55,027 bases of DNA from a virus. The position numbers and the translations under genes were made by a program. Shown here one piece after another: positions 1 to 55,027 of this stretch (position 1 is its first letter; every line of letters starts with the position of its first letter). The stretch is from the IMG/VR virus record IMGVR_UViG_3300001472_004174, positions 1-55,027 of that record; one strand, written 5' to 3'. The notes beneath the pieces were generated by a model. That model worked only from the letters and a program-made list of their open reading frames with translations. It was not told where the DNA came from and made no database searches.

Positions 1-174
1 AAACCAGGATTAATCAATAAAATAGTTGACAAAGGTACTAAAGATATGTTAAGATGTTTAGAAATAGTAAGTGGTTCGCCACTAACCGAGGAAGAAATAA
101 ATGTTACTAAAAAAAGTAAAGCAAACACCACATGTTCTGATATTGCTAATCCTAACTACGTTCCTATTAACTAG
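1..174 (+). CDS. Inner-membrane spanin-like protein, C-terminal part only
   Basis: Only frame 1 is open across the left edge, so the visible 57 residues are the C-terminus of a gene that begins outside the window. The tail contains an Arg-Cys-Leu-Glu-Ile segment followed by SGSPLTEEE, which resembles the C-terminal end of Rz-type i-spanins of tailed phages as I remember them. The next gene, a lipoprotein, starts inside this one in another frame (overlap 101-174), which is the classical Rz/Rz1 arrangement. If right, it would connect inner and outer membranes at lysis. The assignment depends on a short tail and on context, so it is tentative. Confidence 0.45.
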   Translation, partial: KPGLINKIVDKGTKDMLRCLEIVSGSPLTEEEINVTKKSKANTTCSDIANPNYVPIN

Positions 175-559
175 TTGTAGCACTACACCAAAATCAGTCA
201 TATATACGCCTAAACCAGTAGAGCGTCCTGAGTTAATTTTGCCTGAAACAAAAACTTTGAATATGCGTAATGTTGACTTCATTGTAATGACAAGAGAAAA
301 TGTTGAAGAAGAATTCGCTAAGTTAGAAAAAGACGGTAAAGCTATTGTTATTTTTGGGTTAGATGCAGAAGACTATGAAAAGTTATCATTCAATATAGCG
401 GACATCTTAGAGTTATTAGACCAACAACAGTCAGTAATAGTTGCATATAGAGAATACTACGAAGAAGCAGATAAAACCCTTGAAGAAATCAATTTACAAA
501 GCGAGATAGAAATTGAAGTCGATGAAGAAGGTGGCTTTCTTTCTAATTTTCTTAAATGA
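101..559 (+). CDS. Lipoprotein, probable outer-membrane spanin
   Basis: A 152-residue protein with a basic N-terminus (MLLKKVKQ), a hydrophobic stretch at about 11-24 and a lipobox ending LLTSC, so Cys26 is the likely lipidated residue after signal peptidase II cleavage. A proline-containing segment follows (about 28-50), then a mixed acidic domain with a helical YREYYEEADKTLEE region. It starts inside the preceding Rz-like gene and its last codons overlap the next gene (ATGA). That position fits an o-spanin acting in host lysis. It is longer than a typical Rz1, so another envelope function is possible. The lipoprotein call is firm; the spanin call is inference. Confidence 0.6.
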   Translation: MLLKKVKQTPHVLILLILTTFLLTSCSTTPKSVIYTPKPVERPELILPETKTLNMRNVDFIVMTRENVEEEFAKLEKDGKAIVIFGLDAEDYEKLSFNIADILELLDQQQSVIVAYREYYEEADKTLEEINLQSEIEIEVDEEGGFLSNFLK

Positions 560-942
560 CATCCAGTCCATACGCAGTTCTAAAAATCGATAAATATTCT
601 ACAACAGATGATATCAGAAAGTCTTATAAAAGACTCATGAAGAAACATCATCCTGACACTGGAGACGGTGACAGAGAAACATTCGATAAGGTAAGACTTG
701 CTTATATACAGTTAAAAGATAAAAAATCCAAAAATGGTGTTGTAAGGACACTCAGCATAACAGTCCCTATAACAAAGCAAGACTTATCCTTAATTTTAGG
801 CACTAAACAATCATTCATGTGCCAAGATGTTCCTTTTGATGTAATGGTTCCTTATGAGACTAGGATTAATGATACCATAGTTGTTAAAAAAATACTAGGT
901 GACTTGTCACTTAAAATAAAATTCAAGGAAGAAAATGAGTAA
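556..942 (+). CDS. J-domain protein (short DnaJ-like co-chaperone)
   Basis: A 128-residue protein whose first 60 residues form a J domain: YAVLKIDKYSTTDDIRKSY, then KKHHPDTGDG with an intact HPD tripeptide, then the final helix ending LAYIQLKDK. The second half (about 65-125) is beta-rich and resembles one substrate-binding barrel of DnaJ, without the zinc-finger. The family stimulates ATP hydrolysis by DnaK-type Hsp70s, so it could redirect the host Hsp70. It overlaps the lipoprotein gene by 4 bases and the ClpA gene by 8, implying translational coupling with an unfoldase. The J domain is clear; the client proteins are unknown. Confidence 0.85.
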   Translation: MTSSPYAVLKIDKYSTTDDIRKSYKRLMKKHHPDTGDGDRETFDKVRLAYIQLKDKKSKNGVVRTLSITVPITKQDLSLILGTKQSFMCQDVPFDVMVPYETRINDTIVVKKILGDLSLKIKFKEENE

Positions 943-3154
943 AGCAGATAGAGTAAATGTTTCGATTGAACGTGCCGTACAACATGCAAATTCTTTAGCA
1001 CACGAATATGTGACACTAGAGCATCTTCTATATTCAATTATGGAAGAACCTGATGTTAGCAATATGCTTACTCAGATGAAATGTAATGTTAAGTTTATGT
1101 TAGATGAATTAGAAAAGTATCTTAATGAGCGTGATGATATTACAAAAGGTGAGGATAATACCACACCAAGAAAAACGCTATCATTGGACCGTGTGTTTAA
1201 TCGTGCAGTAACACAAGTAATTTTTAGTGGTCGTTCTAAACTTCAAGTAAGAGATATATTTGTTTCTCTATTAAGCGAGACTGGATCTGTTGCTTATTAT
1301 ATCTTAAAACAATCAGGTGTATCAAGAGAAAAAGCAATCGATATTCTAAGAAAAGAATATTACGGAACTAGCCAAGGTAGAGATATGGTTGGTGGACCTC
1401 AAGGTCAAGGAGCACCAATAAAATTTGAAGATTATTGTTTAAATTTAAATCAACAAGCATTAGACGGAATAATCGATCCTGTTATTGGACGTGAAGAAGA
1501 ATTAATAGAATTAACAGAGGTACTAGCAAGACGTAAAAAGAACAATGCTATCATTGTAGGAGAACCTGGTGTAGGTAAAACTGCAATCGCAGAAGGTCTT
1601 GCATTAATGATTGGTGAAGGTCATGTACCAGATATATTAAAAGATAAAACAGTCTATTCACTAGATGTTACATCACTTGTAGCAGGTACAAAGTACCGTG
1701 GTGAATTTGAAGAAAGAGCAAAAGCAGTATTTGACCAATTATCAAGTAAAGATGATGTAATCTTATTCATTGATGAAATTCATATGATTATGGGTGCAGG
1801 TTCGGCAGGTGGATCTAACATAGATATTGCAAACTTATTAAAACCATTATTAGCAAGTGGTAAATTGCATTGTATTGGTGCAACAACAAGTGAAGAATAC
1901 AGAGAAAACTTTGAAAAAGATAGAGCATTACAAAGACGTTTTCAGAAACTAGTTATTGAACAACCAAGTGCAGAGAATACAAAATTAATTTTGAAAGGCT
2001 TGAAACAATATTACGAAGCATACCACGAAGTTGAATACACAAGTGAAGCGATAGAGTTATCAGTTGATTTAGCAGAACGTTATATGCATGGTAAGTTTAA
2101 CCCTGATAGAGCAATCGATGTTATTGATGTAGCAGGCGCAAGAGCAAAGCTACATAAACATAAAGGTAAAATTACTAAAGAAGAAATACAACAAGCCGTA
2201 GCAAAAATTACAAGAATTCCTTTAGAAATGATAGATGCAAAACAAAATGCAAACTATGAAAAACTAGAAGAAAGTATCAAGACAAAACTATTTGGGCAAG
2301 ACAAAGCAGTTAGTTCATTAGTCGAATCTATACTCGTATCTAAATCAGGTATGAGAGCAAGAAATAAACCAATTGGTTCATTCTTATTTGTAGGTCCGAC
2401 AGGAACAGGTAAAACTGAATTGTGTAGACAATTAGCAGACAAACTTGATATTAAACTTAGAAAGTACGATATGTCAGAATATATGGAACAACATTCTGTA
2501 TCAAAACTTATCGGTGCCCCTCCGGGCTATGTAGGACACGCCGAAGGCGGGGCTGGCGCAGGACAATTAATCAATGACATAGATGAAACACCTAACTGTG
2601 TTGTTCTATTAGATGAAGTTGAAAAAGCCCACCCAAGTGTAATGAACCTCTTATTACAAGTTATGGACGATGGTCGTTTGACTAGTTCAACTGGTAAAAC
2701 AGCAGACTTTAGCAATGTTATTCTTATAATGACTAGTAACTTAGGAGCGGCACAACAATCTAAGAGTGCTATAGGGTTCACGAATTCAAATGAAGGCGCT
2801 TCATATGAAGCAGTTAAGAGATTCTTTTCACCAGAGTTTAGAAATAGACTTGATGCAATGGTTGAATTTACTTCATTAGAACGTGAACACATAGATATGA
2901 TTGTTAAGAAAACAATCAAAGAAATTAATGAAATGTTATCAGATAAAAATGTAACTATTAAATTATCAGCAAAAGCAAAAACATGGCTGAGAAATAAAGG
3001 ATATCAACCTGATATGGGAGCGAGACCTTTACAACGTGTAGTAAATGATTACATCAAAAAACCATTGTCAAAAGAAATATTATTTGGTAAACTTGTTGAT
3101 GGTGGACTGGTAACTATAAAAATTGTAAATGATGAGATTGAATTTGAATACTGA
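935..3154 (+). CDS. clpA: ClpA-type AAA+ unfoldase
   Basis: A 739-residue Hsp100 protein close to the size of bacterial ClpA. Order: Clp-N repeat domain (about 1-145), first AAA+ module with Walker A GEPGVGKT near residue 209 and Walker B ILFIDEIH, second AAA+ module with Walker A GPTGTGKT near 487 and VVLLDEVEKAHP, then the C-terminal D2-small domain (GYQPDMGARPLQRV). There is no long middle domain, so it is ClpA-like rather than ClpB-like. SAIGF near residue 611 sits where ClpA carries its IGL/IGF ClpP-docking tripeptide, so it may recruit host ClpP; no ClpP gene is seen in the window. It follows a J-protein gene in the same overlapping operon. Confidence 0.93.
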   Translation: MSKADRVNVSIERAVQHANSLAHEYVTLEHLLYSIMEEPDVSNMLTQMKCNVKFMLDELEKYLNERDDITKGEDNTTPRKTLSLDRVFNRAVTQVIFSGRSKLQVRDIFVSLLSETGSVAYYILKQSGVSREKAIDILRKEYYGTSQGRDMVGGPQGQGAPIKFEDYCLNLNQQALDGIIDPVIGREEELIELTEVLARRKKNNAIIVGEPGVGKTAIAEGLALMIGEGHVPDILKDKTVYSLDVTSLVAGTKYRGEFEERAKAVFDQLSSKDDVILFIDEIHMIMGAGSAGGSNIDIANLLKPLLASGKLHCIGATTSEEYRENFEKDRALQRRFQKLVIEQPSAENTKLILKGLKQYYEAYHEVEYTSEAIELSVDLAERYMHGKFNPDRAIDVIDVAGARAKLHKHKGKITKEEIQQAVAKITRIPLEMIDAKQNANYEKLEESIKTKLFGQDKAVSSLVESILVSKSGMRARNKPIGSFLFVGPTGTGKTELCRQLADKLDIKLRKYDMSEYMEQHSVSKLIGAPPGYVGHAEGGAGAGQLINDIDETPNCVVLLDEVEKAHPSVMNLLLQVMDDGRLTSSTGKTADFSNVILIMTSNLGAAQQSKSAIGFTNSNEGASYEAVKRFFSPEFRNRLDAMVEFTSLEREHIDMIVKKTIKEINEMLSDKNVTIKLSAKAKTWLRNKGYQPDMGARPLQRVVNDYIKKPLSKEILFGKLVDGGLVTIKIVNDEIEFEY

Positions 3155-3842
3155 GAAAGTAGCTAAATTATTCTATGGAACACACCCGTACAAAATATCA
3201 TATAAAAGACTGTACGGATTTCCAGACAAAGATAGTTTGTTTTTCAAAAGACATTTTGAAAGCAACCCAAATGCAATTAATGAATGGTGGTTTGATATGC
3301 CAACGACAGATGAAGAAAAGTCTGTTAGAATTAACTGTTTTACTTTCTTAAGAAAATTTAAAGATATAAAATTCAATAATGGTGCGTATACACATGCGTA
3401 TTTTAAGTACAAATCAGACTATGAAGAAGCGAAACAGAGATACGTAGAGTTACACAAATCTTATGCCGAACCATTAGTTGATAATCTTAAAGAAGTATTA
3501 GATAGTTTTGACCGCAGAGTAGAACTAAAAAATAACCTATGGTTCAAGCAATATAAGTATAAGATAGTATTCAAGCCTAATAGAGATTTCATTGACCATA
3601 CGGGACATGACCTATATAAAATGTATGCACATAATACAAATTATAGGCTTAACTCTAATATGAAACGATTTGATCCTGAATACTTACTAAAACATCAAAA
3701 GAGAAGACATATTCATCACCAATATCAGCTATATGCTATATATTGCCTAGATAAAATTGATACAGACTTGCTAACTTTCGTTGCAAGTGAGTGTATTGGT
3801 ACCATAACTAAAGCTGTGCTATTAACTGATTTAGATAAATAA
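3129..3842 (+). CDS. Conserved-looking protein of unknown function
   Basis: A 237-residue soluble protein rich in Lys, Tyr, His and aromatic residues, with no signal peptide or membrane segment. The C-terminal third has a basic stretch, KHQKRRHIHHQYQ, followed by a hydrophobic end. I recognise no catalytic motif. The start used (ATGATG at 3129) lies inside the end of the ClpA gene, so it belongs to the same transcript. The stop is followed at once by a late promoter box at 3834-3841, marking the end of this operon. T4-like structural or tail-completion genes often have this look, but I cannot assign one. Confidence 0.7.
   Translation: MMRLNLNTEKVAKLFYGTHPYKISYKRLYGFPDKDSLFFKRHFESNPNAINEWWFDMPTTDEEKSVRINCFTFLRKFKDIKFNNGAYTHAYFKYKSDYEEAKQRYVELHKSYAEPLVDNLKEVLDSFDRRVELKNNLWFKQYKYKIVFKPNRDFIDHTGHDLYKMYAHNTNYRLNSNMKRFDPEYLLKHQKRRHIHHQYQLYAIYCLDKIDTDLLTFVASECIGTITKAVLLTDLDK
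3834..3841 (+). promoter_or_regulatory. T4-type late promoter box upstream of the tail genes
   Basis: GATAAATA, one base from the T4 late consensus TATAAATA, lies 58 bases before the ATG of the 3900 gene and overlaps the stop of the preceding gene. The same octamer recurs before several other genes in the window, which supports function. Confidence 0.6.
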
Positions 3843-3899
3843 GTATAGTTATTATTGAACATAAACTATACAGGTTAATTACGAAGGGTTGAAGGATAT

Positions 3900-4271
3900 A
3901 TGGCACGTAAAACAGTTACACTCTTACCACAAACAGGTAGTCTTGAATTAAACACTACAGGTAGTGCAGTCCCAGGTGACAGTTATTATGGTTACACGGA
4001 CGGAATACACACAGTTGCGATTTACGGTCAATCTTTGTCAGGTAGAGTAAAAATTCAAGGAACATTAGCAACTAATCCAACAGATGATGATTGGTTTGAT
4101 GTACTATTTACTGGTTTACCATATAAAGATTACAACAATTTCACAGGAGTTGAAGGCTTCACATTCGTGGCCAATTTAGTTTATTTAAGAGCATCTTTAG
4201 ACAGGACTGCATTGGGTATATCAGATTTTACTCAAGCAGGATATATAGAGAAAATCTTTTTAAATTACTAA
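3900..4271 (+). CDS. Small probable tail or fibre-associated structural protein
   Basis: A 123-residue beta-rich protein starting MARKTVTLLPQTGSLELN, with alternating hydrophobic and polar residues and many Gly, Thr and Ser, no signal peptide and no membrane segment. It is the first gene after a late promoter box and lies 12 bases before a giant fibre gene, so it is almost certainly a late structural gene. The ligand-like segments (VAIYGQSLSGRVKIQGTL) resemble jelly-roll or adaptor domains of baseplate-linked proteins, but I cannot name a T4 counterpart. Confidence 0.65.
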   Translation: MARKTVTLLPQTGSLELNTTGSAVPGDSYYGYTDGIHTVAIYGQSLSGRVKIQGTLATNPTDDDWFDVLFTGLPYKDYNNFTGVEGFTFVANLVYLRASLDRTALGISDFTQAGYIEKIFLNY

Positions 4272-4283
4272 AGGAACACAGAT

Positions 4284-7200
4284 ATGAGCATTAACGCACA
4301 ACCATTTAGTCCTACATTTAAACTAGTTGGCAACTTGTCGGACAGCCAAATATTAGTTTATGATGCAAGTGAAAATGCGTTTGTAAACGCAACTAATACG
4401 GGTGCATCTGGAGGCGCTGGTTTAACTTCTGTATCTAATACAGGTACTGGAGTTGGAGTAGGACAGGCAACAGGCACAGCCCTAGAATTAAAAAGTCTTA
4501 TAGCCGGCACAAATTTAACAATTACAGATAATGGTCAAGCATTAGTATTTGACGTAACAGGATCTGCATCACCATCAGGTTTAACAGGCGGTACTAATTT
4601 AGGTTCTGGACTTGGTGTTATTAAAGGTGTTGATACAGGTGGAACTTCACTTGAAGCAAAAAGTATAGCAGTTGGTAGTGGACTTTCGATTGCAGAAGCA
4701 AACGATACGTTAACTATTACACTGACAGCCAGTATTAATGGCAAACTAGAAATATCAAATAATTTAGCTGATGTGGCCGACGTTGCAACAGCAAGAACAA
4801 ATCTAAGTGTATATTCAAAAGCAGAAGCAGACTCAAAATACTTAAGGGTTGACAATCATAGTGTTCCGACTGTTGATAACACATTTGATTTAGGTTCAAC
4901 AACATACAGATTTAACGACATTTATGCGGAGACTTTTCAAGGTACAGCCGTACTAGCAGAAAATCTTTCTTTAACAGGTACTGCACAAGGCGATGTATTA
5001 ACTTGGAACGGTTCTACTTGGGTTGCTTCACAACCTACAGGTGGTGGCGGAGGTGGAGGCGGAGGCGTCCCACAAACTCTTTCTTTAATAGGACAATCTC
5101 TTACTATATCAGGTGGGAACTCAATTACATTACCATCATATAATGATGATGACCCATTTATAAGATTAGACCAATCAACTGTACCGACAGTAACAAATAC
5201 TTTTGATATTGGTTCTTCGACATACAAATATAATGACATTTACGCTGAAACATTCCAAGGTACTGCGGTTGCGGCTGATACGCTTACAGTAACCGGTACA
5301 GCAGGACAGATTTTAACATATAACGGCAGTCAATGGATTGCGGCCGATAATGCAGGTTCAGGAGGTGGAGGAAACTCTGTACCACAAACACTTGCTTTAA
5401 ACGGATCAACTCTAGCAATTTCTACAGGTAACTCTGTAGATTTATCAGGTATTGGTGGTACAACAGATTATAACAATCTGTCAAATAAACCTACTATACC
5501 AACAGACTTATCAAACCTGACAGACACAACTAACTTGTTGACATCGGGTCAAGTAGCACAGAATTTAACATTAGCTGGAACACAACTTACGATATCAAGT
5601 GGTAACACTGTAGATTTCTCAGGTATGTTCACTGATACAGATAATCAAACATTATCTTTCGACACTAATAATAACAGATTAACCATAGCAAACGGTAACT
5701 ATGTTGACCTATCATCACTATCAGGTGGTGGTGGTGGTGCATCAATACTAAACGACTTAACAGACGTAGAAGTAGCATCAGCAGGTCACATCCCAACTAA
5801 CGGTCAAGCATTAATTTGGTCGCAATCAATGGGACACTGGATGCCAGGTAGTGTATTCGATGGAGACTATAATTCTCTATCAAATCAACCAACAATTCCT
5901 TCAAGCCAAACACTTCTATTTTCAGGTACGACCTTATCGATATCTGGAGGCAATGGAGTTGATTTATCAAGTTTATCGGGCGCAGGCGCTCAAGCACTAT
6001 CTTTAGCTGGTACACAATTAAGTATCTCAGGGAGCAATACAGTAGATTTTTCTGGTATGTTCACAGATACAGATAATCAAACATTATCTTTTGATACAGG
6101 TACAAAATCATTAACAATAGCAAATGGTAACTCAGTAGACCTATCATCACTTGGTGGGTCTTCTGTGCAAACTATAGATGACTTAGATGACGTTACAGTA
6201 ACAGGCACACAAGATGGTCAGTTCTTAATATACAATAATACATCAGGTGAATGGGAAAATCAGACAGTAAATATACCTACATCTAATCAAGCACTTTCTA
6301 CTACAGACGATGTAACATTTAATAATATTACTGCAACAAATCTTATTCAAGCAAATGCATATGAAGGTAAAATATATGACACTAACGGCAATGTTCTACT
6401 TGATAATACTAGTGGCAACGCAGGTTTCGGTGGTAATATTTCATCAAATGGTTCATCATCATTCTCAGGTACAGTAAATTTCAATGGTGCTACAATCCAG
6501 AATTTAGATTTAGCGTTAAGTGACTTAACAAATGTAAGTTCAAGTGCTCCATCAACTGGTGAAGTTTTAAAATGGGACGGCTCGCAATGGGCGGCATCAC
6601 CTGACTCAACTTCAAGTGGTGGTGCAGGAATAGCCTTAACAGATTTAAGTACTGGTGTAGGTTTACAATATAATAATGTAAGCGGCGAGTTTACATTAAA
6701 TGCAGGTATAAATGACTTACTTGATGTAAGCACAGCAGGCTTAAGTGACGGACAAGTTCTAAAATGGAATGCATCAGCAAATAGATTTGAACCAGATGAT
6801 GACTTAGTACTGACAAGCACAGATGCATTAGCAGAAGGTTCAACTAATCTTTACTACAGAGATTCACGTGTAGATTCAAGAATTCAAGCAACTACTAGTG
6901 ATATAATCACTGAAGGTACAAACAATCTTTATTATACAGATACAAGAGTAGACCAAAGACTAGGCTCACAACTATTACCAGGTGCAAATATTACTATCAC
7001 ACCAGGCGCAGGCGGTATATTAACTATCGCTTCAACAGGTGGTGGTTCAACTTATTCAGACACAGACGCAAGAGCGGCGATTTCAGTTTCACAACAAAGT
7101 GCAAGTGGCAACGGTTCATTAACATATAGCGTAGCGACAGGTACATTCACATATACTCCACCAAACTTATCTACTTTTAGTACGTTTAGTGGTAATTATA

Positions 7201-8714
7201 CAGACTTGATTGGCAAACCAACAATGCCAACTAAAGTAAGTGATTTGACGAATGACACAGGATTTACTACATTCGATGGTAACTACGTATCTCTATCAAA
7301 CAAACCAAGTATTCCAGCTGACTTAGGTGACTTAACTGATAACGCAAATTTATTAGGTACTGCATCATCTATAGCATGGAATAACGTAACAAGCACACCA
7401 TCAACATTAGCAGGCTACGGTATTACAGACTCATTCAGCGGTGCTTATAATGACTTGTCAGGTAAGCCTACAGCGATTACAGACATTAATCAGTTAACAG
7501 ACTCAAACAGCTTGATACCAAGTGCATTAGGCGATTTGACTATGCCTTCTGGTAGTTCTGGGCAGGTTCTTACAACTGATGGTTCAGGCAACTTCACATT
7601 CTCTACAGTAAGTGGCGGTGGCGGATCATATGGTGACTCAGATGTTCAATCATACATGGGTGCTTTTGATTTTCATATCTTACCAGATACGACTGAGACA
7701 TATGATATTGGTAGTGCAAATAAAAAGATTAGACACTTATTCTTAAGTGATACCTCATTATACATTGGTAACAACACTCTTAATACAACAGGTTCAAACT
7801 TGATGTTTAATAGCCAAGACGTAATGGACTACACAAACATAAAGAATAAACCAACTATCCCTACAGATATCGATGACTTAGCAGATTCAGGAAACTTACT
7901 AGGTGGTACATCTTATACAGCAGGCACAGGATTACAACTAAACACTAATACATTTTCTTTAAATGCAAATTTAAGTGATTTACAAAACGTTTCATCTAAC
8001 ACTCCAAATACTGGTCAAATTCTTAAATGGTCAGGTTCAGAGTGGGCACCAGTTAATGAAACAGGCGGTACACCAGACTTATCAGGTTCTTCCGTTGGAG
8101 ATTTAAATGATGTTAATATTGCAGGTATCAGTACAGGCGAATTCTTAGCTTGGGATGGTACTAAATTTGTAGCACAAGCAGGAAGTACAACTGATTTATC
8201 AAGCGAATCAATTACAGAATTATCTGATGTTTCTACAGATTCACCAAACAATGGTGATGTACTAACATGGAATAGCAGTAATAGTGCATATGCACCAGCG
8301 GCACCGGCATCAGGCGGTGGAGGTGGCGGTGGAACTTCTACTGAGAAATTTAAATTAAATTATGCAACTAACGGTAGTTTGAGTACAATATCAAACACTT
8401 CAAGTGGCGTAAGTGCAACAATTTTATCAACTACAGGCGGTGACGTAGAAATTACTTTCTCAGGTCATAGTTATCCGCCAGCTAATATATTAATATATGG
8501 TTATGCAAGAGGATCAAATGAATACCTTATCATGCCACTGAACAAAGATATATCAACTCGTAAAGTAGCGGGTGGTGGTTCAGCAGGTTCTCCGACAGCG
8601 TTCGGTTCACTAGGTTCGTCAGTGGTAACATTGAAACTTAGAGAAACAGATACAGGTGCTTCTCGTTCATTTGGTACTGATACTCATGCATGGATCATGT
8701 TTACAATGATGTAA
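4284..8714 (+). CDS. Giant repetitive tail-fibre-like protein
   Basis: A 1476-residue low-complexity beta-rich protein with no Cys-rich or catalytic region. Short modules recur: LAGTQLTISSGNTVDFSG and relatives (seven or more copies in the middle third), LSNKPTIPTDLSNLTD and relatives (at least five), and the TFDLGSTTYRFNDIYAETF type (three). Poly-Gly linkers separate blocks (near 5041, 5720, 8315). Such modules are typical of long trimeric fibres in T4-like marine phages. The last 110 residues are non-repetitive and may form the tip. It is co-transcribed with the 3900 and 8732 genes. The structural role is secure; which fibre it forms is not known. Confidence 0.85.
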   Translation: MSINAQPFSPTFKLVGNLSDSQILVYDASENAFVNATNTGASGGAGLTSVSNTGTGVGVGQATGTALELKSLIAGTNLTITDNGQALVFDVTGSASPSGLTGGTNLGSGLGVIKGVDTGGTSLEAKSIAVGSGLSIAEANDTLTITLTASINGKLEISNNLADVADVATARTNLSVYSKAEADSKYLRVDNHSVPTVDNTFDLGSTTYRFNDIYAETFQGTAVLAENLSLTGTAQGDVLTWNGSTWVASQPTGGGGGGGGGVPQTLSLIGQSLTISGGNSITLPSYNDDDPFIRLDQSTVPTVTNTFDIGSSTYKYNDIYAETFQGTAVAADTLTVTGTAGQILTYNGSQWIAADNAGSGGGGNSVPQTLALNGSTLAISTGNSVDLSGIGGTTDYNNLSNKPTIPTDLSNLTDTTNLLTSGQVAQNLTLAGTQLTISSGNTVDFSGMFTDTDNQTLSFDTNNNRLTIANGNYVDLSSLSGGGGGASILNDLTDVEVASAGHIPTNGQALIWSQSMGHWMPGSVFDGDYNSLSNQPTIPSSQTLLFSGTTLSISGGNGVDLSSLSGAGAQALSLAGTQLSISGSNTVDFSGMFTDTDNQTLSFDTGTKSLTIANGNSVDLSSLGGSSVQTIDDLDDVTVTGTQDGQFLIYNNTSGEWENQTVNIPTSNQALSTTDDVTFNNITATNLIQANAYEGKIYDTNGNVLLDNTSGNAGFGGNISSNGSSSFSGTVNFNGATIQNLDLALSDLTNVSSSAPSTGEVLKWDGSQWAASPDSTSSGGAGIALTDLSTGVGLQYNNVSGEFTLNAGINDLLDVSTAGLSDGQVLKWNASANRFEPDDDLVLTSTDALAEGSTNLYYRDSRVDSRIQATTSDIITEGTNNLYYTDTRVDQRLGSQLLPGANITITPGAGGILTIASTGGGSTYSDTDARAAISVSQQSASGNGSLTYSVATGTFTYTPPNLSTFSTFSGNYTDLIGKPTMPTKVSDLTNDTGFTTFDGNYVSLSNKPSIPADLGDLTDNANLLGTASSIAWNNVTSTPSTLAGYGITDSFSGAYNDLSGKPTAITDINQLTDSNSLIPSALGDLTMPSGSSGQVLTTDGSGNFTFSTVSGGGGSYGDSDVQSYMGAFDFHILPDTTETYDIGSANKKIRHLFLSDTSLYIGNNTLNTTGSNLMFNSQDVMDYTNIKNKPTIPTDIDDLADSGNLLGGTSYTAGTGLQLNTNTFSLNANLSDLQNVSSNTPNTGQILKWSGSEWAPVNETGGTPDLSGSSVGDLNDVNIAGISTGEFLAWDGTKFVAQAGSTTDLSSESITELSDVSTDSPNNGDVLTWNSSNSAYAPAAPASGGGGGGGTSTEKFKLNYATNGSLSTISNTSSGVSATILSTTGGDVEITFSGHSYPPANILIYGYARGSNEYLIMPLNKDISTRKVAGGGSAGSPTAFGSLGSSVVTLKLRETDTGASRSFGTDTHAWIMFTMM
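5566..6160 (+). repeat. Duplicated fibre module within the 4284 gene
   Basis: Bases 5566-5745 and 5995-6150 encode near-identical blocks running through VDFSGMFTDTDNQTLSFDT and into LTIANGN-VDLSS. The DNA is still very similar (the stretch ggtatgttcac..gatacagata is shared), so the copies are recent or kept similar by recombination. Confidence 0.75.
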
Positions 8715-8731
8715 GAATAGGAATACTTTGA

Positions 8732-10777
8732 ATGGCGATTAATTATAAGACTAGTGCAATCGACCTAAACGTCCCGGCTAAAGTTCTTCCCTGTAACGTC
8801 TTATCAGCAACTCCATTAGCTAATTGGGAGTATGATGATGGAAAAGGGGATCCGTGGTGGTCAGGTGGCGGTAACGCCAAATCCTATAGATGGGAAATAA
8901 GCATGACTGTAACAACAATACAGCATGGTTCTCATTTAACAAGAACACCAAGACAGTTTAACGGTTATGATATTGTAGTAGGTGATTTTATCGCAGGTGC
9001 AACTGACGGTCGTGCATTGCAAATTGTAAGTATTTCATCAAAAACAGCATTCACAATAACATGTCAAGTAGAAGATAGACTAAGATACAATACATTTAGA
9101 AGTGCATCAGGTACAGGTATATTTAACGTACCAGGTGGTGCAGTAGTATTTCAAATTAATGAAGAAGGTGATCCTATGTTGGATCCACTTCCAACTGGTA
9201 TTGTTTCAAGTGACTTCTACGCAAATGTTAACTCACGTTTCAAATATCTAAACCCTCAGATGAACTATGTACTTGAACAACCTAGTAATACATTCGAAGA
9301 AGGTGATGTAATTTGTATGAATTCATCAACAGGTGCATTTGAATTAGCGGCTCCAGGCAATATTTCAAGATTAGTTGGAACTGTGACACATCCAGGTTTA
9401 GGTCCAAATAGATTTTTATTAAGACCAGCTAATGGTGTTATTGATTTTGTTCCAGGGTTACCAGGAAATAAAGGTGACTTTGTTTATCCTGCAGTTGATG
9501 GTTCAGGAGATTTAACTCTAACAGATACAGGTGTTGCTATTTTTTTAAAATTAGTAGATGCAGTTCCTAGTATTACACGTGGTACTGTAATTAATGGACA
9601 AGCTACAGCAGGCGACACCATGAATGTTAACGGTGAAGATGTTGTTTTTATAACAAGTAGTCTAGGTAATGTATCAGTTCAAAATGCAGTTACAGATATT
9701 AATGCAAAAACATCAGACCATAAAGTAACAGCATCAGCAAGCCCAGCCCCAAATGAAATAACATCAGATATTAACACATATGGTTCGGCATACGGTCTTA
9801 TTGGTGGTTTTGCACCGTTCTCAGCTTCAATCAATGGCTCAGTAATAAACTTTAGTACGACAGCGGCAGGACAAGCCGCATATGGTATGGCGGTTGCTAT
9901 TGCAGACGATATGGCCGCAGATATTAATGCGGCAGGTATTACTGATATTACAGCATCAGTAAATTCAGGTAACTTAGTTATAAGTCAAGCACAAGGTAGT
10001 GCTATCACCATCGTTAATACAACACCGGATGCAAATAATAATAACTTTGCGGGCATGAATTCATGTGCATCATTAGGACTAACTTATGCAGGTAGTTCTA
10101 ACGTTTTTGTTCTTCAACTAGAAAGACAAGATGGTGGTGAAATTATAATACAAGACTCTGTAGGTTCAAGTACTACTGACTTTGGAATTTTAAGTGGACA
10201 TACAGGTTCATATGCTGTTGGTCTTAATGTTGAACAAGGTGTTCGTAAAGCAGGAACTACAGTTGTTTCTACTATAGCGGCACGTGACGCTATTCCAGTT
10301 AAATTGTCAGGTGATAGCGTTTATATTCTTGACACTGGACAAGGTGAATGGGCGATGCACGTATGGGATGGGACACAATGGAATATTGTTGCCACACAAG
10401 ATAGTGCGTCCACAGATGCAAACTCTTTATCACACACATATACAATGCCAAGTTCATCATTTGGTACTACAGAAGTTGTAACTCTAGGTCGTATATCAGA
10501 TAACTCTAGGGTTGTAAGCGTTCTTGTAGAAGTTGTTACACCATTAACAGGTTATGCTGGAGGACCTAATAATTTAGTACCATCATTAGAAATAGGTACA
10601 GTAGCAGAACCGGATAGATTTATGACAGAAGACCAGAATGATATCGAAGGTACAGGTTCATATACTACAACTCCAGATTTTCATTATGCGGGCGCAACTG
10701 AATTAGAGATTAAATGTTCAATGGAACACTTAAATGCAACTGCTGGCCAAGTAAAAGTCACAGTAACATACGTATAA
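8732..10777 (+). CDS. Large virion structural protein, tail fibre or baseplate associated
   Basis: A 681-residue Gly/Thr/Ala-rich protein. The N-terminal 90 residues are distinctive and aromatic (WEYDDGKGDPWWSGG) and could be an attachment domain. The middle holds flagellin-hook-like segments such as AGDTMNVNGEDVVF and a second copy of that type. The C-terminus (about 580-681) is a compact beta domain. There is no signal peptide or enzyme motif. It lies 17 bases after the giant fibre gene and is followed by a 213-base leader for the next fibre gene, so it belongs to the same late structural transcript. Confidence 0.7.
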   Translation: MAINYKTSAIDLNVPAKVLPCNVLSATPLANWEYDDGKGDPWWSGGGNAKSYRWEISMTVTTIQHGSHLTRTPRQFNGYDIVVGDFIAGATDGRALQIVSISSKTAFTITCQVEDRLRYNTFRSASGTGIFNVPGGAVVFQINEEGDPMLDPLPTGIVSSDFYANVNSRFKYLNPQMNYVLEQPSNTFEEGDVICMNSSTGAFELAAPGNISRLVGTVTHPGLGPNRFLLRPANGVIDFVPGLPGNKGDFVYPAVDGSGDLTLTDTGVAIFLKLVDAVPSITRGTVINGQATAGDTMNVNGEDVVFITSSLGNVSVQNAVTDINAKTSDHKVTASASPAPNEITSDINTYGSAYGLIGGFAPFSASINGSVINFSTTAAGQAAYGMAVAIADDMAADINAAGITDITASVNSGNLVISQAQGSAITIVNTTPDANNNNFAGMNSCASLGLTYAGSSNVFVLQLERQDGGEIIIQDSVGSSTTDFGILSGHTGSYAVGLNVEQGVRKAGTTVVSTIAARDAIPVKLSGDSVYILDTGQGEWAMHVWDGTQWNIVATQDSASTDANSLSHTYTMPSSSFGTTEVVTLGRISDNSRVVSVLVEVVTPLTGYAGGPNNLVPSLEIGTVAEPDRFMTEDQNDIEGTGSYTTTPDFHYAGATELEIKCSMEHLNATAGQVKVTVTYV

Positions 10778-10829
10778 ACTACGCATAAAACACACTTCAC
10801 CAAACAGCTAAATACAATCAGTAAGAGTT

Positions 10830-10890
10830 TTACCGGTCTTAATGACTGATGTTCTTAATCTTTTACCATTACTGATGTTTCTTCCGGTAA
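10830..10890 (+). repeat. Inverted and direct repeats in the leader of the 10991 fibre gene
   Basis: TTACCGG at 10830-10836 is complementary to CCGGTAA at 10884-10890. Between them lie two direct repeats, ACTGATGTTCTT (10845-10856) and ACTGATGTTTCTT (10871-10883). The 213-base gap has no convincing open reading frame, so this is probably leader or spacer sequence with some structure. Its role is unknown. Confidence 0.45.
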
Positions 10891-10923
10891 TCACATTTCA
10901 ATAAAATTGAGAAAATATAGATG

Positions 10924-10952
10924 GGCGTATTGTATATTCAATATTATGCGTC
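10924..10952 (+). promoter_or_regulatory. Stem-loop in the leader of the 10991 fibre gene
   Basis: Bases 10924-10935 pair with 10941-10952, giving 11 pairs (some GU) with one internal mismatch and a five-base loop. No T-tract follows, so it is not a standard terminator. It ends 38 bases before the ATG, which has a good ribosome-binding site (aaggag). It may stabilise the late mRNA. Confidence 0.45.
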
Positions 10953-10990
10953 TTAACCTTAAAAGCTAATATTTCTAAGGAGAAACTAAA

Positions 10991-13900
10991 ATGGCTGACA
11001 TTAAAAACTTTGGTATCCGTGGTATTGGTGCTGACGTTCAGTTCGGTAAGTCGGGCGGTCGTGTTGTATATGATTCAGGTAATTCCCTGTTCAAAGTAAC
11101 AACTGACGGTACTACACTTGGCAACATGAACGTGGCAACACCTACATCGGATAACCATGCGGCAAATAAAAGCTATGTTGACTCAGTAGCGGCCGGTCTT
11201 GACGTAAAAGACTCGGTACGTGTTGCGACAACTGGCTCCGTCACAATTGGAACTCCGGCGTCTACAATAGACGGCGTGAATCTAAGTGCTGGCGATAGAA
11301 TCCTTGTAAAGGATCAAACAACTCAAAGCGAAAACGGCATTTACGCCTATGACTCAAGTGGACTAACAAGAACATCTGACATGGACGAAGCTGGCGAATT
11401 CGTAGGTGCATTCTTCTTTGTTGAAGAAGGTACTGTAAACTCAGACCAAGGTTACGTTATGACTTCTGATGGCCCAATTACAGTTGGTTCATCAAACATC
11501 GTATTCACTAAATTTACTGGTACAGGCCAAATCACAGCTGGTGACGCCTTATCAAAATCAGGTAATACACTAAACGTAAACGTTGATGGTACTTACATTA
11601 TGGTTAATGGTTCAGACGAACTAACAATCAAAGGTACTACAACAACTGGTCAATCACTATTATCAGATGGTTCAGGCGGCGTAGCTTATGGCTCAGTTGA
11701 CCTAACATCATCAGATGCAGTGTCAGGTGCTCTAGGCTTAGCCAATGGTGGCTTAGGTGTAGATGCATCACAAACATCAGGTAAAGGTACTGCAAGAACA
11801 AACTTGGGTCTTGGATCAATTTCAACTCAAGATGCTAACGCAGTAGCAATCACTGGTGGTACTGTAGACCTATCAGGTGGTACATTAACTCTAGCAAACG
11901 ACCAATTATCAGGTGACGTTATTTCTGGTGGTACAATCGACGGTGCTTCACTACAAGGTGGCGCTGGCGTAACTATCTCTCAGTTTGATGTAACTGTAGG
12001 TGCTGGTAAAACACTAGACGTTGACGGAACACTAGACGTAGACGGTGCGGCAGGTTCAGCAATGGACAACGTAATCATCGGTGCAACAACATCGGCGGCA
12101 GGTACATTCTCAACAATGGCAACTGATGCGGCTGATATTAACGGTGGTAACATTGATGCAACAGTTATTGGTGCTACAACGGCGGCGAATGCCACTTTTG
12201 CAGATGCTAACGTAACTGGTACTCTAAAAGTTGACGAAATTGAAGCGTACACTACAAATGGCGACATTACTTTCAACTCACTAATCGTTACAACACAAGG
12301 TATTAACGTTGCTGGTGCAGGCATCTCAGGTGCAGGTTCAACAACAACTGATACTCTAAACGTTGACACAATTAATGAAAAAACTGTAGGTAATGGTGTT
12401 ACTGTAGATGGCGTAGTACTAAAAGATGCTGGCGTAGCCGCAACTGGTACTTCAACATTCTCAGACGCAACATTAACAACTGCCGATATTAACGGTGGTA
12501 CAGTAGATGCAACTATTATTGGTGCAACTACATCAGCGGCTGGTACGTTCTCAACTATGACTACAGCAGGTGCGGCAATTTCAGGCGGCACAATCGCAGG
12601 TACGGCAATCGATATGACTGGTCAAACTTTGACTTTTGATAACGATGCTATCTCAGGTGATAAAATCGATGGCGGAACAATTTCAGACTTCGCTTCAACA
12701 GGTATCGATGACAACGCAACATCTACACAGGTAACTGTAGCAGATGCTGGTGTAACATTCGGTGCAGACGTTACAGTAACTGGTGACTTAACAGTTAACG
12801 GTACTTTAACATCAATCAATACAACAAACACTGAAATCACTGACAACTCAATCGTTTTAAACAACGGTGAATCAGGTGCAGGCGTAACAGCCGGTACAGC
12901 TGGTCTTGAGATTGACAGAGGTACAGCCGACAATGCGACATTCCAGTGGAATGAGACAGATGACGTTTTTGAACTAAAAGTAGGTACTGCACTAGCAGAC
13001 TTGCGTATTGGTGCTCAAGCAATGGACTCAATCTCAGTTGATAACATCGGTGAACTAACAAATGGTGCAGGCATTACATTTGATAATGCTGTAACAGGTT
13101 CAGATGCAACGTTCTCTGGTTCAGTTTCAGTAGATACTATTAGTGAAAACTCAGTAGGTAACGGTGTTGGAATCGATGGTGCATCTATTAAAGACGGTGT
13201 TCTAACTGGTGGCGTAACTCTAGGCGGATCGGACACAGCAGATTTATCAGCTGGTACGCTAACTCTAGCAAACGACCAAATCTCAGGTGACAAAATTGAA
13301 GGTGGTACAATTAATGCTATCACAATCAATACAATGACATCTGGTACAGTAGATATCGACGGCGGTGCAATCGACGGAACAACAATCGGTGGTGGTACAT
13401 CAGCGGCTGGTACGTTCTCAACATTAACTTCTGACTCAGTTGACTTAAATGGCGGTGCTATTGACGGCGCAATAATTGGTGCAAACGCATCAGCGGCGGC
13501 AACTTTCACAACTATGGCAACAGACAGTGCAGATATCAACGGTGGCGCTATTGATGGTACAATTATCGGTGGTACAACTCCAGCGGCAGTAACAGCTTCA
13601 ACGCTAAATTCTGCTAACGCACAAATCACAGGTGGTGCAATTACAGGTGCAAACTTGACTTCATCAGTTGTTGATTTTGACGGTGGTAATATCGATGCAA
13701 CAGTAATAGGTTCAGCAACTTCGGCGGCTGGTACTTTCTCTACTCTAACATCAAATAACGTAACACTAACAGGCGGTTCAGCTTCATTGGCTACAGTAAC
13801 AGCGACAAACCTAAACTCAGGTAACGCTACAATTACTGGTGGTTCAGTTGCAGGTACGGACGTTGACATGAGTGGTCAAACTCTAACATTAGATGCTGAC

Positions 13901-15772
13901 TCAATCAATGGCGACAAAGTACACGGTGGCTCAATCTCAGCGGCTAACTTAGCTGGTACAACAGGTAACACTATCGGCGGTTATGACATCACAGTTGGTG
14001 CAGGCAAAACTTTAGACGTATCTTCAGGTACTCTAACTCTTGCGGCTGACCAAATCTCTGGTGACTCTATCGACGGTGGAACTATCTCTGACTTTGCTTC
14101 AACAGGTATTGATGATAATGCTACAGCAACTAAAATCACATTAGATGATACAGATGCTACATTCGGTGTTAACATTGATGCAGGTGCAAATACGCTTGAC
14201 GCAGGCGCTTCAACTCTAGCTTCATTGACAGTTACAGGCAATGCAGTTGTAAACGGTGACTTAACAGTTTCAGGTTCAGTAACTACTACTCTATCAGAAA
14301 CAGTAAACATCGAAGACAACACTATTGTTTTAAACTCAAATGAAACTGGTGCTCCATCACAAGACGGTGGTATCGAAGTAAATCGTGGTACTTCTGACAA
14401 TGCGGCTATCAACTGGAACGAAACAACAGACCGTTGGGAAGCAAAAGTTGGTTCAACACTAGCAGACGTATCAGTTAATGATATGGTAGTTAACGAAATC
14501 ACACTAGCTAACGCTCTTCCATTAGACATGGGTGGTACGCATACTGATACTTCAAGTTTTGCGGCATCATCACTAATGACTATGGACGGCTCAGGTGGCG
14601 TGACTGAAATGGCTAAAGGCGCTAACTCAACAGTACTTAAAGTAAATGGTTCTGGTGCGTTAGGTTATGCTCAAGTTGATTTAACAACAGACGTTACTGG
14701 TACAATGCCAATCGCTAATGGTGGTACAGGTATAACTTCTGCAGGTTCAGACAACAAAGTAATGACATCAGACGGTTCAGCACTTGCAATGGAATACATC
14801 CAGCAAGTACGTAACTCATCAGGTGTTAAAGTTGTAGATGCGGCTAACGCCTCATCAGGAACAGCAGAATTCCTAGACTTAACTAACGCGGCAGGCAAGT
14901 TAACACTTACAGCCAAAAACGCATCAGGTTCAGGCGCAGTAGATATGTATCTACAAGGTCAGAACGGTGGTGACGTATTCATCGTAGGTCAATCAGGTGA
15001 AGCCTTAATTCAAGGTGAAGCAGATACAGACTTAACAGTAGCAGGTGGTGATTCATCAGCTGGTGCGGCCGGTGACTTGGTACTTAAAGGTGGTAACGGT
15101 TCAGCTAACGGTGCCTCAGGTGCAGTTGTTATCAAAGGCGGTAACGGCGGTTCAGCAGACGGTAACGTTCAACTTATGAGTGCAGATGACGAAGCTATCG
15201 CTACATTTACTGCTACAGCAAGTGCAGTTGATAACTTTGAATTCCACAATGGTACTGGCGGTGTAGAACTTCATTCAGAAGGTACTACAGCGGACATTAA
15301 CATTACACTAGCACCAAAAGGTGACGGTCTTGTATTAGCTCCAGGTTCATACGACATGTCAGGTGGCGGAAACAAAGCATTCGCAACCAAAGACTATGTT
15401 GATGGCGCGGCGGCTGGTTCCGTTGACTTTGGTGTACGTAGAGTGGCATTCGCGGCGAACGGTTCTTCATCGTTTGCTATCGGTACTGTAGCTAACGTTT
15501 CAGGCAAATCTTACTACGTTTCTAGAATCACTGTTAAAGTGACTACAGCATTCGTAGGTGCAGACGAACTAACTATCTCAGATGGTTCAGCTACACTAGT
15601 AGGAGTAAATGACGTGGATCTATCAGACGGTGGAATCTATGTTATGGATCTTGGTTTTGAAACAGCAACAGCAGGTGGTTCAACACTAACAGCATCTATC
15701 GGTAACGGTGGATCAAGTGCTTCACCATCAACTGGTAATGTTATCGTAACAGCGGAGTACAAGCAAATCTAA
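10991..15772 (+). CDS. Giant tail-fibre-like protein with tandem beta-helix-type repeats
   Basis: A 1593-residue protein, the longest in the window. The N-terminal 180 residues (MADIKNFGIRGIGADVQFG onward) are non-repetitive and contain a cyanophage-like fibre head region with ILVKDQTTQSENGIY. The central 1100 residues are built of repeats around GGTIDGTTIG and SAAGTFSTMTTD, about 25-30 residues each. A longer block of about 130 residues beginning ISDFASTGIDDNAT occurs twice (near 12670-12990 and 14080-14480). The C-terminal 120 residues are a different beta domain. It is monocistronic, followed by a strong terminator, and preceded by a long leader and a strong ribosome-binding site, which fits high late expression. 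Confidence 0.85.
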   Translation: MADIKNFGIRGIGADVQFGKSGGRVVYDSGNSLFKVTTDGTTLGNMNVATPTSDNHAANKSYVDSVAAGLDVKDSVRVATTGSVTIGTPASTIDGVNLSAGDRILVKDQTTQSENGIYAYDSSGLTRTSDMDEAGEFVGAFFFVEEGTVNSDQGYVMTSDGPITVGSSNIVFTKFTGTGQITAGDALSKSGNTLNVNVDGTYIMVNGSDELTIKGTTTTGQSLLSDGSGGVAYGSVDLTSSDAVSGALGLANGGLGVDASQTSGKGTARTNLGLGSISTQDANAVAITGGTVDLSGGTLTLANDQLSGDVISGGTIDGASLQGGAGVTISQFDVTVGAGKTLDVDGTLDVDGAAGSAMDNVIIGATTSAAGTFSTMATDAADINGGNIDATVIGATTAANATFADANVTGTLKVDEIEAYTTNGDITFNSLIVTTQGINVAGAGISGAGSTTTDTLNVDTINEKTVGNGVTVDGVVLKDAGVAATGTSTFSDATLTTADINGGTVDATIIGATTSAAGTFSTMTTAGAAISGGTIAGTAIDMTGQTLTFDNDAISGDKIDGGTISDFASTGIDDNATSTQVTVADAGVTFGADVTVTGDLTVNGTLTSINTTNTEITDNSIVLNNGESGAGVTAGTAGLEIDRGTADNATFQWNETDDVFELKVGTALADLRIGAQAMDSISVDNIGELTNGAGITFDNAVTGSDATFSGSVSVDTISENSVGNGVGIDGASIKDGVLTGGVTLGGSDTADLSAGTLTLANDQISGDKIEGGTINAITINTMTSGTVDIDGGAIDGTTIGGGTSAAGTFSTLTSDSVDLNGGAIDGAIIGANASAAATFTTMATDSADINGGAIDGTIIGGTTPAAVTASTLNSANAQITGGAITGANLTSSVVDFDGGNIDATVIGSATSAAGTFSTLTSNNVTLTGGSASLATVTATNLNSGNATITGGSVAGTDVDMSGQTLTLDADSINGDKVHGGSISAANLAGTTGNTIGGYDITVGAGKTLDVSSGTLTLAADQISGDSIDGGTISDFASTGIDDNATATKITLDDTDATFGVNIDAGANTLDAGASTLASLTVTGNAVVNGDLTVSGSVTTTLSETVNIEDNTIVLNSNETGAPSQDGGIEVNRGTSDNAAINWNETTDRWEAKVGSTLADVSVNDMVVNEITLANALPLDMGGTHTDTSSFAASSLMTMDGSGGVTEMAKGANSTVLKVNGSGALGYAQVDLTTDVTGTMPIANGGTGITSAGSDNKVMTSDGSALAMEYIQQVRNSSGVKVVDAANASSGTAEFLDLTNAAGKLTLTAKNASGSGAVDMYLQGQNGGDVFIVGQSGEALIQGEADTDLTVAGGDSSAGAAGDLVLKGGNGSANGASGAVVIKGGNGGSADGNVQLMSADDEAIATFTATASAVDNFEFHNGTGGVELHSEGTTADINITLAPKGDGLVLAPGSYDMSGGGNKAFATKDYVDGAAAGSVDFGVRRVAFAANGSSSFAIGTVANVSGKSYYVSRITVKVTTAFVGADELTISDGSATLVGVNDVDLSDGGIYVMDLGFETATAGGSTLTASIGNGGSSASPSTGNVIVTAEYKQI
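12060..13760 (+). repeat. Tandem repeat array inside the 10991 fibre gene
   Basis: In-frame repeats of roughly 75-90 bases encode variants of NGGAIDGTIIGGTTSAAGTF. Clear copies start near 12140, 12493, 13362, 13451, 13539 and 13680. Spacing varies and the DNA copies have diverged, so this is a protein repeat rather than a DNA satellite. Confidence 0.8.
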
Positions 15773-15800
15773 TTTGTTTAATACTTAGTATACACATTGA

Positions 15801-15829
15801 GAGAGCCGAGAAATCGGCTCTCTTTTTTT
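15801..15829 (+). terminator. Intrinsic terminator after the 10991 fibre gene
   Basis: A perfect nine-base stem (GAGAGCCGA with TCGGCTCTC) closes a GAAA tetraloop and is followed by seven T residues. It lies 29 bases after the fibre stop codon and before a new late promoter box. Confidence 0.93.
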
Positions 15830-15851
15830 ACCTCTGCAATTCCACAATAAA

Positions 15852-15859
15852 GATAAATA
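15852..15859 (+). promoter_or_regulatory. T4-type late promoter box upstream of the 15929 gene
   Basis: GATAAATA lies between the terminator at 15801-15829 and the 15929 gene, 69 bases before its ATG. The terminator-then-late-box order recurs at 33298 and 35830. Confidence 0.65.
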
Positions 15860-15928
15860 GATAAGTAACAATATAACTTAACGACAGTGAGAAATCACTG
15901 ACTTTAAAAACAGAACGTTGAGGAAGAC

Positions 15929-16726
15929 ATGGCAGTAGTATTAAACGCAAAAGGTACCAGTGTACCTTACTTTAAAATAGGCAAATCTGGAATTACCCTC
16001 TACCAGGGCGGTAACGACCCTCATTCTTCATTAGGATATGCAGTAGCAGAACATGACATTTGGATTGATACAAATGACAAAACTGTTAAATTTAGAACAG
16101 CTTCTAATACATGGGATCCAATTGCAGATAATTTAGATGATTTAACAGACGTAGACTTAACAGGTTTAGCTGATGGTAATTTTCTAAGATATAATTCAAC
16201 ATCATCAATGTGGGAAGTACACGAAGTTACTGGCGGACTTGCTAGTGATTGGGGTAGTATAGCACAAAATCCAATAACATTTGATGGGTATAGTGGTGAT
16301 ATTTGGACAGTAAACACAGCATCAAGTACAGCGGCATATAGTGATAATGTGTCAATCGGTGGAAACCTTTCAGTAACAGGTAATGCAACTATATCTGGTA
16401 ATCTTACATTCGGTAATGCAGATACAGATACAGTGGCGCTATCAGCCGAAATCGTTTCTAATATTGTACCAGATGCAGATGCAACTTACGATTTAGGTTC
16501 AAGTACTAAAACTTGGAATGATGTTTATGCATCAGGAACAGTTGGTTCATCGGCTACAGGTGCTTTACAATTTCCAATAGGAACCACTGCACAGAGACCA
16601 GGTTCAGCAACATCAGGTATGGTTAGATTTAATTCGACTACTAGTAGATTTGAAGGCTATAATGGTAGTGCATGGATTAACATCGATGTACCAGATGATT
16701 GGGGCTCAGTAGCGGATACTCCATAA
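15929..16726 (+). CDS. Small fibre-like structural protein
   Basis: A 265-residue protein related in style to the giant fibres: SGITLYQGGNDPHSS near the N-terminus, a DDLTDVDLTGL repeat, an ATYDLGSSTKTWNDVYA module like those in the 4284 gene, and a module with RPGSATSGMVRFN that is common in phage fibres. The internal phrase SDWGSIAQNP reappears as DDWGSVADTP at the very C-terminus, so the protein ends just where a further repeat would begin. It may be a natural short fibre or a truncated longer one. It has its own late box and a TAATG overlap with the next gene. Confidence 0.75.
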   Translation: MAVVLNAKGTSVPYFKIGKSGITLYQGGNDPHSSLGYAVAEHDIWIDTNDKTVKFRTASNTWDPIADNLDDLTDVDLTGLADGNFLRYNSTSSMWEVHEVTGGLASDWGSIAQNPITFDGYSGDIWTVNTASSTAAYSDNVSIGGNLSVTGNATISGNLTFGNADTDTVALSAEIVSNIVPDADATYDLGSSTKTWNDVYASGTVGSSATGALQFPIGTTAQRPGSATSGMVRFNSTTSRFEGYNGSAWINIDVPDDWGSVADTP

Positions 16727-17322
16727 TGATTTATCCAGTAGTCTTTTGGCCTGGGTCTTATGGGAGTGTAGTTTGTCATTTTATAAATCTACACAGAAAC
16801 TTCTATCAGTTACCTCATGCCTTTACTCCAACTCAATTCGGAATTGCAAGACAATTAGATGGTCCTTTACACATTGATAAAGAAGGTAATTTTCTAATCA
16901 ATAAAAAAGGTAGAAGACCCTTGAATGCACACGTTAAGAATATTATAGATACCTACGATATTGCAGTAAAAACACCTGCTCCTCATGAAATACTTGATAT
17001 AAATGATTTTACAAATATAAAACCTATAGTTATTATCCCAGATAAAGAAGATTTACTATGGCGTATAGAAGATAAAAATGAATATCTTCATCAACCTTTA
17101 TCCATGCCTGCTACACATGAATATAATCAGTGGTTAGAAGATATTGGAAAATATAATCATTATAAATTAGATATCAATGATTTTTGGTCTTGGGGCGATA
17201 TGCGTGATGCTAAAGATTTAGATGAATCTTACTTAAAATTTTGTGAATATATTAATAGCGACCCTAGACCTACTGTAGGTCTTGATATCTCAAGAATAGA
17301 GTGGTTCGTTAGAAATGAATAG
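16726..17322 (+). CDS. Putative sulfotransferase-like or P-loop protein
   Basis: A 198-residue soluble protein. I start it at the ATG overlapping the upstream stop (TAATG), not at an upstream TTG. The N-terminus YPVVFWPGSYGSVVCHFI has the beta-strand, Gly/Ser loop, helix layout of sulfotransferase-like P-loop folds and resembles in position the loop of the 29224 minus-strand protein; a WSWGD segment near the C-terminus echoes IWSWDK there. It directly follows a fibre gene, so it could modify a glycan or fibre, but there is no direct evidence. The family call is weak. Confidence 0.4.
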   Translation: MIYPVVFWPGSYGSVVCHFINLHRNFYQLPHAFTPTQFGIARQLDGPLHIDKEGNFLINKKGRRPLNAHVKNIIDTYDIAVKTPAPHEILDINDFTNIKPIVIIPDKEDLLWRIEDKNEYLHQPLSMPATHEYNQWLEDIGKYNHYKLDINDFWSWGDMRDAKDLDESYLKFCEYINSDPRPTVGLDISRIEWFVRNE

Positions 17323-17572
17323 TAAAGATATGTTTGAAATACTACAAGAGTGGTATAAAGAACGTAAACGTCATAAAGACAAATCCTTTAAAGAATGGCT
17401 TAAACATGTAGGCGGTCTATGGACGTCCAAAGAAGAATGGGCTAAATTAGGTCGTTGGGAAACATGGAAACAACCAGCAAAAGATACCGGAAAAGGCATC
17501 GGAAAGATGTTTTTAACTAAATTACTCACAGTAATAATCATTATAATTGTAGCTACCCTGTTCAATCTCTAA
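17315..17572 (+). CDS. Small tail-anchored membrane protein
   Basis: An 85-residue protein with a highly charged, Trp-rich N-terminal 60 residues (EWYKERKRHKDKSFKEW) and a single C-terminal hydrophobic helix at about 67-85 (FLTKLLTVIIIIIVATLF). This layout suggests a cytoplasmic domain anchored in the inner membrane. It overlaps the preceding gene by 8 bases. It could be a lysis-related or superinfection-exclusion protein; nothing in the sequence decides between them. Confidence 0.65.
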   Translation: MNSKDMFEILQEWYKERKRHKDKSFKEWLKHVGGLWTSKEEWAKLGRWETWKQPAKDTGKGIGKMFLTKLLTVIIIIIVATLFNL

Positions 17573-17591
17573 TATTTTGTGTTTCTCAAAT

Positions 17592-17599
17592 GATAAATA
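17592..17599 (+). promoter_or_regulatory. T4-type late promoter box upstream of the 17641 gene
   Basis: GATAAATA, 41 bases before the ATG at 17641. The box lies inside an alternative upstream ATG frame (17590), which argues that translation starts at 17641 rather than at 17590. Confidence 0.6.
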
Positions 17600-17640
17600 C
17601 ATATGATGAGAGCATTAATAACAAGGCAAGGGACATTATA

Positions 17641-17967
17641 ATGAAGATAGAAAGAGTAATATGGTATGCACCAGAGTATTTTAGTAGATGGAGATTATTT
17701 CCTAGAGCGTTTATTTCAATGTACATTTATCTTTTGTACGATGTTACGCAATGGTTTATGGCACTACCAGATCCTAATACTCAACAAGCAGGTCTTGTAT
17801 CTGTAATCGTAGGTGCAGGAGCGGCATGGTTCGGATTATATGTAAATTCAAGTTCAAGTAAATTTGAACAAGTTGAAGTACGTAGCGGATCGACAATGAT
17901 AAAAGCATCAGACACTAGAGATACAGTAAACGAAAAAGCAGAGGCTAAAGGCCCTAAAGAATACTAG
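17641..17967 (+). CDS. Small two-helix membrane protein, holin-like
   Basis: A 108-residue protein starting MKIERVIWYAPEY. Start chosen at 17641 because a purine-rich ribosome-binding site (aaggcaaggga) precedes it and a late promoter box overlaps the longer frame. It has two hydrophobic segments, about residues 22-42 (FISMYIYLLYDVTQWFMAL) and 50-66 (GLVSVIVGAGAAWFGLYV), followed by a charged soluble tail ending EAKGPKEY. Size, topology and late control fit a class II holin, but the spanin-like genes are far away at the left end, so a different envelope role is possible. Confidence 0.6.
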   Translation: MKIERVIWYAPEYFSRWRLFPRAFISMYIYLLYDVTQWFMALPDPNTQQAGLVSVIVGAGAAWFGLYVNSSSSKFEQVEVRSGSTMIKASDTRDTVNEKAEAKGPKEY

Positions 17968-17976
17968 GAAAAGATA

Positions 17977-18432
17977 ATGGCAAACTTTAAACATCACATA
18001 AGATTAATGATGAAAGAAGAATGGAATAAACACGATATTAAAGGTGTTATTACTGTTCTTAAAAAGGCTATTGCCAATATATTTGAGCCAAAAGAAGATG
18101 GCACCGCAGTAGTATATCATATGATGGATGATTTTCATGTATATGATTTTCGTATGAATAGGGCAGTAACAGAAGCAGAAGCAGAAGTGGTGTTAAAGTT
18201 GTTACAAAACTGGACTGACAAAGACTTTACTATGGAAATTACTACTAGTGAACAGTTTGATATTCCAGAGGGTGAGACCGAAATAGATTTATCTTCAATA
18301 CGACATAATAGATGGGTATCTAGTCGTGTTGATGATGGTTGGAGATATGGTCTGCAATTTAATGAAACTGAGAAAACTGATCCCAGATTACGACCGTACC
18401 ACGAACTAACTGAAAAGTTGAAAAATCTATGA
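17977..18432 (+). CDS. RyR-domain protein
   Basis: A 151-residue soluble protein. The C-terminal 45 residues match the RyR (ryanodine receptor repeat) signature: HNRWVSSRVDDGWRYG, then TEKTDPRLRPYHELTE. In phages and bacteria this domain appears in short proteins of unknown function, thought to bind a small ligand or partner. The N-terminal 100 residues (with a YHMMDDFHVYDFRMNRAVTE segment) are not recognised. It sits 9 bases after the holin-like gene and just before the promoter of the Fe-S operon. Confidence 0.7.
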   Translation: MANFKHHIRLMMKEEWNKHDIKGVITVLKKAIANIFEPKEDGTAVVYHMMDDFHVYDFRMNRAVTEAEAEVVLKLLQNWTDKDFTMEITTSEQFDIPEGETEIDLSSIRHNRWVSSRVDDGWRYGLQFNETEKTDPRLRPYHELTEKLKNL

Positions 18433-18440
18433 TTTTCGAC

Positions 18441-18469
18441 TTGACTTTAGAGTGAAAATGATATATTAT
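18441..18469 (+). promoter_or_regulatory. Early sigma70-like promoter of the Fe-S/ACP operon
   Basis: TTGACT (18441-18446), 17-base spacer, TATTAT (18464-18469); TGATATATT also offers an extended -10. It lies 20 bases before the HscB-like ATG and reads into the whole 18490-22455 operon. Confidence 0.75.
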
Positions 18470-18489
18470 TAAAGAATAGGTATATAAAA

Positions 18490-19029
18490 ATGTCTGGAAT
18501 AAAAAGAATATATGGTCTTGAAGAAAAGAACTACTTTAAGTTCTTTGGTATTGATGAAAAGCAAGGGATAAGTGGGCGTAGTCTTACGACACACTATAAA
18601 AAAATTCTAACTATCCTTAAGAAGGACACTTCATTCACAGGTCAAGACAGATTAGCATTTGCAAATAGGGCTTTCGAAACCCTTGCAGATCCTATTGCCC
18701 GTGCAAGATATATACTTGGACTAAAAGGTCATGAGAATGATTTTAGAGACGGTGTTAGACCTGATGATATTCTTTTTATTAATCAACTAAAACATCAATT
18801 AGAAGAACAACTTACTGTAGAAGACATAACACAATACATTGATGAATTGAAGGACCAAACACAGTTCATTAAAGACCAAATAGAACAAAGTATTGATACA
18901 TATCAGAATTACAAAACTGCTAGTGGATTATTGAATAGATTTTATGAAATATCAGAAATTCACCAAGAAGCAAAACAAAAACAAGAAAAGATTCAAGAGG
19001 GGATAACCTATGTTGTATTTAACAGATAA
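18490..19029 (+). CDS. hscB: HscB-like Fe-S co-chaperone lacking the HPD motif
   Basis: A 179-residue protein of HscB length and architecture. N-terminal J-like domain: NYFKFFGIDEKQGIS, a helix, then ANRAFETLADPIARARYILGLKGHE, which matches HscB closely. The C-terminal three-helix region (about 90-170) begins FINQLKHQLEEQL, the position where HscB contacts IscU. The HPD tripeptide needed to activate HscA is replaced: the segment reads TILKKDTS, with only the Asp kept. It could therefore still bind IscU but probably not stimulate HscA. First gene of the operon, overlapping the next by 20 bases. Confidence 0.8.
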   Translation: MSGIKRIYGLEEKNYFKFFGIDEKQGISGRSLTTHYKKILTILKKDTSFTGQDRLAFANRAFETLADPIARARYILGLKGHENDFRDGVRPDDILFINQLKHQLEEQLTVEDITQYIDELKDQTQFIKDQIEQSIDTYQNYKTASGLLNRFYEISEIHQEAKQKQEKIQEGITYVVFNR

Positions 19030-19339
19030 CTCTACAGCAAGAATTAAACAATGGTTGTCTCAGAACCCAAAACAAAAAGTGAGATTAAGTATAGATGTTG
19101 CCGGTTGTACTGGCTTCATGTACGAAGTTAAACTTGATGACAAATTCAACATAGAAGATGACTTTGCAATTAAGTATAGTGACTTTGACATTCTCGTAGA
19201 GCATAAATATTTTCACACTATTGACGGAGCAACATTAGATTATATCACTGATCCTAAGAGTATGAGTTCGCATTTCGAACTTCAAAATAATCCAAATGAA
19301 AAAGCACGTTGCGGATGTGGAGAGAGTTTTACGGTATGA
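19010..19339 (+). CDS. iscA: A-type Fe-S carrier (IscA/HesB family), copy 1
   Basis: A 109-residue HesB-type protein with the three conserved cysteines: Cys33 in AGCTGFMYEV and Cys101/Cys103 in the ARCGCGESF C-terminal CGC motif. The family carries Fe-S clusters or iron from the scaffold to target apoproteins in the cytoplasm. A strong ribosome-binding site (gagggg) lies before its ATG inside the HscB-like gene, and its stop overlaps the nitroreductase start (ATGA). The central region (DFAIKYSDFDILVEHKYF) is divergent from typical IscA, so its exact subfamily is not clear. Confidence 0.9.
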   Translation: MLYLTDNSTARIKQWLSQNPKQKVRLSIDVAGCTGFMYEVKLDDKFNIEDDFAIKYSDFDILVEHKYFHTIDGATLDYITDPKSMSSHFELQNNPNEKARCGCGESFTV

Positions 19340-20058
19340 ATGAAAGAATGAAAAGTGAGAAACATGCGATAAATCAAGCACGTAGATGCCAAAGAAATTG
19401 GGACCTTTCTAAAGAAGTAGATGAGGATCACATAGACCATTGGATTTACCTAGCAACTACATCACCATCAAAACAAGATGAGAGTTTTTTTGATTTATAC
19501 GTTGTTACTGACAGAACAAAATTAGATTATCTCTACAAGGAACATTCGTGGGGCTTCACAATGTTACCTGGTATGAAAGATTGGGTCGGAAGAAACCCAC
19601 AAATGGGAGCAAACTGTTTGTTTGTTTTCAATAGAAAGATGAACGAAGAAGAAATTCGTAATAACGAAAAAGATGGAAGCGTAAGAGATCCAAATGCGGC
19701 AAGTAGATGGGATAATGCGTTTACATCAATTGGTATAGCAAGTGGCATTGTAGCCTTTAGTGCAAATATGATGGGCTATGTTACTGGCTATGGAAAGAAT
19801 TTTGGTTACATTGAAGAACCAAAGCACAGTCAGGATGTTTGGGGTGAAGTTCTCGGCATTAAGAAAGAAGATAACAACTTGACATATAGTTTGGGAATTG
19901 GTTACCCAGATGAAAGCCTTCAATGGTATCAAAGTAAAGATAACAACGAATACCTAACAGGAGGTCCTGTTAATTATTCAATAGAGTCTACTGACACTGA
20001 TTTAAAGTATTCAACATATTCTAAATTAGCCAGAGATATAAAGGTGTGGCGAGTATGA
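19336..20058 (+). CDS. Nitroreductase-family flavoprotein
   Basis: A 240-residue protein; start placed at the ATG overlapping the IscA stop. [16 protein letters not shown] near the N-terminus matches the nitroreductase RRSxRxF-type FMN-binding motif, [17 protein letters not shown] the following segment, and [19 protein letters not shown] the dimer helix. The family binds FMN and reduces substrates with NAD(P)H. It lies between two A-type carriers, overlapping both by 4 bases, so its product may supply electrons to Fe-S assembly or handle a flavin-dependent step. That link is inference from position only. Confidence 0.75.
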
Positions 20059-20378
20059 TTTTTACAGAAAAAGCGGCTACGAGAGTAGAAGAAATTATCA
20101 TGGAACAAGGCGAAACCAACGATACAGCATTAAGAGTGTTTGTTGAAGGTGGCGGGTGCCATGGTTTTAGTTACGGTTTTGGTTTTGAAAAAGACCTTAA
20201 GGATGATGATAGTGTCTATGAAACTAATGGCGTAAAGTTAGTAGTAGATAGTATGTCAATTATGTATCTAGCAGATGCAAAAGTAGATTATATCTCTAGC
20301 CTACAAGGCGACAGATTTGTAATCGATAATCCGGAAGCACAAACTACATGTGGATGTGGTAGTAGTTTCTCAGTGTAA
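20055..20378 (+). CDS. A-type Fe-S carrier (ErpA/IscA family), copy 2
   Basis: A 107-residue protein; start at the ATG overlapping the nitroreductase stop (ATGA), ahead of which GTG and other codons are less likely. Conserved cysteines are Cys35 in [12 protein letters not shown] and Cys99/Cys101 in TTCGCGSSF. The GGGCxGF form and the length fit ErpA/IscA better than copy 1 does. It should carry Fe-S clusters to client enzymes. Having two different carriers in one phage operon suggests separate clients or a hetero-complex. An ACP gene follows after 26 bases. Confidence 0.92.
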
Positions 20379-20404
20379 TCAACCAGAGGACGAAAGAGAA
20401 GATA

Positions 20405-20644
20405 ATGGAAATAAAAGATAAAGTGTATGAAATAACTGCACGAAAAATGAAACGACAGGTCTCTGACTTGAATGATGATACCAATCTAAAGAAAGATTTG
20501 GGTGCTGATAGTATCGATACAGTTGAAATTGTATTTGAAGTAGAAGAATTTTATAAAATTGCTATTCCAGATGAATATGCAGAAAAGATACATACTATCG
20601 GTGATGCAGTCAAGTGCGTAGAGGACATGTTTAATAATCAATAG
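20405..20644 (+). CDS. acpP: Acyl carrier protein
   Basis: A 79-residue acidic four-helix protein with the phosphopantetheine attachment motif GADSIDTVE (Ser36) and the length of bacterial AcpP. It would need host holo-ACP synthase for the 4'-phosphopantetheine arm. Bacterial and mitochondrial ACPs bind the cysteine desulfurase complex (IscS/NFS1-ISD11), so placement among Fe-S genes is meaningful; alternatively it may carry the acyl group activated by the adenylate-forming enzyme at 29975-30673. The sequence does not decide. It is spaced 12 bases from the MotA/ExbB-like gene. Confidence 0.93.
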   Translation: MEIKDKVYEITARKMKRQVSDLNDDTNLKKDLGADSIDTVEIVFEVEEFYKIAIPDEYAEKIHTIGDAVKCVEDMFNNQ

Positions 20645-20656
20645 GAAAAATAGATT

Positions 20657-21109
20657 ATGTCGAAAACTCTAAGGTGGTGGTTGTTCTTTTGTATATCACT
20701 AACAGTCATGGGAATAGGTTATTATTTCGGACTGTTTAATGAATTATATGAAAAGGATGTAACTAAGATTAGCTTTGGTATTATACTCTTGTATATATTT
20801 ACAAGTTTATATATCGGTAAGTTAACGATGGATTATAAGGAAGGTGAAGATATCGAGGCAGGTTTGGGCGTCGGTTGGTTCATATCAGAAAGTATGTTGG
20901 CGTTAGGTATGATAGGTACTGTAGCAGGATTTATTCTGATGTTAGGTTCTAGTTTTGAAGGATTGGATGTAGAAGATACAGCAAGTCTTAAATCAACACT
21001 TACTGCAATGGCATTAGGTATGAGTACTGCGTTATACACGACACTTACCGGTCTTATATTCAGTCAGTTTACTAAGATACAGTTAGTCAACCTTGAGAGT
21101 CGTGACTAA
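20657..21109 (+). CDS. MotA/TolQ/ExbB-like proton-channel subunit
   Basis: A 150-residue membrane protein with hydrophobic segments at about 5-27 and 38-56, then 77-98 (GMIGTVAGFILMLG) and 115-139 (ALGMSTALYTTLTGLIFS). The last two, with the intervening SLKSTLTAMALGMSTALYTT, match the core of MotA/TolQ/ExbB channel proteins, which form a pentamer around a TolR/ExbD/MotB dimer and use the proton gradient. The large cytoplasmic loop is short. Its last base is the first base of the next gene, which encodes the matching partner type, so the pair is probably one complex. Confidence 0.75.
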   Translation: MSKTLRWWLFFCISLTVMGIGYYFGLFNELYEKDVTKISFGIILLYIFTSLYIGKLTMDYKEGEDIEAGLGVGWFISESMLALGMIGTVAGFILMLGSSFEGLDVEDTASLKSTLTAMALGMSTALYTTLTGLIFSQFTKIQLVNLESRD

Positions 21110-21744
21110 TGAACAGAGGCAAGTACAAAAGCACAGTAGGATTTACAGACTTATTATTCAACTTATTAGTAGGGTTTGTATTTCTATTCATCATTGCTTT
21201 TATTTTAATCAATCCAATAACAAAGAAAGCAGATGTACCTAAAAAAGCAGAGTACATGATTGTTATGGAATGGCCTACAGAAGTATCAGATGATATTGAC
21301 TTATGGGTCAAAGATCCTGAAGGTAATACAGTTTCTTTTGTAAAGAAAGAAAACGGTTATATGAATCTTGAAAAAGATGATTTGGGGCACTCCAATGATA
21401 TGACTGTAGATGAGTATGGTAATAAAAAGATTATCTATATCAATAGAGAGGTAATAACATTACGTGGTACTTTAAAAGGACAATACCAAGTAGCGGCTCA
21501 TGTATACGCAATGCGACCATGGCAAGCAAAAAAGAATATTGATGTAAAGGATTTGATAATTAAGGTAAAAATTATTAAAATAAATCCTTATAGAGAAATG
21601 TACATAGGTGATACAAATTATTCATTAAAAGGACAAGAACTATCATTAGTTAACTTTTGGCTAGACAAAGATGGGAATTTTGTTAAATACAATACGTTAG
21701 ATAATAATATTATAACGAGAAAAGCAAGAAACGGCGGGCTTTAA
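21109..21744 (+). CDS. MotB/ExbD-like partner with periplasmic domain
   Basis: A 211-residue protein with a single N-terminal transmembrane helix carrying an Asp at its start (VGFTDLLFNLLVGFVFLFI; Asp14), the place of the proton-carrying Asp of ExbD/TolR/MotB. The rest is periplasmic and contains MEWPTEVSDDIDLWVKDPEG, a DUF2135/YfaP-like beta-sandwich motif, rather than a peptidoglycan-binding OmpA domain or the ExbD fold. So the motor-like base drives an unfamiliar external domain. It overlaps the ExbB-like gene by one base, and a third membrane gene follows. Confidence 0.72.
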   Translation: MNRGKYKSTVGFTDLLFNLLVGFVFLFIIAFILINPITKKADVPKKAEYMIVMEWPTEVSDDIDLWVKDPEGNTVSFVKKENGYMNLEKDDLGHSNDMTVDEYGNKKIIYINREVITLRGTLKGQYQVAAHVYAMRPWQAKKNIDVKDLIIKVKIIKINPYREMYIGDTNYSLKGQELSLVNFWLDKDGNFVKYNTLDNNIITRKARNGGL

Positions 21745-21768
21745 TCCGCACATATATGGAGACGTTAA

Positions 21769-22455
21769 ATGTTGTATTCAGTAGAGTTAGCGCCATTATT
21801 CATTTCACTGTTCTTTTTAGCATGTGTTGTACTTTGGTTCGCAATAAAAAATCATAGAAACGCATTACTATTAGGTTTAGTTATACCTTTAACACTGGCG
21901 ACTGTAGTTATTAGTTATATGTCAGTAGACAGGATATTAGGTTATCCTATCAATGCAACAATTAAAGCAGATTCAGTTTATATATCTCATATAGAGTCAC
22001 TTGATGGCGAGAGTATATATGTATGGGTAGTAGAACCAGGAAGTGCTAAACCTCGTGCAGTAAGTATAGCAAATACAAAAAACAATAAAAAACAAATGCA
22101 AGATGCAAAAGATAAATCTAAAGAAGGTATTAAGCAACAAATGTCACCAGTATCTAAAATTCTAAATAAAGAAGAAATGAAAGGTAGAGGTATGACAGCA
22201 GGTGGAGAGTATGCTACATATGATTTTAGAATAGGTGGCGGAAGTCTAAAAGATATTAATCCTAGATTAGGTTTACCTTCAGAACAAGATCCTGATGAAG
22301 AACAATCTCCTCAAGCTAACCCACCTAGTATAAGCCATATGGACCTAGAGAATGCCGAAGATGTTGTAATGACTCAAACAGTTGTTCCTTATGAAGAATT
22401 GCCTGATATGGAAGATGCGTCAAATCATACAGTGGATGAGAATACTGACTTTTAG
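21769..22455 (+). CDS. Two-helix membrane protein linked to the ExbB/ExbD-like pair
   Basis: A 228-residue protein with hydrophobic segments at about 8-26 (PLFISLFFLACVVLWFA) and 33-51 (LLLGLVIPLTLATVVIS), followed by a long hydrophilic region that starts with a beta-rich part (VYISHIESLDGESIYVWVV) and ends in an acidic, Pro-rich tail with little predicted order. No known motif. It is the last gene of the operon, 24 bases after the ExbD-like gene, and probably a third component of that complex. Confidence 0.65.
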   Translation: MLYSVELAPLFISLFFLACVVLWFAIKNHRNALLLGLVIPLTLATVVISYMSVDRILGYPINATIKADSVYISHIESLDGESIYVWVVEPGSAKPRAVSIANTKNNKKQMQDAKDKSKEGIKQQMSPVSKILNKEEMKGRGMTAGGEYATYDFRIGGGSLKDINPRLGLPSEQDPDEEQSPQANPPSISHMDLENAEDVVMTQTVVPYEELPDMEDASNHTVDENTDF

Positions 22456-22457
22456 CA

Positions 22458-22486
22458 TTGACACTATAACGAATCTGTGTTATTAT
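22458..22486 (+). promoter_or_regulatory. Early promoter with CGAATC element
   Basis: TTGACA (22458-22463), CTATAA, CGAATC (22470-22475), then TGTGT and TATTAT (22481-22486); spacer 17, with an extended -10 TG. Same layout as the promoters at 34355 and 35160. Confidence 0.8.
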
Positions 22487-22519
22487 TATTAATCAATGAG
22501 AAAACAAGGACGTATAGGC

Positions 22520-22675
22520 ATGTATCAGACAAACTTAAAGGTACTCTCAGTAAAAGAGTTACTAAAAGAATTCTACAGAATACGACATAAAGGTTCACCT
22601 TCACATGAAGATTTAATGAAGTGGATGGAAGTTTATTCTGAACTATCTTATCGAAAAATTCAAATAGATGAATAA
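22520..22675 (+). CDS. Small basic protein of unknown function
   Basis: A 51-residue protein, MYQTNLKVLSVKELLKEFY to KIQIDE, mostly helical and charged. The in-frame ATG at 22496 is only 9 bases from the -10 of the promoter at 22458, so the ATG at 22520, preceded by aagga, is the better start. Predicted early because of that promoter. Small host-directed early proteins of phages often look like this; no function can be inferred. Confidence 0.6.
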   Translation: MYQTNLKVLSVKELLKEFYRIRHKGSPSHEDLMKWMEVYSELSYRKIQIDE

Positions 22676-22678
22676 ATA
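22671..22678 (+). promoter_or_regulatory. Possible late promoter box just before the 22684 gene
   Basis: AATAAATA ends five bases before the ATG at 22684, so a transcript starting at the usual distance would begin at or next to the ATG. There is no ribosome-binding site. The box overlaps the stop of the previous gene and could be chance. Confidence 0.3.
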
Positions 22679-22683
22679 TAGAT

Positions 22684-22872
22684 ATGTTATACGTCATACT
22701 ATTCTTTTGTGTAATTTTATTGGGTATGGTTATTGGTGTAGTTTGGGTTCATGAACAATCATACAAAGTACCTCACATACCACCTGATCCAATGGAACAA
22801 AGAGTAGCAGACATTAAAGAAAGAATCTTCATACAACAAAAGAAGATTAATTCATCAAAAAGCGTTTCTTGA
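22684..22872 (+). CDS. Small single-pass membrane protein
   Basis: A 62-residue protein with one N-terminal hydrophobic helix (about 2-22, LYVILFFCVILLGMVIGVVW) and a charged tail with a KVPHIPPDPMEQRV segment. No lipobox, no clear signal cleavage site. No obvious Shine-Dalgarno before the ATG; a TATAAATA-like box ends 5 bases upstream, raising the possibility of a leaderless late message. Function unknown. Confidence 0.55.
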   Translation: MLYVILFFCVILLGMVIGVVWVHEQSYKVPHIPPDPMEQRVADIKERIFIQQKKINSSKSVS

Positions 22873-22955
22873 AATCTACGTTCAGTAATGAACATATAAG
22901 ACAAGAGCGGGTTGTTACGAAATAAACACGCAAGGGATCATGGTTAATCCCTTAA

Positions 22956-22963
22956 GATAAATA
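22956..22963 (+). promoter_or_regulatory. Possible late promoter box upstream of tRNA-Thr
   Basis: GATAAATA, 22 bases before the tRNA-Thr gene. It follows a short inverted repeat (AAGGGAT with ATCCCTT) at about 22933-22954. It could drive late transcription of the tRNA and the downstream genes. Confidence 0.45.
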
Positions 22964-22985
22964 TAGACGTAGTTAACAAAAGTCT

Positions 22986-23061
<76 letters not shown>

Positions 23062-23078
23062 TACAGAAAGGTAATAAA

Positions 23079-23294
23079 ATGAAGCCAGGCGAAGCAATTA
23101 TGATAGCCGCAAGGAAACAAGCGGAGGGAGAAATAGCAATCCACCTAGCAAATATTCAGGTCTATCAAACAATGCCTGCAGGTATCGGAGAACACTCAGA
23201 TGTTACCGAAGCAGTTATTGAAGAACTTAATAAGCTGGCGGCCGCACACGACCGTCTTGAAATGCTCAAAGAGTATTTCGAAAAAGCTGAATAA
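23079..23294 (+). CDS. Small conserved-type phage protein
   Basis: A 71-residue soluble helical protein beginning MKPGEAIMIAARKQAEGE, with PAGIGEHSDVTEAVIEEL in the middle and an AHDRLEMLKEYFE end. I recall similar small proteins in T4-like marine phages, all of unknown function; this is memory, not a search. Start chosen at 23079 (preceded by aaaggtaat), since the longer frame would run through the tRNA. It lies between two tRNA genes. Confidence 0.7.
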   Translation: MKPGEAIMIAARKQAEGEIAIHLANIQVYQTMPAGIGEHSDVTEAVIEELNKLAAAHDRLEMLKEYFEKAE

Positions 23295-23303
23295 TAAAAT
23301 TTA

Positions 23304-23388
23304 GCCCATGTGGTGAAATTGGTAGACACGCAGGTTTTAGGTACCTGTGCTTCACGGCGTGGGGGTTCAAGTCCCTCCATGGGCACCA
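23304..23388 (+). tRNA. tRNA-Leu (anticodon TAG)
   Basis: Acceptor GCCCATG pairs with CATGGGC; the anticodon stem CAGGT/ACCTG encloses TTTAGGT with anticodon TAG (reads CUA). It has the long variable arm of a class II tRNA (near tgcttcacggcgt), a T-arm GGGGTTCAAGTCCC, discriminator A and encoded CCA. Confidence 0.96.
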
Positions 23389-23419
23389 TCTATTTAAACT
23401 TAATACAAGGAATAACAGA

Positions 23420-23851
23420 ATGAAATTAACGTATATCGTTACACTCGCTAGTAGCCTCTTAATTGGATCGTTTGCTTATGCAGAAGACATGACTATTGAA
23501 ATGTTAAACAAACGTGACGATGGAGCAAAGATGGTTTATAGCGAAGACATTGCACGTATTGACGTGGGCGATACAATTACTTGGGTACCAACATCTAAAG
23601 GACATAATGTACATTTTATTGCAGGTCCAGATGGTTGGGATAAACCAAAGAAGTCAAAGAACAACAAAGAGGTTGCTCTAACATTCGACACGCCAGGCAT
23701 TTATTTGTATCAATGCACACCACATGCAAGTATGGGTATGATTGCACTTATAGTTGTAGGTGATGATACCTCTAACCTAGATGCATTAAAGAAAGCAAAA
23801 GTACGTGGTAAATCGAAAAAGAAACTTAAAGGTCTAATGCAGGATCTTTAA
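23420..23851 (+). CDS. Pseudoazurin-type blue copper protein
   Basis: A 143-residue secreted protein. A signal peptide (MKLTYIVTLASSLLIGSFAYA) is followed by a cupredoxin fold with all four type 1 copper ligands in the right spacing: His62 in KGHNVHF, then Cys99, His102 and Met107 in YQCTPHASMGMI (C+3, C+8, as in pseudoazurin). The C-terminal Lys-rich tail (about 124-143) is also like pseudoazurin or amicyanin. The family is a periplasmic electron carrier, for example to nitrite reductase or from methylamine dehydrogenase. Stop and next start overlap by one base. A blue copper protein of this type in a phage is unusual. Confidence 0.9.
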   Translation: MKLTYIVTLASSLLIGSFAYAEDMTIEMLNKRDDGAKMVYSEDIARIDVGDTITWVPTSKGHNVHFIAGPDGWDKPKKSKNNKEVALTFDTPGIYLYQCTPHASMGMIALIVVGDDTSNLDALKKAKVRGKSKKKLKGLMQDL

Positions 23852-24270
23852 TGAACTATTTTAAAAACATAAGCGAAAAACTACCGGACTTCTGTTTATC
23901 ACATTGGTTGTACAGAATTCCTTTGGCCATTGTTTTTATTCAACAAGGACTAAGTAAGTTTCCAGTATCCGTAGAAGATGCTGAAAGTTTTGGTCTGCCA
24001 TATTTGGTTTGGTGGGTTGTCTCTTATGGTGAACTAGGCGCAGGTTTAGGACTCATTGTAGGAGGCATATTCCACACACAAAAAATGCCACATTGGATAG
24101 GTGACATTTTTACACGTTTCTCTGGAATTACAATCTGTTGTATAATGACAGGTGTTATCTGGGTAGGCGAACCAGAAAGTCTATTAGACGTAATCTTATA
24201 TGACAATCTACACGTATTTTTATGGGTAGGTGGTTTGTTTTTTGCATTACGAGGTAATAGGGCTAAATAA
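23851..24270 (+). CDS. DoxX-like membrane protein
   Basis: A 139-residue four-helix membrane protein. LYRIPLAIVFIQQGLSKF in the first helix matches the DoxX/DoxD entry motif, followed by a VSYGELGAGLGLIVGG helix, ITICCIMTGVIWVGE and a last helix VFLWVGGLFFALRG. DoxX proteins are small inner-membrane proteins linked to thiol oxidation, quinone or terminal oxidase chemistry. It overlaps the pseudoazurin gene by one base, so the pair may form a redox module between the membrane and the periplasm. The functional link is inference. Confidence 0.7.
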   Translation: MNYFKNISEKLPDFCLSHWLYRIPLAIVFIQQGLSKFPVSVEDAESFGLPYLVWWVVSYGELGAGLGLIVGGIFHTQKMPHWIGDIFTRFSGITICCIMTGVIWVGEPESLLDVILYDNLHVFLWVGGLFFALRGNRAK

Positions 24271-24276
24271 GGATGT

Positions 24277-24567
24277 ATGGCAAGAGTTGGAAGAAAACGG
24301 GTCCTGCAATGGATCAAAGAAGATTACGCTACTAACCCTGTAAGATTTACTACAGAGGTTTGTGGGATGACCTTAAACTTAATGGCCGCAATAATACTAA
24401 TGTGGTATAGCCCAAATCCTCCAATGTTTTGGGCTTACATTTTTTTCATACTAGCTAGTGGATTATTAATGGTGGCGGCTTTCAGCCGTAAATCATTTGG
24501 ATTTACTTTTATGTATATCGTTTATTTGATGATAGATGGTATAGGTTTTTTGAAAACTTTACTTTAA
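24277..24567 (+). CDS. Small membrane protein of unknown function
   Basis: A 96-residue protein with a basic N-terminus (MARVGRKRVLQW), then hydrophobic segments at about 27-45, 50-66 and 74-92. Positive-inside reasoning puts the N-terminus in the cytoplasm. It follows the DoxX-like gene by 6 bases and its stop abuts the convergent minus-strand operon. I recall similar small proteins in marine phages but cannot assign a role; an accessory to the redox pair is possible. Confidence 0.6.
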   Translation: MARVGRKRVLQWIKEDYATNPVRFTTEVCGMTLNLMAAIILMWYSPNPPMFWAYIFFILASGLLMVAAFSRKSFGFTFMYIVYLMIDGIGFLKTLL

Positions 24568-24738
24568 TTACTTTTTCTTTGCGACTGAACCTTTATTTGG
24601 TCCTTTTTTTATTACGTAATCTTGTGTACCATTATTTCCAATATTTACTTCTTTTCGTAGGAAACGAGAAAGAAGTTTCTGTTTCGCTTCACGTAACATC
24701 TTAGTTGTATACCCGGTTAGCGATTTAGTGTCTCTCAT
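24568..24738 (-). CDS. Small Lys-rich protein, last gene of the minus-strand operon
   Basis: A 56-residue basic protein: MRDTKSLTGYTTKMLREAK at the start and a Lys-rich end (KKGPNKGSVAKKK). A good ribosome-binding site (aagga) precedes the ATG at 24738 on the minus strand. It ends flush with the stop of the convergent plus-strand gene. It could bind nucleic acid by charge alone; no motif identifies it. Confidence 0.6.
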   Translation of the reverse strand: MRDTKSLTGYTTKMLREAKQKLLSRFLRKEVNIGNNGTQDYVIKKGPNKGSVAKKK

Positions 24739-24749
24739 ATAATCCTTAG

Positions 24750-25019
24750 TTATTCATCATATCTGGATACATCTGAACGATTATTACCGCTTGTGTCAGA
24801 TTCATTGATATCAGACATTTCTTGTCTAAATGCATCACAATCTTCTGATGTTGTAAAAGCAATCTTAGTGTATTCACCAGCTAAACCCATAGTAATGATA
24901 TCCATTTCTATAATTTTATTTTCAGCTACATAACGGTCATAAATTGCCTGTGCATCATCTGAGCATTGCTTACCGTCTTCGCCTGTACCTTCGTTTTTAA
25001 ATCTTAATATATGTGGCAT
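24750..25019 (-). CDS. Small protein of unknown function
   Basis: An 89-residue acidic soluble protein starting MPHILRFKNEGTGEDGKQC and ending in a Ser/Asp-rich tail. It contains three cysteines (in GKQCSDDA and SEDCDAF) and a DIITMGLAGEYTKIAFT beta segment. It has its own late box 22 bases upstream. Not recognised; its place at the end of the minus-strand block may be incidental. Confidence 0.6.
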   Translation of the reverse strand: MPHILRFKNEGTGEDGKQCSDDAQAIYDRYVAENKIIEMDIITMGLAGEYTKIAFTTSEDCDAFRQEMSDINESDTSGNNRSDVSRYDE

Positions 25020-25041
25020 CGTTGTCTCCCTAATATACTAC

Positions 25042-25049
25042 TATTTATC
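25042..25049 (-). promoter_or_regulatory. T4-type late promoter box, minus strand
   Basis: GATAAATA read on the minus strand (TATTTATC on plus), 22 bases before the ATG at 25019. It would allow the last two genes of the minus-strand block to be expressed late on their own. Confidence 0.55.
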
Positions 25050-25053
25050 TATT

Positions 25054-25470
25054 TTAGCACACAGTGATAGCAAATCGCCAATCTGTGATATTTCTTACTG
25101 TATGATGCACGTTTACTGCTAATTTATGCCATTCTTCTTTGGGTATTATAACAGAATCTATAGGTTCTTGTACAAATTCTTCATACCAACATGTCTCTGC
25201 ATTTTGTCCACCAGTTTGTATAATATAATTAATTGCAAATTCTCTACCTCTATCTGTGTGTATTGGTATATCCTTTGTTAATGTCTGATATCTAAATTTA
25301 GTACAATCAGGGAATAACTCTTGCAAATATTCCTTAAGTTCTGGTTGGCATTCGTGTATTGTATAATTCTTACTTTTGCCTCCAAATATATTTTCAAGTT
25401 TCAATACTTCTTCTAGTGGAAGTATCAAATCTTTTGGTATTTTTGGTAAGTCTAATTTGGTGTAGTTCAT
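25054..25470 (-). CDS. Small 2OG-Fe(II)-oxygenase-like protein
   Basis: A 138-residue protein with the core of an aspartyl/asparaginyl-hydroxylase-like double-stranded beta-helix: IPIHTDRGREFAINYII (His-x-Asp iron ligands), then WHKLAVNVHHTVRNI, where the distal His and the following Arg would bind iron and 2-oxoglutarate. It overlaps the upstream oxygenase gene by 4 bases (ATGA), so the two are translationally coupled. It would hydroxylate an unknown small or peptidyl substrate in the cytoplasm. Short for the family, but the ligands are in order. Confidence 0.6.
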   Translation of the reverse strand: MNYTKLDLPKIPKDLILPLEEVLKLENIFGGKSKNYTIHECQPELKEYLQELFPDCTKFRYQTLTKDIPIHTDRGREFAINYIIQTGGQNAETCWYEEFVQEPIDSVIIPKEEWHKLAVNVHHTVRNITDWRFAITVC

Positions 25471-26147
25471 AATAGTAACTCTTTCAATGTTGGCATACTA
25501 TCAGTGCTTAATGAAATAAAAAATTGATATACATTATCACCGATAGCACTTGCATCATGTATTACGTGTGTATCTGTTATATATAATCTACCTGCTTCTA
25601 TATCTTTTTCTCTTACTAAATCATATGATAGATTACCCTCTGCCACTTCTCTTGGACTAGCCGTTTTTCTATCTTTATCAAATTGAAATATCATATTATC
25701 TGGATCATTTGTTCCCCATAGTCTAATAATATCACTAGGTATTTTAGTATCTGTATGAGGTTTAAAATGTCCAGTAGTATGCCACTTTAATATAGCACTT
25801 CTATACATAAAAGGTTTAATTGGTTCAAGAGGATCAAAGCATGATTCTGCCAACATTGGAGTAGGTGAAGTACATTTCGGGTCACGTACTTTATCTTCTT
25901 CTTTCTTTCCTTCATTCCATTGATTTAATGGATAACATATAGGTTCTGGATTGTTGAACATATCTCCGTTTAAATTAACGAGAGGAGCTCCATATCTTGG
26001 ATATTCAGTGTGTTTAGTACCCCAACGTCTAAATGCGTATCTGTATTCATGCATTTGTTCTTCAAACAAATTTACATCAATTTTCATATCAAGAGGTTGT
26101 AATACAGTTGGATGAAACTTATTATATTCTTCTAGTCCTAATGACAT
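25467..26147 (-). CDS. 2OG-Fe(II)-oxygenase-like protein
   Basis: A 226-residue protein. Iron ligands: HTTGHFKPHTDTKIP supplies HxD, and YITDTHVIHDASAIGDN the distal His; a downstream VYQFFISLS strand completes the jelly-roll. The N-terminal half is rich in Pro and Cys (CTSPTPMLAESCFDPLEP) and not recognised. A good ribosome-binding site (aaagga) precedes the ATG. It lies between a QueC-like gene and the second oxygenase, in the same operon. Activity on a DNA base or a small metabolite is possible. Confidence 0.6.
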   Translation of the reverse strand: MSLGLEEYNKFHPTVLQPLDMKIDVNLFEEQMHEYRYAFRRWGTKHTEYPRYGAPLVNLNGDMFNNPEPICYPLNQWNEGKKEEDKVRDPKCTSPTPMLAESCFDPLEPIKPFMYRSAILKWHTTGHFKPHTDTKIPSDIIRLWGTNDPDNMIFQFDKDRKTASPREVAEGNLSYDLVREKDIEAGRLYITDTHVIHDASAIGDNVYQFFISLSTDSMPTLKELLL

Positions 26148-26162
26148 TTCGTGTCCTTTACA

Positions 26163-26750
26163 TTAATAGTAACCGAAAGCCCAATACTTCTCTTTACACC
26201 ACCAACATTCTTTACATGGTCTAGGCAAACTTTCGCTTTCACAACTGATAGTTAAATTTGCTAAATCTTGTAAATTATGCTCGTTATATAATTCTGCTAT
26301 CGTTTGTTTAGTACTATTTATAAACGGACGATAGTGATATACCCCATGTGATGAGATTACTCTAATTTCTCGCTTTTTATCTCGACTTTCATCACGTCCT
26401 TCTATCAATAATTCAGAGGGATTTAGTGTCATACCAGTTAATACACCTGATGCTTTATGTTTATCAATAAGTCTATCTCTAGTTTTGGTTCTATTGTTTC
26501 GTGCTTCATTTCTATCTTTATAGTAACCAATATAATGTTCTTCAATTCTGTTTGGAAATCTAGCATGTAACCAATTTGTAATTGCTATTACATTAAATAG
26601 ATTATAGTAATTTAAAGATTGATGGCATACGCTACTTAAGACCAGCTTTGTATTTGGTAACTCTTTTAGCACTAGATAAGAGAGCAACGCACTATCAAGT
26701 CCGCCACTCAGCATCATTACATATGTTCCAGAGTTAGGTACATCTTTCAT
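26163..26750 (-). CDS. PP-loop ATPase, QueC-like
   Basis: A 195-residue protein with an N-terminal PP-loop (VMMLSGGLDSALLSYLVL) and a C-terminal zinc-type cluster: Cys in TISCESE, then PCKECWWCKEKYWAFG, the C-x(n)-CxxCxxC arrangement of QueC/ExsB, which makes 7-cyano-7-deazaguanine from carboxydeazaguanine using ATP and ammonia. A central KTRDRLIDKHKASGVLTGMT segment fits the family. The DpdA-like gene at 51598 gives it a possible purpose. Alternatively it is an amide-forming PP-loop enzyme of the local pathway. Overlaps the gene upstream by one base. Confidence 0.65.
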   Translation of the reverse strand: MKDVPNSGTYVMMLSGGLDSALLSYLVLKELPNTKLVLSSVCHQSLNYYNLFNVIAITNWLHARFPNRIEEHYIGYYKDRNEARNNRTKTRDRLIDKHKASGVLTGMTLNPSELLIEGRDESRDKKREIRVISSHGVYHYRPFINSTKQTIAELYNEHNLQDLANLTISCESESLPRPCKECWWCKEKYWAFGYY

Positions 26751-27451
26751 TATTTTATACCAGTAAAACTACGATGTACTGTGTTATCTAAAACTTTTTT
26801 ATAATCTTTATTCTTAGTTAAGTCTTTCAATTTAGAATCTTGTGAAATCAATTCTTCTTCACTTCTAAATTCAGATGGCAGACCAAGTCTTTCAAACACT
26901 TCATATATTGATAGTTGTTCTAAATCAAAGAAGTTTTCTATGTTTGTATTTTCTATGTTAATCTGTTTAATCATACGTGCATCATTCTCATACCAATCAT
27001 AATGTGGATATGATATATCCCAACCACCTACTTTATTTCTCCACCAATCAAAACAAAAATTAGATGGCATATATACAGCCATAATCTTTGCTTTTGGAAA
27101 TAAGTCTTGTAGTAAAGGAAGATGATATGCAAACCAATGACTTTTTATTATCTTAACACCATAGTTAAAATCTCTATATGGCTTCTTGAATTCTTTTATG
27201 ATTTCATCTTTTGTCATATCTTGTAGATTATCAAATCGTTGACCTTGATTATGATATGGCCCCCAATAAGCACCTCGATGCCAACCATACTGTTTTGTTT
27301 TACCATCAGGCGTAACATAGTCTCTGGCGTATTCTAGTTCACTTCTTTCGTCACTAATATTGATATTTGGATTAGTACTAATAGCACGTAAGGTGCCACT
27401 CCATCTACTCCCAGGAGCACCTGTTGCCAATATTAAATCTTGTCCGTCCAT
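26750..27451 (-). CDS. Sulfotransferase-like protein
   Basis: A 233-residue protein with a P-loop-like PAPS site at the N-terminus, LILATGAPGSRWSGT, and the typical middle segment IIKSHWFAYHLPLLQDLFP followed by KAKIMAVYM, where sulfotransferases bind the 3'-phosphate. It resembles the 28521 protein throughout (TGAPGSxWS, KSH, ISYPHYDWY versus ITYPKYHGY), so the two are paralogues. It would transfer sulfate from PAPS to a hydroxyl or amine; the acceptor is unknown. Overlaps the gene upstream by 19 bases. Confidence 0.7.
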   Translation of the reverse strand: MDGQDLILATGAPGSRWSGTLRAISTNPNINISDERSELEYARDYVTPDGKTKQYGWHRGAYWGPYHNQGQRFDNLQDMTKDEIIKEFKKPYRDFNYGVKIIKSHWFAYHLPLLQDLFPKAKIMAVYMPSNFCFDWWRNKVGGWDISYPHYDWYENDARMIKQINIENTNIENFFDLEQLSIYEVFERLGLPSEFRSEEELISQDSKLKDLTKNKDYKKVLDNTVHRSFTGIK

Positions 27452-28521
27452 AATTTCTCTCTGCTATTGTGTGATAGAACTTTTTTAAGTGCTAGTTTAG
27501 AACTTACACCATCAAATTGCAAATTGCAATGGTCGTTGCCATAGCATATCGTATCTTCTGGTAATCTCCATAAGAAATCTATTGCATTTTGATGACTTTG
27601 TTTACTTGTCTTTAGTAGGTTACTTGGTATTCTTTTTAATGCACCGTCCCACCATATCATTCCTTGCCCATTAGTGTCAATAGAACTAATATCTTTTATA
27701 TTCATTCTATGCCACTTATGATTTAAACTTTTATATTTGTTCCAGTGTTCTTGCCATTTGTCTCCGAAATGATTCTGTACATCTTCCCATACGACTTTCC
27801 ATTTTCTATCTTCACTAGTAAATTTCTTTCTATTCCAAAGTGACATGCTAGGAAATTTATTGTTAAGATGTTCTATCCATGATTCAAAATCATTTCCATC
27901 CCAATTTTCAATAGTATACTTGTGAACATGAAGACTTATCTTTGAGATATCGACATGATGTATTACAGACTTCTCATTAAACCCATGATGGTCTAATATA
28001 CAGTTAATGAAAAATCCACTGCTTACTGTTATTGCCCAATCAACTGGTTTAGTTATATCTCCGTAGTTTGGTATTTCATTGTGCATTAGATATGTAATAT
28101 TGCTATCATCAATTAAACTTGTTAAAATAGTATCATGGCTATTGTAGAATTCTTCTGCACTATCTGTGTTTAACTTATGAATAAACTTTGCTTCTATGTG
28201 GGTTGTGCCGTCGCCCAATGGCTTATGAAACCAAACGTCATCACTAAAATGTATATACTCATGCTTTGATGCTTCAATCATTTTTTTATAATGATGCTCG
28301 TATGCACCCCATAAGAATATAGTTCCAGCATTGACAACCATAACAATATCGTAATCATGCAAGTATGTGTAACTGTCCATTACATAATAATCAACTTGGT
28401 TTTCTGTTGGTAATCTATTGCATTCTTGATAGTCTAAACTTAATTGTGTATAATTTAGAGCAATCTTATCAAAATGGTCATCGCCACTTCTAAGTACAAC
28501 GATTGCATATTTTAATAACAT
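27433..28521 (-). CDS. Unknown protein, possibly glycosyltransferase-like
   Basis: A 362-residue soluble protein. The N-terminus (LLKYAIVVLRSGDDHFDK) and HDYDIVMVVNAGTIFLWG, with alternating beta-strands and Asp residues, are reminiscent of GT-A-fold enzymes, but no clear DxD donor motif is seen. Many His and Trp residues (KWHRMN, MIWWDGALKR) occur in the C-terminal part. It lies between two sulfotransferase-like paralogues and overlaps both neighbours, so it probably acts on the same product. Confidence 0.5.
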   Translation of the reverse strand: MLLKYAIVVLRSGDDHFDKIALNYTQLSLDYQECNRLPTENQVDYYVMDSYTYLHDYDIVMVVNAGTIFLWGAYEHHYKKMIEASKHEYIHFSDDVWFHKPLGDGTTHIEAKFIHKLNTDSAEEFYNSHDTILTSLIDDSNITYLMHNEIPNYGDITKPVDWAITVSSGFFINCILDHHGFNEKSVIHHVDISKISLHVHKYTIENWDGNDFESWIEHLNNKFPSMSLWNRKKFTSEDRKWKVVWEDVQNHFGDKWQEHWNKYKSLNHKWHRMNIKDISSIDTNGQGMIWWDGALKRIPSNLLKTSKQSHQNAIDFLWRLPEDTICYGNDHCNLQFDGVSSKLALKKVLSHNSREKLWTDKI

Positions 28522-29234
28522 TATAATCTTTCATCTATTTTATCAAAATTATAATAAGCAATATGAGTGTCTAACGAAACATCTCTACTAGGATCTTTCT
28601 TTTCAAAGAAATAACCCTCTATACTTTTTATAAATCTATTTTGACTATCAGTTATATCCCAATAATCTTTCCAATGCTTACTGGTTGCAGTATGAATTGT
28701 TAAGTTTCTATTAAATATCCATTGTCTTGCATCTTTAGTTTCTTCTTTTATATATTCACGTGCAGTTTGTTCATCTTTATAGTAACCATGATACTTTGGA
28801 TAAGTTATATCAAACCCACCTGCACCAAACCAACCTTTATAACAACTTTCTATAGGTCTGAACACTATTATAATCTTACTCTTAGGAAATGTCTCTGCAA
28901 TAAAATCTAAGTTGTTTGATATCATATGTGATTTTACAATTCTGTAATCAGTTCTTTTTTCTTCTTTCCAGGCTTTATCTATTTCATTTAATATTTCTTG
29001 TTTTGAGAACTTATTAATCTCATGCCAACCTTCACCGAACTCCATGCCCGTGCCAAAGTAACTTCCTAGATGTTGTGCTTTATTAAATTTAGTTGGATGT
29101 GTATATTCTCTATCTTCATTTCTATCAGTAGTATTGATGTCAATCTTTTTTGTCATAGACAACACATTACTTACTGCACTCCATTTACTTCCAGGAGCAC
29201 CTGTAAAAAATATAAGTTTACTTTCATCTATCAT
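28521..29234 (-). CDS. Sulfotransferase-like protein
   Basis: A 237-residue protein starting MIDESKLIFFTGAPGSKWS, with the sulfotransferase 5'-phosphosulfate loop, then YRIVKSHMISNNLDFIAE and KSKIIIVFRPIESCYKGW, where the Arg-Pro-x-Glu-Ser stretch matches the 3'-phosphate-binding motif. Paralogue of the 26750 protein. Sulfotransferases of this size occur in marine phages. It would sulfate a carbohydrate, lipid or small molecule using PAPS made by the host. Overlaps the upstream gene by 11 bases and the downstream one by one. Confidence 0.72.
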   Translation of the reverse strand: MIDESKLIFFTGAPGSKWSAVSNVLSMTKKIDINTTDRNEDREYTHPTKFNKAQHLGSYFGTGMEFGEGWHEINKFSKQEILNEIDKAWKEEKRTDYRIVKSHMISNNLDFIAETFPKSKIIIVFRPIESCYKGWFGAGGFDITYPKYHGYYKDEQTAREYIKEETKDARQWIFNRNLTIHTATSKHWKDYWDITDSQNRFIKSIEGYFFEKKDPSRDVSLDTHIAYYNFDKIDERL

Positions 29235-29991
29235 TCAAGAACCTTTTTATACCTTTATAGTTTACATAGTTTTTATCTATTTCATATATGTTTGATGAAT
29301 TTATATAACGTGAGGGTAGATAACGTCTTTTCCACATATTCATTCTTATAATGTCGTGTATATGCATAGAGTACTCAATGTGATGTTTATCATTGAACTT
29401 CAATTTATATTTATCCCAAGACCAAATATCTCGTATTGTGAAATCAGAGCCTATCTCTTTGGCGATTGTTCTTAGCTTTTTCCCATATTCTGTATTTTCT
29501 CCACCTAGCCATTTCATTTTAAGAAATCCAGGAAACACCGCAGTTGTTCGCAAGTATCGTTCGCCTGTTGTATATTCATCATCTATCAAATTTAATACTT
29601 TTGCATTAGGAAATCTTTTTAGTAATTTCTCTGGCAATTCGTGTGTGCATATAATAATTCTATTCTTTTTGATTATCGCATGGCCACCCATCTTTTCGAA
29701 GCGTGGGTAAAAGAACCTAGTATAGTAATGTTCCTCATCTGGTATAAAATCTTTTACATAATCATGTATTGGCGGCAAGGAACCATTAGGTACTAGTCTA
29801 TCAAAATGATAGCGACTTATATGCCGTTGTCGTATATCTGAATTTTTAAAATAAACATTCCATGGGTTAGTACCGTTATCTTTATGACTATACCAATATA
29901 CATCAGGTAAGCAAGACAATACTCTCCCTAATTTATGTCCACCACATCCCTGTTCAAATGATATGAATATAATTCTACTTTCGTCCAACAT
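29224..29991 (-). CDS. Divergent sulfotransferase-like protein
   Basis: A 255-residue protein that begins MLDESRIIFISFEQGCGGHKLG, parallel to the MIDESKLIFFTGAPGS start of its neighbour but with a changed loop (EQGCGGHKL). The middle has RIIICTHELPEKLLKRFP then NAKVLNLIDDEY, in the place of the KSH and VFR elements of the paralogue. So it shares the fold but the PAPS loop is altered, and it may be inactive or bind a different donor. Overlaps neighbours on both sides. Confidence 0.5.
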   Translation of the reverse strand: MLDESRIIFISFEQGCGGHKLGRVLSCLPDVYWYSHKDNGTNPWNVYFKNSDIRQRHISRYHFDRLVPNGSLPPIHDYVKDFIPDEEHYYTRFFYPRFEKMGGHAIIKKNRIIICTHELPEKLLKRFPNAKVLNLIDDEYTTGERYLRTTAVFPGFLKMKWLGGENTEYGKKLRTIAKEIGSDFTIRDIWSWDKYKLKFNDKHHIEYSMHIHDIIRMNMWKRRYLPSRYINSSNIYEIDKNYVNYKGIKRFLNDR

Positions 29992-30673
29992 AGTAGAACA
30001 TACCTTCCTTGTTTTGTACTAAATCTCCAGTAGCAAACCAATCATCATATACACATATATCTCCCTTGACATATAATTCACCAGCGACAATCTTTGTATC
30101 ACAATAAGTTTTACTACCCATTATTGTTTCTGTTGTCTGTACTTTTATACCAGGTACAAATGTTCTATTGATTGCAACTGGACCAACTTCTGTCATGCCC
30201 CAATTAACAATAAAGATTGCACCTCTATCAATAAAGTTTTGTATAATGCCACTTTGTACTCTGTCACTGCCACACATAATGATTTTATCTTCTAGGTTTA
30301 GACTATCGAAACTCTTTGTCTTCATTATCGCTCTTGCCATATCAGGTGTTAAGTGACTGTGCGTAAAATCTTTTATCTTTCTTACCCAAGAAAATGCATT
30401 AAACTTTTCTACTTCAATTTCTGCATTGACTTCATAACCTGGTAATGTTTGTGCCAGTAATCCACCTGCATGTTTTAATGTACATACAGTTAATATCTTG
30501 CTGTCCTTATCTATGCCTTGTACTTCTCTAGCAATAGCATTTGCATATCTTAACTTTTCTGGTGGTTGAAATATATTCTTAGGAGTACCTGTTGAACCAC
30601 TGCTTTGTAGTATACAGCCTTCCATAATCATTTCATCGAATTCGTTTTTAATTATATTGTCTTCTAATTTCAT
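29975..30673 (-). CDS. Short adenylate-forming (ANL) enzyme without C-terminal domain
   Basis: A 232-residue protein with the ANL core motifs in order: LQSSGSTGTPK (phosphate loop), HAGGLLAQTLPGYE, NWGMTEVGPVAI (the YGxTE-type motif), DDWFATGDLV (the TGD motif) and YVGRK (hinge Arg-Lys). Members usually have 350-550 residues; this one lacks the N-terminal subdomain and stops at the hinge, so it also lacks the C-terminal domain with the catalytic Lys and thiolation function. MenE-like enzymes are the nearest in style. It would at most adenylate a small carboxylic acid. It overlaps the GNAT-like gene upstream by 26 bases. Confidence 0.75.
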   Translation of the reverse strand: MKLEDNIIKNEFDEMIMEGCILQSSGSTGTPKNIFQPPEKLRYANAIAREVQGIDKDSKILTVCTLKHAGGLLAQTLPGYEVNAEIEVEKFNAFSWVRKIKDFTHSHLTPDMARAIMKTKSFDSLNLEDKIIMCGSDRVQSGIIQNFIDRGAIFIVNWGMTEVGPVAINRTFVPGIKVQTTETIMGSKTYCDTKIVAGELYVKGDICVYDDWFATGDLVQNKEGMFYYVGRK

Positions 30674-31187
30674 TATATTTTTCTACGTTTAATATCCATG
30701 TATTTTGTTTAACACTAAAAACTTCACTTACACCTAAGTTTTTAACTAGTTCTATCTTTTCTAAATGATAAAATGTTTTATCAATTCTATTCATCTTTCC
30801 ACTTGCATCATGTTCAGTATTTGTTGTGATGTAAATGAATAGATTATTTAAATCTGTTTCTTTGCTTGATGCATAATCTATTTGATATGGTAACTGACTA
30901 TGAAAACAATAACTTTGCATGTGGTATCTATTCAGACCTATCTTTTTACTTTCAGTCTGTGCACCTCTAAACAACGCTCTCCAACCATTAGCCCATGGAT
31001 GTATTCCACTGACACTAACCATACGTTCATCTACATAGGTTGCATGCCACATGCCACCTTGTTCCAAACACCATTCAAACTTCATATCTTCTAACGTAGA
31101 ATTGTTATTGAAGCCTTTTACTTCACATGCTTTTAGAAAGTTTTCAAGTTCGGGTGTTACTGTATGTAGTTCCTTAGTAATAATCAT
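30648..31187 (-). CDS. Acyltransferase-like protein (possible GNAT fold)
   Basis: A 179-residue protein; ATG taken at 31187 rather than the in-frame TTG at 31196. The core ECWLEQGGMW-like region (EWCLEQGGMWHATYVDERM), then VSVSGIHPW and a YITTNTEHDASGKMNRIDK segment, look like a GNAT acyltransferase with strand-loop-helix elements, and the end FSVKQNTWILNVEKY fits a final GNAT strand. First gene of the minus-strand operon and directly coupled to the adenylate-forming enzyme, so an acyl transfer from that enzyme's product is plausible. The fold call is tentative. Confidence 0.5.
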   Translation of the reverse strand: MIITKELHTVTPELENFLKACEVKGFNNNSTLEDMKFEWCLEQGGMWHATYVDERMVSVSGIHPWANGWRALFRGAQTESKKIGLNRYHMQSYCFHSQLPYQIDYASSKETDLNNLFIYITTNTEHDASGKMNRIDKTFYHLEKIELVKNLGVSEVFSVKQNTWILNVEKYNEIRRQYN

Positions 31188-31189
31188 GC

Positions 31190-31218
31190 TTGACAATCTA
31201 TTTATATACTCATATTAT
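31190..31218 (+). promoter_or_regulatory. Early sigma70-like promoter of the tRNA-Gly/Ala unit
   Basis: TTGACA (31190-31195), 17-base spacer, TATTAT (31213-31218), firing rightward towards the tRNA genes at 31250. It overlaps the divergent minus-strand late box at 31199-31206. Confidence 0.8.
31199..31206 (-). promoter_or_regulatory. T4 late consensus box of the minus-strand operon
   Basis: TATAAATA on the minus strand, a perfect T4 late consensus, 11 bases before the ATG at 31187. It lies inside the spacer of the plus-strand early promoter 31190-31218, so the two promoters would compete for the same DNA. Confidence 0.65.
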
Positions 31219-31222
31219 ACAT

Positions 31223-31230
31223 GATAAATA
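31223..31230 (+). promoter_or_regulatory. Possible late promoter box upstream of tRNA-Gly
   Basis: GATAAATA, 19 bases before the tRNA-Gly gene and just downstream of the early promoter, so the tRNAs could be transcribed both early and late. The arrangement matches 22956 before tRNA-Thr. Confidence 0.45.
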
Positions 31231-31249
31231 ACATGAAGTCAATAGAAAA

Positions 31250-31324
31250 GCGGGCGTAACTCAGTGGTAGAGTCCCTCGTTGCCAACGAGGTTGTCGTGA
31301 GTTCGAATCTCATCGCCCGCTCCA
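31250..31324 (+). tRNA. tRNA-Gly (anticodon GCC)
   Basis: Acceptor GCGGGCG pairs with CGCCCGC; anticodon stem CCTCG/CGAGG encloses TTGCCAA with anticodon GCC. T-arm GTGAGTTCGAATCTCAT, discriminator T, encoded CCA. A complete cloverleaf. Confidence 0.97.
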
Positions 31325-31331
31325 AATCTAT

Positions 31332-31407
31332 GGGGCATTAGCTCAGTTGGGAGAGCGCCTGATTTGCATTCAGGAGGTCGTGGGTTCGACTCCCTCATGC
31401 TCCACCA
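31332..31407 (+). tRNA. tRNA-Ala (anticodon TGC)
   Basis: Acceptor GGGGCAT pairs with ATGCTCC (one GU); anticodon stem CCTGA/TCAGG encloses TTTGCAT with anticodon TGC. T-arm GTGGGTTCGACTCCCTC, discriminator A, encoded CCA. Seven bases after tRNA-Gly. Confidence 0.96.
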
Positions 31408-31427
31408 TAACATAAAGGAGAGGTAAT

Positions 31428-31622
31428 ATGGTATGGATCTTAATATGGTTGCAGTTGTCGGCAGGACAATCAATGCAATATTATCACGTAGACACATTTA
31501 GTACAGTAGATGAATGTATAGAAGAACTAAGGAAAGCAGTTGTTCTAAAAAACCACAAAAATACAGCAATAGACTGTCTTCCTATACAAACAACAAGAGA
31601 AGTTAAAATAGATGTCAAATAA
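31428..31622 (+). CDS. Small protein with hydrophobic N-terminus
   Basis: A 64-residue protein with a strong ribosome-binding site (aaaggagag). The first 15 residues (MVWILIWLQLSAGQ) are hydrophobic and may be a signal or anchor; the rest, with two cysteines (DECIEEL and IDCLPIQ), could be a small exported disulfide-bonded domain. I recall similar small proteins in marine phages, all unnamed. It lies between tRNA-Ala and the promoter of tRNA-Ser. Confidence 0.6.
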   Translation: MVWILIWLQLSAGQSMQYYHVDTFSTVDECIEELRKAVVLKNHKNTAIDCLPIQTTREVKIDVK

Positions 31623-31625
31623 GCA

Positions 31626-31655
31626 TTGACTTCTATTACTAAAGTATGCTATAAT
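31626..31655 (+). promoter_or_regulatory. Early sigma70-like promoter of tRNA-Ser and the symporter
   Basis: TTGACT (31626-31631), 18-base spacer with an extended -10 TG, perfect TATAAT (31650-31655). It starts transcription just before tRNA-Ser and the sodium:solute symporter gene. Confidence 0.8.
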
Positions 31656-31683
31656 AAAAGATAGTAATCATATATGATTATTA

Positions 31684-31773
31684 GGAAGAGTGGCAGAGCG
31701 GTTGAATGCACTGGTCTTGAAAACCAGCAATGGGGAAACTCATTCGAGAGTTCGAATCTCTCCTCTTCCGCCA
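31684..31773 (+). tRNA. tRNA-Ser (anticodon TGA)
   Basis: Acceptor GGAAGAG pairs with CTCTTCC; anticodon stem CTGGT/ACCAG encloses CTTGAAA with anticodon TGA (reads UCA). Long variable arm (caatggggaaactcatt), T-arm GAGAGTTCGAATCTCTC, discriminator G, encoded CCA. Confidence 0.97.
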
Positions 31774-31803
31774 AATAGAAGAAATGTCTAAGGAGGACAA
31801 TTT

Positions 31804-33291
31804 ATGAACATAATATTAATGTTACTATTCGTAGTAGCAGTAGGATTAGTAGCCTACAAGTCTAAAGGGGATAATTACTTTCTGACAACATCAGATAGCA
31901 ATATGAACCTTGGGCTTTCTTATGGAGCAACGTTAATTTCAACGTCCGCTATTATAGGATTTGGAGGTCTAGCTGGTTGGATTGGATTTTCTATTCCACT
32001 CACAATGATTATTCCATTCGTGGGACTTATATATCTTGCAACCGTTTATATTGGTCCAAAAGTATACAAAGCTAACAAGAAAATTAAAGCCAAAACGTAC
32101 ATTGAAATGATTGGTAAACATTATAATACACCAATGATTTCTAAGTTACTAGCACTTATTACTGTGGGGTTAATCCCATTTTATTGTGTGGCAGTTCTTA
32201 TAGGTGTCGGTAAATTTATTACTGCATTTACAGGGATTGACTTTACTTTAGCAGTAGTTGGTTTTAGTATTCTAGTTTTTGGAACTATCGCATACGGTGG
32301 AATGAGTTCTGTACTTAAAAATGATATGGTACAAGGTATCATTGTTATTGCAGGGTCACTTGTCGTATTAGCAATTACAGTATTCGTGCATATGCAGGCT
32401 CCCGGTTTTTGGGATAACTTATCAGATGCATGGTTACTAGTACCAGAAGGTGATGGATTGCGTAAACTTAGTTTTACAGGATTTACTAGCTGGCCAGAGT
32501 TTTGGTCTAGAGGCTGGTTAATGATTACTACATTATTAGTATTCACTATTCCAGTAGGACTTATCACTTTGCCTCAACTACAAACACGTTGGATGATGGC
32601 TAAAGATGAAAAGAGTTTTAAAACTATTGCAAATTGGGGTGTTATTATCCCAGGTCTAGCAATCATAACGTTTATGTTAGCGGCAATTTCTGCCAACTCA
32701 TATACGTTTGCTACAGAAGGTATGACAGTTGCACAAGCGGCTGGAGGAACTGCTAGTATTATTCCTTATTGGATTAAGACAGGGTTCCCAGCATGGGTTT
32801 CTAGTGCTTTATTCTTAACTATTTTGGCGGCGGCTTTCACAACTCTTAATAGTTTGATGCATTTACTATCAACAACAATAGCCAATGATATTGTATCTAC
32901 AAAGAAACCAAGTCTTAAAGTAGCATATGGTTCAATGATTGCAGTTATTTTACTAGCACTTTGGATGACAATTCAATTCAATGGGCAAATGGCAATTATT
33001 GCACGTGCAACTGCATTGTATTTTGGTATTATTGGTGCAAGTATGTTACCACTAGTTATTGGAATGGCAAGAGGACTATCTAATGGTCGTCATGCACTTG
33101 CAAGTTTTATTGGTGGTGCAGTAACAAGTATTGGTTGGGTACTATTCGTACACTTCAAAGAATCAAAGTTGTTTACTGGTATCACATATGATATTGGTGT
33201 ATATAACTTTGTTGAACCAATAGTTCCTGGTTTAATTATATCTGGTGCAATCTTTATTGCACTAACATATCTTAGACCAACAATTAAATAA
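31804..33291 (+). CDS. Sodium:solute symporter (SSS family)
   Basis: A 495-residue integral membrane protein with about 13 hydrophobic segments, the size of SSS transporters. GLSYGATLISTSAIIGFGG in an early helix is the sodium-site region, KTYIEMIGKHY matches the family's TxxEfl-type element after helix 3, and ALFLTILAAAFTTLNSLMH, with small residues and two Thr, fits the second sodium-site helix. Members import sugars, amino acids, urea, or acetate with Na+; the substrate is not predictable here. Strong ribosome-binding site (aaggagg) and a good promoter upstream of the tRNA. A full-length transporter in a phage is striking. Confidence 0.88.
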   Translation: MNIILMLLFVVAVGLVAYKSKGDNYFLTTSDSNMNLGLSYGATLISTSAIIGFGGLAGWIGFSIPLTMIIPFVGLIYLATVYIGPKVYKANKKIKAKTYIEMIGKHYNTPMISKLLALITVGLIPFYCVAVLIGVGKFITAFTGIDFTLAVVGFSILVFGTIAYGGMSSVLKNDMVQGIIVIAGSLVVLAITVFVHMQAPGFWDNLSDAWLLVPEGDGLRKLSFTGFTSWPEFWSRGWLMITTLLVFTIPVGLITLPQLQTRWMMAKDEKSFKTIANWGVIIPGLAIITFMLAAISANSYTFATEGMTVAQAAGGTASIIPYWIKTGFPAWVSSALFLTILAAAFTTLNSLMHLLSTTIANDIVSTKKPSLKVAYGSMIAVILLALWMTIQFNGQMAIIARATALYFGIIGASMLPLVIGMARGLSNGRHALASFIGGAVTSIGWVLFVHFKESKLFTGITYDIGVYNFVEPIVPGLIISGAIFIALTYLRPTIK

Positions 33292-33297
33292 AGAAAT

Positions 33298-33325
33298 AAT
33301 GCTCTCCTAGAAATAGGGGAGCATT
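33298..33325 (+). terminator. GAAA-loop hairpin after the symporter gene
   Basis: A 12-pair stem (AATGCTCTCCTA with TAGGGGAGCATT, one GU) closes a GAAA tetraloop. Only three T residues follow, so it may be a weak terminator or an mRNA-end stabiliser. A perfect late box begins five bases later. Confidence 0.75.
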
Positions 33326-33329
33326 TCCA

Positions 33330-33337
33330 TATAAATA
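33330..33337 (+). promoter_or_regulatory. T4 late consensus promoter of iscU
   Basis: TATAAATA, identical to the T4 late consensus, 27 bases before the iscU ATG, right after a hairpin. Expected start near 33343, leaving a leader with an aggaaa ribosome-binding site. Confidence 0.75.
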
Positions 33338-33364
33338 CTATTATATAATCACACAGGAAATATT

Positions 33365-33772
33365 ATGGCTTATTCAGAAAAAGTGTTAGACCATTATAAT
33401 AATCCACGTAACGTAGGTAAATTTGATCCAAAAGATCCTGACATTGGAACAGGCATGGTAGGTGCACCGGCATGTGGTGATGTTATGCGTTTACAAATAA
33501 AAGTAAACGATGAAGGAATTATAGAAGATGCAAAATTTAAAACATACGGATGCGGCAGTGCTATTGCTAGTTCAAGCATGGTAACAACAATGCTAAAAGG
33601 TATGACATTAAATGAAGCACAAGAAATTAAAAATACAACAATAGTTGAAGAACTAGCGTTACCTCCAGTTAAGATTCACTGTAGCGTATTGGCAGAAGAT
33701 GCCATTAAAGCCGCAGTTAGAGACTATGGTGGTAAGCAAGAAATAAACGCAAAGGCGGTTAGGATAAATTAA
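33365..33772 (+). CDS. iscU: Fe-S cluster scaffold protein IscU
   Basis: A 135-residue protein with every key IscU feature at E. coli numbering: Cys37 and Asp39 in GAPACGDV, Cys63 in YGCGSAIASS, the HscA-recognition loop LPPVK at 99-103, and His105/Cys106. IscU builds [2Fe-2S] clusters on IscS and hands them on with HscA/HscB. With all ligands intact it should be active with host partners. The Asp, LPPVK and length rule out NifU and SufU. It has its own late box, while the HscB-like and IscA genes are early. The next gene starts directly after its stop. Confidence 0.95.
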   Translation: MAYSEKVLDHYNNPRNVGKFDPKDPDIGTGMVGAPACGDVMRLQIKVNDEGIIEDAKFKTYGCGSAIASSSMVTTMLKGMTLNEAQEIKNTTIVEELALPPVKIHCSVLAEDAIKAAVRDYGGKQEINAKAVRIN

Positions 33773-34348
33773 ATGGATATTCAGTACTATGAGCGCCCGT
33801 TCCCCTATGTAATTATTGATAACTTTTTACCTCAAGAGTTATATAATACAATTAAAGCAAATATGAAGAACATGCATAGTGGATTACAGGCACTACCAGA
33901 AGCAGTAGAAGTTAGAAATGCATTTGGTAAAGAATTACAGAACATACGTAATAAATTACTTGAGCAGGTTCCTAATGCATCAGACCAAGAATTGACAGCC
34001 AATGACTATATAATATGGGCTAATAGACAAATACCATACAATAAGTATAAAGTTCATATTGATTCCCCATGGAAAAGATTGTCTACAGTATTATATGTTG
34101 GATCATTCAATCAAGGAACGATGTTTCATGAGAATGAAAACCCACACAGTAAAGTAGTAGGACAAGTAGAATGGAAGGAAAATCGTGCAATGTCATTTGT
34201 TCCATCAACTACTAGTTTTCATTCATATGCAAATACTAGAGAATATCATAGAGATACCGTATTAATCAATATGGGTTCTATAAAAAATATCAATGAAGCT
34301 AAAAATAGTGACGCTTTTCGGCATATTTTTAACCCAAATAATAAGTAG
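33773..34348 (+). CDS. 2OG-Fe(II) oxygenase-like protein
   Basis: A 191-residue protein. FPYVIIDNFLPQELYNTI is the N-terminal strand-helix typical of prolyl-4-hydroxylase-like enzymes; YKVHIDSPWKRLSTVLYVG supplies the His-x-Asp iron ligands, and PSTTSFHSYANTREYHRDT the distal His and a 2-oxoglutarate-binding Arg. It begins one base after the iscU stop with no gap, so it is translated from the same late message. Substrate unknown. Such oxygenases are common in marine T4-like phages. Confidence 0.78.
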   Translation: MDIQYYERPFPYVIIDNFLPQELYNTIKANMKNMHSGLQALPEAVEVRNAFGKELQNIRNKLLEQVPNASDQELTANDYIIWANRQIPYNKYKVHIDSPWKRLSTVLYVGSFNQGTMFHENENPHSKVVGQVEWKENRAMSFVPSTTSFHSYANTREYHRDTVLINMGSIKNINEAKNSDAFRHIFNPNNK

Positions 34349-34354
34349 AAAAAC

Positions 34355-34382
34355 TTGACAATATAGCGAATCGTGTTATAGT
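34355..34382 (+). promoter_or_regulatory. Early promoter with CGAATC element
   Basis: TTGACA (34355-34360), ATATAG, CGAATC (34367-34372), GTGT, TATAGT (34377-34382); spacer 16, extended -10 TG. Drives the 34410 gene. Confidence 0.8.
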
Positions 34383-34409
34383 ATATACATGATGAAGGAG
34401 AACGCTATT

Positions 34410-34880
34410 ATGAATAAGTTTGTTATTGAGACTTCTATTCGTGAAAACTATGCCGCCCATAATGACGATTGGGACGGTGTTACGTCATATTGGAAGAATA
34501 AAGGTGGTAGCACCTATATTGTTGAAGCAAGTAGTTATGACGAGGCTACTTCTGTTATCGATTTAGTTACATCTTCAAACGAAGCATACGAAGAAAACTT
34601 CTTTGATTGTTATCAAGTTGAAGATAACTTTGAATCAGAATACGTAAAATCACAAAAAGAGTATGACCCAAAAGGTTGGGATACCTTGTACCTTGATAAT
34701 GTTGTTCGTAAGAATGACAAAGGTGATTGGTATATGAAACGAGGTTATATCGTTGGTGGATTTCAGGAAGGAACTGACTATGAGCATCTTATTGGCAAGT
34801 TTGTTGGTAATGTCGATAACCTTAGTACAGGCGAATGTATCCTTAAAATTGAAGGCGATACACGTACAAGTTTAGTTTAA
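34410..34880 (+). CDS. Early protein of unknown function
   Basis: A 156-residue acidic soluble protein starting MNKFVIETSIRENYAAHND. Start at 34410 because aaggag at 34394-34399 gives normal spacing, while the upstream in-frame ATGs contain that site. Aromatic and acidic throughout (DDWDGVTSYWKNKGG, WDTLYLDNVV), no membrane segment. Directly under a strong early promoter, so probably a host-takeover or accessory early protein. Not recognised. Confidence 0.65.
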   Translation: MNKFVIETSIRENYAAHNDDWDGVTSYWKNKGGSTYIVEASSYDEATSVIDLVTSSNEAYEENFFDCYQVEDNFESEYVKSQKEYDPKGWDTLYLDNVVRKNDKGDWYMKRGYIVGGFQEGTDYEHLIGKFVGNVDNLSTGECILKIEGDTRTSLV

Positions 34881-34893
34881 TAGGAGGGTAGTA

Positions 34894-35076
34894 ATGATTA
34901 CATTTACATTTAACGCATATGGTAAGACATTTAAAGCAAAAGCAGAGAAAGGTCTTGATGTTATGGAGAAAGCAAATAAAGAATTGCTTTGGTCTAATCC
35001 TGTATCAAAAGACGGTGCATGGTTTGAAGAAGGTTCAACTGGTTTTAAATGGGTAGAGGGTAATTTCTTTGACTAA
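34894..35076 (+). CDS. Small early protein of unknown function
   Basis: A 60-residue protein starting MITFTFNAYGKTFKAKAEK, with a Trp-rich end (GFKWVEGNFFD). Strong ribosome-binding site (taggaggg). It is 13 bases after the 34410 gene and shares its promoter. No motif. Confidence 0.6.
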   Translation: MITFTFNAYGKTFKAKAEKGLDVMEKANKELLWSNPVSKDGAWFEEGSTGFKWVEGNFFD

Positions 35077-35155
35077 GTTTATACAGTACCTTCCCAAAAA
35101 ATTGCAATATCGTTTAGGATATATAGTAGGAACAATCGAAAGATTTATCGGCTAA
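35069..35155 (+). CDS. Possible tiny cationic peptide
   Basis: A TTG-started frame of 28 codons overlapping the end of the preceding gene: TKFIQYLPKKLQYRLGYIV and a short end. It is amphipathic and basic, with a weak agaggg ribosome site. Without comparison it cannot be separated from chance. Confidence 0.25.
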   Translation: MTKFIQYLPKKLQYRLGYIVGTIERFIG

Positions 35156-35159
35156 AAAC

Positions 35160-35187
35160 TTGACAAATACACGAATCATGCTATATT
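35160..35187 (+). promoter_or_regulatory. Early promoter with CGAATC element
   Basis: TTGACA (35160-35165), AATACA, CGAATC (35172-35177), ATGC, TATATT (35182-35187); spacer 16, extended -10 TG. Drives the 35219 gene. Confidence 0.8.
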
Positions 35188-35218
35188 AGTTAAGTAATCA
35201 CAAAAAAGGAGCATACAA

Positions 35219-35608
35219 ATGACACAATTTGACAAAACAAAGTTTAGTTATCACGGTGGATATTTAATGTATAACGGCACATATGAAGGTCAGCCTACAT
35301 ATGAAGAAGTATATGGAAAGGATAAAATACATCCTTCACGTATTGGTATGCCAGTAGAACTATTCATTGCTCGTTTCAAGTATGTGTTCTTTCAAGGTGC
35401 TTTTAAGAACTTTTTAGCTAAAAACTTCACAGTTGAAGAATATGCTGAAGGCTACAAAGCTGGTAAGTCACCTTTAGGTATGTTAGAAGAAAAAGGTTTT
35501 ATGACACCACAAGCAAAGAAATTGTGTAAACAAAATGGTATGAAGCCTACACAAGAAAATTATAAAATTTGTATTCATGCACTAGCAGAAGCAAGGATGG
35601 TAGCTTAA
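35219..35608 (+). CDS. Early protein of unknown function
   Basis: A 129-residue basic soluble protein. YEEVYGKDKIHPSRIGMPV and a helical end (KKLCKQNGMKPTQENYK) are visible; no known domain. Ribosome-binding site aaggag. Transcribed from a CGAATC-type early promoter and overlaps the next gene by one base. Confidence 0.62.
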   Translation: MTQFDKTKFSYHGGYLMYNGTYEGQPTYEEVYGKDKIHPSRIGMPVELFIARFKYVFFQGAFKNFLAKNFTVEEYAEGYKAGKSPLGMLEEKGFMTPQAKKLCKQNGMKPTQENYKICIHALAEARMVA

Positions 35609-35799
35609 TGATACATATCTTCAACTCAGCATACCGGGATTCAGACGTAAGAAAGATTCCATTGGACGAAGTAAATATTGTTACACAGAATATAAGTGTA
35701 TATGGTAAACCTTATATATTGTTTGAACATAAGGATTACCCATTAGGTGCCTTACAAGCTATATATAATGGCGAACATTGGTCCTGCGACTTAGATTAA
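35608..35799 (+). CDS. Small early protein of unknown function
   Basis: A 63-residue protein starting MIHIFNSAYRDSDVRKIPL, beta-rich. Start set at the ATG overlapping the previous stop (TAATG), with a ribosome-binding site (aagga) inside that gene; an upstream in-frame codon gives a longer, less likely version. A terminator follows after 30 bases. Confidence 0.62.
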   Translation: MIHIFNSAYRDSDVRKIPLDEVNIVTQNISVYGKPYILFEHKDYPLGALQAIYNGEHWSCDLD

Positions 35800-35829
35800 T
35801 ACATTATCCCTTAAATATTAATCACAACT

Positions 35830-35856
35830 GACCTACTTCCGAGTGGGTCTTTTTTT
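35830..35856 (+). terminator. Intrinsic terminator after the early genes
   Basis: GACCTACT pairs with AGTGGGTC (8 pairs, one GU) around a TCCG loop, followed by seven T residues. It separates the early 34.4-35.8 kb genes from the late 35.9 kb block. Confidence 0.9.
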
Positions 35857-35864
35857 GATTTAAA

Positions 35865-35872
35865 GATAAATA
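35865..35872 (+). promoter_or_regulatory. T4-type late promoter of the tagged-protein block
   Basis: GATAAATA, nine bases after the terminator and 30 before the ATG at 35903. It marks the 35.9-45.8 kb genes as late. Confidence 0.7.
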
Positions 35873-35902
35873 CACATAGCAGTTAATTATAGGTAGCAAA
35901 AT

Positions 35903-37012
35903 ATGAGACTATTCGACTTATTTGAGAACGAAAATACTAATCTTGTTGTGATTTATCCAGGAAGATTCCACCCATTTCATATAGGACATGGGAAAGTATT
36001 CAAGTATCTAAAACAAACGTACAAAGGTGCACAAGTATTTATAGCATCTTCTGATAAAACAGACAACCATAAGTCACCTTTTACATTCCAAGAGAAGAAA
36101 AAAATGATGCAATTAGCTGGTGTAGACCCTAATTCTATCGTTCAATGTAAAGTTCCTTATGTTGCTACAGAGATTACAGATAGATTTGATCCAGATAAAA
36201 CAGTAATAGTTTATGCAGTATCAGAGAAAGATATGGCAGAAGACCCTAGATTTAACTTTCCAGACACTGGCATGGCTCTATTAACTAGAGGTGCTAAGAA
36301 AGGACAACCTGCTCACATGCAGAAATGGCCTGGTATTGAAAATGCAAAACCATTACGTGACCATTCATATATAGCTACTGTTCCTACATTTAAGTTTTCA
36401 CTTAGAGGAAAAGCAATCAATAGTGCTACACAAATTCGTGATATGATTTCAAAAGCAGATGAGTCAACACTAGAACAGATTTTACAAGATTTATATGGTA
36501 ATCCTAATATTCCAAATGATGTAATGCAGTTGTTTCAAAACAAATTACAAAAAGGTCTTACAAATGAAAATTGGGAAGAGCCATCATTATACGAAGCGAT
36601 AATAGAAGCCCAACTTACACATGATGTTGAAGAAAAGATTACTAAGAGAACACCTATGGGTGATGTAGTAACAGATTTTTATAAAAGCGATGCTCCTCAA
36701 TTCAAGGGTAAAAGCAAAGCAAAAAGAAGACAAATGGCTGTAGCGGCCAAACTATCTAAGATGGATGAAAAGGGCGATGAAGACTTATTAAAAGGCTTTG
36801 ACCCAAAAACTGCAAGAGCATTGGTTCATTTAAAAACTAAGTATCCACAAGCTGACAATGTGTTATCAGCTTTACTGGCAGACGTAGGAAAGAATGAAAG
36901 AGACGGTGATAAGGCAGACTATAAACATGAACAAGAACTATCAAAACTAACAAAAGCAATAGAAGTATTGCAAAAAGAAATACAAGTTTTGAAGACACAA
37001 AAGGGAAAATAA
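35903..37012 (+). CDS. Nucleotidyltransferase-domain protein with tag-like N-terminus
   Basis: A 369-residue protein. After MRLFDLFENENTN comes a cytidylyltransferase-like (HxGH) domain, about 13-200: VVIYPGRFHPFHIGHG with His26/His29, and a KAINSATQIR segment in the place of the ISSTxIR motif, as in NMN or pantetheine-phosphate adenylyltransferases. The C-terminal part (about 215-369) is helical and basic (KGKSKAKRRQMAVAAK, then a coiled-coil end). The short tag resembles those of four downstream proteins. Expressed from a late box, which is odd for NAD metabolism but suits a packaged enzyme. Substrate unknown. Confidence 0.75.
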   Translation: MRLFDLFENENTNLVVIYPGRFHPFHIGHGKVFKYLKQTYKGAQVFIASSDKTDNHKSPFTFQEKKKMMQLAGVDPNSIVQCKVPYVATEITDRFDPDKTVIVYAVSEKDMAEDPRFNFPDTGMALLTRGAKKGQPAHMQKWPGIENAKPLRDHSYIATVPTFKFSLRGKAINSATQIRDMISKADESTLEQILQDLYGNPNIPNDVMQLFQNKLQKGLTNENWEEPSLYEAIIEAQLTHDVEEKITKRTPMGDVVTDFYKSDAPQFKGKSKAKRRQMAVAAKLSKMDEKGDEDLLKGFDPKTARALVHLKTKYPQADNVLSALLADVGKNERDGDKADYKHEQELSKLTKAIEVLQKEIQVLKTQKGK

Positions 37013-37013
37013 A

Positions 37014-38693
37014 ATGAGATTAGATGAAGTAGAACAACCGATAACTAATGCTCAGTTAAATGCTTTAGAGAATGCACTAGATAAACTATTTGCTAGTCTT
37101 AAAATTGATGTAGAATTCACTAGGCATTTTATTGATAGAGCAAACGATGACCGTAATGGTAACCCAATCACGATGGCAGAGTTGGTAAAGATGTTTAAAA
37201 AAGAATATCAACGTTGGGGTAAACCTATTGCACAAATGGGACCTGATGCTGAGGCAGTAATGAAAGACTTAGAAAGCGATATTAATATTCCTTTTGTATT
37301 GAAGTGGGACAGAGACAACGAAGAATTAGACTTAGTTGCTAAAACTGTTATGCGTAAAAAGAATTTCAAAACATCTAATAAAGAATTCCCGGTTGAAAGT
37401 GTTGTAGGTTCAGAACGTGATGAAGTTAAAGCAATACTAGATAAACATAATATCACAAGTTTAGATAATATTGAATATGGTACAGATGCATATGAAGAAT
37501 TGTTTGTTTACTATATGGATTCAGGCGAAATGCCGTATGGTACACAAAAAGCAAGAGACGGTGATCCAGAAGAATGGATTGTTGATAGAATTTCTGATTT
37601 AGATTTACTAGTTGAGTCTAAGACATATAATACTATGTCAAATGTTGGTAAAGCAAAGTATGTTGTAAACTTTCATGATGGAGAGAAAACACATAAAGAT
37701 GGTTCTCGTTTCTATGACATGAGTACTTTTAAGAATGCAAAAGATTTAGAGAGTTTTGAGAAACAATTAAAATCAAAAGGGTATATAAAAGAAAGTGGCA
37801 TACTATACAAAGCTGGTGTTAAAAAATACGGCAAAGCAGGCATGAAAGCAATACAAAGTGCCGCTGGTACAGGTGCTAGTGCAGAAGAAATTGGTGCAAT
37901 CAAAGATAAGCACAATAAGAAAAAAGTAAAAGAAGACGAAACACCTAACCCAATGAGAAGAATTTCTGATGAAGAAAAACTTGCAATGTTTAATGACTTA
38001 AAAGCGGGTGACACTGTTTATCTATGGTACGATTCATCATTCAAACGTGGTGAGAAATACAAACCATTTAAAATGGGCAGACGTACTAAATCAGAGAAGT
38101 ATAATCTTTCAAAATTTTCAATGCAACAAATTAGTGCAGAAGGTATTCCAGCTGGTGTTAAATTTTTCTTATACAATAGAGAAGGCAAAGTATCACTAGC
38201 AATGGGAGATATGGCGGCAACTTTAGTTGATATGCAGACAGACTTAGGTGAATACAAAATCAGTAGCAAGAAACCTCTATCTAGTTTAGGTGGGTATGGT
38301 GATAAAAAACTTGCTAAGAAACAACCATCAGTAGGTGACGGATTATCAGAAGATGATGATTTTTACGTAATCGTAGAATATGAAAAAGGTAAGCCTGTTA
38401 AACAATCTGATCCTTTAAGAGTATTAGATAACTTAGCCTCACGTAATGACAATATGCCTTTCCCGATTAAGTTTAAGAATGGTGGAGATATTAAAGTTAC
38501 ACCTGAACTTGCAAAAAGATTCACAATGGCATATCATGATATAGCAAGACCAGAACAAAAAGAAATGATTAAACAATATCTAAGAACCAAAGAAGGCTTC
38601 ATGAAAATTGTACAACAAATGCAATTAAAAAAGCCTAACTTCGGCAAAAATGTAGGCGCAAATATGGCCAGCTTAGATAGAAATGTCAAATAA
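37014..38693 (+). CDS. Modular protein of unknown function, tag-like N-terminus
   Basis: A 559-residue protein made of pieces: MRLDEVEQP tag; a domain at about 10-130 with TRHFIDRANDDRNGNPITM; a segment around 205-262 ending in LKSKGYIKES; a helical VKKYGKAGMKAIQSAAG stretch; a beta-rich middle (about 325-420); and a C-terminal module at about 478-540, NMPFPIKF to RTKEGFMKIVQQM, which also occurs in the 43956 protein. None is an identified enzyme. It lies between two enzyme-like tagged proteins in one late operon and is probably structural or a scaffold. Confidence 0.65.
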   Translation: MRLDEVEQPITNAQLNALENALDKLFASLKIDVEFTRHFIDRANDDRNGNPITMAELVKMFKKEYQRWGKPIAQMGPDAEAVMKDLESDINIPFVLKWDRDNEELDLVAKTVMRKKNFKTSNKEFPVESVVGSERDEVKAILDKHNITSLDNIEYGTDAYEELFVYYMDSGEMPYGTQKARDGDPEEWIVDRISDLDLLVESKTYNTMSNVGKAKYVVNFHDGEKTHKDGSRFYDMSTFKNAKDLESFEKQLKSKGYIKESGILYKAGVKKYGKAGMKAIQSAAGTGASAEEIGAIKDKHNKKKVKEDETPNPMRRISDEEKLAMFNDLKAGDTVYLWYDSSFKRGEKYKPFKMGRRTKSEKYNLSKFSMQQISAEGIPAGVKFFLYNREGKVSLAMGDMAATLVDMQTDLGEYKISSKKPLSSLGGYGDKKLAKKQPSVGDGLSEDDDFYVIVEYEKGKPVKQSDPLRVLDNLASRNDNMPFPIKFKNGGDIKVTPELAKRFTMAYHDIARPEQKEMIKQYLRTKEGFMKIVQQMQLKKPNFGKNVGANMASLDRNVK

Positions 38694-38708
38694 TTAGGAT
38701 TGTTTTAA

Positions 38709-41700
38709 ATGAAATTGAGCGAATTTAAGATAGAGAAGCCAAAGCCAGAAGATACTATGGGTATTACTAGAGACAAAATGCCTCAAGTGAAATCTACAGA
38801 CTATGACGCATACAAATCGTATCTTAAAAAGAATGGAGTATCGCTAACTCCACAGGTTGTAAGTGCAAAAGAACTAAAACCAATACAAAAAGAATTTTCA
38901 GACCAAGGTGTTGAACGACAACTAATCAAGAATAAAGAATTTGATGGAAATAATCCAAAGCCTCTATTAGCAAGTAGTGATAGTTGGATTATAGATGGCC
39001 ATCATAGATGGTTGGCCGCATTGAACACAGGCAAAGACGTTAGTATTTTACGTGCAAACATTGACGTTCATGAACTTTTATCCTTGACATTAAAATTTCC
39101 TAGTGTATACTTCAAAGATATATACACAGAAGAGGAAGAATCAATGGAAGTGATTCGAAAAGCAGAACAGTTTGCTCAAGAGGCCCATAAAGACCACAAG
39201 AGAAAATACACTGGACAACCATACTATGTGCATTTGGATGAAGTCAGGAATATTGTTAAGCAGGCCGGTGGGTCTGTCAATCAACAGTGTGCCGCTTTAT
39301 TGCATGACACAGTAGAAGATACTTCTGTAACCTCTACTGATGTTACACGTGAGTTTGGTCCTGCTATTGCTAAACTAGTAATTGAACTTACTGATGTAAG
39401 TAAACCAGAAGACGGTAATAGAAAAGTACGCAAAGGTATCGATAGAGATAAACTATCAGGTGTTAGTGCAGATGCACAGACAGTTAAGTATGCAGACTTG
39501 ATTAGCAATGGTAGAGATATCGGCAAGAACGATCCTAAGTTTGCTAAAGTATACCATGCAGAAAAGGCTGACTTGCTAAGAGTTATGACAAAGGGTAATC
39601 AGAATTTAAGAAAAGAAGCTATCTCTATGCTACCAGATGAATTAAAATCAGTAGTAGGTGAGGCGTTTGGTAGAGCAAACTTTAATAAGCAATTAAAAAG
39701 AAAAGGCCTCGATGTAGATAAGATGCATTCAGATAATGTTAAAGATGCTGAGGCATCTAAGAAAAGAAGTAAGGATGCAGAAGATGATTTAAAAGCATTC
39801 AGAAAAAAGCATGGGATAAAAGAAGAAACACCTTTTGGTTTAATTGCTCGTAAGGCAAATCATTTAGTTCATAAAAAAGCATATGTTAAAATTGCAGATA
39901 TGATGCATGATATACTTACAAGAAAATACAAAGAAACTAATGGTAAACTTAGACATTCACTTGCCTATTATGCACAAATGTTAGCAATGCAGACAAACAA
40001 CAAAATAAACTATCGTGAACTTGAGCAAGAATATCTCAATTCGTATGGTAATGCAATGTTTGAAAGTGAATTAGATGTATCATTATCAGCATTAAGGGAA
40101 GAAGCATTAAACGTAAAGCCTATCATTACACAAGCTATTCGTAAACTAGATAAAGTATTCAAAAAGAATGGTCATGAAGTTAGAATAGTAGGTGGGGCTG
40201 TACGAGATATTGCATTAGGTAAAGATCCAAAAGATATTGACTTCGCCACAGATGCTACTCCTGACGAAATGATTGCTATGCTTGATAAAGCAGGCATCAG
40301 ACACATTCCTACAGGTATAGAACATGGTACAATAACCGCAGTTGTAGATGGAGAAGATTTTGAAATCACAACACTGAGAGCGGACTCAAATACAGACGGC
40401 AGACATGCTGATGTAGAGTTTGTGCGTTCATGGGAAGAAGATGCTAAACGTAGAGACTTAACATACAATGCAATGTCAATGGATATTGACGGTACTGTAC
40501 ATGATTATAATGGTGGTATGGACGACTTACAAGATAAGGTAAGTAGGTTCGTAGGAGATGCAGAAGAAAGAATTAAAGAAGATTATTTGCGTATCTTAAG
40601 ATACTTTAGATTTCAATCTAAGTTAGATAGTCCAAAGTGGGATGATGATACGTTAAAAGCAATTAAAGATAATGCAGACGGCATGTCAGGGTTATCTGTT
40701 GAAAGAATTTGGCAAGAAATAGGTAAATTGTTAATGGGGTCAAGTGCCAAAGAAGCACTTGAGTGGATGAACAAGACAGGCGTATCAAGTAAGATTGGAC
40801 TTGAAGGTATCAATCCAGCTAAACTAGGTGAGCCTACAGGACCTATTATTGCACTTGCAAGAATGCTAGACAGTAGTGGTATTGCAAGAGATTGGAAGAT
40901 GAGCAATTACGATAGAGAAATGTTTGACTTCTTAATCAAGCACAAAGGTGAAAACATAAATTCAAAACAAGCACAAGATATGATTATCAAAGGTGCATCA
41001 CAAGACCATTTACTTGCATGGGCAAACATGCATAGCAAGAAGGATGTATATAATACAGTCCAAGGATTTGAACAGCCAGACTTTCCAATTAATGGTAAAG
41101 ACTTACTAGCAAGAGGTTATGTTGCTGGTCCTAATCTTGGTAAAATGATTGCTGATTTAAAAGATACATGGATGAAATCTAACTATAAACTAAGCAAGGA
41201 AGAATTACTAAGTAAAGTTCCAGTTAGAGAAAATACATTATTTGAAGCAGTTGCTAGATTTATGACAGGACATGGTATTACTTACAAGGGTAAGAAGTAT
41301 GATACAATGGATGTAGAAGTAGTAGCAGTTGATAATGAAAAGAGACAATATCAAGTAATGATATTTGAACCAAAAGAACTACTTGGTACAAATGTAATGA
41401 TGAGTGCAAAATTTATGCACAGAGGTCCTTGGGTTAAAACTAAGATACCTGATTACATGGGAGCAATAGAAAAAGGTTTAGATAAAGAAAAGACAGATGA
41501 ATGGATAGTTCCAGCCGCTCAAGCAGTAGCACATGGTGCCAGAATGGCGGGCCCACATGTAGCGAAGTTTCTGAGAAATGATCCTGCACCTAAGATAGCA
41601 GGCGCTCTTGCGACAACAGGAGGCGTTGCAAATTGGGCAAAAAGCAAGTATAATAGTTGGATGAATAAGAAAAATAAGAAACCAACAACTATAGATGAAG

Positions 41701-42383
41701 ACTTTAATAATCTATTTGAAGATAATACTCCTGATGTCTATGTAGATATGGACGGCGTGTTAGTTGATTTCTTTAATGAATGGGCTAGACTAGTAAACGT
41801 AAAATCATACAGAGATATACCAAAAAAAGATATAGGTAAAGCACTTAAGAAGATTGTTAATACTCCAAACTTCTGGGAAGACTTGCCAGCATTAGCAGGC
41901 TATAAAGACTTGCTACAAACTATTAAAGCCACTAAAGGCAATTATAAAATATTAAGTTCCCCTCTAGCAAATGATCCTAATGTAGATCCTGGCAAAAGAG
42001 AGTGGGTGAGAAAAAATTTAAACTTCTTTAAACCAGAGCAAGTTATCATTGACCACAATAAATCAAAGTATGCAAAGAAACAAGACGGTACTCCGAACTT
42101 GTTAATTGATGATTTTGGTAAGAATGTCAATGCATGGCAATCAGCTGGTGGTATCGCAATTAAGCATCATACATCAACTACTGCAAATACAGTACAAGCA
42201 ATTAAAAAAGTATTCAGTAGAAAAGATGTAAAAGAAGCGGCGGGCGTAGGTAGAGTTATACCTGGCATAAATACCACAGTTGACGTAGGACCCAACGAAA
42301 TTACTAAACAAGCTAAAAAGTTTGGTAATGATGTAGACAAAGATGGGAAACCTAAAAAGCTACTGCGTACAAAGAAAAAATGA
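38709..42383 (+). CDS. Multi-enzyme fusion: ParB-like, SpoT-like HD, CCA-transferase-like, HAD phosphatase-like
   Basis: A 1224-residue protein. Order: MKLSEFKIE tag; ParB-like nuclease motif WIIDGHHRWLAALN (about 93-106); HD phosphohydrolase of RelA/SpoT or Mesh1 type, YVHLDEV, LLHDTVEDT near 197 and KYADLISN near 259; helical linker (about 370-470); CCA-adding or poly(A) polymerase-type nucleotidyltransferase, RIVGGAVRDIALG near 490 with DIDFATDATPDE and a head ending near 640 plus helical body; then a HAD 5'(3')-nucleotidase-like domain, VYVDMDGVLVDFF near 1009 and LLIDDFGKN near 1131. Domain boundaries carry LFE sites (NTLFEAVARF, NNLFEDNTPD). Confidence 0.8.
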   Translation: MKLSEFKIEKPKPEDTMGITRDKMPQVKSTDYDAYKSYLKKNGVSLTPQVVSAKELKPIQKEFSDQGVERQLIKNKEFDGNNPKPLLASSDSWIIDGHHRWLAALNTGKDVSILRANIDVHELLSLTLKFPSVYFKDIYTEEEESMEVIRKAEQFAQEAHKDHKRKYTGQPYYVHLDEVRNIVKQAGGSVNQQCAALLHDTVEDTSVTSTDVTREFGPAIAKLVIELTDVSKPEDGNRKVRKGIDRDKLSGVSADAQTVKYADLISNGRDIGKNDPKFAKVYHAEKADLLRVMTKGNQNLRKEAISMLPDELKSVVGEAFGRANFNKQLKRKGLDVDKMHSDNVKDAEASKKRSKDAEDDLKAFRKKHGIKEETPFGLIARKANHLVHKKAYVKIADMMHDILTRKYKETNGKLRHSLAYYAQMLAMQTNNKINYRELEQEYLNSYGNAMFESELDVSLSALREEALNVKPIITQAIRKLDKVFKKNGHEVRIVGGAVRDIALGKDPKDIDFATDATPDEMIAMLDKAGIRHIPTGIEHGTITAVVDGEDFEITTLRADSNTDGRHADVEFVRSWEEDAKRRDLTYNAMSMDIDGTVHDYNGGMDDLQDKVSRFVGDAEERIKEDYLRILRYFRFQSKLDSPKWDDDTLKAIKDNADGMSGLSVERIWQEIGKLLMGSSAKEALEWMNKTGVSSKIGLEGINPAKLGEPTGPIIALARMLDSSGIARDWKMSNYDREMFDFLIKHKGENINSKQAQDMIIKGASQDHLLAWANMHSKKDVYNTVQGFEQPDFPINGKDLLARGYVAGPNLGKMIADLKDTWMKSNYKLSKEELLSKVPVRENTLFEAVARFMTGHGITYKGKKYDTMDVEVVAVDNEKRQYQVMIFEPKELLGTNVMMSAKFMHRGPWVKTKIPDYMGAIEKGLDKEKTDEWIVPAAQAVAHGARMAGPHVAKFLRNDPAPKIAGALATTGGVANWAKSKYNSWMNKKNKKPTTIDEDFNNLFEDNTPDVYVDMDGVLVDFFNEWARLVNVKSYRDIPKKDIGKALKKIVNTPNFWEDLPALAGYKDLLQTIKATKGNYKILSSPLANDPNVDPGKREWVRKNLNFFKPEQVIIDHNKSKYAKKQDGTPNLLIDDFGKNVNAWQSAGGIAIKHHTSTTANTVQAIKKVFSRKDVKEAAGVGRVIPGINTTVDVGPNEITKQAKKFGNDVDKDGKPKKLLRTKKK

Positions 42384-43705
42384 ATGAACTAAATCCAAAT
42401 CTTCATAATTTAAAAAATACAATGTGTTTCAAAAACTGGAACGACATTATTATATCCTTACCTCAAAGAACAGTAAAGTGGTGTTGTAAAACACAACATA
42501 CACCTGAGCAAATGAAAGAACTGACATTTAATATAGATACACTTACCGAAGATTTTTTATTTAATCATCCTATACTACAAAAACGAAAGTATGAATTAAG
42601 TGGAGGCACTCGTAGTGCAGATTGTTCGGGTTGTTGGAGAACAGAAGATGCAGGCGGTGAGAGTGTCAGAACATCATATAATAGTAATTACGATTATCCA
42701 TGGAGAATGCGTTTACAAAAAGCAGGTAATCATCCAAACATGGCTAAACAATTTCATAGAGATATGATGGAACGTGATAACTTCAAGTTTATTGAAATAG
42801 AATTAACAAATAAGTGCAACATGGCATGTGTGTATTGTTGGGCTGGTTCTAGTACTCGTTGGCAAAAAGAAGTAGGACAGCGTTTTCCAGATACAGATGA
42901 TATGATGTTTGATAAAACACTGCATATTTTAAATGATTATTGGGATAAGAAATTAGTAGGGCAAGGACATGTTAACTTTAGTTTACTAGGCGGTGAGCCG
43001 TTCTTTACTGACCATATGTTTAAGTTTATTGAAGATTTTATGATAAACATTAATGATACTCACACTGAAGGTCAAATAGTAGTAATTACTGTTACAACAA
43101 ATTTAAACTTCCCTAAAAAGAAATTCGATAAATTTATTGAACTAGTACATAGAACACCAAATATACGTTATGAAATGCAACTATCAGGCGAAGCATTAGA
43201 TAAGCAGAGTGAATTAATTAGGTGGGGATTAGATTTTAATAAATGGGATGAAAACTTAGATTTATTTTTTGAGAAGTCAAAGGAAATCGATAACTTAATT
43301 ATTGGGTTTGGTTGCGCCCATAATAGTTTAAGTCTTCCTTACTTCAAAGATTTTTTAGTGTATCTTAATGATAAAATAAATAAGTATGAATATGATAAGA
43401 CAATATTAATGCATCAGAATTGGGTAGATAATCCAGTGCATTTAGCAGTAGATTCGTTAGAGCCACATCATGCAGATGCAATAGAAGAACAAATAGAATA
43501 TTTTCAGAATATGTCTGGTAATTTCTATAAAAAACAAAGATATATTAGATTAATGAAGACAATGAAATCACTAGTAGAAAGCGAAGTACCAGTAGAAACT
43601 AAGCTAATAGCACAAAAACAGTTTAAAATACTAGAAGATAGGCGCAAAATCTCATATTCAGAGTGCTTCCCTCACTTCAATGAACTAATAAATTCAATTA
43701 ATTAA
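42380..43705 (+). CDS. Twitch-type radical SAM protein
   Basis: A 441-residue protein with the radical SAM cluster site LTNKCNMACVYCWAG (CxxxCxxC). Before it, CFKNWNDIIISLPQ and CSGCWRTEDAGG with further cysteines (WCCKTQH) match the N-terminal region of twitch-domain radical SAM proteins found in marine phages; LLGGEPFF is the GGE-like SAM motif and LIIGFGCAHNSLSLP a later strand. It uses a [4Fe-4S] cluster and S-adenosylmethionine; the substrate is unknown. It needs Fe-S clusters, which links it to the phage ISC genes. Overlaps the fusion gene by 4 bases (ATGA). Confidence 0.85.
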   Translation: MNELNPNLHNLKNTMCFKNWNDIIISLPQRTVKWCCKTQHTPEQMKELTFNIDTLTEDFLFNHPILQKRKYELSGGTRSADCSGCWRTEDAGGESVRTSYNSNYDYPWRMRLQKAGNHPNMAKQFHRDMMERDNFKFIEIELTNKCNMACVYCWAGSSTRWQKEVGQRFPDTDDMMFDKTLHILNDYWDKKLVGQGHVNFSLLGGEPFFTDHMFKFIEDFMININDTHTEGQIVVITVTTNLNFPKKKFDKFIELVHRTPNIRYEMQLSGEALDKQSELIRWGLDFNKWDENLDLFFEKSKEIDNLIIGFGCAHNSLSLPYFKDFLVYLNDKINKYEYDKTILMHQNWVDNPVHLAVDSLEPHHADAIEEQIEYFQNMSGNFYKKQRYIRLMKTMKSLVESEVPVETKLIAQKQFKILEDRRKISYSECFPHFNELINSIN

Positions 43706-43712
43706 TTAATTT

Positions 43713-43720
43713 GATAAATA
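43713..43720 (+). promoter_or_regulatory. Late promoter box adjacent to the 43726 gene
   Basis: GATAAATA ends five bases before the ATG at 43726. At normal late spacing, transcription would start at the ATG itself, giving a leaderless message. No ribosome-binding site is present. Confidence 0.4.
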
Positions 43721-43725
43721 GTAAT

Positions 43726-43956
43726 ATGAAACTAACAGAATTATTAGGTGAAAATTTTAGTGGAGCGTTTGCAGGTGTGGCTATGCCAATGACACCTGGC
43801 ACGAAAGCTAAAGATGCCAAAAAAGCAGTAGACCCGTTTGGGTATTTGACACCTGGTAAGAAACAAAAGAACTATAAGATGGGTTTTTCTGCCGATGTAG
43901 GTAACTTAGTTTATAATAAGCCTGTCAAGAGTCCAATGATTAAGAGAGCAAAATAA
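43726..43956 (+). CDS. Small tagged basic protein, possible internal head protein
   Basis: A 76-residue basic protein starting MKLTELLGENFSGAF. The MKLTE tag is shared with neighbours; the rest is Lys/Pro/Gly-rich and probably disordered (TPGKKQKNYKMGFSADVG). Start at 43726 instead of an in-frame TTG at 43711. It overlaps the next tagged gene by one base. T4 internal proteins are small and basic with an N-terminal capsid-targeting peptide, so this is a fair analogue by composition and position. Confidence 0.55.
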   Translation: MKLTELLGENFSGAFAGVAMPMTPGTKAKDAKKAVDPFGYLTPGKKQKNYKMGFSADVGNLVYNKPVKSPMIKRAK

Positions 43957-45770
43957 TGAAACTTACACAATTAACAGAGAGTTTTGTAATCAATAACGAT
44001 GAGTTTGAAGATTACTTAAACCGTGGTACGGAACAACTCAAAACAGAATTAGAAGGTGGAAAGAATGCCCGTGATGCGGTTCATGATTTAGCCTTAACAT
44101 TTTCACAACAACATAATAAATCATATGAGGCATATGAACGTATGTCAGACAGTCTAGCGGCTCGTATGCATACACTAGAATTAGGTAATGAACAAGCTCC
44201 AGCTATGGATATGCCTGGTGAGATCCCATCGATGGATCCAGAAGCACCAAGCGACATGGACATTGCACCTGATATGGCTCCCGAAGAACCAGAAGATGGT
44301 GAAATGAGCGGTATGGATATGAATGTACCAGACGCAGAAGAAATGCCAGGTGAACAAGACATGGCAGATTATGATGCAGTGATGGCGAATAAGCCAGATG
44401 CTGATGCCGAAGAAGATACAACAGAAGAAAGTATCGAAGAATCTTCAACTGCTCTTTTAAATAAAGAAGATTATATGGCAAAGCGTAAAGCACTAGCAGA
44501 TATTCAGATGGACCCTGACACAGCAAATAACGAAGACCTCAAAAGAGAAGTAATGCGTAGAAAAGCAGAACTTGAAGACCAAGCACAAAAAATGGGTATC
44601 AAAGAAGGTACTATGATTGGTGGACTAATGAAATATGATGGTCAACCAGAAGAAGAATATTCAGAGGCTGTTGCAAAATACAATGAATTTATGGCTACAC
44701 CTCGTCCAGCAGGCGAAGATACAAGTGACATGGTTATGTCTTTTGTATTTGACGATGAACTATTAGATGATATGTATGTTGCACAAGAAGAAGGCAACAA
44801 AGATGTTAGACCTATGGTTGCTAAGAGAATGGCAGAACTTGGTCATGCAAATGAATCAGTATCAGAAGCAGATGAAAAACCATACATTTGTGTACATGCT
44901 CAAAAAGGCAAACATGAATGTCATGCGTCTACTTCATATGGAGCGGCTAAAAAAGCGGCTGAACATTGGGGTATGAAATCAACTGCTGGTATCGATGCAC
45001 ATTTGGCAGTAGATGAAAGCGAAGCAGTTGTTGAAGCAAACGCAATGGATACTATAAAGAAAATTGTAGCAGACAAACAAAATATGCCTGTTAAATTTGA
45101 TGATGGGTCTATGAAAGTTGACTTATTCACTGCTAGTGCAGTTTCACAAGTTTATGATAAAGTAAATGACGCAAACAGAGAAAAAATTGACAATATGCTT
45201 AAAACAAAAGCTGGTATGTTAAAGATTGCAGACTTCGCCATGGGTTCTATGAAAGAAGGCAAACTAGATACTGCTATGAACATAGCAAAGAAAGTAGGAA
45301 AAGTAGCTGGTGCAGTCAAAACAGGTGCAGAGAAAGTTGGTAAAGGTGTTAAAGTTGCAAAAGCAGTAGGTAATAGCACAGTCGGAAAAGCAGTAGGCGG
45401 CACACTTGGTAACTTAGCCAAAGCAGTTGGTGTTGGTATGCAGAATAAAGCATCAGATTTAACTGGTGGGCAAATTAAGAAATCTAAAGTAAAAGTATTC
45501 AATGCAGATGATGTAGCAGACAGAATTGTTAATAATTCGGCTAGAATTGCAATGTCAGAGTACAACGAATTCTACAAAGAACTAGACAAAGCGGCCAAAC
45601 AAGGCAAAAAAGCTGGTGACAGTATTTCAGTTGGTGGCAAGAACATCAAATTAAAATCTAATCCAAAGAAAATGTCAGACCTAACTGACTCAGATTTTAC
45701 AAAGATTGACATAGTAGCACAGAAGCTAATGGACGCTTGTGGCGGATCAATGAAAAAATACAAAAAATAA
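43956..45770 (+). CDS. Large modular tagged protein, probably head-associated
   Basis: A 604-residue protein beginning MKLTQLTESFVINNDEF. An acidic Met/Pro/Asp/Glu-rich disordered stretch occupies about 75-160. Then a helical MKRKALADIQ-type region, a segment EKPYICVHAQKGKHECHAS (about 311), the shared module NMPVKFDD to MLKIADFAM (about 372-434), and an Ala/Gly/Lys-rich region near 440-510 like a virion internal protein. LTE|S at residues 6-9 fits the T4 prohead protease site. No enzyme motif. A terminator follows. Confidence 0.6.
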   Translation: MKLTQLTESFVINNDEFEDYLNRGTEQLKTELEGGKNARDAVHDLALTFSQQHNKSYEAYERMSDSLAARMHTLELGNEQAPAMDMPGEIPSMDPEAPSDMDIAPDMAPEEPEDGEMSGMDMNVPDAEEMPGEQDMADYDAVMANKPDADAEEDTTEESIEESSTALLNKEDYMAKRKALADIQMDPDTANNEDLKREVMRRKAELEDQAQKMGIKEGTMIGGLMKYDGQPEEEYSEAVAKYNEFMATPRPAGEDTSDMVMSFVFDDELLDDMYVAQEEGNKDVRPMVAKRMAELGHANESVSEADEKPYICVHAQKGKHECHASTSYGAAKKAAEHWGMKSTAGIDAHLAVDESEAVVEANAMDTIKKIVADKQNMPVKFDDGSMKVDLFTASAVSQVYDKVNDANREKIDNMLKTKAGMLKIADFAMGSMKEGKLDTAMNIAKKVGKVAGAVKTGAEKVGKGVKVAKAVGNSTVGKAVGGTLGNLAKAVGVGMQNKASDLTGGQIKKSKVKVFNADDVADRIVNNSARIAMSEYNEFYKELDKAAKQGKKAGDSISVGGKNIKLKSNPKKMSDLTDSDFTKIDIVAQKLMDACGGSMKKYKK

Positions 45771-45773
45771 GTA

Positions 45774-45802
45774 TTGACTTAGAAAATTACTTATGTTATT
45801 AT
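45774..45802 (+). promoter_or_regulatory. Early promoter of the dsbA-polymerase operon
   Basis: TTGACT (45774-45779), 17-base spacer with extended -10 TG, TATTAT (45797-45802). The expected start near 45809 falls in the stem of the following hairpin. Confidence 0.75.
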
Positions 45803-45804
45803 AA

Positions 45805-45835
45805 AGAGTGTCCTAGAAATAGGGCGCTCTTTTTT
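45805..45835 (+). terminator. GAAA-loop terminator before dsbA
   Basis: An 11-pair stem (AGAGTGTCCTA with TAGGGCGCTCT, GU pairs included) around GAAA, followed by six or more T. It ends the tagged-protein operon and starts at the transcription start of the polymerase operon, so it could also be a 5' hairpin there. Confidence 0.85.
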
Positions 45836-45853
45836 AACCTAAGGAGGAACTAT

Positions 45854-46114
45854 ATGTCAATCGATACATTAAGTACAGAAGACAAAGCTAAATTAAAGCA
45901 ATTAGTAGACGAGGGATGCTCAGTACTACAGGAAGTTGACGACCTAAAAGGTGGTCTACGTGATACAGTTAAAGCAATCGCAGATGAATTTGATATCAAA
46001 CCAGGTGTTTTAAACAAAGCGATTAGCCTAGCACATAAGGCAAAATTAACAGAAGCAAAACAAGATTTTGCTGATGTTGAAGAAGTGTTAGAGACTGTAG
46101 GACGTACCCTATAA
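45854..46114 (+). CDS. dsbA: DsbA-like double-stranded DNA-binding protein
   Basis: An 86-residue helical protein close to T4 DsbA in length. SIDTLSTEDKAKLKQLVDE at the start, a VDDLKGGLRDTVKAIADEF middle and a LNKAISLAHKAKLTEAKQD helix fit the family. T4 DsbA binds near late promoters and modulates late transcription. Strong ribosome-binding site (aaggagg) 7 bases before the ATG; its stop abuts the polymerase start. The late boxes in the window are a plausible target. I call the family from sequence memory. Confidence 0.65.
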   Translation: MSIDTLSTEDKAKLKQLVDEGCSVLQEVDDLKGGLRDTVKAIADEFDIKPGVLNKAISLAHKAKLTEAKQDFADVEEVLETVGRTL

Positions 46115-48904
46115 ATGAGTTATGTGGACGCTTATTACAACCGAGATAAAGACATTGTTCAAGTAATAGAACGTGTCGATGGAAAACGTGTCTATAATGA
46201 TTTCCCTGCATGGCGTACATTTTATGTCAAAGATCCTAGAGGACAACATTCTAGTATTCATGGCGACAAAGTACGTGAAATTAAGTGTAAGCGACTAAAA
46301 GATTTACACAAAGAACGAAGAATAAACTCAGGTAAATCTCTATACGAAAGTGATATCAAACCAGAAGTAAGATGTCTAAGTGAGAACTACAACGGCGTAG
46401 ATTCTCCTAAACTACATGTTGCATTCTTTGATATCGAGGTAGACTTTGATGCAGATAAGGGATTTGCTCCTCCAGAGGATCCCTTTATGCCTATCACTGC
46501 AATTACTGTATATCTACAGTGGTTAGATAAACTAGTCACGTTTGCTCTTCCTCCTAAACATATGCAAGAGGGAGAAGGGCTAGAGGAAGCAGAACGTATC
46601 TGTAAACAATTTGATGATACATTTTTATATCTTGATGAAGTAGATATGTTAAATGACTTTATTGCAGTGATTGATGATGCTGATGTTTTATCTGGTTGGA
46701 ACTCAGAAGGTTTTGATATTCCATATACAGTTAGACGTATTACTCGTATGATGAGTAAATCACATACACGTAAACTTTGTTTGTGGGACTTATTGCCTCA
46801 TGAAAGAAAAGTAGTTAAGTATGGTAGGGATCAAATTACATATGACTTATCAGGTCGTATTCACTTAGACTATCTTGAACTTTATCGTAAGTATACGTAT
46901 CACGAAATGCATTCATATTCACTTAATGCTATTGGTGAGTACGAACTTGGTGATAAGAAAATTGAGTATGAAGGTACACTAGACCAACTATACAACAGAG
47001 ACTTCTATAAGTTTATTGAATACAATAGACAAGACGTTGCACTACTTGGTGAAATGGATAAGAAGCTACAGTTTATTGACTTAGCAAATGAAATTGCACA
47101 TGATAACACAGTTAATATCAAAACAACTATGGGTGCTGTTGCAGTTACAGAACAAGCAATTATTAACGAAGCACATCGTAGAAATATGGTTGTGCCTGAT
47201 AGAAAAGCCAAAGATTGGGGAGAAGATGATATCGAACCAACTGATGCAGAATTAGAAGAAGCAGAAAAACAAAAAGCCGCAGGTGCATTTGTGGCAAATC
47301 CAAAGACTGGAATCCAACGTTGGGTATCAGGTATTGATATCAACTCACTTTATCCTTCAATTATTCGTGCATTGAATATGTCTCCAGAAACTATTGTTGC
47401 ACAACTTGAACCAACACTAACAGAGAAGATGATTGGTGATAGAATTGCACATGGTAGACGAAATGGTAGTAAGGGTTTCGGTGCGGCACAGGCGTGGGAA
47501 GATACATTTAGTGCAGAAGAATTTAGACTAGTCAATGAGAAAGATAAGACAGAAAAGATTAATCTTAGATTAGAGTCAGGCGAAGTAGCAGACATGACTG
47601 GTGCAGAGATACATAACTTGGTATTCAATAGCGACCTACAATGGGCTATTACTGCCAATGGTACTGTTCTTAAGCAAGATGTACAAGGTATTATTCCTAG
47701 TCTATTAGAACGTTGGTATGCTGAACGTAAAATATTACAAGCGAACAAGAAGAAAGCTATCGAAGAAGGCGATAAAGAAAAGATTGCATTCTGGGATAAG
47801 AGACAACTTGTTAAAAAGATTAACTTGAATAGTTTATATGGTGCGATTCTAAATCCTGGTTGTCGCTTCTATGATAAACGTATAGGTCAGAGTACAACAT
47901 TGTCCGGTCGTTGTATCACAAGACATATGGGTGCTAAGACTAATGAAGTAATCGCTGGTGATTATGACTACAAAGGTGAGTCCATCATCTATGGTGATAC
48001 AGATAGTATCTATTATTCTATGTATCCTGTTTATAAGGAAGACATTGACGCAGGCAAAATTGAGTGGAGTAAAGAAAAAGTTATTGAACTATATGATGAG
48101 ATTGCAAATCAAGTCAATTTAAGTTTTCCAGACTTTATGAAAGACTTCTTTAATTCTCCACGTAAACAAGGTGAGATTATTGCCGCAGGTCGTGAGAACT
48201 GTGCAAGTATGGGTATCTTCATTAAGAAGAAACGCTATGCAATGCTTATCTTTGATGATGAAGGTGTAAGGAAAGACGTAGATGGCAAACCTGGTAAAGT
48301 AAAAGCTATGGGTCTTGACTTGAAACGTAGTGACACTCCAGACTATATGCAGAACTTTTTGAGTGATGTTCTTGTTAAAATTCTAACAGACTGTACAGAA
48401 CAAGACGTTATCGATATGGTTAAAATATTCAAGAAAGAGTTTAGAGCGAAGCCTGGTTGGGAAAAAGGAACTCCTAAACGTGTTAACAATCTTACTATGT
48501 ACAGAAAGAAAGTACAGAAGATTGCAAAAGCACATGGTAGAGAATTTAAACTAACAGGTGCCGAAGACAAAAGAGATAAAGTACATCTTCCGGGTCATGT
48601 TAGTGCGGCTTTAAATTGGAATACTCTACGTGAATTACATGGAGACAAATATTCTATTGAGATTACAGATGGTATGAAAACTATTGTATGTAAACTAAAA
48701 CCTAATGCGTTAAAAATGACAAGTATAGGTTATCCAATCGATGAAAAACGAATTCCAGAATGGTTTCAAGAACTTCCGTTTGACGATGAGTTAATGGAAG
48801 CAACAATCATTGATAAGAAACTAGATAATCTTATTGGTGTTCTTAAGTGGGACTTAAGTGATGCTGATGCATCTGAACAATTTACAAATTTATTTGATTT
48901 TTAA
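46115..48904 (+). CDS. 43: T4-type family B DNA polymerase
   Basis: A 929-residue replicative polymerase (T4 gp43: 898). The exonuclease domain begins with AFFDIEVDFD (Asp106/Glu108); Exo II and III lie within WNSEGFDIPY and the RQDVALLGEMD segment. Polymerase motifs: A, DINSLYPSIIRALN near 408; B, KKINLNSLYGAILN near 568; C, YGDTDSIYYSM near 626. All catalytic aspartates are present, so it should both polymerise and proofread. It starts right at the dsbA stop and is followed without gap by the YgfZ-like gene, so replication and Fe-S genes are co-transcribed. Confidence 0.97.
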   Translation: MSYVDAYYNRDKDIVQVIERVDGKRVYNDFPAWRTFYVKDPRGQHSSIHGDKVREIKCKRLKDLHKERRINSGKSLYESDIKPEVRCLSENYNGVDSPKLHVAFFDIEVDFDADKGFAPPEDPFMPITAITVYLQWLDKLVTFALPPKHMQEGEGLEEAERICKQFDDTFLYLDEVDMLNDFIAVIDDADVLSGWNSEGFDIPYTVRRITRMMSKSHTRKLCLWDLLPHERKVVKYGRDQITYDLSGRIHLDYLELYRKYTYHEMHSYSLNAIGEYELGDKKIEYEGTLDQLYNRDFYKFIEYNRQDVALLGEMDKKLQFIDLANEIAHDNTVNIKTTMGAVAVTEQAIINEAHRRNMVVPDRKAKDWGEDDIEPTDAELEEAEKQKAAGAFVANPKTGIQRWVSGIDINSLYPSIIRALNMSPETIVAQLEPTLTEKMIGDRIAHGRRNGSKGFGAAQAWEDTFSAEEFRLVNEKDKTEKINLRLESGEVADMTGAEIHNLVFNSDLQWAITANGTVLKQDVQGIIPSLLERWYAERKILQANKKKAIEEGDKEKIAFWDKRQLVKKINLNSLYGAILNPGCRFYDKRIGQSTTLSGRCITRHMGAKTNEVIAGDYDYKGESIIYGDTDSIYYSMYPVYKEDIDAGKIEWSKEKVIELYDEIANQVNLSFPDFMKDFFNSPRKQGEIIAAGRENCASMGIFIKKKRYAMLIFDDEGVRKDVDGKPGKVKAMGLDLKRSDTPDYMQNFLSDVLVKILTDCTEQDVIDMVKIFKKEFRAKPGWEKGTPKRVNNLTMYRKKVQKIAKAHGREFKLTGAEDKRDKVHLPGHVSAALNWNTLRELHGDKYSIEITDGMKTIVCKLKPNALKMTSIGYPIDEKRIPEWFQELPFDDELMEATIIDKKLDNLIGVLKWDLSDADASEQFTNLFDF

Positions 48905-49471
48905 ATGTATACTGATACAATAAATTCTGTAGAGTTTAAGATTATTGGTAATAATTTGAAAGAGTTTTTACAAGGACTGATTACTAATAATATAAACAAT
49001 ATAGATAATGGACCAGTAGAAACATTTATACTTACTCCTCAAGGTAAGATAAAACATCAAGTAACAATAACAGATAAAGGCGACAGCTTTAATATATTAT
49101 GCACTAATGACCAAGGAGATTTGTTTAAGTTTTTAAATATGTATGCAATGCTTAAAAGAATAGTTGTAGAAAAAGTAGATGTACAAAATGTATATGATAA
49201 GAAATACTTCTTAAAACTTTTAGAAAAGGGCAAACTAGATACTAATTTCTTAACACAGCCTTCTTTATATCCTGCTGAGGTAGATGATAGTTTAGTTGAT
49301 TATAATAAAGGTTGTTACATAGGTCAAGAGGTTGTTGCAAGAATGCATTATAAACAGAAGAATAAGAAACAAATACTAATAAGAAACAAATTAGACATAA
49401 TGTATTCAACTGCAAAAGTATTACTAGAGATAGAAAATTGGATTATTGTTAAGGTACCAGTAAATGTGTAA
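48905..49471 (+). CDS. ygfZ: YgfZ-like Fe-S assembly or repair protein (short)
   Basis: A 188-residue protein with the YgfZ signature NKGCYIGQEVVARMHYK (Cys137; family pattern KGCYxGQE). The upstream GLITNNINN and LTPQGKIKHQVT segments match the GCV-T-type folate-binding fold. E. coli YgfZ has 326 residues; this version lacks the C-terminal region and ends soon after the signature. YgfZ supports enzymes such as MiaB using Fe-S clusters and binds tetrahydrofolate. It starts immediately after the polymerase stop and overlaps the next gene by 8 bases. Confidence 0.82.
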   Translation: MYTDTINSVEFKIIGNNLKEFLQGLITNNINNIDNGPVETFILTPQGKIKHQVTITDKGDSFNILCTNDQGDLFKFLNMYAMLKRIVVEKVDVQNVYDKKYFLKLLEKGKLDTNFLTQPSLYPAEVDDSLVDYNKGCYIGQEVVARMHYKQKNKKQILIRNKLDIMYSTAKVLLEIENWIIVKVPVNV

Positions 49472-50246
49472 AGTAGGAATAGTAGGGTCTAGCTATAGTG
49501 TAGGTATGCATCATAACAAAGAGACTGGTGAAAATAATTTAGCATTACCATTTGAGACATGGTTAGAGAAACATACAACAAACATGAGGTTTTTTAACTC
49601 AGCATGTTCTAGTAAAGGTACTGAACTTTACCTAAATAAGATTGTGTACTTAAAAGAAAAGCATAATATTGATGTTTTATTAATGGAGTTAGTAAACAAT
49701 AGGTCAGAGTTAAACTTTAAATGTCTTGCAGAACCTTATCTAAAGATAAAGCATGTAACTGATATGTCTATTATAGAAGATGATGTATACAAAAATTCTG
49801 CATCCATATATGAATTCATGAGAGCATTAACCCAAGACATGGAAGAAGAATGGTTTGCGAAAACTAGAAAGACTTTTCAACATTGGAAAGAAACACAAGA
49901 ACAAATGGCGGCAAATCATATGTCACCAGAGTTTTGGGGCATGTTAGATGTATATCAAGCAATTAAGCTATGTAAACTATTAGATATAAAAGTTGTAGCA
50001 TGGCAGAAGTCATGGGACTTCTACAACTATCCTGGATTTAAATCAATGCTACAGAAATCAATATATGTAGACTTTGATGGCACAAATGCACATGAATATT
50101 ATATAAAGAAATATCCTGATAAAAATATCACATGTGATGAAACACATTTTAATGATGAAACAAATGAAGAAATGATTAAAGATTTCATTGCACCCAAATT
50201 AGAACAAGCAAAACACTTGCTGAATATTAGTAGGATGTCAAAGTAA
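49464..50246 (+). CDS. SGNH-hydrolase-like protein
   Basis: A 260-residue protein. KVGIVGSSYSVGMHH at the N-terminus fits SGNH block I (GxSxS, Ser in GSSYS), and CDETHFNDETNEEMIKDFI near the end provides the block V Asp-x-x-His; a FFNSACSSKGTEL segment lies between, near the block II Gly/Asn position. SGNH enzymes act on esters, acetyl groups on glycans, or lipids. No signal peptide, so it acts in the cytoplasm. Marine phages often have such genes of unknown substrate. Overlaps both neighbours. Confidence 0.6.
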   Translation: MCKVGIVGSSYSVGMHHNKETGENNLALPFETWLEKHTTNMRFFNSACSSKGTELYLNKIVYLKEKHNIDVLLMELVNNRSELNFKCLAEPYLKIKHVTDMSIIEDDVYKNSASIYEFMRALTQDMEEEWFAKTRKTFQHWKETQEQMAANHMSPEFWGMLDVYQAIKLCKLLDIKVVAWQKSWDFYNYPGFKSMLQKSIYVDFDGTNAHEYYIKKYPDKNITCDETHFNDETNEEMIKDFIAPKLEQAKHLLNISRMSK

Positions 50247-50797
50247 TGACAAATACATATACTAAACTAATAAATCGTAGAGCAACCAATGAGGCTTCTG
50301 ACGAATGTTATACGCCAGAGGACCAAGTTATACCTCTACTAAAATACTTAGATAAGGATAAAACATACTATGAAGCAACTAGCGGAAAAAGTTCAAGCAT
50401 TCTTTCAGGATTTACCAAACACGGCTATAATATGGTTGGGTCTGATACTAGGGATTTTTTTGATTGTGAACAGTCTGATATCTTTGATGGTGTTATAACT
50501 AATCCGCCATATAGCAAGAAAGACCAATTCTTAGAACATTGCTATGCATTAGATAAACCCTTTGCTTTATTACTTCCTGTTACAAGTTTTCAGGGAGCAA
50601 GACGAGGAAAGATGTTTATGGACAAGGGAATGTCTGCACTTGTGTATAACTATAGGATAGATTTTACTGGAAAAGGTGCACCTACTTTTGGAAATGCTTG
50701 GTTTATATGGGGTTTTATGCCGCCAAATCAAATACATTGGGTAGATAATCCAGTAGCAGGAAAAACTAAAAAGGGTATTGACATTGATAGCAAATAG
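50246..50797 (+). CDS. Adenine-N6 DNA methyltransferase-like protein
   Basis: A 183-residue protein with the DNA N6-adenine methyltransferase catalytic motif ITNPPYSKKD (NPPY) and the preceding strand IFDGV. The SAM-binding motif region reads YYEATSGKSSSILSGF, lacking the usual FxGxG, so substrate or cofactor binding may be altered; the later QGARRGKMFM is typical of phage members. It starts on the last base of the SGNH gene. A role in host-restriction evasion or DNA modification is plausible given the DpdA-like gene nearby. Confidence 0.7.
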   Translation: MTNTYTKLINRRATNEASDECYTPEDQVIPLLKYLDKDKTYYEATSGKSSSILSGFTKHGYNMVGSDTRDFFDCEQSDIFDGVITNPPYSKKDQFLEHCYALDKPFALLLPVTSFQGARRGKMFMDKGMSALVYNYRIDFTGKGAPTFGNAWFIWGFMPPNQIHWVDNPVAGKTKKGIDIDSK

Positions 50798-50806
50798 TGT
50801 TAATAT
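50778..50806 (+). promoter_or_regulatory. Early promoter of the clamp gene
   Basis: TTGACA (50778-50783), 17-base spacer with GCAAAT in the place of CGAATC and an extended -10 TG, TAATAT (50801-50806). It lies inside the end of the methyltransferase gene, 33 bases before the clamp ATG. Confidence 0.7.
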
Positions 50807-50838
50807 AGTATTAATAAACCATAAGGAGAACAAATAAC

Positions 50839-51594
50839 ATGCAAGATATTTTAAAAGATATTGTTAAGCATACTCATTCGTTAGGTATCATTCAAGCGGC
50901 TAAAGTCACTACAGATGATGAAGGAACAACGATTGATGCTATGGATGACGATAGAACTGTGGTATTAAGGGGTAAATTACATACACCAGTCAATGAGTTT
51001 AAAGGTAAGTTTGGTCTTGGTAGACTAGGCGTACTCAGTGGTTATCTTAACTATGAGGGAGAAGATAGAGAAGGTAAAACTGTAAAAGCTGGAGTAGAAG
51101 TAGGACATGAAGAACGTAATGGTGAAATGGTTCCTACTCAATTATCATTTTCAATTCCAGGTGCAATGCAATCAACTTATCGTGTAATCGTAAGTGAACT
51201 AGTAGATGCACAAATCAAAACTGCAAACTTCAAAGGTGCCAAATGGGACGTTGAAGTTATGCCAACACAAAAAGCAATCAAGGACTTACAATACTTCGCA
51301 GGTATTCTAGGAGCATTTGATCCACTCTTTACTGTTAAGACAGTAGACGGCGTACTGAAATTTTTTATCGGTGACCGTTCAACTGATAGAGTAGAACTTC
51401 CATTCGCACAGAATGTAAACGGTGAACTAAACACTGGTTGGAGTTTCCCTCTATCAACTGTATTAACAATCTTGAAACTTGGTGATACTAGCACAATGAG
51501 TGTTAAGATTTCAGACCAAGGTGCAATGATGATACAAGTAGATAGTGGTATTGGACTCTACGAATACATCTTACCAGCTAAATCAGGTAACTAG
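50839..51594 (+). CDS. 45: DNA polymerase sliding clamp
   Basis: A 251-residue protein of the T4 gp45 type, a little longer than T4's 228. A first clamp-domain half has LHTPVNEFKGKFGLGRLG and a basic-acidic beta pattern; the later half has TVDGVLKFFIGDRSTDRVE, VKISDQGAMMIQVDSGIGL and the end YEYILPAKS, typical of the gp45 C-terminal strand region. It forms a trimeric ring for the polymerase and also serves late transcription in T4. Own early promoter; good ribosome-binding site (ataaggag). Confidence 0.88.
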   Translation: MQDILKDIVKHTHSLGIIQAAKVTTDDEGTTIDAMDDDRTVVLRGKLHTPVNEFKGKFGLGRLGVLSGYLNYEGEDREGKTVKAGVEVGHEERNGEMVPTQLSFSIPGAMQSTYRVIVSELVDAQIKTANFKGAKWDVEVMPTQKAIKDLQYFAGILGAFDPLFTVKTVDGVLKFFIGDRSTDRVELPFAQNVNGELNTGWSFPLSTVLTILKLGDTSTMSVKISDQGAMMIQVDSGIGLYEYILPAKSGN

Positions 51595-51597
51595 CAA

Positions 51598-53139
51598 GTG
51601 ATTGACTTAGGTAAAAACAATCTAAGTTCCGGTTATGCAATTTTCTTGCCGGCTATTTCAAATTTCTATGTTCGTAAAATCTCTCAACATTATGCGGACA
51701 AGACAGATATGTTCCCACCAGAACGTATTCCAAAAGGATTTGAACACGGCTTAGACGGATTGAATATTCTGGATAAGGACAAGGGCTATGTGCATTATTC
51801 ACATGGTCTATATTCCGCAGGTCACGCCAATCTCGATTTAGAAGGTTCTAAAATCGATGATGGAATGGTTGTCAATCGTAACAGAGAAAACACAGTACTA
51901 GTAGGTGATTCAGGAGGCTATCAGATTGGTAGTGGTGCTTGGAAACTTGACTGGTCTCAGTTTGAAAATGGTGCAGATTGGCAAAAGACAAGGTGTGGTA
52001 TTATGACATGGTTAGAAGAATACTGTGATTATAGTATGACACTTGATATTCCCATGTGGGGATATCTTCCACAGTATCGTGACAAGACAGGTTTAAAATC
52101 GGCTGATGAGTGTTTAGAAAAAACAATATTTAATCATAAATTCTTTATCAATAACCGTATTCCTGGCAAAACTAAGTTTCTCAATACACTACATGGTGCT
52201 AATTGGGATACTAGTGAGAAATGGTATCAAGCAGTCAAACAATTCAATGACCCTAAAGTCTATGGCAATAGAGCATTTGAAGGTTGGGCTATGGCTGGTG
52301 ACCATGCCGGTGATGCAGAACTTCTGCTAAGGCGATTAATCACAATGCGTGATGATGGCATGTTAGCAGGTGACGATGTTTGGATACACGTTCTAGGCAT
52401 TAGTGTTCTCCCATGGGGTTGTTTCTTAACAGCCATACAAAGACAACTAAGAGAACATGTTAATCCAAATATCACAATATCTTTCGATGCGGCCTCTCCC
52501 TATATAACTGCATCTAAAGGATTAGCATACGATTATCCTGACTTGAATGCAAATGCTTGGTCTTATAAAACTAAAAAGTTGAACTGGAGACAAGATATTT
52601 CTAATCCGGATCAACCTTGGATGTATGAAGGTGCTATTGGTTCACGACTTAATATGCGTGATATCAACTACATGCAACCAGGTATGTTGAATAGGAACAA
52701 GAAAGAAGCAAAATCAAGTTGGGATAGTCTATCCTATATATTAATCCAAGCACACAACACGGAGTATCATATTCGAGGAATGCAAGATGCATTACGTAGA
52801 TTCGACCACGAATATGAAATGTTGCATGACAAGATTGATATTCATAACATGAATTTAAGCAAAACAAATGTGCTTAGTGATGTTGTGCCTGATACAGTAT
52901 TGTACTTTGCAAAGTTTGTAGAAGAACTTTTTGTATCAGATAGACCAATGGACATGTTAAGTGACTTTAAAGCATTTTTACGTAAATGTGAAGGATCACG
53001 TGTTCAAAACATTTCGACAACTCCAGACTTTATGGAGTTTGAAGAAGCAAACGTAAAAACTGAGGAGTTTGTAGATGCAGTAAAAGGTAAACGTAAAGAA
53101 TACGAAACACCTGATACTGTAGCAGACTTATTCGGTTAG
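51598..53139 (+). CDS. dpdA: DpdA-like tRNA-guanine-transglycosylase family protein
   Basis: A 513-residue protein. TVLVGDSGGYQIGSGAW (Asp104) is the TGT substrate-binding motif, SMTLDIPMWG (Asp150) a second, ISFDAASPYITA (Asp297) is the likely nucleophile region, and FEGWAMAGDHAGDAEL resembles the TGT FGIGG-type loop. DpdA proteins insert preQ0-type 7-deazaguanines into DNA, whereas host TGT acts on tRNA; the divergence and phage context favour DpdA. It starts with GTG, 4 bases after the clamp stop. The QueC-like gene on the minus strand could make its substrate. Confidence 0.75.
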   Translation: MIDLGKNNLSSGYAIFLPAISNFYVRKISQHYADKTDMFPPERIPKGFEHGLDGLNILDKDKGYVHYSHGLYSAGHANLDLEGSKIDDGMVVNRNRENTVLVGDSGGYQIGSGAWKLDWSQFENGADWQKTRCGIMTWLEEYCDYSMTLDIPMWGYLPQYRDKTGLKSADECLEKTIFNHKFFINNRIPGKTKFLNTLHGANWDTSEKWYQAVKQFNDPKVYGNRAFEGWAMAGDHAGDAELLLRRLITMRDDGMLAGDDVWIHVLGISVLPWGCFLTAIQRQLREHVNPNITISFDAASPYITASKGLAYDYPDLNANAWSYKTKKLNWRQDISNPDQPWMYEGAIGSRLNMRDINYMQPGMLNRNKKEAKSSWDSLSYILIQAHNTEYHIRGMQDALRRFDHEYEMLHDKIDIHNMNLSKTNVLSDVVPDTVLYFAKFVEELFVSDRPMDMLSDFKAFLRKCEGSRVQNISTTPDFMEFEEANVKTEEFVDAVKGKRKEYETPDTVADLFG

Positions 53140-53159
53140 CGAATAAAGGAGGAAATAAT

Positions 53160-54452
53160 ATGTTAGAAAAACTTTTTGGATTATCTAAGAAGAAAACGAC
53201 GGTTAAAACGGAAGTTATGGCCGGACTTGCGACATTCCTTACTATGGCATATATCACAGTAGTAAACCCTGCGATATTGTCAACTGAAGGTACTGGAATG
53301 GAGTTTGGTGCTGTTTTTACTGCCACAATTATTGCGGCAGTGATTGGTACACTAATCATGGGACTGTGGGCTAATTGGCCCGTAGCACTTGCACCTGGAA
53401 TGGGACTAAATGCCTTCTTTGCATTTGGTGTTATTTTTGGTATGGGATATACTTATCAACAAGCACTGGCGGCTGTATTTATTGCAGGTATAGTGTTTCT
53501 TGGATTAAGTTTGACACCAGCAAGAAAGTACATTATCAATAGTATACCGAAAGGTATGAAACTAGGTATAGGAGCAGGTATAGGTCTGTTCTTAGCTATT
53601 ATCGGTTTGAAGAATGCAGGTGTTGTGGTTGATAATCCAGCTACATTGGTAGGACTAGGAGATATTTCTAGTTGGCCAGTATTACTTGCAGGTCTAGGTT
53701 TTGCTTTAATGGCAGTCTTAGATAAACGAGGTATTCCAGGTTCAATTATTATTGGTATTTTATCAGTAAGTGTAATTGCTTGGATAACAGGTATTAGTGA
53801 TTTAAATGGTGTTGTGGGGTCGATTCCGAGTCCAGTACATGCATTTACATTGGACTTTAGTTTGATTGCGACTGCCGGATTTATTGGTGTTGCTTTTGCG
53901 TTCTTATTTGTAGACTTTTTTGATACGGCAGGTACACTTACAAGTGTTGCCAACCTTACAGGGAAAGTGAATAAGAAGGGAGAAGTAGAAGGCATTGATA
54001 GAGCCTTAATGGCGGACTCAACTGCAACTACAGTCGGTGCGTTAATGGGTACTTCTAATACTACATCATACATTGAGTCTGGTGCAGGTATTAAAGAAGG
54101 AGGCAAATCAGGATTAACTGCGGTTACCGTAGCAATCTTATTTGCAGTGTGTTTGGTCTTAGCACCATTGGCACAAAGCATTCCAGCATTTGCAACGGCT
54201 CCAGCATTAGTCTTTATTGCTACGTATTTCTTACGTAATCTTAAAGATATTGATTGGGACGATGTAAGTGAATATGCACCAGCGGTATTGGCGGCAATTA
54301 TTATGCCACTAACATTTAATATCGCTTATGGTATTGCTTTAGGTTTTATTGCTCATGTAGTAATTAAAGCGGCAAGTGGTAGACATTCAGAACTTAATGC
54401 AGGTTCTTTAGCTATTGCGGCAGTATCAGTACTATATTTTGTAGTACAATAG
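53160..54452 (+). CDS. AzgA-type purine permease (NCS2 family)
   Basis: A 430-residue membrane protein with about 12-13 hydrophobic segments, the size and order of AzgA-type NCS2 transporters. VKTEVMAGLATFLTMAYIT is the family N-terminal motif, VALAPGMGLNAFFAFG the first helix-hairpin, LFVDFFDTAGTLTSVANL the conserved substrate-site helix with Asp, and NTTSYIESGAGIKEGGKSG the second. Members import adenine, guanine or hypoxanthine with protons. Strong ribosome-binding site (aaggagga), 20 bases after the DpdA stop. Purine uptake would serve phage nucleotide synthesis. Full-length and intact. Confidence 0.9.
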   Translation: MLEKLFGLSKKKTTVKTEVMAGLATFLTMAYITVVNPAILSTEGTGMEFGAVFTATIIAAVIGTLIMGLWANWPVALAPGMGLNAFFAFGVIFGMGYTYQQALAAVFIAGIVFLGLSLTPARKYIINSIPKGMKLGIGAGIGLFLAIIGLKNAGVVVDNPATLVGLGDISSWPVLLAGLGFALMAVLDKRGIPGSIIIGILSVSVIAWITGISDLNGVVGSIPSPVHAFTLDFSLIATAGFIGVAFAFLFVDFFDTAGTLTSVANLTGKVNKKGEVEGIDRALMADSTATTVGALMGTSNTTSYIESGAGIKEGGKSGLTAVTVAILFAVCLVLAPLAQSIPAFATAPALVFIATYFLRNLKDIDWDDVSEYAPAVLAAIIMPLTFNIAYGIALGFIAHVVIKAASGRHSELNAGSLAIAAVSVLYFVVQ

Positions 54453-54463
54453 ATAAGTAAGTT

Positions 54464-54495
54464 TTGTAGGGGCTTGTCCCCTACAATACATTTTT
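54464..54495 (+). terminator. Intrinsic terminator after the permease
   Basis: TTGTAGGGG pairs with CCCCTACAA around CTTGT (9 pairs), followed after a short gap by TTTTT. It lies between the permease and the DUF465-like gene. Confidence 0.8.
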
Positions 54496-54513
54496 AACTG
54501 AAAGGAGGACAAA

Positions 54514-54717
54514 ATGGCATCAGGACAAAGAGCATTCGCTAAAAAGAAAGCACACAGACTTGAAAAACTCAGAGCGGTCCATAGGGCACTTGACAAACAA
54601 ATCAAAACAGATTATAATAAGTATCAAGACGTTCAAGGCAAGAAGGTTGAAAAAATGAAATTAAAAGAAGAAATTGTATCCCTAGAAAATCAAATAGGGG
54701 AACAACCAAATGGGTAG
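54514..54717 (+). CDS. DUF465-like small coiled-coil protein
   Basis: A 67-residue very basic, helical protein. RLEKLRAVHRALDKQIKTD and the KKVEKMKLKEEIVSLENQI end match the DUF465/YdcH-type pattern (HRxLDxxI, then LKxExxxLKDEI) I remember. Function is unknown in the family; YdcH-like proteins are short coiled-coil proteins. Strong ribosome-binding site (aaaggagg) after the terminator. Overlaps the next gene by 8 bases. Confidence 0.6.
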   Translation: MASGQRAFAKKKAHRLEKLRAVHRALDKQIKTDYNKYQDVQGKKVEKMKLKEEIVSLENQIGEQPNG

Positions 54718-55027
54718 TTATTATAACTACATGCTAGACGAAAGTAGAAAGGCAAATATGGCAGACGATATTAAAAAACAAAAACAAAATGCAACAAGAT
54801 GGATTTGGGTTACATTTCAAAAAGAAGGTATTCACAAATATCCAGCGGCACTTGATGACCCTGCGTTAGCAACTGGCGATGAGTACGATGTTAGTTTTCT
54901 AGGTTATCCTCACAGACATATCTTTCATTTTCGTGTGGCGATTACAGTGACACATAACGACAGAGACATAGAGTTTATACAATTTAAACGTTGGCTAGAG
55001 AAACTTTATGCAGAACAAACACTCGTA
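54710..55027 (+). CDS. Conserved-type protein, cut by the window end
   Basis: The frame is open to the right edge, so only the first 106 residues are visible if it starts at the ATG at 54710; ATGs at 54731 and 54758 (the latter after gaaagg) are alternatives. Visible features: TRWIWVTFQKEGIHKYPAAL, then FLGYPHRHIFHFRVAITVTH and HNDRDIEFIQFKRWLEKLY. I recall similar sequences in marine T4-like phages but without a function. The His-rich strand (PHRHIFHF) suggests a metal or catalytic site. Not identified. Confidence 0.6.
   Translation, partial: MGSYYNYMLDESRKANMADDIKKQKQNATRWIWVTFQKEGIHKYPAALDDPALATGDEYDVSFLGYPHRHIFHFRVAITVTHNDRDIEFIQFKRWLEKLYAEQTLV

Follow-up and report, generated by a model that had tools for sequence, protein, structure and literature searches.

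An HscB-like protein without the HPD motif shares a conserved operon with A-type iron-sulfur carriers in a very large marine phage

Introduction

Why would a phage carry iron-sulfur (Fe-S) assembly genes at three separate loci, and what could they do without the rest of the pathway? We addressed this in a stretch of 55,027 nucleotides (the window, which here means the whole stretch of DNA analysed), bases 1-55027 of a 103,021-bp IMG/VR virus record. The original prediction placed Fe-S reading frames at 18490-20378, 33365-33772 and 48905-49471, and all of them were found there. The proposed homologies were borne out for IscU, two A-type carriers, YgfZ and the HscB-like protein, with only the nitroreductase remaining weak. 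Up to 18 viral contigs share the reading frames, gene order and start overlaps, which excludes chance.

Nishimura et al. (2017, PMC5332604) reported environmental genomes of marine T4-like viruses that combine IscU and/or an A-type carrier with up to 12 radical-SAM genes, and proposed for the IscU and A-type genes the same supply role that we favour below. The broad pattern is already published. The HPD-less HscB family and the short phage YgfZ, together with the two-carrier operon, look new, and in the open-access literature we found no paper that joins HscB with viral auxiliary metabolic genes. IscU and A-type genes of viruses have until now been taken for single auxiliary genes. The lineage described here maintains a small operon for delivery and has an HscB rebuilt without the means to call on HscA.

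Results

The record is probably a fragment of a larger genome. Its family-B DNA polymerase is closest to those of the jumbo phages Phosso, Atu_ph07, GAP32, CBB and XbC2 (42-48% identity), and phage tail and head-decoration genes are present. The source is a very large marine phage of the jumbo T4-supergroup, and the label "T4-like" given to it earlier is right in this broad sense. In the sister record G003 (342,607 bp) the operon proteins are 87-96% identical to those of the window. A further relative, G019, is nearly as long (342,181 bp), and the matching lengths suggest that both are near-complete genomes. We also noted a 1224-aa protein at 38709-42383 of the window, which matches phosphohydrolase, tRNA nucleotidyltransferase and deoxyribonucleotidase families.

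The first locus is a run of genes on the plus strand:

18441-18469, plus strand: sigma70-type promoter of the operon, TTGACT-17-TATTAT, found in the same place upstream of 16/16 viral HscB-like genes
18490-19029, plus strand: HscB-like protein of 179 aa without the HPD motif (NCBIfam profiles, profile-profile comparison, predicted fold)
19010-19339, plus strand: divergent A-type Fe-S carrier (TIGR00049, 4e-24; three cysteines kept), its start overlapping the previous gene by 20 nt
19336-20058, plus strand: probable nitroreductase-family protein, an optional gene (PF00881, 22.3 bits, below the cutoff of 23.5)
20046-20378, plus strand: ErpA-type Fe-S carrier (ErpA PRK13623, 148 bits against a cutoff of 117; three cysteines kept)
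20405-20644, plus strand: acyl carrier protein, next in the run (PF00550, 2.8e-10; TIGR00517 above cutoff; synteny in several relatives)

From the HscB-like gene through ErpA the starts overlap by 20, 4 and 13 nt; overlaps of this kind point to translational coupling. Both A-type carriers score above the TIGR00049 cutoff and their three ligand cysteines are invariant in the alignment. The divergent carrier reached none of the equivalog cutoffs for IscA, SufA and ErpA (63, 68 and 65 bits against 151, 136 and 117). The predicted nitroreductase has its open reading frame where expected, but the weak PF00881 match makes the family assignment probable at most; its predicted structure had a pLDDT of 31.

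The arrangement of the HscB-like gene, A-type carrier(s) and, in some, the acyl carrier protein, with overlapping starts, is found in most of the 18 viral loci, and 15 of these have an A-type gene at most one gene downstream of the HscB-like gene. The ErpA-type carrier is the most constant partner, the divergent carrier and the acyl carrier protein are often present, and the nitroreductase is optional. In three identical copies (G020-G022) the HscB-like gene stands without neighbouring carriers. What stays constant is an operon in which a conserved sigma70-type promoter precedes the HscB-like gene and one or more A-type carrier genes. On its flanks, an RyR-domain protein (17977-18432 in the window) is the neighbour most constantly found upstream of the HscB-like gene (18/18 viral loci), while a MotA/ExbB-like membrane protein and, behind it, another membrane-anchored protein (20657-21744) are kept downstream in most relatives.

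The promoter pattern TTGAC[TA]-17-TAnnnT was found upstream of the HscB-like gene in all 16 distinct loci and always with a spacer of 17 nt, against a background of 0.013 per 80 nt in G003. A promoter scan of the single sequence gave no excess (20 found, 19.9 expected). The conserved pattern is good evidence that the operon has a promoter of its own, predicted to be read by host sigma70 RNA polymerase, and the promoter type suggests early expression. The T4-type late promoter TATAAATA gave 4 matches against 9 expected, one of them 28 nt before iscU.

We then examined the HscB-like protein. NCBIfam HscB models matched it with E values of 1.5e-11 to 8e-8, the best one over almost the full length, yet all below their cutoffs (TIGR00714, 36 bits against 46.75). 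All viral members match these models. Profile-profile comparison, which the original prediction had named as a check, returned cellular HscB at 98.2% with an E value of 4.9e-14, and sequence matches in the PDB point the same way. The predicted fold (pLDDT 80) has the two-domain architecture of HscB, with a TM score of 0.69-0.78 to 1fpo, and its ten best PDB matches were all HscB/Hsc20/Jac1. As a positive control, tblastn with the phage protein as query found hscB in its exact place after iscU-iscA in many genomes of Pseudomonas and other proteobacteria. Sequence and predicted fold both speak for homology to HscB.

The HPD motif consists of three J-domain residues required for HscB to stimulate HscA. 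It was present in 80/80 cellular HscBs examined (drawn from the IscU search and mostly from Pseudomonas) and in none of the 16 distinct viral sequences. Since it is lost in every distinct viral copy, the loss is old and fixed in the viral family and not a sequencing error, and joint action with host HscA cannot be assumed. Of the term "co-chaperone-like" used for this protein, the kinship with HscB stands while the co-chaperone part is put in doubt. In E. coli HscB, residues L92, L96 and F153 contact IscU (PMC3040723). In the viral proteins, in a stretch where the alignment is uncertain, the L92 position is hydrophobic throughout, L96 falls on a gap, and F153 is unmatched in register, with a conserved phenylalanine two residues off. 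Residues of the IscU-binding helix that are conserved in cellular HscB are largely lost.

The other two loci hold the scaffold and a putative repair factor:

33365-33772, plus strand: IscU scaffold (TIGR01999, 221 bits with the cutoff at 192; ligand residues and LPPVK retained)
48905-49471, plus strand: short YgfZ/IBA57-like protein (TIGR03317, 52 bits against 49; KGCYIGQE; five viral relatives)

IscU is 78% identical to the E. coli protein and retains C37, D39, C63, C106 and LPPVK in the alignment. Judged by its sequence it is a true IscU, intact as originally predicted. In the tree it lies within a supported virus-only set of 13 sequences. The best cellular relatives among the matches listed, at about 82%, are from Pseudomonas, Amphritea and Methylophilales; as the tree is poorly resolved, we dropped the naming of a host from IscU. 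The copy at the same locus of G003 is 77% identical to that of the window. Directly upstream of iscU lies a sodium:solute symporter of the SSF family (31804-33291), which is 98% identical in G003 with a different iscU allele behind it; to our knowledge, such transporters are unusual in phages. In 77 of 80 viral IscU loci the stretch examined, short in some cases, contained no homologue of IscS, HscA, HscB, Fdx or IscR, so a host-dependent phage IscU looks like the usual design.

The YgfZ-like protein has 188 aa, compared with about 326 in E. coli, and stays below the length of about 300 aa or more expected of a full-length protein. It is a short YgfZ, as had been proposed. Its five viral relatives are of similar length, and KGC..GQE is invariant in the six viral copies. 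These relatives occur in radical-SAM-rich phages, and in another marine phage a radical-SAM gene ends within the start of ygfZ (L116:3980-3986). In E. coli, the radical-SAM enzymes MiaB and RimO need YgfZ (PMC10002905).

To see whether the missing ISC parts lie outside the window, we searched more widely. The IscS/SufS (aminotransferase class V), Hsp70 and 2Fe-2S ferredoxin families were absent from the whole 103-kb record and from G003, and tblastn with E. coli IscS, HscA and Fdx gave no match in G003 and G019. The absence of IscS, HscA and ferredoxin first reported for the window extends to the entire record and to two relatives of about 342 kb, and the description of a near-complete Fe-S set has to be given up. 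We rejected a complete ISC pathway because no IscS, Hsp70 or Fer2 family match was found. Nor is the set fixed: G003 has no detected YgfZ, the gene next after the polymerase following directly there, and G019 has the operon but no IscU.

Three candidates were set aside during these searches. The GenBank entry CAKLQH020000011.1, named "Acinetobacter phage MD-2021a", seemed to be a phage with the full operon; the contig is a bacterial chromosomal region with iscRSUA-hscBA-fdx, and the database name is misleading. G013, which has a full-length Hsp70 suggesting a bacterial contig, was left out of the phage evidence. A Grx5-type monothiol glutaredoxin as ISC partner was also dismissed, since the glutaredoxins of G003 and G019 carry CGYC and CTFC and not CGFS.

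Finally, we looked at possible clients of the Fe-S genes.

42380-43705, plus strand: twitch-domain radical-SAM protein, presumed client (NF033640, 173 against 170 bits; CNMACVYC)

The earlier suggestion was Fe-S supply for this one protein or for host enzymes. The link to radical-SAM chemistry was upheld, but the record has eight radical-SAM domain matches, with CxxxCxxC present in eight proteins, and there are 17 matches in G003, 20 in G019 and 15 in G020 (202.7 kb). The five cultured jumbo phages closest by DNA polymerase have 4, 4, 1, 1 and 1 such matches and lack the HscB-like gene. The density is 5-17 per 100 kb in HscB-bearing records and 0.3-0.9 in the cultured jumbo relatives (Mann-Whitney p 0.0008, a value that ignores relatedness and habitat). 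The link of the phage Fe-S genes to radical-SAM enzymes is well supported. Most of the CxxxCxxC proteins of the record sit in a cluster at about 81.6-94.3 kb. This minus-strand region (G000:81656-94344; L003:7157-19845) combines twitch/SPASM radical-SAM genes with aspartyl/asparaginyl beta-hydroxylase-like and aminotransferase-like genes and looks like a modification or biosynthesis island.

Discussion

Our preferred reading, which we consider reasonably probable, is that the phage supplements the late stage of Fe-S delivery to serve its own [4Fe-4S] radical-SAM enzymes, with an HscB-like protein that handles IscU without HscA. Host IscS, ferredoxin and iron supply would start clusters on IscU (that of the host, plus that of the phage where encoded). 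Phage A-type carriers would take the clusters from IscU and, with YgfZ where encoded, would build [4Fe-4S] clusters and hand them to the radical-SAM enzymes. The HscB-like protein, seen as a remodelled HscB devoid of HPD, most likely docks on IscU and may hold or steer it to the phage carriers, HscA not being triggered. Transcription would come from the operon's own promoter through host sigma70 RNA polymerase. Both the feeding of radical-SAM enzymes by the carriers and the binding of IscU by the HscB-like protein are what we infer from the genes. The conserved operon and its promoter, the key cysteines kept in IscU and both carriers, the high radical-SAM counts and the company that phage ygfZ keeps with radical-SAM genes speak for late delivery. 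Against it stand a radical-SAM comparison that takes no account of relatedness or habitat, G019, where the operon and 20 radical-SAM matches occur without IscU, the carrier-less HscB-like gene of G020-G022, and IscU-contact residues that are matched in part at best.

The lost HPD motif also allows for a more hostile role, and takeover of host IscU is the main rival to the supply reading, although we regard it as unlikely. The HPD-less protein would act as a decoy, occupying on host IscU the site that IscS also uses, without hand-over to HscA, so that host delivery slows and IscS persulfide is freed for tRNA thiolation. HscB and cysteine desulfurase do vie for a single face of IscU, and cluster transfer is slower when HscB acts without HscA (PMC9596805). 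Furthermore, deletion of iscU, hscA or hscB in E. coli favours phage lambda, which needs the IscS-TusA branch (PMC2900299). The loss of HPD in every viral copy, an HscB-like protein encoded without IscU in G019 and a promoter suggesting early expression would all fit. However, two points argue for supply: the HscB-like gene shares its operon with intact cluster carriers, and IscU is encoded in about five other HscB-bearing records (G001, G002, G003, G009, G010 and G023, of which G001-G003 look like one phage).

A broader form of the idea, tentative yet deserving somewhat more credence than the pure decoy, is that the HPD-stripped HscB, made under the control of a host-type promoter, takes hold of IscU, so that clusters or sulfur leave the host HscA route and go to phage carriers or tRNA thiolation. 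If this is true, we know of no viral protein shown before it to reprogram the chaperone cycle of the ISC system.

The decay of the IscU-binding helix could instead mean that the HscB-like protein serves a role outside Fe-S metabolism, e.g. in virion assembly or host membrane functions, and that its adjacency to the carriers is coincidental. The RyR-domain protein at 17977 is its most constant neighbour, and G020-G022 keep this pair without carriers. Such exaptation seems rather doubtful to us, since 15/18 loci have an A-type gene within one gene downstream and the HscB-like gene has its own conserved promoter, which is not mere read-on from the RyR gene.

HPD could also be provided in trans, and the window does encode a second J-protein:

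556-942, plus strand: small DnaJ-type J-protein with intact HPD (PF00226, 5.6e-13; HHPDTG)

In that case the HscB-like protein would bind IscU, and this J-protein or host HscB would contribute HPD, so that HscA is still recruited. An HPD-bearing J-protein is encoded in six HscB-bearing records (that of the window, G003, G019, G020, G009 and G023), and IscU keeps the HscA-binding motif LPPVK. The J-protein gene, however, is 17.5 kb away from the HscB-like gene, its overlap with a ClpA/B-like AAA+ gene (935-3154) hints at a role in disaggregation, and in E. coli the HscB and DnaK/DnaJ systems are functionally insulated (PMC9596805). Mainly because of this gene overlap we judge a split co-chaperone improbable; the J-protein may or may not be part of the Fe-S system.

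Finally, chance acquisition of host genes with no Fe-S-linked benefit might explain why IscU and YgfZ are patchy and why IscU differs between window and sister at the same locus, but it is very hard to reconcile with the conservation of key residues and gene order, which extends to phage lineages with protein identity as low as 47%, and with the virus-only set that holds the window's IscU.

Late delivery to the phage's own enzymes ties phage Fe-S genes to a measurable demand, since the three largest records with the HscB-like gene have 15-20 radical-SAM matches apiece. If the HscB-like protein still binds IscU, it would also be a natural test of how HscB affects IscU when HscA plays no part, which the field has yet to settle (PMC9596805).

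Several known systems invite comparison. Like the bacterial iscRSUA-hscBA-fdx operon of E. coli and Pseudomonas, the phage has homologues of IscU, A-type carriers and HscB; unlike it, the phage lacks IscS, HscA and Fdx, spreads its genes over three loci and has an HscB without HPD. The two-domain fold is common to the viral proteins and the J-type co-chaperones HscB/Hsc20/Jac1, whereas the viral members lack HPD (16/16), have a J-domain shorter by about 8 residues and a diverged IscU contact helix. A lone IscU, intact and 73% identical to the phage IscU described here, is found in Phage C48C1 (OQ984149, Kyanoviridae), which in contrast has no HscB-like gene and a single radical-SAM match in its genome. 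The phages of Nishimura et al. (2017, PMC5332604) likewise are marine, T4-like and radical-SAM-rich with IscU and A-type carriers; the accessible part of that paper does not mention HscB, a two-carrier operon or YgfZ, and the phages described here are jumbo-sized, with records of up to 342 kb. The delivery step itself resembles, by analogy and not as a claim of membership, the mitochondrial ISCA1-ISCA2-IBA57 system (PMC5437272). The phage YgfZ is shortened, patchy and placed in another locus, but here too two different A-type carriers are accompanied by a YgfZ/IBA57 homologue.

Follow-up and report, generated by a model that had tools for sequence, protein, structure and literature searches.

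Why would a marine phage carry a pseudoazurin gene, and what might it gain from keeping a DoxX gene beside it? The pair lies in a stretch of viral DNA of 55,027 nt (the window), part of a 103,021-base virus record that is itself a fragment. An earlier reading, made from the letters alone (the sequence-only reading), had proposed an unusual electron-transfer set, perhaps tied to host respiration. Cyanophages are well known to control photosynthetic electron flow, and virus-encoded carriers are known as well (cyanophage plastocyanin). For aerobic respiration in heterotrophic marine bacteria, the case for viral control has so far rested on uncertain reads: bulk marine metagenomes yielded a reported viral cbb3 oxidase (PMC3474794), and viral metagenomes are known to suffer from contamination (PMC3877843).

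Identity of the pseudoazurin and its DoxX partner

Three open reading frames lie on the + strand where the sequence-only reading had placed them, at 23420–23851 (143 aa), 23851–24270 (139 aa) and 24277–24567 (96 aa). The first encodes a pseudoazurin, a type I copper protein with a putative signal peptide. It scores 112.6 bits with the pseudoazurin model TIGR02375 (equivalog cut-off 109.85) and 61 bits with PF00127 (cut-off 21.2); its best sequence matches in the PDB are all pseudoazurins, headed by that of Sinorhizobium (PDB entry 3tu6), and the best Foldseek matches of its AF2 model (pLDDT 87.5) are solved pseudoazurins (E 3e-14). The four copper ligands noticed earlier, His62, Cys99, His102 and Met107, are the same in every one of 81 viral sequences. 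Inspection by eye shows an N-terminal hydrophobic stretch with an AYA cleavage motif (after ...SFAYA). The early choice of pseudoazurin over plastocyanin was borne out: the plastocyanin model TIGR02656 gives 34.2 bits against a cut-off of 87.85, with only 29 bits for PHROG 515. Amicyanin is likewise rejected (TIGR02657, 51.3 bits against a cut-off of 110.2). The protein shares with known pseudoazurins (for example Sinorhizobium meliloti 3tu6, and 1bqk) the common fold, the four copper ligands and the C-terminal helices, and by eye its N-terminus resembles their signal peptide; it differs from them in being phage-encoded, paired with DoxX and placed in a marine clade (100/100 support for the split from 20 other alphaproteobacterial pseudoazurins).

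The second gene (23851–24270, +), described at first as DoxX-like, encodes a true DoxX-family membrane protein, with 36.3 bits for PF07681 against a gathering cut-off of 23.6. Its start and the pseudoazurin stop overlap by one base (TAATG). The AF2 model (pLDDT 81) has five helices of 16–26 residues, and a simple hydropathy cut-off flagged no helix. The likeness to the DoxX family consists in a model score over the cut-off and in a small, putatively polytopic membrane protein; unlike the family at large, phage DoxX forms a strongly conserved subfamily that is rare in cells. A solved relative was found neither by sequence nor by clear fold (Foldseek best E 0.48). The best VIA-align match, to NACHO/TMEM35A (Z 10, 113 residues, 4.0 Å), is ordinary for helical bundles and was left uninterpreted. 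We also considered a DoxDA thiosulfate:quinone oxidoreductase and rejected it: the protein matches PF07681 only and no DoxD model, and no DoxA-like neighbour was recognised, either by Pfam at the window or among the recurrent neighbour families of related loci.

We consider the protein identities within the cassette to be firmly set, with little room left for error. Between phages, dN/dS is 0.03–0.22 for pseudoazurin and 0.04–0.16 for DoxX; with values this low, both are under purifying selection and therefore look like functional phage genes. The 96-aa membrane ORF (24277–24567, +) fares differently. It is a real reading frame, as the sequence-only reading had it, with a dN/dS of 0.12 and copies 95–97% identical in four other contigs (L007 and L048–L050), and it gives nothing over cut-off in Pfam, PHROG or NCBIfam. 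It occurs only in close jumbo-phage relatives and is therefore outside the conserved cassette.

The phage and the surroundings of the cassette

Judged by its sequence, the window belongs to a T4-superfamily phage, of whose genome it is a fragment. Its DNA polymerase (46115–48904, +) is of the T4 type and closest to those of alphaproteobacterial jumbo phages (tblastn: 48% with Sinorhizobium phage Phosso, 45% with Agrobacterium phage Atu_ph07). The order pseudoazurin–DoxX–96-aa ORF is common to the window, to a relative of 342,607 bases (L049) and to L007, L048 and L050; given this shared order, the window probably comes from the genome of a jumbo phage.

Two tRNA genes found by ARAGORN precede the cassette on the + strand: tRNA-Thr(tgt) at 22986–23061 and tRNA-Leu(tag) at 23304–23388, the latter ending 31 bases before the pseudoazurin start codon. 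Between them lies a small phage ORF of PHROG 1811 (23079–23294, +; E 1.2e-21; function unknown), with family members in 17 loci, in other phages again close to pseudoazurin or DoxX. Upstream of this run, a promoter-like site on the + strand (22458–22486; TTGACA-17-TATTAT with TG before the -10) has 11 of 12 consensus matches; it is a consensus match only, of a kind no more numerous here than in shuffles.

Linkage of pseudoazurin and DoxX among marine viruses

The search of viral sequences for the same pair, which the sequence-only reading had suggested, was run on IMG/VR. Scans with the window proteins found pseudoazurin relatives in at least 297 viral contigs and DoxX relatives in at least 261, and neither gene in any of 50,697 isolate phage records. 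Many of these contigs adjoin T4-type genes (clamp loader, DNA polymerase, RegA repressor, replicative helicase, ribonucleotide reductase). The pair is thus widespread in marine T4-type phages and not peculiar to the window.

To measure linkage we took the best 80 pseudoazurin loci and the window and clustered them at 90% identity; of the 42 clusters, 33 have 2 kb of flank on either side. The loci were chosen by similarity to the window protein, and lineages near the window are over-represented. DoxX is the commonest neighbour family of the sampled loci (48 loci). It lies within 2 kb of pseudoazurin in 21 of the 33 distinct contexts, on the same strand every time (21 of 21), so the pairing is more than chance. 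In 16 of these 21 contexts DoxX comes after pseudoazurin and in five before it, and the genes abut or overlap in 13. That the order switches and the proximity is kept points to a functional link between the two. Ten of the 33 contexts have neither DoxX nor the third gene described below nearby. We also considered whether a c-type cytochrome replaces pseudoazurin in DoxX loci that are without it. This idea was dropped: no cytochrome-like CxxCH ORF was found within 2.5 kb, and the CxxCH matches near these loci are thioredoxin/glutaredoxin-like or of zinc type.

A third partner resembling oxidase subunit IV

A gene for a one-helix protein of about 68 aa is found in 15 of the 33 pseudoazurin contexts, 13 of which have DoxX too. 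Of 26 contexts centred on DoxX, 14 contain it, in many cases with no pseudoazurin. Of 33 members of this family, 26 match PF07835 (COX4_pro_2, aa3 cytochrome c oxidase subunit IV) at E 0.05, the best at 3.6e-6, and no other family is matched by more than one. The gathering cut-off of 22 is passed by at least two members, those in L045 (25.9 bits) and L015 (22.1 bits), with that of L081 below it (18.8 bits). When a profile of the family was compared with 177,635 PDB chains, the top five were all aa3 oxidase subunit IV (E 0.1–0.5); five chains of the same kind are unlikely to head such a list by chance, though each E-value is weak. Of the control genomes, only one passes the cut-off of PF07835.

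The likeness to bacterial subunit IV (CtaH, PF07835) covers an N-terminal stretch and the one helix; most of the phage proteins add to this a conserved CN-GV motif and a YNGEQYxPxNLN tail. This partner points, on sequence similarity, at aa3 cytochrome c oxidase in particular. PF07835 is known mainly from Alphaproteobacteria, which fits alphaproteobacterial hosts. The gene was not found in the window's 103-kb record, a fragment; in the 342-kb relative L049 it is present, split over the record ends. Sixteen pseudoazurin-bearing phage records were searched for an oxidase catalytic subunit and none was found; the acceptor therefore has to be a host enzyme.

Two further families of small membrane proteins, both without a Pfam or PHROG match, recur in the same phage cluster next to DoxX and the subunit-IV-like gene. 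One is about 120 aa long (27 loci; for example L045 4073–4444), the other about 60 aa (30 loci; for example L059 2675–2860).

Cellular relatives and phylogeny

The nearest cellular pseudoazurins belong to SAR116, SAR11-type and other marine Alphaproteobacteria. In a SAR116 sox operon (L086 1173–6149) the gene stands between soxD and soxB, in the order soxY-soxZ-soxC-soxD-pseudoazurin-soxB; a SAR11-type relative (L099) lies outside any sox operon, and another from a marine alphaproteobacterium (L240) is flanked by a ctaB-like UbiA-family gene on one side and COX4/COX3 genes on the other. The phylogeny against host proteins that had been proposed as a check groups the viral sequences with the marine alphaproteobacterial pseudoazurins: viral and marine cellular proteins are split together from 20 other alphaproteobacterial pseudoazurins with 100/100 support. 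The SAR116 clade falls among the viral branches. The tree implies seven label changes, with bootstraps that had not settled and many inner forks open.

Cells seldom have a relative of phage DoxX: of 385 alphaproteobacterial genomes sampled, 12 gave a match at E 1e-5, and several of these are distant. Cellular DoxX adjoins an NDH-2-type flavoprotein (Pyr_redox_2 and NDH2_C) in two small genomes (L219 and L220) and a CDGSH iron-sulfur gene in a third locus (L223). The flavoprotein beside DoxX in these small alphaproteobacterial genomes (L219 4123–5727) carries a C-terminal cyclic-nucleotide-binding domain. Taken with the sox and cox loci of the cellular pseudoazurins, these neighbours suggest by gene context a respiratory reading of the phage genes.

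A proposed respiratory cassette and its alternatives

What, then, do these genes do in an infected cell? The best reading, somewhat better than an even chance in our estimate, is an auxiliary respiratory cassette that feeds electrons to the host terminal oxidase. Its parts can be graded separately: a respiratory role of the cassette is probable, and the oxidase as electron acceptor is modestly favoured. The pseudoazurin would be exported into the periplasm of its host, a marine alphaproteobacterium, would bind one copper there and would shuttle single electrons to the host terminal cytochrome c oxidase (aa3 or related), supplementing or replacing host cytochrome c. DoxX, an inner-membrane protein presumably made by coupled translation, may act on the side where electrons enter or near the quinone, and the subunit-IV-like protein that many of the phages have may act on the oxidase itself. 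The electrons could come from bc1, from Sox or sulfite dehydrogenase, or from quinone by way of DoxX. The infected cell would in this way maintain its proton motive force and its ATP through phage replication, and the use of copper in the carrier would save heme and iron. The suggested tie to host respiration has gained support from the oxidase-like third partner.

The general logic would be that of cyanophage plastocyanin PetE (PHROG 515), likewise a virus-encoded soluble type I copper electron carrier that keeps host energy flow going. The partners of PetE, however, are photosystem genes, whereas those of phage pseudoazurin are DoxX and an oxidase-subunit-like protein, and its hosts, unlike those of cyanophage PetE, would be heterotrophic Alphaproteobacteria.

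Part of the same evidence can be read in terms of sulfur: the host Sox system or sulfite dehydrogenase would reduce the phage pseudoazurin and DoxX would act like a thiosulfate:quinone oxidoreductase subunit, giving supplemental sulfur oxidation. The SAR116 operons and the top PDB match to Sinorhizobium pseudoazurin 3tu6 agree with this. Yet the recurrent neighbours include no recognised sox, dsr or DoxA gene, DoxX matches PF07681 and not DoxD, the recurrent partner is oxidase-like rather than sulfur-like, and the SAR11-type relative stands apart from sox genes; we think the sulfur reading unlikely. Another possible role, in low-oxygen water, is as donor to copper nitrite reductase or N2O reductase of the host. 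This is the classic pseudoazurin role, and denitrification reductases are its best-studied acceptors (PMC12848317). This role is quite unlikely here, with a linked gene that resembles a subunit of an aa3 (oxygen) oxidase, cellular relatives in sox and cox loci and no nir, nor or nos gene recognised among the neighbours. A protective role is also conceivable, in which pseudoazurin binds periplasmic copper released in infection and DoxX answers redox stress; a copper protein with a DoxX partner would suit it, and DoxX proteins are tied to redox homeostasis in mycobacteria. But a one-copper carrier makes a poor buffer, no copper pump or chaperone was recognised among the conserved neighbours and the linkage is to an oxidase-subunit-like gene, which makes copper buffering or oxidative-stress protection a rather improbable explanation.

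Could the genes be host DNA, introduced into virus collections by contamination or misbinning? Cellular genes can occur in viral metagenomes (PMC3877843), but here they lie inside contigs with the T4-type replication genes listed above, in gene orders absent from the cellular loci examined. The cellular contigs that do carry the pair or a virus-like pseudoazurin look phage-like themselves: two GTDB contigs labelled Muricauda and Rhodobacteraceae (L082 and L088), both with pseudoazurin, appear to be phage contigs that were misbinned, L088 likely so. There is next to no chance that contamination explains the locus, and for the pseudoazurin/DoxX family as a whole it is excluded, because many contigs hold T4-type genes next door.

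Returning to the respiratory reading, it has a bolder form that is possible but doubtful: the phage subunit-IV-like protein would join the host aa3 oxidase, DoxX would link the quinone or dehydrogenase side and pseudoazurin would be the dedicated heme-free donor, together making a virus-modified terminal oxidase. The infected cell would then respire without depending on the turnover of host cytochrome c and on iron, which would parallel in respiration what cyanophages do to photosynthesis. We found no earlier report of the pseudoazurin–DoxX–subunit-IV-like set in viruses in the open-access papers searched. In hundreds of contigs, inside those with T4-type replication genes, a gene for an electron carrier recurs together with its membrane partner and a gene like that of an oxidase subunit, which suggests that large marine phages keep or redirect host respiration during infection, and since the cassette consists of small, expressible proteins, virus-directed respiration becomes directly testable.

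Other genes of the phage record

The same phage record holds, at 55714–56145 (L103 714–1145), a flavodoxin (PF00258, 107 bits), by sequence a second virus-encoded electron carrier, this one predicted to be cytoplasmic. At 53160–54452 of the window, a gene labelled as a tail protein through PHROG 27398 matches the Xan_ur_permease transporter family (PF00860, 172 bits), and on this match the tail label looks wrong. A QueC/PP-loop-like ATPase (PF06508, 27 bits) is found at 26163–26750, inside a minus-strand block of unnamed genes, and an SbmA/BacA-like transporter (PF05992, 461 bits) at record positions 63110–64084 (L103 8110–9084). A run at 68214–74679 (L103 13214–19679) comprises an AMP-binding enzyme, a Trp_halogenase-like flavoprotein, ketoacyl synthase genes and two small membrane proteins, desaturase-like by eye (one of them was run against Pfam, with no match), and looks like a phage lipid or secondary-metabolite set. 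Finally, a long minus-strand run at 81656–93861 (L104 7656–19861) encodes large proteins, several of which are radical-SAM-like by eye (CxxxCxxC).
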